IMG/VR virus record: IMGVR_UViG_3300013119_000574
Coordinates: 1 to 24,174 of that record
DNA from: a virus
Direction: 5' to 3' (one strand)
Length of the DNA stretch: 24,174 bases
Made by a program: the position numbers and the translations under genes. Each line of letters begins with the position of its first letter. Position 1 is the stretch's first letter. Under the pieces are notes generated by a model. That model searched no databases. It was given only the letters and a program-made list of their open reading frames with translations, and was not told the origin of the DNA. Positions 1-24,174 of the stretch are shown piece after piece.

Positions 1-2
1 GC

Positions 3-209
3 ATGTCGGGCACACTGATAGCCTTACTCGGTTACGGCGTGATCCGGGCGACGCGATTGGCGGACGGGGCAAGCCGCAAGGTGCGGCGGCGGATCTGCCG
101 GGCGGGCCGGTGGACGATCCGCGACCAGGCCAAGGCCGCGGTTCAATCCCTGGCGGTGCAAGAAGAGTTGCGACAGCAGGCGGCCGGCGGTGGTCCGAGG
201 GCGGTGTAG
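3..209 (+). CDS. Hypothetical small protein, possibly partial at the window edge
   Basis: A 68-residue reading frame opens two bases into the window, so the true start may lie upstream and no ribosome binding site can be judged. The N-terminus is hydrophobic (GTLIALLGYGVI) and is followed by a strongly basic, Arg-rich stretch and an amphipathic Gln/Ala helix. Third codon positions are rich in G and C, as in the real genes of the window. It overlaps the oppositely oriented frame at 143-337 by 67 bp, so at least one of the two may be false. I do not recognise a family. By position it would follow the portal, terminase and protease genes that should lie to the left. Confidence 0.33.
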   Translation: MSGTLIALLGYGVIRATRLADGASRKVRRRICRAGRWTIRDQAKAAVQSLAVQEELRQQAAGGGPRAV

Positions 210-337
210 ATCCTGGCGACGCCGAACACCACGGCGCAGGCCCATATCGGCAGCGGCGCGACCAGCGTTGAAAGCACAAAGCCAAGGCAGATCAGGCCGG
301 CGGCGTTGATTGTAACGGCCAAGACGCGGTCGAGCAT
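143..337 (-). CDS. Small putative membrane protein on the minus strand
   Basis: A 64-residue frame with two hydrophobic segments (about residues 6-28 and 31-47), which would make a small two-pass membrane protein. Upstream of its ATG, on the minus strand, GGGAAGGGTAAGCC gives a reasonable Shine-Dalgarno match, and third positions are GC-rich. It would be the only minus-strand gene in an otherwise plus-strand window and would sit as an isolated moron-like insertion before the capsid gene. Size and topology resemble holins and other small phage membrane proteins, but nothing proves a lysis role. The C-terminal Cys-rich end reads into the opposing frame and looks less natural. Moderate to low confidence. 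Confidence 0.4.
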   Translation of the reverse strand: MLDRVLAVTINAAGLICLGFVLSTLVAPLPIWACAVVFGVARIYTALGPPPAACCRNSSCTARD

Positions 338-473
338 GGCTTACCCTTCCCGACTGGACACCTGGGATTGCGGAGAGACGCCCGGCGGCCACGGTTACCG
401 CCGGGCGCCCTGAGAACCGCCGCCGCGTTCGCCCTAACACGGCACCGGGGGGAGAGATCAGCAGAATAGCGGC

Positions 474-521
474 GGCTCGCCCGCGTGGCAATTGTAATTC
501 TTACAAGGAGAGCCGCGGGCG
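474..521. repeat. Nested inverted repeats, possible operator or hairpin
   Basis: CGCCCGCG at 478-485 pairs with CGCGGGCG at 514-521. Inside the loop lies a second, AT-rich palindrome, TTGTAA-TTC-TTACAA, at 492-506. An alternative pairing of GGCTC (474-478) with GAGCC (510-514) is also possible. The inner element looks like a dyad operator or a short hairpin and has no T-run for termination. Confidence 0.5.
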
Positions 522-525
522 TGCA

Positions 526-559
526 CCAGTTCACGGCTCGGCAGGAGCCTCGCCCTCCC
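526..559. repeat. Palindromic repeat family B, half element
   Basis: A close match to the right-hand arm of the full elements at 6038-6157 and 11713-11782. It contains the hairpin GGCTC-GGCAG-GAGCC. Read on the minus strand it gives the peptide GEAPAEP, which I recall from many spurious planctomycete ORFs. The left arm is missing. Confidence 0.65.
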
Positions 560-592
560 AAGACGAGCCGCGAAACTTGGAACGGGCTGCAG

Positions 593-628
593 AACCGGCC
601 AAGATTGAAGATTGAACGCGGGCCGGTT
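593..628. repeat. Inverted repeat with 8-bp arms
   Basis: AACCGGCC (593-600) and GGCCGGTT (621-628) are perfect inverted copies around a 20-nt loop that itself contains two AAGATTGA-like copies. No T-run follows. It could be an RNA hairpin in the capsid leader or a protein-binding dyad; function unknown. Confidence 0.45.
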
Positions 629-918
629 CGCTGGCACCGCACCTGTGATTGCAGCGCTCTTGCGCGCGGACGTCCAACGCCGCTCTATTGAGCTTGCAGG
701 AATCGACAACGGACGCAAGCCACGGCGACAACCGGCGACGGCTTGTGCAAAGCGAAAGCGGCCGACTGCCCCCACGGCAGCCGGCCACCCAAGCAAGCAC
801 AACCGCCGCCGGTTTTCTGTTCCGACCCCGTGGCGCGAGAGATCGCCCCGCGGGACACCTTCCGCATGTCAAACCGCCGCGGCTGCGGACCCAGTACTAG
901 CACAAATCGGAGCCAACA

Positions 919-2352
919 ATGCCAAGCTTGAAAGAACTGCGCGAAAAGGCCGGCGAGGTGCACGGCCGCATGGTCACACTGCGCGATGAGTACAGCGATC
1001 GCAAAGAGGCCGGCAAGACCGGCGCGGAGCTGTGGCCGGACGAAACGCGTAAGGCGTGGGACGGCGTCAATGCCGAATACGACGCGTTGCGAGTGGAAAT
1101 CGACGAGGCCAAAAGGAGCGAGGATCTGGACAGCCGGATCGACGAACTTGAACGCGAGGCCCGGGGCGATCGCCGCCAAACCGGCGACGACGGCGAGCAC
1201 CGCAACCGGCCCGGACAAGAAGAGTTCAGCGGCACGCCCGCCGGCGACGAGAACCGCGGACAGCCGGGCGACCAGGCCGAGCAACGCGACTTGGCCCTGC
1301 AAGCCTGGTTCGGACGACGCCTGCCGGCCTGCAGGACCGAGCAACACATGGCCGCCTGCCACCGGACGGGCTTGGATCCGGACTCGGACGAGCTGGTCTT
1401 GGACCTGTACGATACCCGCGGCATCAGAGCCGCCCAACACGAACTTCGCACGATGCACCCCGCGCTGATCGAGCAGCGGGCCTTGTCGGGCCACAAGGGC
1501 ACGGCCGGCGCCTTTGCGATCGGTAGCACCCTGGTCGGTAGCCTCGAACGTAACATGCTGGCCTTCGGTCCCATGGAGCAAACCTCGGAAATCATCGTCA
1601 CGCAATCGGGCGAGGAAATGGGATGGCCCACGGCCGACGACACCAGCAACGAGGGCGAGATGCTGGGCGAGAACACGGCCACGGCCAACGACGAGGATCC
1701 CACGCTGGGCCTGGTCAAGTGGTTTGCCTACGAGTTCAGTTCCAAAGCGCTCAAGGTTCCGGTACGACTGTTGGACGATGCGCCTTCGACGTTTGCCGAA
1801 TCGCTGGGCGGCATGCTGGGCGAACGGTTGGGCCGGGCCAAGAACCGCAAGTTCACGACGGGTACCGGTGCGAACCAGCCAAAGGGAATCGTGACGGCCG
1901 CCACGCTAGGTGTGACCGCGGCCGCCGCCGCGGCGATCGAGGCGGACGAAATCATCGATCTGGAACACTCGATCGACCCCGCCTACCGGCAGGCACCGGG
2001 CGTCGGGTTCATGATGCACGACAACGTCATTCTGCATGTCCGCAAGCTGAAGGACGGCAACGATCAATACCTGTGGCAACCCGGCCTGCAAGAGGGCCGG
2101 CCCGATAAGCTGAACGGCCGGGCCGTGGCGATAAACCAGCACATGGACAGCGCGGTTGCAACCGACAACAAAACCATTTTGTTTGGCGATCTCAAGAAGT
2201 ACAAGGTGCGCCGCGTGCGGCAGGTCGTGATTATGCGACTGAAAGAACGCGGGGCCGAGTACCGTCAAGAATGGTTCCTGGCCTTTTGCCGGGCCGATGG
2301 GAACCTGTTGGACGCGGGCACCGCGCCGGTCAAGTACCTGCAGCAAGCCTAA
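919..2352 (+). CDS. Major capsid protein, HK97 fold
   Basis: A 477-residue protein of the HK97 gp5 family (Phage_capsid type), the main shell protein of the head. Residues 1 to about 90 are charged and helical, as in the delta scaffolding domain that HK97-like capsid proteins carry and usually lose on maturation. A low-complexity hydrophilic linker follows, and the shell domain starts around residue 190 (IGSTLVGSLERNML). Family hallmarks include the GTGANQPKGIV segment that follows RLGRAKNRKF, the helix DEIIDLEHSIDPAYR, and the C-terminal stretch with FGDLKKYKVR and RADGNLL. Start chosen at ATG 919, with GGAG 6 nt upstream. It heads the structural gene run. No prohead protease gene is seen beside it, so the peptidase must lie outside the window or be absent. 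Confidence 0.95.
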   Translation: MPSLKELREKAGEVHGRMVTLRDEYSDRKEAGKTGAELWPDETRKAWDGVNAEYDALRVEIDEAKRSEDLDSRIDELEREARGDRRQTGDDGEHRNRPGQEEFSGTPAGDENRGQPGDQAEQRDLALQAWFGRRLPACRTEQHMAACHRTGLDPDSDELVLDLYDTRGIRAAQHELRTMHPALIEQRALSGHKGTAGAFAIGSTLVGSLERNMLAFGPMEQTSEIIVTQSGEEMGWPTADDTSNEGEMLGENTATANDEDPTLGLVKWFAYEFSSKALKVPVRLLDDAPSTFAESLGGMLGERLGRAKNRKFTTGTGANQPKGIVTAATLGVTAAAAAAIEADEIIDLEHSIDPAYRQAPGVGFMMHDNVILHVRKLKDGNDQYLWQPGLQEGRPDKLNGRAVAINQHMDSAVATDNKTILFGDLKKYKVRRVRQVVIMRLKERGAEYRQEWFLAFCRADGNLLDAGTAPVKYLQQA

Positions 2353-2449
2353 CCGTACGCCGCCGCGACTGGCCGGCGCGTGCTGGGACGTTCTCGGCCG
2401 CGCCGGTCACGATACACCGTTATCGCAAGGTCGACAAGAAAGGCACGTG

Positions 2450-2701
2450 ATGAAACGAGTACGCGTCAAGTTCACGGCCAACGGCCAAGTTGCGGGCGTG
2501 GCCTATCGTCCCGGCGACGAGGCCGAGTTGGACCAGGCGACGGCCGCCGTCTACGTGGCCACCCGTCAAGCCGAGTTCGTTTCCCAGGAAACGGCCGAGC
2601 CGGACACCGAGACCCCGAAGAAACGACCGCCCCGTAAGACCGTGAAACGCGCCGGCAAGCCGGCCGAAACGGCCACCGCGGACGATCGCGAAAAACGATA
2701 A
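2450..2701 (+). CDS. Small phage head-region protein
   Basis: An 83-residue protein. The first 45 residues (MKRVRVKFTANGQVAGVAYR, then PGDEAELD) form the compact beta pattern typical of small proteins encoded just after the capsid gene in many siphoviruses, where the core reads 'gee.a.l....A...v..g.ae'. The C-terminal half is a disordered Lys/Pro/Thr-rich tail ending in DDREKR. Start chosen at ATG 2450 because AAAGG lies 7 nt upstream; the longer frame from 2297 would overlap the capsid gene and lacks a site. Its role is not established, and in related phages such proteins are usually left as hypothetical head proteins. Confidence 0.72.
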   Translation: MKRVRVKFTANGQVAGVAYRPGDEAELDQATAAVYVATRQAEFVSQETAEPDTETPKKRPPRKTVKRAGKPAETATADDREKR

Positions 2702-2705
2702 CCAG

Positions 2706-2749
2706 GCGAGCCGGGGGCGTAAGCCGCCGGATTCTATCAGCGGGCTCGC
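2706..2749. repeat. Palindromic repeat family C
   Basis: GCGAGCC (2706-2712) pairs with GGCTCGC (2743-2749) around a GC-rich core containing GGGGGCGTAAGCCGCCGG, which can fold back on itself. The type resembles the GGGGGCGTAAGCCCCCGG palindromes I associate with planctomycete chromosomes. It fills the gap between two head genes. Confidence 0.5.
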
Positions 2750-2797
2750 GCCCGCCGCTCGCCAAAGACCCAACCAACAGAACCCGCGAGGTTAGCT

Positions 2798-3250
2798 ATG
2801 AGTTCCATGCTACTTGAAAGCCATCGATTCGACCGCGTCAAGGCCGCCCAAGCCGTCGATACCGCGGCGATCAACTCGGACATCATCGACATGGGCGTCG
2901 CCGAAGGCTTCGACTCGGTCGCGTTCATCGTGCTATGGGGCACGATCACCGACGGCACGCCGTACGTCAAAGGCCAGCAGGGCGCCGAGTCGGATATGAG
3001 CGACGCTGCCGACCTGCTTGGTACCAGCGTTGAGGCCGCAGATACCGACGACGGGCTGCTGTCGATTTTGGACATCGACCGGCCGCTCGAGCGGTATGTG
3101 CGGTGCGTTGTCACCCGCGCCGGATCGACCGGGGCAGTTGTCGATGGGATCCTGGCGATTCTGTACAACTCCAAGAAGGAGCCGGTCACGCAAAGTTCCG
3201 ATGTTGCCGCCAGCGAGAAGCACGTCAGCCCGGCCGAAGGCGCGGCGTAG
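2798..3250 (+). CDS. Conserved phage structural protein, possible decoration protein
   Basis: A 150-residue protein placed between the capsid gene and the head-tail connector. It has a beta-rich pattern: an N-terminal strand (ESHRFDRVKAAQAV), a central stretch (FDSVAFIVLWGTITDGT), and a C-terminal stretch (ERYVRCVVTRAGS) with LAILYNSKK. This layout, in which a response 'value plus sigma' core ends in YVR..V.R, is common in small structural proteins encoded next to siphovirus capsid genes. I read it as a head decoration or similar virion protein by position and shape only. The last 25 residues are polar and probably flexible. Start ATG 2798, with only a weak GAGG further upstream (2788-2791). 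Confidence 0.75.
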   Translation: MSSMLLESHRFDRVKAAQAVDTAAINSDIIDMGVAEGFDSVAFIVLWGTITDGTPYVKGQQGAESDMSDAADLLGTSVEAADTDDGLLSILDIDRPLERYVRCVVTRAGSTGAVVDGILAILYNSKKEPVTQSSDVAASEKHVSPAEGAA

Positions 3251-3260
3251 GCGTAGCGCG

Positions 3261-3306
3261 ATCGACATAGCATTCCGGTGGGCCGCGAAGGCTTGGCCCA
3301 CCCTAC
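3261..3306. repeat. Palindromic repeat family A, single hairpin
   Basis: GGTGGGCC (3277-3284) pairs with GGCCCACC (3295-3302), preceded by the conserved lead-in ATCGACATAGCATTCC. The element ends about 11 bases before the next start codon. Confidence 0.75.
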
Positions 3307-3316
3307 AAGGGCGAAC

Positions 3317-3583
3317 ATGAACGGGCCCGAACAAATCTTGAGCCTGGCGCCGGTCTTGCAATGGGGCTTTGCCGGGTTTGCGCTGATCCTGCTGGGCGTG
3401 TTGGTGTGGGTGATACGAGCCTTGCTGGGCGTGCTGCAATCGACCGGCGACGTGATCGGCGGCAATACCCAGGCCTTGAACCACAACACAGAATTGGTCG
3501 AGCAGGTCCGCGACACCGCCGGCGACTTACGAGACCGCGTGTTGCAATTCAATTGCCCCTTCAGAGGTGAAAACGCACCGTGA
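3317..3583 (+). CDS. Small single-pass membrane protein
   Basis: An 88-residue protein. Residues 15-39 (WGFAGFALILLGVLVWVIRA and on) form one strong transmembrane helix, followed by a polar, probably coiled-coil segment (NTQALNHNTELVEQVRDTAG) and a short tail. Start chosen at ATG 3317, where an AAGGGC site precedes it; the longer frame begins inside the family A repeat. Its stop overlaps the next gene by 4 bp, so the two are probably translationally coupled. The shape fits holin-like or spanin-like phage membrane proteins, though the head-gene neighbourhood is unusual for lysis genes. No specific family recognised. Confidence 0.7.
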   Translation: MNGPEQILSLAPVLQWGFAGFALILLGVLVWVIRALLGVLQSTGDVIGGNTQALNHNTELVEQVRDTAGDLRDRVLQFNCPFRGENAP

Positions 3584-4194
3584 GCTATGGCTTATCGATC
3601 GTCACACCGCCGGCAACCGAGCCGATTATCACGAACGAAGCCAAGACGCATTTGCGCGTCACGAGCTCGGACGACGACACGTATATTGCCGGGCTGATCG
3701 AGGCCGCCCGGCAGTGGATCGAGGAACAGCTATATCGGCAACTGGTCACCGCTACTTGGGACCTGGTCTTGGACGAGTTTCCCACCGGGGACAACCCTAT
3801 CCGGATCCCGCGGGCGCCGCTGGTTTCGGTTACGTCGGTCACGTACACGGACACCGCCGGCGACGCGCAGACCTGGAGCGACGACGACTACGTGGTAAGC
3901 ACTTCGCGAGAGCCCGGCGAGATCCGGCCGGCCTACGGCGAGATTTACCCCACGGCACGATCGGCGCCGGACGTTGTCACCGTGCGCTTTGTGGCCGGCT
4001 ACGGTGCGGCGGCCGCGGTTCCGGAGCTGCTGAAAGCGGCGCTCAAGCTGCTGGTGGGCAGTATGTACGAGTTTCGCGAGGATCAGGTGGAACGGGCGGT
4101 GGCGACGTTGCCACTGGGCACCCAACGAATCTTGGCCATTTACGATCTGGGCGACGAGCTGTTGGAATACGGCGCGTTGCGAATCGACGACTGA
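3580..4194 (+). CDS. Head-tail connector protein, gp6-like / phiE125 gp8 family
   Basis: A 204-residue protein of the head-tail connector group (Phage_connect_1 and the phiE125 gp8 family). These proteins form the ring below the portal. The N-terminal motif (EAKTHLRVTSSDDDTYIAGL, then IEAARQWIEEQLYRQL) is diagnostic. A beta-rich middle follows (LVSVTSVTYTDTAGD, then VVTVRFVAGYG), ending in a C-terminal helix (PELLKAALKLLVGSMYEFRE). The GTG start at 3580 is supported by AGAGGTGA about 10 nt upstream and by the 4-bp GTGA overlap with the preceding stop. Length matches the family. Confidence 0.9.
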   Translation: MSYGLSIVTPPATEPIITNEAKTHLRVTSSDDDTYIAGLIEAARQWIEEQLYRQLVTATWDLVLDEFPTGDNPIRIPRAPLVSVTSVTYTDTAGDAQTWSDDDYVVSTSREPGEIRPAYGEIYPTARSAPDVVTVRFVAGYGAAAAVPELLKAALKLLVGSMYEFREDQVERAVATLPLGTQRILAIYDLGDELLEYGALRIDD

Positions 4195-4221
4195 AGCAAC
4201 AACGAACCAACGAGGGAAAAC

Positions 4222-4272
4222 ATGAAACGCCCGGAAATCACAATCGTCTGGGCGAATCTGGGCGACTACTAA
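4222..4272 (+). CDS. Putative 16-residue leader peptide
   Basis: ATG 4222 is preceded by GAGGGAAAAC, one of the better ribosome binding sites in the window. It opens a 16-codon frame (MKRPEITIVWANLGDY) ending in TAATG, which is the start of the head closure gene. The next gene has no site of its own because its upstream DNA is this frame, so the peptide may exist mainly to deliver ribosomes by stop-start coupling. No homologue recognised. Confidence 0.5.
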   Translation: MKRPEITIVWANLGDY

Positions 4273-4625
4273 TGCGAGCCGGCCAACTACGCCACCGTAT
4301 AACGATTCAGCAAGACACCGGCAGCGAGGACGCGGCCGGGCAGGTCGTGGAATCGTGGGCGGCCTGGTTATCGAACGAGCCGGCCGAAGTAATCGAAACC
4401 GGCGGGGCGGAACGCGTGTTTGGCCAACAGGTGGACGCCACGGCAACGCATGTTGTAAGGATCCGGTACCGGGAGGGCGTCACCGAACAAATGCGCATCG
4501 TGTGGGGTGGCCGACTGCTGGGCATTAGTAACGCCCGCGATCGAGACGGCCGCCGCCGCGAGCTGTGGATCAGTTGTAAGGCGCTGAAAGATACGACCAC
4601 GACCACCACGACGGCGGCGCCGTAG
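4272..4625 (+). CDS. Head closure / head-tail adaptor with poly-Thr tail
   Basis: A 117-residue head-tail joining protein (Phage_H_T_join, SPP1 gp16-like family), which closes the head and receives the tail. The opening MRAGQLRHRITIQ is the family signature. The body alternates strands (WAAWLSNEPAEVIETGGAER, then THVVRIRYREG, then MRIVWGGRLLGISNARDRDG), ending in RRELWISCKAL. After the normal end of the domain comes an added KDTTTTTTTAAP tail, absent from typical members and matching the poly-Thr/AAP linkers of the protein at 11808-13595. Start chosen at ATG 4272 in the TAATG overlap. The much longer in-frame extension upstream is a shadow of the connector gene. Confidence 0.92.
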   Translation: MRAGQLRHRITIQQDTGSEDAAGQVVESWAAWLSNEPAEVIETGGAERVFGQQVDATATHVVRIRYREGVTEQMRIVWGGRLLGISNARDRDGRRRELWISCKALKDTTTTTTTAAP

Positions 4626-4633
4626 GGGCGAGC

Positions 4634-5146
4634 ATGGCGGAAACCAGCGTAATCGTAAGTGTCGAAGGGGCGGACGAAATCGACCGCAACCTGGCAAGGG
4701 TCAGTATCGAACTTCGTGGGCGCCTGTTACAGCGGGCCCTTCGACGCGCCGCGGCCCATGGGCGAAAGGAAACCCGACGGCGGGCACCGAAAGGCGACGG
4801 CGTCGGCGGTGACTCGGACTTTCCGGATTTGAAAAAGTCGGTCAAGTCGAAGGTACTACCGGCCAAAGGCGAGACCGTGGTCGCGATCGTGGGCACGGCA
4901 CCGGCCGCGCGGCAAGCACATATGGTCGAGTTCGGCCACAAGATGGTGGTAGGCGGCACGATCAGTTCCGGGGATCCGGCACGCGTACGCCCGGCCACGG
5001 ATCCAAAGCGTACCGGCAAGGGTCGAGTGATAGGGTCCGTTCAACCGCACCCATTTGTCCGGCCGAGCTTCGACGCGGCCGCGCCGGCCATCGAACGGAT
5101 TTTGATTGACGAGCTCGCAAAGCTGGTTGACGGGTTTGCTGGTTGA
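4634..5146 (+). CDS. HK97 gp10-like tail completion protein
   Basis: A 170-residue protein of the HK97 gp10 family, which acts at the head-tail or tail-terminator interface. The visible pattern is the N-terminal helix IDRNLARVSIELRGRLLQ, a basic stretch (RKETRRRAPKGDG), the strand VVAIVGTAPAARQAHMVEFG with the family's H/VEFG motif, and the C-terminal PHPFVRPSFDAAAPAIE, the 'P.PF.RPa.' box typical of this family. Start ATG 4634 follows GGGGCGAG. The gene sits 8 bp after head closure and before the DUF3168-like gene, the usual order. Confidence 0.9.
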   Translation: MAETSVIVSVEGADEIDRNLARVSIELRGRLLQRALRRAAAHGRKETRRRAPKGDGVGGDSDFPDLKKSVKSKVLPAKGETVVAIVGTAPAARQAHMVEFGHKMVVGGTISSGDPARVRPATDPKRTGKGRVIGSVQPHPFVRPSFDAAAPAIERILIDELAKLVDGFAG

Positions 5147-5165
5147 CCGGTTTGGGACGTAGGAC

Positions 5166-5576
5166 ATGGCCACACTGACCAGCGAGATCCGGACGTTCTT
5201 GCGGGCCGATGCGTCGATATTGGCGCTGGTCGGGGCACGGGTACGGCCGCGGAAGTTGGAGCAAGACGACGCCTTGCCGGCGATACGCGTTGTGATCGTG
5301 GGCGGCGACAGCGACGAGAACTTGAGCGGCGCAAGCGGGATCGCTCACGGCCGCGTCCAGGTGGACGCCTACGGGGCAACCAGCGAGGCGGCCGACGCGT
5401 TGGCCGAACTGATCCGGGCCCGGCTGCAGGGCCACCGCGGCACGCTGAACACGGTATTTTGCCACGGGGCAAGCGTCGAGGGCGATCTGCGCCAGACCGA
5501 AGAACCGATCGACGACGCCGGCGACCATTTCCGGTACATCACCGGGCGCGACTTTCGAGTGACCTACACACAATAA
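5166..5576 (+). CDS. Tail completion / tail terminator protein, DUF3168-like
   Basis: A 136-residue protein with the organisation of the DUF3168 (gp17-like) tail completion family. It has an N-terminal helix for a 'value at zero' type fold (EIRTFLRADASILALVGARV), the strand LPAIRVVIVGGDSDENLSG, the strand HGRVQVDAYGATSEAADALA, and a C-terminal strand pair ending FRVTYTQ. These proteins cap the tail tube and join it to the head. Order and size agree with HK97-like phages. A GTAGGAC site lies just before ATG 5166. Confidence 0.87.
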   Translation: MATLTSEIRTFLRADASILALVGARVRPRKLEQDDALPAIRVVIVGGDSDENLSGASGIAHGRVQVDAYGATSEAADALAELIRARLQGHRGTLNTVFCHGASVEGDLRQTEEPIDDAGDHFRYITGRDFRVTYTQ

Positions 5577-5607
5577 ACCACCCGCGGCGGCGCGGGAGGA
5601 TTTCGAC

Positions 5608-6024
5608 ATGGCAACAAACGCCGACACTGGCAATAGCGCGACGCTGGTACTGGGAACGACGGGGGCCGTTGGAAACGTACGTAATATCGGCGAGATCTCG
5701 CAGGACCTGGAGAAGCTCGAAACGTCGTACCTGGCGACGTCGACTTTCAAAACGTATATGCCGAGCGACTTGGCCGAGCCCGGAGAAGTGGAATTTGAGG
5801 TCGAATTCGACACGTCTATCGACCTGCCGGCGTGCGGCGTGGTGGAAACTATCACCATCACCTATCCCATGCGCACCGGCGAAACTGTCGCCGCAAACCA
5901 TGCGGGCACCGGCTTCATCCTCAAAGTGACCATGCCCAGCCTGGAAAACGGGGCGATCCAAGTTGCCAAGGTGCTGGTAGCCTTCGACGGCGAAACCGGC
6001 CCCGCGTTTACCAAGAGCACGTAG
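5608..6024 (+). CDS. Major tail tube protein
   Basis: A 138-residue protein, read as the tail tube subunit. It is beta-rich with the common tube core (VGNVRNIGEISQDLEKLETS, then EPGEVEFEVEFDT) and a C-terminal stretch ITYPMRTGETVA followed by TMPSLENGAIQVAKVLVAFD. The 'D..EPGEVEFEVEF' segment is typical of siphovirus tube proteins that polymerise around the tape measure. GGGAGG lies 10 nt before ATG 5608. It stands between the tail completion gene and the tail chaperones, which is the canonical position. Two repeat elements follow it. Confidence 0.88.
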   Translation: MATNADTGNSATLVLGTTGAVGNVRNIGEISQDLEKLETSYLATSTFKTYMPSDLAEPGEVEFEVEFDTSIDLPACGVVETITITYPMRTGETVAANHAGTGFILKVTMPSLENGAIQVAKVLVAFDGETGPAFTKST

Positions 6025-6037
6025 GCGGCTCGGCTAT

Positions 6038-6157
6038 GGGAGGGCGACGCTCCCGCGGAGCCGCGGTTGCAACGCGCACGCCGTCTGTCCGCATCAGATG
6101 CGGACAAGATGCGGACTAGAGCGCCAGTTCACGGCTAGGCAGGAGCCTCGCCATCCC
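6038..6157. repeat. Palindromic repeat family B with internal insertion
   Basis: Left arm at 6038-6066 and right arm at about 6124-6157 are inverted copies of each other and of the compact element at 11713-11782. Between the arms are about 55 extra bases that hold GATGCGGAC twice (6097-6105 and 6108-6116), the first forming a perfect 9-bp hairpin with GTCCGCATC (6087-6095). Confidence 0.75.
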
Positions 6158-6165
6158 GGCAACAA

Positions 6166-6202
6166 ATTCCGGTGGGCCGCGAATACTTGGCCCACCCTAC
6201 AA
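6166..6202. repeat. Palindromic repeat family A, single hairpin
   Basis: GGTGGGCC (6171-6178) pairs with GGCCCACC (6189-6196). The element ends immediately before the AAGGAG ribosome binding site of the next gene. Confidence 0.75.
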
Positions 6203-6216
6203 GAAGGAGAACAAAC

Positions 6217-6627
6217 GTGGCGGACGTCAACGTGAAAATCCGGCAACCAGCACCCCAAGCGGTCGAGGCAATCACGATCGAGGTCGAGTTGCGGCCGCAT
6301 GTCGGAGTCATGCAAACGCGATTCGGCCCGGTCAAGGTACAGCAGAATCAGTTCATCATTCTGGCCGGACCCGACGGGGGCGACGTGGTCCAGGTCGGCT
6401 ACGTGGGCAAGCAAGCCGGCGCACCGATCAATTGGATCCGTGATGCAAACGGCCAACCATTCCCCGACCTGATCAAGGGCGCCGTACGCGAGGCGATCGC
6501 CACCGAGCTCGGCCAAGCCGAACGGCGGGAAGCCCAACCGCCACCGCCCACGACGGCGGACGAGCTCGACGAGGATCTGGACGAGGATCTGGCCGAGCTC
6601 GACGACGATTTGGACAGCGGCGGGTAG
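6217..6627 (+). CDS. Conserved phage protein with acidic C-terminal tail
   Basis: A 136-residue protein between the tail tube and tail chaperone genes. The N-terminal 95 residues form a compact domain of unknown function (VELRPHVGVMQTRFGPVKVQ, then IILAGPDGGDVVQVGYVGKQ). A Pro-rich hinge (QPPPPTT) follows, and the last 20 or so residues are nearly all Asp, Glu and Leu (DELDEDLDEDLAELDDDL). Start chosen at GTG 6217 because AAGGAG is ideally spaced; the ATG at 6172 lies inside the family A repeat. The acidic tail could act as a chaperone-like or DNA-mimic segment, but this is speculation. Confidence 0.75.
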   Translation: MADVNVKIRQPAPQAVEAITIEVELRPHVGVMQTRFGPVKVQQNQFIILAGPDGGDVVQVGYVGKQAGAPINWIRDANGQPFPDLIKGAVREAIATELGQAERREAQPPPPTTADELDEDLDEDLAELDDDLDSGG

Positions 6628-6629
6628 CG

Positions 6630-6717
6630 GTAGGGTGGGCCCGTGGCCCACCAGAAACCGCCGGCCATTTGATCGACAGTGTATTCCGGTGGGCCGCGAG
6701 TACTTGGCCCACCCTAC
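6630..6717. repeat. Palindromic repeat family A, paired element
   Basis: Two hairpins in inverted orientation. Outer arms GTAGGGTGGGCC (6630-6641) and GGCCCACCCTAC (6706-6717) are perfect inverted copies. The interior carries the family lead-in GATCGACAGTGTATTCC. The last ten bases recur directly after it (ACCCTACCAA at 6711-6720 and 6721-6730). Confidence 0.8.
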
Positions 6718-6744
6718 CAAACCCTACCAACAGGAAGCCAGACC

Positions 6745-7131
6745 ATGCTTTGTAGTCGCGAGCAGCTATTGGGCCTGACGGACGTGCGGTATTGCACGGT
6801 CGACGTGGCCGACCTTTCGTTCCGGATCCGTAGCCTTAGCGAGGCGGAAAAGTCGGAGTTTGAAACGTCGATTTTATCGTCTGAAGGCAAGTATTCACTG
6901 GCCAAGATCAAACGCCAGCGGCGGCGCCTAATCGCCATTTGCCTGGTCGACCAGAGCGGCGGGCAACTGCTGAAGGGCGACGACCAGAACGCGTTGAAAG
7001 ACGTCGACGGGCTGGTTACAAGCCGGCTGTACGACGCTTGCCGCGAGCATTGCGGATTCGAGGAAGGGGATATTGAGGGGCTTGTAAAAAACTCAGACAA
7101 AATCCCCGACGACGCTTTGCCTACAGACTAG
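6745..7131 (+). CDS. Tail assembly chaperone, short form (gpG-like)
   Basis: A 128-residue protein, the equivalent of lambda gpG, which coats the tape measure protein during tail assembly. The pattern VDVADLSFRIRSLSEAEKSE, IKRQRRRLIAICLVDQSGGQ and TSRLYDACREHCGF is typical of siphovirus tail chaperones. Start chosen at ATG 6745 with AGGAAG 8 nt upstream; a longer frame from 6679 begins in repeat sequence. Near its end the codons GTA AAA AAC form an A AAA AAC slippery heptamer (7086-7092), and a second open frame continues in -1, giving the long gpGT-like form. Directly followed by the tape measure gene. Confidence 0.87.
   Translation: MLCSREQLLGLTDVRYCTVDVADLSFRIRSLSEAEKSEFETSILSSEGKYSLAKIKRQRRRLIAICLVDQSGGQLLKGDDQNALKDVDGLVTSRLYDACREHCGFEEGDIEGLVKNSDKIPDDALPTD
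7086..7092 (+). promoter_or_regulatory. Programmed -1 frameshift slippery site A AAA AAC
   Basis: In the zero frame of the short chaperone the codons read GTA AAA AAC, so the heptamer sits in exact X XXY YYZ register. Slipping back by one base continues into an open frame with no stop until 7431-7433. I could not assign a clear downstream pseudoknot. Confidence 0.82.
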
Positions 7132-7433
7132 CGCTTCAACTGGGCATTGTCGACGTCGATACGTGGCTGGAATCGATCGACCCGCGGACCCTCGACGCGT
7201 GGATGGCCTTTGACCGTGTCGAGCCGATCAGCGGCGCGTGGCGGCATACGGGCGAGATCGCCGCCGCCGCTTGGAACGCGGTCGCACTACTGGCCGCCGG
7301 GCAAGGCGTAAAGATCGACCTACGCACCGCGGCCGACTTTACCCCCGATCGATCCGCACCGGTGCAAGATTCGCCGGCCGAGTTTTCCGGCGAGCAGATC
7401 CGGGCGGCCATGGAAAAACGATTCGGCACGTAG
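7092..7433 (+). CDS. Tail assembly chaperone frameshift extension (gpT-like part)
   Basis: This frame supplies the C-terminal 113 residues of a -1 frameshift product of about 229 residues that shares its first 116 codons with the gene at 6745. It opens LRQNPRRRFAYRLALQLG and continues VDTWLESIDPRTLDAWMAF, which is the known look of the T domain of tail chaperones: an R/A/LAL..G helix followed by W..s.....l..W.af. The only ATG with a plausible independent start is at 7203, but it has no ribosome binding site and would cut off the most conserved part. The T domain recruits tube subunits to the tape measure. No stop codon interrupts the frame between the slippery site and 7431. Confidence 0.82.
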   Translation, partial: LRQNPRRRFAYRLALQLGIVDVDTWLESIDPRTLDAWMAFDRVEPISGAWRHTGEIAAAAWNAVALLAAGQGVKIDLRTAADFTPDRSAPVQDSPAEFSGEQIRAAMEKRFGT

Positions 7434-7446
7434 AAACGACCAGGCC

Positions 7447-10326
7447 ATGGGCACGATAGGCAATCTAAACTACAAGATCGGCGCCGACACCAGCGGATTT
7501 ACCCGTGGCATGGTGGCCAGCAAGAAAGAGCTGCGCGACGCTGCCAAACTGATGGACGCCACGCGAACGCCGACCGAACGATATAGCGGCGAGCTGGGCA
7601 AGCTCAATTCGCTATACCGAAAAGGCGCCATCGATCAGACGACCTACACCCGCCGCTTGCGCCAGATGCGTGTCGAAAAGATGACCGGGATTCCGGTTGT
7701 CGGCCGCTTTGTCAATCAACTGGCCAACGTGCACCCCGCCCTGATCGCCGCCGGCTTGGCGCTGGCCGCCTTTACCGGCGCCCTGGCGATCGCAAAGCGA
7801 GCGGTCCGCGGTGTGACCGAAGCCATTAAGGAGCAACTGGGCAACATCGACGAAATCGCCAAGGCCGCCCGATCGATCGATATGACCGCCAGCGAACTTG
7901 TGGGCCTGCGCCTGGCAGCGGCCGAGTTTTCCGGCGTCGAGGGTCCGGCCTTTGACAAAGCAATCAAGAAGATGACGGTCCAGCTTGGCGACGCACAACG
8001 CGGCACGGGATCCGCCAAGATGGCCCTGGATATGCTCCATAAGTCGGTAGACGATTTTGCCGGACAATCGCCGGCCGAGACATTCAAGGATCTGGCCGAC
8101 GCCATCGCCGCGGTCGAGGATCCGACACGTCGCGCCTACATCGCGCAGCAACTGTTCGGCCGGTCGGGCGTGGACCTGATCAACACCCTATCCGCCGGCC
8201 GCGAGGGTATCGAAGACGTCGAGCGGGCCGCCGCCGCGCTGGGTAGTACGTTTACAGCCATCGAAGCGTCTAACGTCGAAGCAGCTAACGATGCCGTGGG
8301 CCGGCTTTCGGAAAGGTTCGACGGCTTGGGCCGCAGGGCTGCGATTTCGGCTGCGCCGGCGCTCAAACTGATCGCTGACGAGCTGCTCGACCTGACCGAC
8401 AGAAGCAGCGAATTCGGGCAGACGATCCAAGGGGCTATCGAACTGATCGGGCCCGGTCTGGCGATCACCGTGGACATCGTCAAAAGCCTGGTCGGGCAGC
8501 TGCAAACGGCACAAGCGACCGTGCTGGACTATTTGGCCACGGCGCTAACTGCGGCCGAAAAACTCGACAAGCTGCGGGCCAAGGTGACAGGCGGCGAGGC
8601 CGACCAGGAATTGGCCATTATGGCCGACACGTTCCGCAACAAAGCAAAAGCCACGCGGATCGAAGGCTGGAACCGCACGGTGTCGGGCGCCAGCTTTGAC
8701 ACGCTGGCCAAGTTCAACGAGTTGCAAAAGACGGGCGTCGGGTTGGCGACCGACAAAGCCGCCGCACAGAAAAAGGGCGCCGATCTGGCAGCGGTGGAAG
8801 CCGACGCACTGGCAAAGGCCGCGGCCGAGCAACAGAAGACTGCCGACGCCGCCACCGCCCTGACCGATCGACTCCAACAGCAGGTCGATCTATTCGGCCT
8901 GTCTGCCGGCGAGGCCGCGATCGTCACGCTAGAGCTACAAGACGCCGCGCCCGCGGCGACCAAGTTGGCCCGCGAACTGCAGGCCACTCTGGACACCATG
9001 CAGGGCGAGGCCGCGCTGGAAGCGTCGATTGAGCAATTTACGCAAAGCCTGTGGGACCAGGCCACCGCGGCCGGCAAGACTGCCGAGGAACTGAAGTTCT
9101 TACAGTTGGTACGGGACGGCGCGACCGAGCCACAACTGGCCGACGCCCGGATGGCGTCGAACCTGCTGTTCCTGCAACGCGAGTTGGCCGACATCGCGGC
9201 CGAGCAACAGAAGATTGACGACGCCGCCATGAAACGCGGCGAGCAGTTGACGCAATCCCTGCGATCGCCCGCCGAACAGTTGGCCGACGACATAGCCGAA
9301 TACGACGCCCTGTTGGACGAATACGACGACCTGTTGGCACGCGAGGCGATTACCGAGGAAACCCATGCCCGCGCCGTGGCCAAAGCCCGCGAGGCGATTA
9401 CCGAGGCGGTCGAGCCTGTCGAGCCTGTCAAGGTCCGGTATGAAGTCGACGGCGTGGCCGCGGCCGTGCGGGACAGCCAAGAGGCGGCCAAGGCGATCGC
9501 CCGGCACAAGCGAGAAACGGAGCAAAACACAACGGGCGGGATCCGGTTGACCGACGCCCGCAAGCTGGCCGGCGACGACGTCCCGCGCGCCGCGGCGCCC
9601 GGCGACGACGTCCCGCCCGCCGCCGACTTTGAACTGGTCGGCCTGGACGATCAGGTCCGCATTGTCGAAAGCCTGGCGGCGCCGATCCGGCCGACGTTCG
9701 AGCTGCTCGGAGTGGATCAGGTGGCCGCGGACATCGAGGCCGCCACCGGCCAGCTTGGCAACTCGCCCGACGTTCCGAAGCTGCCGGACTTGACCACCGA
9801 CATAGCCGGCGTTCCGGATCTGCCGGACTTGGCGATCGACGAGCCCGACGTTCCGGATCTGCCGGCGATCGACGAGCCCGACGTTCCGGATCTGCCGGCG
9901 ATCGACGAGCCCGACGTTCCGGATCTGCCGGACTTGGCGATCGACATAGCCGGCGTTCCGGATCTGCCGGACTTGGCGATCGACGAGCCCGACGTTCCGA
10001 AGCTGCCGGACTTGACCACCGACATAGCCGGCGTTCCGGATCTGCCGGACTTGACGATCGACATAGCCGGCGTTCCGGATCTGCCGGACTTGGCGATCGA
10101 CGAGCCCGACGTTCCGGATCTGCCGGACTTGGCGATCGACGAGCCACGGGACCAGGCCAACGCGGCCGTGATCGAAGAACAAGTGAGAATCACCGCCGAC
10201 ACGGCCGCCAGCGATCCGGACGACGGCCGCCAAGCGGCGCTGCTAGACCGGATCGCCACCACCCTGGACGCGATCGAGGCCAAGACGGCCGATGAGCCGG
10301 TGGCGGTCAACGAGGTGAAGCTGTGA
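7447..10326 (+). CDS. Tail tape measure protein
   Basis: A 959-residue protein, the longest in the window, placed right after the tail chaperones. The opening (GNLNYKIGADTSGFTRGM) is a standard tape measure start. A hydrophobic segment lies at about residues 94-117 (VHPALIAAGLALAAFTGALA), and a second at about 335-350. Typical tape measure text follows (IDMTASELVGLRLAAAEFSG, then AQQLFGRSGVDLINTLSAG). Residues 540-700 are long charged helices. Residues 775-900 are ten tandem units of 13 or 11 residues based on DVPDLPDLAIDEP, which is unusual for the family. Its length should set the tail length, indicating a long non-contractile tail. It ends in a 4-bp overlap with the next gene. The ribosome binding site is weak. 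Confidence 0.93.
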   Translation: MGTIGNLNYKIGADTSGFTRGMVASKKELRDAAKLMDATRTPTERYSGELGKLNSLYRKGAIDQTTYTRRLRQMRVEKMTGIPVVGRFVNQLANVHPALIAAGLALAAFTGALAIAKRAVRGVTEAIKEQLGNIDEIAKAARSIDMTASELVGLRLAAAEFSGVEGPAFDKAIKKMTVQLGDAQRGTGSAKMALDMLHKSVDDFAGQSPAETFKDLADAIAAVEDPTRRAYIAQQLFGRSGVDLINTLSAGREGIEDVERAAAALGSTFTAIEASNVEAANDAVGRLSERFDGLGRRAAISAAPALKLIADELLDLTDRSSEFGQTIQGAIELIGPGLAITVDIVKSLVGQLQTAQATVLDYLATALTAAEKLDKLRAKVTGGEADQELAIMADTFRNKAKATRIEGWNRTVSGASFDTLAKFNELQKTGVGLATDKAAAQKKGADLAAVEADALAKAAAEQQKTADAATALTDRLQQQVDLFGLSAGEAAIVTLELQDAAPAATKLARELQATLDTMQGEAALEASIEQFTQSLWDQATAAGKTAEELKFLQLVRDGATEPQLADARMASNLLFLQRELADIAAEQQKIDDAAMKRGEQLTQSLRSPAEQLADDIAEYDALLDEYDDLLAREAITEETHARAVAKAREAITEAVEPVEPVKVRYEVDGVAAAVRDSQEAAKAIARHKRETEQNTTGGIRLTDARKLAGDDVPRAAAPGDDVPPAADFELVGLDDQVRIVESLAAPIRPTFELLGVDQVAADIEAATGQLGNSPDVPKLPDLTTDIAGVPDLPDLAIDEPDVPDLPAIDEPDVPDLPAIDEPDVPDLPDLAIDIAGVPDLPDLAIDEPDVPKLPDLTTDIAGVPDLPDLTIDIAGVPDLPDLAIDEPDVPDLPDLAIDEPRDQANAAVIEEQVRITADTAASDPDDGRQAALLDRIATTLDAIEAKTADEPVAVNEVKL
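9769..10146 (+). repeat. Ten-unit tandem repeat inside the tape measure gene
   Basis: Eight 39-bp units and two 33-bp units encode variants of DVPDLPDLAIDEP, ending in DEP or DIA and opening with DVPKL, DVPDL or GVPDL. The short units lack two codons (DVPDLPAIDEP). Units are in frame and nearly identical at DNA level, which suggests recent expansion. Confidence 0.95.
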
Positions 10327-11219
10327 GCGTGATTGCCTGCAAAGCGGTTGACGTGTCGTACACCTCGGACGGCGAGCGAACGAGGGCCTATAAGGTCACC
10401 TATGAATCGATCACGAACGACCAGGCCGACCATGCCCGCGTCGTGGTGCTGGACCTTATCGCCCGCGTCCCCTTCGGCACGCAATACAGTCTACATAACG
10501 ACTCGGACGCGTACTGCTTTGCCAAGTACCCGAAGAACTGCAAGGCGGTGGGGCTCGCCAAAGGCGGCCGGCGCAAGTGGCGTTCGGATATTGAGTTCTC
10601 CAACCACCCACAAGAAAAATGCAGCGAGGCCGAGTGGGAGAACCCGATCGACGAGCCGTACAAGCTTAGCGGTTCTTTTGTGCGGGCCATGCGGCCCGCC
10701 ACCAAAGACCGGCACGGCGAACCGGTCGACAACAGCGCCGACGAGCCGGTGTTACCGGCGCCCGAAGTCGACGATTCACGGGATACCGTGATTATCGAAT
10801 CCAATACGGCCACGATCGATCTGGCGTTGCGATCGGCGATGCGCGACAAGGTCAACAGCGCGACGATCTGGGGATTGCCACCGCGAACGGTCAAGCTCGG
10901 CCAATGGTCGTGGTCGGCCGAGTACTACGGCCAATGTCATATCTACATCGTCAATCGGCTGGAATTTGAGATCAACAAGGATAAGTGGAACTTCGTCCAT
11001 ATCGACCGAGGGTTCCGAATCGTGAACGGCGAGGACGACGACGGCAATATCAAGTATACGACGCTAATGGACGACCGGGACCAACCATTGCGCGAGCCGC
11101 GGCTGTTGGACGGGGCCGGCGCCCTGCTGCCGGGCGGCGGTTCCCCGTTCGAAATCGAGGAGGAGCTGGCGGACGAGGCGGACTTGAGATTGTTACCCGT
11201 CCCGAATCCGCTGTTCTGA
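10323..11219 (+). CDS. Probable tail-tip or baseplate protein, family not recognised
   Basis: A 298-residue protein that starts in the stop of the tape measure gene (GTGA overlap), the position of distal tail or tail-tip genes in siphoviruses. The N-terminal half has alternating strands (TRAYKVTYESITNDQADHAR, then VVVLDLIARVPFGTQYS), with a Cys/Trp-containing middle (YPKNCKAVG, KWRSDIEFSN). Residues 150-245 look like a second beta domain (DTVIIESNTATIDL, then WSAEYYGQCHIYIVNRLEFE), which includes WNFVHIDRGFRI. The layout resembles proteins described as tail fibre or distal tail components, but I cannot name a family. The C-terminal 40 residues are acidic and probably flexible. Confidence 0.75.
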   Translation: MSVIACKAVDVSYTSDGERTRAYKVTYESITNDQADHARVVVLDLIARVPFGTQYSLHNDSDAYCFAKYPKNCKAVGLAKGGRRKWRSDIEFSNHPQEKCSEAEWENPIDEPYKLSGSFVRAMRPATKDRHGEPVDNSADEPVLPAPEVDDSRDTVIIESNTATIDLALRSAMRDKVNSATIWGLPPRTVKLGQWSWSAEYYGQCHIYIVNRLEFEINKDKWNFVHIDRGFRIVNGEDDDGNIKYTTLMDDRDQPLREPRLLDGAGALLPGGGSPFEIEEELADEADLRLLPVPNPLF

Positions 11220-11222
11220 TTT

Positions 11223-11318
11223 GTAGGGTGGGCCGCGGAGACTTGGCCCACCAGAGACCGCCGGCCGTTGTGATCGACAGCGTATTCCGGTGGGCCGCGG
11301 AGACTTGGCCCACCCTAC
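11223..11318. repeat. Palindromic repeat family A, paired element
   Basis: Same architecture as 6630-6717: outer arms at 11223-11234 and 11307-11318 are perfect inverted copies, each next to its own GTGGGCC...GGCCCAC hairpin. The central lead-in GATCGACAGCGTATTCC is conserved. It fills the whole gap between two tail genes. Confidence 0.82.
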
Positions 11319-11335
11319 CAAGAGGCAAGCAAACC

Positions 11336-11704
11336 ATGGCGAACGAAATTACAGTCACCACGCGCGTGAGCATATCGAATGGCAATTTTAAGCAGAAGTT
11401 TGACCCCGGTACCGTGCAAATCGACCAGGCCGCGATCGGCGGGCATTCGCCGGTCGTGATCGTGGGCCATGCGGCAGAAGAGGATTTGGCGTTGGGCGAT
11501 TTGTCGACGCCGGGCCTGGTCGCACTGCGCAACCTAGACACGACGAACTTCGTTAAGTACGGGCCGAAGGACGGGACAATGGTTGAGTTTGGCCGTATCA
11601 AGGCCGGCGAAACGGCCGTATTCCGGCTTGGGTCAAGCGTCACGCTGCGTTGGCAAGCCGATACCGCGGACGTCAAGGTCCAGGTGATGGCGCTGGAGGA
11701 CTGA
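11336..11704 (+). CDS. Small beta-rich phage protein, possible tail-tip accessory
   Basis: A 122-residue protein. Start chosen at ATG 11336, the first Met after the repeat element; AGAGGCAAGC precedes it. The whole chain is a string of predicted strands (ITVTTRVSISNGNFKQKF, GHSPVVIVGHAAEEDLAL), then GLVALRNLDTTNFVKYGP and GRIKAGETAVFRLGSSVTLR. The 'G...LRNLD.TNFV..G......F..IKAGE.AVFRL' layout recurs in small phage proteins encoded near tail fibres, with an Ig-like or jelly-roll-like look. Exact role unknown. Confidence 0.75.
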   Translation: MANEITVTTRVSISNGNFKQKFDPGTVQIDQAAIGGHSPVVIVGHAAEEDLALGDLSTPGLVALRNLDTTNFVKYGPKDGTMVEFGRIKAGETAVFRLGSSVTLRWQADTADVKVQVMALED

Positions 11705-11712
11705 CCGGTCGC

Positions 11713-11782
11713 GGGAGGGCGACGCTCCCGCGGAGCCGCGGTTGCTCGCCAGTTCGCGGCTCGGCGGGAGCGTCGCCCTCCC
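11713..11782. repeat. Palindromic repeat family B, complete compact element
   Basis: Left arm 11713-11741 and right arm 11755-11782 are near-perfect inverted copies (about 27 bp) around a 13-nt loop. This is the cleanest copy in the window. Translated, it yields the SRLGGSVALPS string at the start of an over-long version of the next gene, which is why the later start is preferred. Confidence 0.85.
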
Positions 11783-11807
11783 GTCGTATTCCAAAGACTA
11801 CGAGAAC

Positions 11808-13595
11808 ATGGCCGCGATTGTCACACTATCCGAAGATTCCCTGCGCAAGCTGTCGGAGAACTTGCGGCGGGCGGGTTATGCGCCGATCAATTCGCCGCGG
11901 CCGCAACCGGGCGACTCGGCCAAAAGCGGCGCGCGTCTGGTGCGGATCGGTCGCACTACGGTCAGCACCGATTGCGGCACCTATCCGGAAGAGCCGGCCA
12001 ACACCTACGCGGTCGAGTTTGGGCATTTGCAGTTTTGCGAATCACCGGGCCTGCGGGACGTCGAGTTCTACCCCTACGATCCGGCCGAGACCCGCTACGG
12101 CCACGACACGGCAGACCGCTATATTCCGCGCGGGTCGATCGTGTTTGCCGAGCTACACCATGGGCGGTGGTGGATCAGCGAGGTTTACGACACGGCCACG
12201 GCCACCACGACCACCACGACCACCACGGCGTCGCCGTATTCGCCATGCGACGGTGATTGCAAGTGGACCTGGTCGGCCGCGTCGGCCGCGTGGTCCCTGG
12301 ACACGGACGCTTGCGGGCCGACCACCACCACGACCACCACGGCCGCGCCGTGCGAGTGCTTATACCCGGCGAATTGCGGCACGGTCGACGGGGAGTGCAC
12401 CTACACGTTTTGCTCGCAGTCGGTCAACTATCCGCCGGAGTGCACCACGACGACCACGGCCGGGCCGACCACCACGACCACAACTTGCGATTGCAACACC
12501 ACGACCACCACAACCACCACGGCCGGGCCGACGTGCGTCGACGGTTGCGATTTTATCGGCATTCCCAGCGCGTCGGGTTGGATTTGGCAACAGACATCCA
12601 ACGGCTGTACGTCGGATTGTCCATGTCCCGCGCCCGACCCTGCGCTGGATCCCTATTGCGCGACCACCCACACTGGATGCGTCCCGACGCCGCCGACGAC
12701 ACCACCGCCGCCGCCGCCGGGCTGCAGCGGTGGTTGCACTTACTGGTGGGTTCCGGCCGTCGGCTATTGGGTCAAGACGTCGGATAGTTGCGCCTCGGTA
12801 GCCGGTTGCGCCTGCAGCCCGCCTAGCAACACGGGCAGCGGATTTCAGTGTGGCGCGCCGACGGTCGTGGCTTGTGCGACGCCGCCGGCCAATACGACCA
12901 CCACCGGCGCACCGACCACCACCGGCGCCCCCGCGCCGTGCGCGTATTGCTACACCACCACCACGACCAGCACCACGACGACGACCGGCGCTTGCGACGG
13001 GGCGTGCAAGTGGGACTGGGACCCCGCGGGGGCCGGATCGTGGGACAAGCAATCCGATACTTGCGCCGCTGAATGTCCGTGCATGGAACCGCCTTTCGAC
13101 GGGCAAGCCGACTGTCACACCGAATGGACCGGTTGCGAAGGCACGACGACCACGACCACCACGACGACCACGACGAGCACGACGACGACCACCTGCGGCA
13201 CGTGCCCTGCAGGCGCAGGAGAGGTTTGCTATCAGTGCAATGAAGAAGGTTCGCAATGGTGGCTGATCACGAACAACTGTTCAGAATTCTTCCAGGCCCC
13301 CTCCCCGCCCTCCCAGGCGGGCGATCCATGCACGCCATGTGCCAATTCCGTCCAGTTATGCGAGTGCATCGCCTCAACATGCTCTTGGTCTAACGGCACT
13401 GAGTGTTGCTGGCAGTGCGACGAAACAGGGACAGCGTGGATTGCGCAGCACGGAGCGTGCTATAGCGGCGAGTGCGAGATGCCATCGCTGCCGTGTACTC
13501 CCTGCTCGTCGTCCGCGACCGTTAGTTGCACGACGACGACGACGACGACGACGACAACGACCACGACCACGACGAGCACGACGACGACCACCTAA
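11808..13595 (+). CDS. Mucin-like virion protein: Cys/Trp modules joined by poly-Thr linkers
   Basis: A 595-residue protein of unusual composition. Residues 1-128 form a globular domain (SEDSLRKLSENLRRAGYAP, then YIPRGSIVFAELHHGRWW). From about residue 129 on, runs of 5-15 threonines, often ending AAP, ASP or AGP, alternate with about six Cys/Trp modules. A typical module reads CDGDCKWTW (147-155) or CDGACKWDW (396-404), then a Trp, a Cys about 6 residues later, CPCP or similar, and two more Cys. Modules start near residues 147, 243, 306, 396, 474 and 534. The protein ends in about 21 Thr/Ser codons. Start chosen at ATG 11808, after the repeat element. Poly-Thr linkers look like O-glycosylation targets, and the four genes downstream are sugar and sulfate transferases. 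Probably a tail fibre or surface-display protein; the specific role is inferred. Confidence 0.82.
   Translation: MAAIVTLSEDSLRKLSENLRRAGYAPINSPRPQPGDSAKSGARLVRIGRTTVSTDCGTYPEEPANTYAVEFGHLQFCESPGLRDVEFYPYDPAETRYGHDTADRYIPRGSIVFAELHHGRWWISEVYDTATATTTTTTTTASPYSPCDGDCKWTWSAASAAWSLDTDACGPTTTTTTTAAPCECLYPANCGTVDGECTYTFCSQSVNYPPECTTTTTAGPTTTTTTCDCNTTTTTTTTAGPTCVDGCDFIGIPSASGWIWQQTSNGCTSDCPCPAPDPALDPYCATTHTGCVPTPPTTPPPPPPGCSGGCTYWWVPAVGYWVKTSDSCASVAGCACSPPSNTGSGFQCGAPTVVACATPPANTTTTGAPTTTGAPAPCAYCYTTTTTSTTTTTGACDGACKWDWDPAGAGSWDKQSDTCAAECPCMEPPFDGQADCHTEWTGCEGTTTTTTTTTTTSTTTTTCGTCPAGAGEVCYQCNEEGSQWWLITNNCSEFFQAPSPPSQAGDPCTPCANSVQLCECIASTCSWSNGTECCWQCDETGTAWIAQHGACYSGECEMPSLPCTPCSSSATVSCTTTTTTTTTTTTTTTSTTTTT
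13530..13592 (+). repeat. ACG/ACC trinucleotide tract encoding the terminal poly-Thr run
   Basis: Twenty-one in-frame codons (mainly ACG and ACC, with one AGC) end the mucin-like gene. Shorter tracts of the same kind lie at about 12202-12231, 12320-12343, 12498-12522 and 13143-13191. Slippage in these tracts would change linker length without breaking the frame. Confidence 0.9.
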
Positions 13596-13612
13596 GCACG
13601 AAAGGCGACACT

Positions 13613-15373
13613 ATGGCGGCGACTCTCACGGTGGGCATGGCCCACTTCGACGATTACGACGGCGTCTATTTCACCGTTCAAGCCCTGGCGCTTTACCATT
13701 CGCTAGAGGGCATCGAAATTCTGATTGTGGACAACAGCCCGGATAAACCATCCGGGCAAGCGGTCAAGACGCTTTGCGAAAACTGGGCGGGGGCCGGCGC
13801 CAACGTCAAATATGTTCCCATGCCCGACACGGTCGGCACTTCGGCCCCGCGGGATCGCGTTTTCCGCGAGGCCTCGGGCGACGCCGTGGTGTGCATGGAT
13901 TGCCATGTCTTCTTGCCGGCCGGTGTTCTGCAGCGGCTGCGCCGTTGGTACGCCGACAATCCCGATTGTCTGGACCTGGTCCAAGGTCCGCTGCTGTACG
14001 ACGTGGCTTGTGCCGACCCGTTCGGCCACGATGTGCCGATTTCGACCCACTTTGATTTGACGTGGCGGGCGGAAATGTGGGGCACGTGGCAAACCGACGA
14101 CCGCGGCCGAGATCCGGACGCCGAACCGTTTGACATCCCGTCACAAGGGCTCGGCCTGTTCAGTTGCCGGCGCGAGGCGTGGTTGGGCTTTAATGAGCAC
14201 TTCCGCGGCTTTGGCGGGGAAGAGGGCTACATCCATGAGAAATTCCGCAAGGCCGGCCGGCGGGCGATCTGCGTCCCGTGGCTGCGCTGGGGTCACCGGT
14301 TCGGCCGGCCGGGCGGTGTTAAGTATCCGCTGTCGCGTTGGAACAAAGTGCGGAACTACGTGCTAGGCCACACCGAGCTGGACATGGACCTGGCACCGGT
14401 GCGCGAGCACTTCGTGGACAGCGGGTTGATGCCGGTCGAGCAGTGGGACTATCTGGTCGAGGATCCGGCCGGCCGCGAGCACCCGCCGGGCCTGGTACCC
14501 GAACCGGCCACGGTACCGGCTGCCGGTGGTTGCGGCAGCGGCGGCGCGTCACGCTCACAACCGCCCGAGGGTGCGACGCTGGACCAAATTTTTGAGTGGT
14601 GCAAGAACACGCCGCGCGATCTTGACCAGCACCTGGACAAATTGAGCGAACTGGCCAAAGGTCAACGGCATGTTACCGAATTGACCAAGCGCCGCGAGTC
14701 TACGGTGGGCCTGCTGGCCGGCCGGCCTAAGTTTCTGGTGAGCTGGCAGCGGGAACCGGATCCGCTGCAAAAGACGTTGCACAACGTGTTAGAACTGCCG
14801 ATTGACACGTATACTTCGCACGCCGGCAACCATGGCGGGCTGCCGGACGTCGAGCCGACGGACGTGCTATTTATTGACGACGTGCACCACGGCGAGGTGT
14901 TGCACGGGCAATTGACCAAATACGCCGACGTGGTCCGCAAGCGAATTGTGTTGCGTGGAACGGGCGCGTTTGCCGAGCGGGCCGAAGGCGGCAACGGGCC
15001 CGGGCTGCTGGCCGGCTTGCGACGGTTCATGCGCGAGCGGCCGGAGTGGTCCGTGATCTATCACACCGCCGAACAGTACGGGCTGACCGTGATTTCCCGC
15101 CTGAAGAAAGACAAGCCAGATCTACCGAGCGCCGTCGAGATGGCCAAGAACCTGGTAGGCACGCTGGCCGATCACGTGGCCGACGGGCTCGGCCGGGCGA
15201 CTCGCGAGCAATTGCAGGCGCGGCTGGAGCTTTGCACGTTGTGCGAGAATCGGGTCGATAAGCGGTGCGGCGCGTGCGGCTGCTATATCAGCAAGAAGGC
15301 ACCGATCCGGACGGCCGATTGTCCGCTGGGCAAGTGGCCGGCGTTGCCGGAGGAAGCGACGAACGATGGGTAG
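13613..15373 (+). CDS. GT-A glycosyltransferase (GT27-like) fused to a methyltransferase-like domain and a Cys4 zinc ribbon
   Basis: A 586-residue, apparently three-part protein. Residues 1-260: GT-A glycosyltransferase with the nucleotide-sugar strand EILIVDNSP (D40), a metal-binding D-x-H in VVCMDCHVF (D96, H98), and the acceptor-side block FRGFGGEEGYIHEKFRKAG (198-214) followed by WLRWGHRFGRP. D-x-H plus the FGGEE...GH.F arrangement resembles polypeptide GalNAc transferases (GT27) more than ordinary GT2. Residues 320-480: a Rossmann-like part with DVLFIDDVHHGEVLHGQL and KRIVLRGTGAF, reminiscent of cephalosporin hydroxylase or Methyltransf_24 domains. Residues 541-572: CTLC, CGACGC and CPLGKW, a likely Zn ribbon. 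Start at ATG 13613 (AAAGG upstream); an earlier in-frame poly-Asp start is an artefact of the ACG tract. It lies 17 bp after the poly-Thr gene and overlaps the next by 8 bp. Confidence 0.85.
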   Translation: MAATLTVGMAHFDDYDGVYFTVQALALYHSLEGIEILIVDNSPDKPSGQAVKTLCENWAGAGANVKYVPMPDTVGTSAPRDRVFREASGDAVVCMDCHVFLPAGVLQRLRRWYADNPDCLDLVQGPLLYDVACADPFGHDVPISTHFDLTWRAEMWGTWQTDDRGRDPDAEPFDIPSQGLGLFSCRREAWLGFNEHFRGFGGEEGYIHEKFRKAGRRAICVPWLRWGHRFGRPGGVKYPLSRWNKVRNYVLGHTELDMDLAPVREHFVDSGLMPVEQWDYLVEDPAGREHPPGLVPEPATVPAAGGCGSGGASRSQPPEGATLDQIFEWCKNTPRDLDQHLDKLSELAKGQRHVTELTKRRESTVGLLAGRPKFLVSWQREPDPLQKTLHNVLELPIDTYTSHAGNHGGLPDVEPTDVLFIDDVHHGEVLHGQLTKYADVVRKRIVLRGTGAFAERAEGGNGPGLLAGLRRFMRERPEWSVIYHTAEQYGLTVISRLKKDKPDLPSAVEMAKNLVGTLADHVADGLGRATREQLQARLELCTLCENRVDKRCGACGCYISKKAPIRTADCPLGKWPALPEEATNDG

Positions 15374-16508
15374 GTTTGCAAGCTTGGCGTGTGGCGTCGA
15401 GTATTTGGAAATCGCCAAAGCCGGCTGCTGTTCGATCAAGGCCGCGCTGTTGGCGGCCGACGGTATCAGGGTCGGCGGTGGCGGGATGCACGAGCACCCC
15501 CACTGGCGCGAGATCCCGGCGGACTGGAAGCCGAAGCTGACATTTACTGTCGTTCGCCATCCATTGGACCGGTTGCGGTCCGCGTACTATGAGAAGCTGC
15601 AGCGGGGTCTTGCTAAGAATCTCAAGGGCAATTGCCCGTTGCCAAAAGAGGCGAGCTTTTCCCAGTGGGTCCAGTGGGTCACAAAGCAGGATCCGGCCGT
15701 GGTCGATCGCCATTGGGCCCCGCAGGCCGTAGTACTGGACCGCTACAAATCACGAGACAAGCGCGAGCCGCAATGGGTCGGGCGCTTCGAGCATCTTGGC
15801 GCATACTGGCGGTGGCTACAAGAATTGCACGGGCTGCCCGATTTGCTCCACTACAACAAATCCACCAAGGCCAAAGAGGCCACGTATTCTCACGGCCTGG
15901 TCGACCAGGCCGCGCGGTTCTATATGCCGGACCTGCGGCGGTTCGGGTACCATGAGGACGATTTCCGGCCGCCCACGGATCCCGGCGCGTGGATCGATTG
16001 CCCGGGCTTCCTGTTCCGGAAGGAAGCGGAAGAGCTGCAGCGGCTGGCCGCCGGGCGGGACGTGCTGGAGTGTGGCGTTTGGAAAGCCAAGTCAAGCCTG
16101 GCGATGGCCGCCACGGCCAAGCACGTGGTGAGCGTGGATAACTTCCAGGGCGACGCGTATACCGGCCGAGCTTCGACGCTGCCGGGGGCCTGGCGTTCAC
16201 TGACCGAGTACCACGGCCGACACAAGGTCACGCTGATGGCCGGCGATTTTCGCGACGTCTTGCCGCGGCTTGATCTATCACAATTCGGCCTGTTCTTTTA
16301 TGATGCCGACCACAGCTACGAAGCGACGGCCGCGGCGTTGCGATTGGCCGAGAAGCGTATGCGGCGGGATCTTACGATTGCCGTACACGACTACAAGCCG
16401 CACCAAAAGCAAATCCTGCGAGCTGTCGACCAGTATCTGGACCGACAAGCCGGCCGGCGGCGGTTGCGCGTGGTCAAGGGCTTGGCAATTCTGGAGCCTG
16501 CCAAGTGA
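15366..16508 (+). CDS. Bifunctional sulfotransferase - SAM methyltransferase
   Basis: A 380-residue fusion. Residues 1-205: PAPS-dependent sulfotransferase of the Sulfotransfer_2 kind. The 5'-phosphosulfate loop is AKAGCCSIKAALL (K18 to I24) and the 3'-phosphate motif is VVRHPLDRLRSAYYEKL (R64, S72). Residues 210-380: class I methyltransferase of the Methyltransf_24 kind. Motif I is VLECGVWKAKSSLAMAA (233-249), the acidic residue is in VVSVDNF (D258), the metal or active-site stretch is FFYDADHSYEA (310-320), and HDY is at 341-343. The likely substrate is a glycan made by the neighbouring glycosyltransferases. Start ATG 15366 overlaps the upstream gene by 8 bp, and the 3' end overlaps the next by 4 bp. 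Confidence 0.85.
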   Translation: MGRFASLACGVEYLEIAKAGCCSIKAALLAADGIRVGGGGMHEHPHWREIPADWKPKLTFTVVRHPLDRLRSAYYEKLQRGLAKNLKGNCPLPKEASFSQWVQWVTKQDPAVVDRHWAPQAVVLDRYKSRDKREPQWVGRFEHLGAYWRWLQELHGLPDLLHYNKSTKAKEATYSHGLVDQAARFYMPDLRRFGYHEDDFRPPTDPGAWIDCPGFLFRKEAEELQRLAAGRDVLECGVWKAKSSLAMAATAKHVVSVDNFQGDAYTGRASTLPGAWRSLTEYHGRHKVTLMAGDFRDVLPRLDLSQFGLFFYDADHSYEATAAALRLAEKRMRRDLTIAVHDYKPHQKQILRAVDQYLDRQAGRRRLRVVKGLAILEPAK

Positions 16509-17176
16509 CGCTGCGAGTCTTTATCACATCGCCCGGGCGTTGTGGGTCCAGCATGCTTGCCGAGTTCTGCCGGCGCATGGGGCACGATCCCGGCGGACAC
16601 TGGGACGAGACCGCCGATTGCGGCCGCGAGGATCCGCTGGCGGCCGAGATCCAAGCCCGGCTACTGAGCGACGATCCGCGGCTGCTGGACATGGGCCGGC
16701 GGGCAATTCGATCGGTCGACCAGGCCGTGGTCAAGAATTGTATGTTGTTTCGGGAGCCGGAAAAGCTGCTCGATCCGTGGCTGGGAGCATGGCCGGGCCT
16801 GCATATCGTCGCACTCTGGCGGGATCCCCTGGCACAATTCGAATCGTGGGACCGCAAGTTGACGCTGGAAGGCTTCCCCGGAGAGTTCCGGAAGCGGCAA
16901 CCACCGGCCGCCACGTTTTGCGTGGAACGGGAACGCGAGCGGGCCGAGTTCGGAGCGTCTTGCGATCGCCGGGGCGTTCCGCTGGCGTGGATGGAATATC
17001 CCGATTTTCTGTATGACGTGGCCGCCGTGTTGCGTGCGTTGGCGCCGCTGGACCTGGATCCAGGCCACGCGATCGCCACGTGGGCCGAACTGGTCGACCA
17101 CAACAAGATTCATTGCGAAGGGAGCGCGGAATGCATCTCGCCTGCCTCTGCCCAACCTACGGGCGCCCTAGCCTAG
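16505..17176 (+). CDS. Second sulfotransferase
   Basis: A 223-residue PAPS-dependent sulfotransferase with the canonical 5'-PSB loop SPGRCGSSMLAEF (S9 to F21), where GRCGSS matches the GRSGSS form common in bacteria. The 3'-PB segment is IVALWRDPLAQFESW (101-115; R106, S114). The middle carries VVKNCMLFREPEKLLDPWL, typical of family members that sulfate sugars. Only one transferase domain is present. The GTG start at 16505 lies in a GTGA overlap with the preceding stop, implying coupling. Its 3' end overlaps the next gene by 46 bp, so the last 15 residues (CISPASAQPTGALA) are probably non-conserved. Confidence 0.85.
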   Translation: MTLRVFITSPGRCGSSMLAEFCRRMGHDPGGHWDETADCGREDPLAAEIQARLLSDDPRLLDMGRRAIRSVDQAVVKNCMLFREPEKLLDPWLGAWPGLHIVALWRDPLAQFESWDRKLTLEGFPGEFRKRQPPAATFCVERERERAEFGASCDRRGVPLAWMEYPDFLYDVAAVLRALAPLDLDPGHAIATWAELVDHNKIHCEGSAECISPASAQPTGALA

Positions 17177-17907
17177 TTCGCAACGCGTTGGCGTTATTCT
17201 TGGGGCAAGACCTGCAGGGCCATACGGCCGAACTGTGGATTCTCGACGACGCCGGGCAAATCCCCTCGCAAAGCGGCGGGCCCGAAGGGCAACGCTGGCA
17301 CGTGATCAGCGAGGCCGAGCGATACCCGACGCTACCCGCCAAGTACACCCGCCTGGTCGAACTGGCGCGGCCGATCGCCGACGCGTACGTGGTGTGGGAC
17401 GACGACGACGTCTATTTACCGTGGCACGTGGCGGTCCATGCGCGGACCCTCGATCCGGACATCGGCGCGGACGTAAGCGGCAACCGCTGGGCCTCGCGGC
17501 CCGCGGAGGCTTGGAGTCACCCCCGCGAGGTCCTGAGCACGGCCGGCCGGCGTTCGCTGGATGAGCCGCCGGCGATCGAGGCGAGCGCGTCTCGGTTTCA
17601 CGGTTCGCTGGCAATCCGCCGGGATTGCCTGGACACGCTGGGCGGCTGGATTCAGACGGACCGGGCGACGTTTGACCAGGAAATGATCGGCGCACTGATC
17701 CGGCACTCCAAGGCCGGCAACCCGTGCGAGATTCACCCGCCAAGCTACGTTTACCGATGGGGTGACACCGGCCGTCACCATTGCTCGGGCGTGATGAATC
17801 GGCCCGACTGGTACCAGCTTACGCCGATTCAAGAACCGGGAATCGTCGAGGATTTCGGGCCACAATACGACGACAGCACCCGCCGACTGCTGGACATTCT
17901 GACCTGA
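17131..17907 (+). CDS. Glycosyltransferase, GT2-like
   Basis: A 258-residue GT-A glycosyltransferase. The opening strand and loop MHLACLCPTYGRPSLVRNAL is the classical GT2 N-terminus. The second strand ends in WILDD (36-40), and the metal-binding motif is VVWDDDDVYLPWH (87-99). Later, GSLAIRRDCLDTLGGW and DQEMIGALI fit the acceptor-side 'R....GG......ED' region. Donor and linkage cannot be read from sequence. Start chosen at ATG 17131, with GGGAG 8 nt upstream; the ATG at 17080 lies deeper in the preceding gene and lacks a site. It completes the four-gene sugar and sulfate cassette. Confidence 0.85.
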   Translation: MHLACLCPTYGRPSLVRNALALFLGQDLQGHTAELWILDDAGQIPSQSGGPEGQRWHVISEAERYPTLPAKYTRLVELARPIADAYVVWDDDDVYLPWHVAVHARTLDPDIGADVSGNRWASRPAEAWSHPREVLSTAGRRSLDEPPAIEASASRFHGSLAIRRDCLDTLGGWIQTDRATFDQEMIGALIRHSKAGNPCEIHPPSYVYRWGDTGRHHCSGVMNRPDWYQLTPIQEPGIVEDFGPQYDDSTRRLLDILT

Positions 17908-17934
17908 TCGGCCGGCCCGAAACTTGGAACACTG

Positions 17935-17968
17935 CCCCCCGCCCGCAGACACTTGGAGAAACGGGGGG
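17935..17968 (+). promoter_or_regulatory. G/C hairpin covering a Shine-Dalgarno sequence
   Basis: CCCCCCG (17935-17941) pairs perfectly with CGGGGGG (17962-17968) across a 20-nt loop. The G-run is the only ribosome binding site for the gene starting at 17975, so the hairpin would hide it. Confidence 0.5.
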
Positions 17969-17974
17969 GACATC

Positions 17975-18181
17975 ATGGCAAGACGACGACGGCGCGGGGC
18001 CTGGCGGCTGATCAACGATTATTGCCACGACTACCAGGACGACCACCCCGACGCCACCGCGGTCGAAGCAACCGCCGCGATCAGCGAACAACTGTCCGAT
18101 GATTTCGACGACGCGCCCGGGTGGCTGCAGCTACTTCTCACAATCCTGCCCCTGATAATCGGTTGGTACTTTCGCAAATGA
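17975..18181 (+). CDS. Small C-terminally anchored membrane protein
   Basis: A 68-residue protein: a very basic start (MARRRRRGAWRLI), an acidic polar middle (DDHPDATAVEATAAISEQLS, then DDFDDAPG), and one hydrophobic helix at residues 48-64 (GWLQLLLTILPLIIGWY) next to a basic end (FRK). This fits a tail-anchored or holin-like membrane protein. Start chosen at ATG 17975, just after a G-rich Shine-Dalgarno. It shares ATGA with the next gene, so the pair is coupled; that neighbour is exported. A lysis role is possible but not shown. Confidence 0.72.
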   Translation: MARRRRRGAWRLINDYCHDYQDDHPDATAVEATAAISEQLSDDFDDAPGWLQLLLTILPLIIGWYFRK

Positions 18182-18819
18182 ACGCCGCCCTACTTGTTGC
18201 GCTGGCACTGCTGGCCGGCCCGCGAGCGGCCGAGCTGACCGCCTACCCGAACGAGCCCGGCTTGGCCGTCGGCGTGGTCCGATCGTCAGAGCCCGGCGGT
18301 TGGCTTGTCTTTCAACCGCAACCCTTCTTGCCGATCGCCGCGGACATCGCCGACGATCAACAGTCGATCGTCTTTCAGGCGCCGCCCGGTAGCTACGTGG
18401 TGCTGTTCTTCCCGCCGGGGAAGCTGATCCAACCGCAAGTCGTACCGATCGAGCTAGGCGGCGAACCAGGGCCCGGGCCTCGACCGGATCCACCCGACCC
18501 GCCACCACCGGCCGCGCCCGTGGCCTGGCTGGTCGTGATCGAAGAATCCAAAGACCGTACCGCCGACGCCGGCGACGTGTTGACAAGCCGCGAGGTCCGC
18601 GAGTACTGCAAAGCCAATAACGTGCGGCTGTGGTTCAAAGACCAACACACCACCGACGAGGCCGGCCAACCACTGCCGACGCTTGCGAAGTACTTGGCCG
18701 AGCTCGACGGGATCCCGTTGCCGGCCGTGCTGCTGGTAAGCGACTCGGGCGACATTCTCCATAAGGGCCGGCTGCCGGCCACCGCGGCCGAGCTGCTTGA
18801 CCTGATCGAGAACCAGTAA
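18178..18819 (+). CDS. Exported thioredoxin-fold protein without CXXC
   Basis: A 213-residue protein. Residues 1-18 (MNAALLVALALLAGPRAA) form a signal peptide with a likely cut after RAA and no lipobox. Residues 19-95 are a beta-rich domain (GVVRSSEPGGWLVFQPQPF). A Pro-rich hinge (GPGPRPDPPDPPPPAAP, about 101-117) leads to a C-terminal domain (PVAWLVVIEESKDRTADAGD, then LPAVLLVSDSGDILHKGRLP) with the strand order and cis-Pro-like LPAVLLV of a thioredoxin fold. The only Cys there is in REYCKANN, so no redox CXXC exists. It may act as a binding or scaffold domain outside the cytoplasm. Start ATG 18178 overlaps the previous stop, and the stop overlaps the next start (TAATG). Confidence 0.75.
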   Translation: MNAALLVALALLAGPRAAELTAYPNEPGLAVGVVRSSEPGGWLVFQPQPFLPIAADIADDQQSIVFQAPPGSYVVLFFPPGKLIQPQVVPIELGGEPGPGPRPDPPDPPPPAAPVAWLVVIEESKDRTADAGDVLTSREVREYCKANNVRLWFKDQHTTDEAGQPLPTLAKYLAELDGIPLPAVLLVSDSGDILHKGRLPATAAELLDLIENQ

Positions 18820-19562
18820 TGCGCCGAACCACACCACTGCTCCTACCCCGCGGCAAGAAGAAAGGCTGCTTGCCGCGAGTAAGCCGGCCCGGCAAGCTGG
18901 CCGGCGTTCCGCTCTTCCGCGATCATATCGAGGTTATCCCAGAATCCGAGTGGCCGAAGTACTACGGCCGCAACGGCGTCAAGAGCCTAGTATGGGACAT
19001 TCTCGACCAAGACGGCGTCGGATCCTGCGCCGCGGAGTGTGTCGCTCAAGCGGTAATGATCCTGCGCGAGTTCGCCGGGCTCGATCGTATCAAGCTCAAT
19101 CCCTGGTCCATGTATAGGATCACATCAAACGGCGTCGATCGAGGATCCACGATCGAAGGCAACGTGAGGCAAGCCGCCCGCGTCGGGATCCTTCCACAAA
19201 GCTACTGGCCTCGGTCGCATGGTTGGCGAGCTCGACCGCCCGCCGACTGGGAAGCCAAAGCCGCCCGCTATCGACTGCTTGAGCTGGAAGCCTTCGACGT
19301 CACCACGAAAGCCGAATTCGGCACCGCTCTAATCAAACGCTATCCCGTGGTGTACGGCCGAGACCGGCACGCGATTTGCGGCGTCGAGCTTAAGCCCGAC
19401 GGCGTGGCCTTCGCGAATAGCTGGGATGAATCATGGAACGGCGACGGCTTCGGCTTTGACCGCTGGTCCGCGATCCTGCGATCAATCCGCACCTACGGCG
19501 CCATCGCCCTGCGCGCCGTCGTACACCCAACCAACGCCGCCGGCCCACCACTACCCGCCTAG
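18819..19562 (+). CDS. Papain-like (C1) cysteine peptidase
   Basis: A 247-residue protein with the papain-family triad: oxyanion Gln64 and nucleophile Cys70 in DQDGVGSCAAECVAQ, His184 in YGRDRHAICGVEL, and Asn200 in FANSWDESWNGDGFGF, which matches the N-SWG..WG..G block of C1 peptidases. There is no signal peptide, and the N-terminal 35 residues are basic. It lacks the long prodomain of eukaryotic enzymes. In this late operon it could process virion proteins, act in lysis or entry, or modify a host protein; sequence alone does not decide. It starts in a TAATG overlap with the exported protein and ends the plus-strand late gene run. Confidence 0.85.
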   Translation: MRRTTPLLLPRGKKKGCLPRVSRPGKLAGVPLFRDHIEVIPESEWPKYYGRNGVKSLVWDILDQDGVGSCAAECVAQAVMILREFAGLDRIKLNPWSMYRITSNGVDRGSTIEGNVRQAARVGILPQSYWPRSHGWRARPPADWEAKAARYRLLELEAFDVTTKAEFGTALIKRYPVVYGRDRHAICGVELKPDGVAFANSWDESWNGDGFGFDRWSAILRSIRTYGAIALRAVVHPTNAAGPPLPA

Positions 19563-19591
19563 CCGGCCGACCATTTCCCAGGAAACGAAAA

Positions 19592-19634
19592 GGAAGTAAC
19601 CGCTTTACTTCCATGGAAGTGACTACTTACTTCC
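19592..19634. repeat. Three copies of GGAAGTAA/TTACTTCC
   Basis: GGAAGTAA at 19592-19599 and TTACTTCC at 19605-19612 form a perfect 8-bp hairpin with a CCGCT loop, and a third copy TTACTTCC is at 19627-19634. GGAAGT at 19615-19620 adds a partial fourth. They lie about 210 bp from the tRNA fragment and could be recombinase arm sites or operators. Confidence 0.55.
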
Positions 19635-19839
19635 AAGCCCGCCACGTCGGCCAGCGCCCGGGGGACCCCCCTACCCAAAAACCGCGCGTAAAAATACAGC
19701 CGCACAACCCTCGGTCTTTAGGGCGCCGCGCGCCCAGAAAATCGGCCCCCTACCCCGTCATCCGGCGCATCCTGCGTTCGGGACTCCGCCATTCGCCGTC
19801 GACGGCGCGCCCGTTTGTAAAGGCTGTTTGACAGGCACA

Positions 19840-19886
19840 TCGGTCTACGGAACCGAAGGTTAGCCGTTCGAATCGGCTGGGGTGTA
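19840..19886 (+). other. 3' fragment of tRNA-Arg(ACG), putative attachment core
   Basis: Anticodon arm: TCGGT (19840-19844), 7-nt loop CTACGGA with U33 and anticodon ACG, ACCGA (19852-19856). Variable loop AGGTT. T-arm: AGCCG-TTCGAAT-CGGCT (19862-19878), giving the canonical GTTCGAATC. Then acceptor 3' strand GGGGTGT (19879-19885) and discriminator A. At the expected distance upstream there is no matching 5' acceptor strand and no normal D-arm, so this is a 3' piece rather than a working gene. Tyrosine recombinases often use the anticodon-to-3' end of tRNA genes as att core, and an integrase gene starts 1.2 kb downstream. Confidence 0.75.
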
Positions 19887-19959
19887 TTGATATGGTGGGC
19901 CGGAAGCCGCGCAAGTAACCTTCGGTAAAGGAGTTGCGCCATCTCGAAGGGTAGCATAC

Positions 19960-20034
19960 ATGGGAGGTGCCCCGTTGGGTGACCGCGGGGAAGCGAGCGA
20001 AAGCCCGACTCTAAGACACACCTCCCGTCTTTTT
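19960..20034 (+). terminator. Structured terminator, possibly a small RNA
   Basis: GGGAGGTG (19962-19969) pairs with CACCTCCC (20019-20026), extendable by one wobble and one A-T pair, and is followed by TCTTTTT (20028-20034). The 49-nt loop is itself structured: GTTGGG (19974-19979) pairs with CCCGAC (20004-20009). This is more elaborate than a simple terminator. It could end late or antirepressor transcription, or be a short noncoding RNA. Confidence 0.6.
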
Positions 20035-20051
20035 ACTTTACAAGGTGCAAA

Positions 20052-20315
20052 ATGCCCAAGCGTCGCTATAATGTTGGCATGGTCAACACACCCAATTTTA
20101 TCGCAGGCATCAACGCTTTGAGGACAGGTGGCGTTGTCTCGGTCAACGATTTGGCGGCCGGTTCCGGTATCGGCCGCGTCCATCTGTCGATGATTCTGAA
20201 TGGCAAGCAGAAATCCGTAACGCTCGATCAAGCGTTTGCCATTGCCGAGGTGGTCGGGTTGTCGGTGGAAGAAATTTGCGAAAAATCTGCCGAAACGGTC
20301 GCGACATGCGCTTGA
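20052..20315 (+). CDS. XRE-type helix-turn-helix regulator
   Basis: An 87-residue DNA-binding protein. The HTH is at about residues 29-58 (VSVNDLAAGSGIGRVHLSMI, then LNGKQKSVTL), followed by the usual XRE continuation DQAFAIAEVVGLSVEEI. Small size and position next to the tRNA fragment and integrase fit a phage repressor or antirepressor. Two starts are possible: ATG 20052, preceded by AAGGTG, or ATG 20079 (MVNTPNFIAG), which lies 6 nt after a perfect TATAAT and could be read from a leaderless mRNA. The first is given here because it has a ribosome binding site. Confidence 0.82.
   Translation: MPKRRYNVGMVNTPNFIAGINALRTGGVVSVNDLAAGSGIGRVHLSMILNGKQKSVTLDQAFAIAEVVGLSVEEICEKSAETVATCA
20067..20072 (+). 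promoter_or_regulatory. Possible -10 box inside the regulator gene
   Basis: TATAAT lies 6 nt before the second in-frame ATG (20079) of the regulator. A good -35 is not visible (GTGCAA at 20044-20049 is poor), so this may be chance. Confidence 0.3.
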
Positions 20316-20372
20316 CTCCGTGTCTATGATCTTATACATTGCCTGACGTCTTAGACGTTGGGCGTTTCTTAA

Positions 20373-20412
20373 GGCGACTCTATCGCCGTCTTGCGGGACG
20401 CTCCCGTTTTGT
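20373..20412 (+). terminator. Two tandem hairpins, the second terminator-like
   Basis: GGCGA-CTCTA-TCGCC (20373-20387) is followed by CGGGA-CGC-TCCCG (20394-20406) and then TTTTGTT. Position fits termination after the HTH regulator gene and before csrA. Confidence 0.5.
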
Positions 20413-20524
20413 TCCGTCGTGCACGGATCATGGTTGACCGTGCGAGGTTTTCGATATTCGCCGGCCTGGCATTCACGGATGAACGGGGGGCCGGGCCGGC
20501 GAGCATTTTCCCAAGGGGGCGGAT

Positions 20525-20707
20525 ATGCCACGGTTGTGCATTACACGGAAGGCGGGCGAATCGGTGCGGATCGGGGACGTTCTGGTCACAGTCGTAAAAA
20601 GCGGCCACCATGTGCGGCTAACAATCGAGGCGGACGAATCGGTGCAAATTGTCCGGTCGGAGTTGGAGCGCCACGACGAGCGGGAACAGAAAGTACGGGC
20701 GGCATGA
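20525..20707 (+). CDS. csrA: CsrA/RsmA-family RNA-binding regulator
   Basis: A 60-residue homologue of carbon storage regulator CsrA, a dimeric protein that binds GGA motifs in mRNA leaders and blocks or alters translation. Family features: ITRKAGESVRIGD near the start (compare the R.vGE...IGd core), V.V......VRL.IEA in the middle (HHVRLTIEA), and VQIVRSELERHDE at the end, in which the Arg keeps the position of the RNA-contacting Arg44 of E. coli CsrA. The N-terminus has an extra Pro-Arg. Start ATG 20525 follows a GGGGGCGGAT site. Chromosomal csrA genes are common, but here it sits between an HTH regulator and an integrase, so it appears phage-borne. Its stop overlaps the next small frame (ATGA). 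Confidence 0.88.
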   Translation: MPRLCITRKAGESVRIGDVLVTVVKSGHHVRLTIEADESVQIVRSELERHDEREQKVRAA

Positions 20708-20814
20708 ACGCTTTGACGATTTCGCAACCCTACGCGTCACTAATCGCCGACGGCAAGAAATGGGTGGAGAATCGGACATGGGTGTCAAGAACGGTACAGT
20801 CAGAACGGGCGTAA
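20704..20814 (+). pseudogene. Truncated ASCH-domain protein remnant
   Basis: A 36-residue frame overlapping csrA by 4 bp. MNALTISQPYASLIADGKK followed by WVENRTW is the N-terminal signature of ASCH domains (compare 'ikQPwA.lIv.G.K.vEnRtW'), a fold linked to RNA binding and modified-nucleotide or tRNA biology. A full domain needs roughly 100 or more residues, and nothing after TW matches in any frame, so the 3' part has been replaced or deleted. A hairpin (CGGGCGT...ACGCCCG, 20808-20831) covers the stop codon, with a loop of AACGCAAAAA. It may still be translated with csrA. Confidence 0.6.
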
Positions 20815-21062
20815 CGCAAAAAACGCCCGAAAACGTGTGCCGCGTGGTTTTGCCACGCATGCACGGACGCGGGGACCTATGATGGTTGGATTTCACAGCG
20901 ATGGCGAGCTGAGAGAATCGATCGGAATTAGGTACGCCGGTTTGGCGTGCGATACGGTAACACTGACGCCCGTCGGGAAGCGGGCGTGCACGGATGGCCG
21001 ACAACGTCGGCGCTGTGAACGGACTACTAGGATCATAGGGCGTCGGCGCGGGAGTTGGGCCG

Positions 21063-22262
21063 ATGCTATCTTGCGAATCGACGATTGTATGCGGGGCGTT
21101 CTCTGCGCCCGTCACGCCGCCGCTGGACATGGAGGGCTTGGACGTGGCCGCCCAGCTTGCCCTATTCAATCCGAGCCCGGATCTGAAAGTCGATCCTGTG
21201 GCGGGGGCCATCGACGCGTATCTGGACGCCACCGGGGCGGCCGAATCGACGCGAGACAGCTACTCCACGACCAAGCGGCGGTGGCTGGAGTGGATGAAGA
21301 CACATCGGTCTCGCAGACCGATGCTGTTAGAGCAGGTCACGGCCGACGACCTACGCGATTGGCTTACCTGGTGCCTGGACGCGGCCCGCTCGGCCGGGGA
21401 TTCGAACGTCGAGAACACCCACAACAAGCGGCGCCGCGAGATCCGGGCCGTGTTGCAGTGGGCTTGGAACGAGGGCCAAATAGACGCGTTGCCGCGGTTT
21501 CCTCAGAAGCTGCAGGCCCGAACCGTGGCCGGGCACTACTTTCTGACCGACGAGGAAATGGAGCGCCTGTATTGGGCGACGTTGGCCATGCCGACGCCGG
21601 CACGGTGGAAGGATCCGCGGCCGATCGGCCTGCTGTGGCGTACGGCGCTGGTCTTGCTTCGAAATTACGGCATGGATACGCAAGCGCTCTTTCCCTACTC
21701 CAAGAGCGCCAAGAGCGTCGCACGGTGGAAGCACATCGCCGGGCCGGGGTTGCCACCGGGCCGCGTGGCCAACGTCCAAGGGCCCCATGGGTGGCTTACG
21801 TTGCGTCGGCAGAAAACGGGCCGGCTGTTGATGTTGCCCCTAGAACCCGTCGTCAAGGCCCACCTGGACGCGATCCGGCCGGCCGTGGTGGATCCCGACG
21901 AGCCGATTATGGGCCGGGCCGGCGGGATGCGGCCCTGCCAACGGTTTCAGCAGCTAGCCGCGGCTGCCGGCCTGCAGGACAAGGTCGACATAGAAACCGA
22001 AGCGGTGACGCCGTGGGCACTGAAGGATCTGCGCAAGACGTGCGCCACGGCCCACAACGCAAACCGGCCGGGATCCGCCCAGTATGTTCTCGGACATTCA
22101 AGCGGCGTGATCACCGAGAAGCACTACGCAAACGCGTTGCCGGTGGTGCTGGAAGCGATAAGAACGCTCCCGCAACCGCCGGCGTTCCGACTTGGACACG
22201 TGCGTATTTTCATAGCGAAGGCCAGACTCAATCCGTCTGCGGCCGGCGTGGTCCCGTCTTAG
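21063..22262 (+). CDS. int: Tyrosine recombinase (integrase), planctomycete-type
   Basis: A 399-residue tyrosine recombinase for site-specific integration and excision. Residues 45-140 form the SAM-like core-binding domain (IDAYLDATGAAESTRDSYST). The catalytic domain starts near residue 160 (FLTDEEMERLYWA). Visible catalytic residues: K251 in RRQKTGR, K321 and R324 in LKDLRKTCAT (Lys where the usual HxxR has His), H345 in VLGHSSG, and Tyr355 in EKHYAN. Box I reads NYGMDTQAL, with Asp205 where the invariant Arg normally sits. The LKDLRKTCAT and QPPAF strings match what I recall of planctomycete integrases. Start at ATG 21063 (GGGAG 11 nt upstream); ATG 21129 is an alternative. A strong terminator follows. 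Confidence 0.9.
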   Translation: MLSCESTIVCGAFSAPVTPPLDMEGLDVAAQLALFNPSPDLKVDPVAGAIDAYLDATGAAESTRDSYSTTKRRWLEWMKTHRSRRPMLLEQVTADDLRDWLTWCLDAARSAGDSNVENTHNKRRREIRAVLQWAWNEGQIDALPRFPQKLQARTVAGHYFLTDEEMERLYWATLAMPTPARWKDPRPIGLLWRTALVLLRNYGMDTQALFPYSKSAKSVARWKHIAGPGLPPGRVANVQGPHGWLTLRRQKTGRLLMLPLEPVVKAHLDAIRPAVVDPDEPIMGRAGGMRPCQRFQQLAAAAGLQDKVDIETEAVTPWALKDLRKTCATAHNANRPGSAQYVLGHSSGVITEKHYANALPVVLEAIRTLPQPPAFRLGHVRIFIAKARLNPSAAGVVPS

Positions 22263-22321
22263 GACGGCTTCCGGCAGGTGGCGGCGTAGCCATACTGTGC
22301 CGCGCCGGCCGTTTTGATATT

Positions 22322-22358
22322 GCCCCAAGCGGAGTATGTATTCCGCTTGGGGCGTTTT
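22322..22358 (+). terminator. Strong rho-independent terminator after int
   Basis: GCCCCAAGCGGA (22322-22333) and TCCGCTTGGGGC (22342-22353) make a perfect 12-bp stem with an 8-nt loop, followed by GTTTT. It is the clearest terminator in the window and closes the integrase transcript. Confidence 0.9.
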
Positions 22359-22411
22359 CGTGCGCGGCCCACGGGGCCGGCTGCCAAAGAACGAAAGGAG
22401 GATTGCCTGAG

Positions 22412-22723
22412 ATGTTGAAAGGGATGATCAACGCAACGCCCGGGCAGGACCGGCAACCGGCAGCCGGCCCGGTGGACCGTGGCAAGATGCCAACGCACAC
22501 AATCACGATTCGCCTGCCCTGGTGGAAGCATGAGCGGCTGAAACGTGAAGCCCGCAAGCTGGGCGTCGATCTGGATGACCGCGTCAGTATGAACCGTTTG
22601 AGTATCTGCAAACTGGCCGCCCCGCCGCCGACTGGGCTTTGCCCATACGGCGAGGATTGCCGATTGTGGTTGACCCCCCGTTGCGACCCGTGGTGCGAGT
22701 ACGACCACGAATCGAACGGTTGA
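22412..22723 (+). CDS. Ribbon-helix-helix protein with Cys-rich C-terminus
   Basis: A 103-residue protein. Residues 28-68 match a ribbon-helix-helix fold (THTITIRLPWWKHERLKREA, then VSMNRLSICKL): the strand TITIRLP, helix one, and the SMNRLS start of helix two as in Arc/MetJ-type repressors. A short insertion (VDLDDR) lengthens the turn. The C-terminal 30 residues hold four Cys (CPYGEDC, then CDPWC), possibly a small metal site. Start at ATG 22412, with AAAGGAGG upstream; MPTHTITIRL at residue 26 is an alternative. Likely a transcription or antitoxin-type regulator of the early region. Confidence 0.72.
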   Translation: MLKGMINATPGQDRQPAAGPVDRGKMPTHTITIRLPWWKHERLKREARKLGVDLDDRVSMNRLSICKLAAPPPTGLCPYGEDCRLWLTPRCDPWCEYDHESNG

Positions 22724-22778
22724 TTGTTGTTTTGCCGGAAATATTTCAAGATTTTCCCGGAATTAGTGTGTATAATTG

Positions 22779-22806
22779 TTGACGCCTGACGAATAGTGTG
22801 TATAAT
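22779..22806 (+). promoter_or_regulatory. Sigma70-type promoter for the early small-gene run
   Basis: TTGACG (22779-22784), 16-bp spacer, TATAAT (22801-22806). A 13-bp string TAGTGTGTATAAT occurs twice, 30 bp apart (22764-22776 and 22794-22806), so a second -10 lies upstream, though it has no good -35. The region is clearly richer in A and T than the flanks. Confidence 0.8.
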
Positions 22807-22851
22807 AAGGGTGTGGCAAGCAACAATCACCAACACGCGAAAGGGAGAGAC

Positions 22852-23229
22852 ATGACAGAGCAACAGCAGCAACTGATCGACACGCTCGCCAGCCGGAAGA
22901 TCTCGGCCAAGTTCAACGGCCCATTTCTCAACGGCAAGGCCGTCGTGACCAAGGCCAACGGCAAGAAACAAACCAACCGATTTGGGATTGAATTTGACGA
23001 TCCGGCGACGCTGGAAGGCCCGCGGGTGATGCGCAACCTCAAGGGCACCTACGCGGAGGGTTTCGCACGAACAGCCTTTTTCGAGTGTCTCCGAATCGGT
23101 CAGGGCGATGATGTGGCCATCGGCTATATCAACGCCTGCAGAGAGACCGGCACATTCACCGGCGCAACCCAAGAGTTCGTGGACGCCCACAGCGATCAGA
23201 TCGCACCGATTGGAGGCGACGACGAATGA
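22852..23229 (+). CDS. Hypothetical early phage protein
   Basis: A 125-residue protein, first in the operon read from the promoter at 22779-22806. Start ATG 22852, with AAGGGAGAG 5-12 nt upstream; an earlier ATG at 22798 overlaps the promoter. The chain has mixed alpha-beta character (QQQQLIDTLASRKISAKFNG, then RFGIEFDDPATLEGPRVM) and a C-terminal helix (TGATQEFVDAHSDQI) ending in GGDDE. I recognise no family. Its ATGA overlap with the next gene indicates coupling. Confidence 0.75.
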   Translation: MTEQQQQLIDTLASRKISAKFNGPFLNGKAVVTKANGKKQTNRFGIEFDDPATLEGPRVMRNLKGTYAEGFARTAFFECLRIGQGDDVAIGYINACRETGTFTGATQEFVDAHSDQIAPIGGDDE

Positions 23230-23414
23230 CGAGCGAGCGCAAAAACATCATCCAGCCCACCGCGTTGTGGGCTGCCGTGGCGGAACAAATGAACCGCGAC
23301 GGCGAGAAGAATCTGAGCAAGTGGGCCGGCGAGTGCTTCGAGGCCAACCTTGACCACGATCTCCGTGCGACGCTTCCAGATCGCCCCACCGTGGGAGCGC
23401 CGAAGAGGGCGTAA
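23226..23414 (+). CDS. Hypothetical small protein
   Basis: A 62-residue frame that starts in the stop of the preceding gene (ATGA). Polar, helical composition (ALWAAVAEQMNRDGEKNLSK, then WAGECFEANL) with a basic end (PKRA). GGCGACG lies upstream. The spacing and the organised overlap support a real gene, but no family is recognised. Confidence 0.62.
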   Translation: MTSERKNIIQPTALWAAVAEQMNRDGEKNLSKWAGECFEANLDHDLRATLPDRPTVGAPKRA

Positions 23415-23482
23415 CCGCGTCCGGACCAATTCCAATGCGACCAAAATCAATATTTGACGAACCAAACCGAAAGGGTGTAACG

Positions 23483-23686
23483 ATGACAGAGCAGGAAATG
23501 GCTTACATCAACGAATTGTATCCAACCGTCAGACGAGACGAATTCACTCTGATTGGGAGCCATGGGGACATCGCAGTGTACGAGCACAAAGACCTGGGGC
23601 GCGTCGCAGTCGGCCCGAATGTGGGCGACGAGGGGCCCGCGACATTCGACGAGTCGCGTATCGCCGAGTTCCTGGAGTCCGTGTAG
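23483..23686 (+). CDS. Hypothetical small protein
   Basis: A 67-residue protein with start ATG 23483 and AAAGGG 8-13 nt upstream; an in-frame ATG at 23435 would add 16 residues without a site. Sequence features: MTEQEMAYINELYPT, then a small beta sheet (EFTLIGSHGDIAVYEHKDLG, RVAVGPNVGD) and the helix SRIAEFLESV. It resembles small phage proteins of unknown function. Third of four genes behind the early promoter. Confidence 0.65.
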   Translation: MTEQEMAYINELYPTVRRDEFTLIGSHGDIAVYEHKDLGRVAVGPNVGDEGPATFDESRIAEFLESV

Positions 23687-23721
23687 CCAAGTTCGTTTCG
23701 TGCGTGTAACGGCCCGCGGAG

Positions 23722-23752
23722 CGCCGGCGGGCCAACAAAATAGGAGACTGAA
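23722..23752 (+). repeat. 31-bp direct repeat, upstream copy
   Basis: Perfectly repeated at 24128-24158. This copy carries the AGGAGACTGA ribosome binding site of the gene starting at 23756 and precedes that ATG by 3 bp. Confidence 0.92.
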
Positions 23753-23755
23753 CGG

Positions 23756-24157
23756 ATGGAAGACACGACCATGGCCACAAAGAAAGAGATTTACGACGAG
23801 CAGATCAGGCCGTTGATGACCAAGATCATCGCCATTTGCTCGGAGCACAAGATCGGAAATCTGTGCACGTTTTCGCTTGGCGACGACGACGAGGGCGAGG
23901 GCCTGATGTGCACGACCGCGATGGCGACAGAGGAATTTGAGCCACCAGAGCGGCTGACGCTCGCCGAAGCGGCCAAGTATCTTGGTGTCCACCGCAATAC
24001 TCTCCGCAGATGGGGCCGCATCGGGAAACTCCCGGAGTACCGGCATCCGATGAACAACTACCGGCTTTTCAAGGTCCGCGACCTCGACAAGCTGCTGCGC
24101 CGAACTGCAGAATCGGCGAAAGAGTTACGCCGGCGGGCCAACAAAATAGGAGACTGA
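23756..24157 (+). CDS. Excisionase-like helix-turn-helix protein
   Basis: A 133-residue protein. Residues 1-55 form a small N-terminal domain (IIAICSEHKIGNLCTFSLGD) found in other small phage proteins. Residues 66-117 are a MerR/excisionase-type winged HTH (RLTLAEAAKYLGVHRNTLRR, then WGRIGKLPEYRHPMNNYRLF and KVRDLDKLL). The C-terminus is basic (KELRRRANKIGD). Together with the integrase this could be the recombination directionality factor or an early regulator. Start ATG 23756 has AGGAG 10 nt upstream, inside the first copy of a 31-bp repeat; its last codons and stop lie inside the second copy. A downstream in-frame Met at residue 6 is possible. Confidence 0.8.
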   Translation: MEDTTMATKKEIYDEQIRPLMTKIIAICSEHKIGNLCTFSLGDDDEGEGLMCTTAMATEEFEPPERLTLAEAAKYLGVHRNTLRRWGRIGKLPEYRHPMNNYRLFKVRDLDKLLRRTAESAKELRRRANKIGD

Positions 24158-24158
24158 A
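24128..24158 (+). repeat. 31-bp direct repeat, downstream copy
   Basis: Identical to 23722-23752. Here it encodes the last ten or so residues and stop of the excisionase-like gene and again offers AGGAG, presumably as ribosome binding site for a gene beyond the window edge. Confidence 0.92.
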
Positions 24159-24174
24159 ACGTAAGCCGTAGAAC

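Follow-up and report, generated by a model that had tools for sequence, protein, structure and literature searches.

The window analysed here, a stretch of 24,174 nucleotides of viral DNA, raises the question of why the gene of a threonine-rich protein is followed at close distance by a set of genes for predicted sugar-modifying enzymes, and whether this protein would be their substrate. The arrangement described in the initial annotation, a 595-residue protein of poly-Thr stretches and Cys/Trp modules whose gene is separated by 17 bp from a group of four overlapping genes, is correct in its coordinates, with these four genes spanning positions 13613-17907 on the 3' side of the Thr-run gene. 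This cassette is located directly behind tail genes, whose upstream anchor is a tape-measure protein (7447..10326, plus strand; PHROG tail length tape measure, E 1e-38). A protein of 298 residues encoded 3' of the tape measure (10323..11219, plus strand) is conserved in position, with proteins of about 295 residues occupying the equivalent slot in the phages L004, L005 and L008. A search of plasmids with an intergenic repeat, carried out to obtain a clue to the host, returned no match.

The Thr-run protein (11808..13595, plus strand), the proposed acceptor of glycosylation and a candidate tail or surface protein, contains 128 Thr (21.5%), 54 Cys and 19 Trp and shows 13 runs of at least three Thr, the longest of which comprises 15 residues. 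Its N-terminal domain (residues 1-127) precedes a series of modules of the pattern C-x-G-x-C-x-W-x-W...W...C, four copies of which are detected by this pattern. The modules, which are small and probably disulfide-bonded, are separated by Thr runs, and the last 21 residues of the protein are all Thr except for a single Ser. Searches of Pfam and PHROGs yielded no family match for this protein and hence none that would mark it as a constituent of the virion. In gel-forming mucins, Thr-run acceptor regions are placed beside Cys-rich domains, and the 595-residue protein shares this organization. As a separate observation, the head-closure protein Hc1 (4272..4625, plus strand; family D3) ends in KDTTTTTTTAAP, the same Thr motif as is found in a linker, and is a possible second acceptor of glycosylation.

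The first enzyme of the cassette (gene 1; 13613..15373, plus strand, 586 residues, starting with ATG at 13613) had been annotated as a GT27-like glycosyltransferase, an assignment that is upheld by the fold of its N-terminal part, whereas the protein as a whole turned out to be a fusion of three parts. Residues 1-290 constitute a GT-A glycosyltransferase domain (PF00535, E 4e-10) of GT27-like character, residues from about 320 to 500 a degenerate CmcI/Methyltransf_24-like Rossmann domain, which is recognisable via homologues and has lost its glycine loop, and residues 534-575 a Cys zinc ribbon of the DUF6171 family (PF19668, E 5e-7). In searches with the glycosyltransferase domain of the AlphaFold model (pLDDT 81.6), the best 50 Foldseek matches listed all belong to the family of polypeptide GalNAc-transferases (best E 1.7e-13). 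Similarly, VIA-align places enzymes of this family at all of ranks 1-29, with Z between 23.8 and 19.8 over 248-265 residues and the best match extending over 256 residues, before chondroitin polymerase as the next family (Z 18.9). At the level of sequence, neither phmmer nor profiles detected a GT27 match in PDB. The predicted GT-A fold by itself leaves the donor and the acceptor of the enzyme unfixed.

Enzymes of the GT27 class are known mainly from animals, where GalNAc-transferases (CAZy GT27) act in mucin-type O-glycosylation. They provide the nearest solved fold for the phage domain and share with it, at 13-20% sequence identity, the motifs D-x-H, G-G-E-[EN] and H-x-F in the same order. 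The catalytic-type features D-x-H and FGGEE...GH.F recognised in the initial annotation are borne out by conservation: Asp 96, His 98, Glu 203, Glu 204 and His 228 are invariant across 35 phage homologues, with both glutamates forming part of the GGEE motif. In GalNAc-T2, manganese is coordinated by Asp224, His226 and His359 (PMC4432651), to which D96-x-H98 and H228 correspond by motif and fold range rather than by residue-level superposition. Unlike GalNAc-transferases, the phage enzyme does not contain a ricin-type lectin domain, and its C-terminal part instead consists of the methyltransferase-like domain and the zinc ribbon. Since the C-terminal lectin domain of the animal enzymes is missing, we have not assigned the enzyme to GT27. 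In further distinction from its animal counterparts, the enzyme is viral and probably cytoplasmic. The zinc ribbon is shared with DUF6171 proteins of other phages such as the Synechococcus phage S-SRM01, where it is found directly after the adhesin-tip gene, but as a stand-alone protein that is not fused to a glycosyltransferase.

Among the following genes, the second (15366..16508, plus strand) encodes the fusion of a sulfotransferase and a methyltransferase that had been proposed initially. Its N-terminal half matches the carbohydrate sulfotransferases of Sulfotransfer_2 (PF03567, E 5e-12, 46.9 bits compared to a Pfam cut-off of 22 bits) and carries the PAPS-site-like motifs KAGCCSIKAAL and VVRHPLDRLRSAY, while its C-terminal half matches Methyltransf_24 (PF13578, E 2e-14). 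The SAM loop of the latter reads ECGVWKAKSS, as opposed to E[IV]G[CA]FQGRST in other methyltransferases of such cassettes. In contrast to carbohydrate sulfotransferases, the protein is fused to a methyltransferase and as such is without counterpart in related cassettes. In four relatives, a stand-alone methyltransferase homologous to its C-terminal half is found at the same place. For gene 3 (16505..17176, plus strand, 223 residues, GTG start), the assignment as a possible second sulfotransferase is at the level of motifs only, namely ITSPGRCGSSML resembling a 5'-PSB and VALWRDPLAQFESW resembling a 3'-PSB. The protein has no family match, even at E 10, in the libraries searched: Pfam, NCBIfam and PHROGs returned nothing, PDB sequences gave no meaningful match, and a comparison with phage sulfotransferases provided no support for this identity. 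Scans of viral contigs with genes 2 and 3 were empty, and neither gene can therefore be placed by its relatives. Gene 4 (17131..17907, plus strand, 258 residues) contains a WDDDD metal-site motif and shares 27-50% identity with homologues that related phages encode at the corresponding point of the cassette. It has no Pfam match of its own, but the GT2-like character ascribed to it is sustained by the homologue in L004, which passes PF00535, and by GT-A fold matches of a model of low confidence (pLDDT 65). The methyltransferase and the GT2 genes thus recur in order among related cassettes, whereas no sulfotransferase gene was found in the cassettes of relatives. The coat initially envisaged as sulfated and perhaps methylated is consequently better supported in its methylation, and sulfation, for which the second sulfotransferase is assigned on motifs only, is not supported as a regular feature of such cassettes.

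The relationship between the enzyme and Thr-rich proteins becomes apparent in a survey of other phages. Seven lineages encoding the fused enzyme (the window, L008, L009, L014, L015, L016/L075 and L017), which form separate clusters at 70% identity, have intact upstream DNA, and in all seven a protein of Thr runs and Cys/Trp modules is encoded just upstream. It occupies the position immediately preceding the enzyme (-1) except in L014, where it is found at -2/-3. The co-occurrence expected from the initial annotation was thus observed in every such lineage of the fused clade. The gene directly 5' of this enzyme codes for a modular protein similar to that of 595 residues in L004, L005, L008, L009, L015 and L017. 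In the wider glycosyltransferase family of 45 clusters, Thr-rich open reading frames are found at -1 in 14/43 and at -2 in 6/39 cases, which combine to 20/82 compared to 4/362 at other positions within six genes. The enrichment at -1 is reflected in a Fisher p of 6e-12, which overstates independence because the clusters are related by descent. Partners differ in construction and include proteins with Cys modules, short Thr/Pro proteins near tail fibres and a protein with an FGE-sulfatase domain, their common feature being Thr, and a tail context with tape measure and fibres recurs around the family. As judged from these sequence comparisons, the pairing of the two genes is not a product of chance.

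The association has its limits. In one large clade the glycosyltransferase gene resides in a replication-type neighbourhood away from Thr-rich genes, and the enzyme family is therefore not strictly tied to them. In this clade a DNA tract encoding eight Thr is present in 9/25 contigs and the glycosyltransferase in 24/25, implying that members of the family can function where long Thr runs are absent. A case-control comparison within the clade L045-L086 showed no contrast, with nearly every contig containing the glycosyltransferase, and a control based on related capsids provided one usable phage (L096), which contains neither the enzyme nor Thr runs. A scan of genome contigs identified a single MAG contig (L088), which has no Thr partner. 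Among 50,697 GenBank phage records there was no full homologue, searches with five query proteins recovered DUF6171 fragments only, and glycosyltransferase domains used as queries found no relative, placing the system outside of what isolates show. Likewise, our search of the literature brought up no description of poly-Thr in phages, of phage GT27 enzymes or of mucin-like proteins of phages.

Because the fold of the glycosyltransferase is closest to GalNAc-transferases and the pair is adjacent in many distant phages, we propose that phages carrying it probably sugar-coat their own tail proteins. The reading that fits the data best is that enzymes of the phage itself would O-glycosylate a mucin-like tail protein, methylation being a common and sulfation a local elaboration. 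The cassette would then constitute a unit for the glycosylation of virion proteins that is located distally in a tail cluster of siphophage type, and the 595-residue protein a tail or adhesin protein whose modules are joined by Thr runs. In the order of reactions that we infer, the GT27-like enzyme would transfer a sugar, possibly a HexNAc, from a probable UDP-sugar donor to Thr of the runs in a Mn-dependent manner, the GT2-like enzyme would probably add a further sugar, the methyltransferase would O-methylate the glycan and, in this phage, one or both sulfotransferase domains would sulfate it. The resulting hydrophilic, protease-resistant and charged tail surface would probably promote stability, adhesion or escape from recognition. 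We consider the action of the first enzyme on the neighbouring Thr runs to be reasonably likely, whereas methylation of their glycan is a nearly balanced proposition and its sulfation in this phage somewhat doubtful. The complete scheme of a virus-encoded mucin on the phage tail that is initiated, extended, O-methylated and here sulfated, with a widespread pairing of enzyme and substrate, is a tentative one that we regard as less likely than not.

Alternatively, the enzymes could remodel the host surface during infection or lysogeny, by acting on capsule, O-antigen-like or S-layer glycans, and the neighbouring Thr-run protein would be a tail fibre unconnected with them in which Thr serves as flexible linker. 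Sugar-modifying genes are classic cargo of temperate phages, the window contains an integrase-like gene (21063-22262; weak Pfam matches), and one clade of the family is found outside structural clusters. We regard this scenario as unlikely, given that the cassette is positioned right behind the tail genes and apart from the integrase-like gene, that adjacency to Thr runs is maintained across separate 70% clusters and differently built partners and that the nearest fold is of GT27 enzymes, which use protein acceptors. Even less probable appears a different virion acceptor such as the Thr-tailed head-closure protein, the capsid or the tail tube, with the Thr-run protein adjacent merely as a late gene of the tail cluster. 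Besides the C-terminus of Hc1, such targets have a precedent in Che8 and other mycobacteriophages, where phage glycosyltransferases decorate virion proteins and glycans are reported on the C-termini of capsid and tail-tube proteins (Freeman et al. 2023, as cited in PMC12619734). Yet the enrichment in our survey concerns the genes immediately upstream, and the Thr content is far higher in the adjacent 595-residue protein. Che8 also differs from the window in that its glycosyltransferase genes are far from structural genes, and its capsid and tail-tube proteins do not end in Thr runs. Its glycosyltransferases show no significant blastp or hmmsearch match, and the resemblance of one of them, Q855A2, at rank 10 in the viral fold library, is at the level of the fold only. 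Finally, it is very improbable that the runs are slippage-prone repeats without a role in modification within an inherited block of tail genes: although L007, a contig that shares 99% identity with the window, contains an in-frame insertion of 36 residues inside a Thr run, which indicates that such runs expand readily, they are encoded as Thr by mixed ACN codons in phages of 31-63% GC and are thus a property of the protein and not one frame of a drifting DNA repeat, which would yield other reading frames too, and differently built Thr-rich proteins adjoin the same enzyme family.

To our knowledge, there are few systems in which phage enzymes have been shown to glycosylate the virion. The recurrent pairing of a GT27-like enzyme with a Thr-run neighbour offers a testable rule for the assignment of enzymes and substrates in dozens of uncultured phages and points to phage mucins as a strategy of the tail surface. 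A compact enzyme that might attach sugars to Thr runs in bacteria could also be useful for glycoengineering.

The reading frame of the enzyme is open upstream of its start, and we have considered a ribosomal frameshift that would join it to the Thr-run protein. This possibility was rejected: a slippery sequence is not evident, position 13613 is preceded by AAAGG as a plausible ribosome-binding site, and in relatives the enzyme starts anew 21-53 bp past the preceding stop codon.

The 24,174-base virus record carries a head-tail gene cluster in which a major capsid protein (919-2352; Phage_capsid, E 1e-54), a head closure protein (4272-4625) and a tape measure protein (7447-10326) are followed by proteins of 298 and then 122 residues and by a Thr-rich protein of 595 residues (11808-13595, + strand; 128 Thr, 54 Cys), whose Cys/Trp modules are set apart by 13 runs of 3-15 Thr each. 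Gene 1 (13613-15373) starts 17 bp past this proposed glycosylation acceptor and is followed by three further overlapping genes up to position 17907, which reproduces the arrangement of four overlapping enzyme genes described in the initial annotation. The head closure protein ends in KDTTTTTTTAAP (4593-4623), so that another structural protein also bears a Thr tail; this region shares 87% DNA identity with a linker of the mucin-like gene.

In the 586-residue product of gene 1, three parts are fused: a GT2-superfamily glycosyltransferase (GT) domain (PF00535) at the N-terminus, a DUF6171 zinc ribbon at the C-terminus and a further domain between them. The middle domain, whose CmcI/Methyltransf_24-like character is recognisable in homologues, may serve a structural role since the usual glycine loop is gone (TELTKRREST in the window). 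AlphaFold, given an alignment of 35 homologues from phages, produced a model with a pLDDT of 81.6; most of the GT domain scores above 90. All 50 matches listed by Foldseek against the PDB are polypeptide GalNAc transferases (GalNAc-Ts). These also fill the first 29 ranks in VIA-align, with Z from 23.8 down to 19.8 and an rmsd of 2.5-3.5 over 248-265 aligned residues; chondroitin polymerase (Z 18.9) and others follow clearly below. In GalNAc-T2, manganese is bound by Asp224, His226 and His359 (PMC4432651); by motif, D96-x-H98 and H228 are their counterparts in the phage enzyme, and none of the 35 homologues varies at these residues or at E203 and E204 in the FGGEE motif. The proposed GT27-like nature of the enzyme is thus upheld at the level of the fold, but we do not claim membership of the family because sequence searches returned no GT27 match and the lectin domain of animal GalNAc-Ts is missing.

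The proposed pairing of the GT with a Thr-rich neighbour holds in the clade of fused enzymes. A close search identified four phage contigs that encode the entire fusion, with about 50% identity, and a profile search yielded 80 loci. When clusters at 70% identity are counted as separate lineages, all seven with intact upstream DNA encode, just upstream of the fused enzyme, a protein with Thr runs and 4-6 Cys/Trp modules matched by pattern; in one of them (L014) it lies two or three genes upstream. In two of the four contigs (L004 and L005), the tape measure gene precedes proteins of about 295 and 160-171 residues and a Thr/Cys protein of 1005-1058 residues; about 25 bp further on the fused enzyme begins, followed by a methyltransferase and the GT2-like gene. 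As the runs of partner proteins use mixed Thr codons in phages of 31-63% GC, they are a feature of the protein level. L007, a contig with 99% identity to the window, contains an in-frame insertion that lengthens one run by 36 residues (within 6505-7409); therefore, either run length changes fast within one phage population or the difference reflects collapse of the run during assembly.

In 45 clusters of the wider GT family (90% identity), Thr-rich ORFs occupy position -1 relative to the GT in 14/43 and position -2 in 6/39 cases, compared to 4/362 at the other ten positions. These partners vary in build and include proteins with Cys modules, short Thr/Pro proteins beside tail fibres and an FGE-sulfatase-domain protein with Thr linkers, among others. 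The last (L058:7335-8993; PF03781, C-type-lectin-like) adjoins the GT and is possibly a receptor-binding protein with a glycosylated linker. On a tree of 73 GT domains, where a few 'none' labels are threshold misses (e.g. L075, L022/L043), the Thr-partner label is clustered, yet distributed across the fused clade and two others. A third GT clade (L045-L086) often has a RecB-like nuclease gene as its neighbour, in a region of replication type. In 25 contigs of at least 43 kb drawn by this nuclease gene, an (ACN)8 tract is present in just 9 although 24 encode the GT, and acceptors other than long Thr runs thus probably exist. We therefore limit the Thr-acceptor claim to the fused and tail-fibre clades.

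The sulfated, perhaps methylated, coat that had been proposed is retained in part. Gene 2 (15366-16508) combines Sulfotransfer_2 with Methyltransf_24 (Pfam). Since stand-alone methyltransferases with 34-38% identity to its second half occupy the same position in four relatives (L004, L005, L008, L013), this half belongs to the cassette; the sulfotransferase domain was probably added in the window phage. Gene 3 (16505-17176) contains the sulfotransferase-like motifs ITSPGRCGSSML and VALWRDPLAQFESW but matches nothing in any family library searched. In 50 related records, Sulfotransfer_2 is found in one and Sulfotransfer_3 in seven, in no case inside the cassette, which argues for sulfation as a local extra rather than a general trait. 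The GT2-like gene 4 (17131-17907) has no Pfam match itself, but a homologue in the same position passes PF00535; the weak model of gene 4 (pLDDT 65) finds GT-A matches in a fold search. In a 128-kb phage contig (L017:11259-17711), genes resembling sugar-nucleotide and glycan genes run on the opposite strand past the fused enzyme.

Mycobacteriophages are known to glycosylate their virions with enzymes of their own (PMC12619734, citing Freeman et al. 2023). A Che8 glycosyltransferase resembles gene 1 in fold but not in sequence, and Thr-run tails are absent from the Che8 capsid and tail-tube proteins. No relative beyond DUF6171 fragments was detected in 50,697 GenBank phage records, and our literature search found no paper on such a system. 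In Synechococcus phage S-SRM01, a stand-alone DUF6171 zinc ribbon (6986-7321) directly follows an adhesin-tip gene near a flavin-dependent halogenase; the domain may mark adhesin modification or assembly.

Two repeat families look like REP elements of a host genome inside a phage: the hairpin-type intergenic repeat GGTGGGCCGCGAATACTTGGCCCACC (3277-3302, 6171-6196, 6688-6713, 11227-11252, 11289-11314), with four of its five copies inside 60-base repeats near gene starts, and GGGAGGGCGACGCTCCCGCGG with its inverse (523, 6038, 6121, 11713, 11746). The tape measure gene harbours about 10 tandem copies of the 39-bp repeat VPDLPDLAIDEPD (9765-10145), where near-identical contigs align in several registers, and a CsrA-like regulator is encoded at 20525-20707 (Pfam CsrA, E 6e-12).
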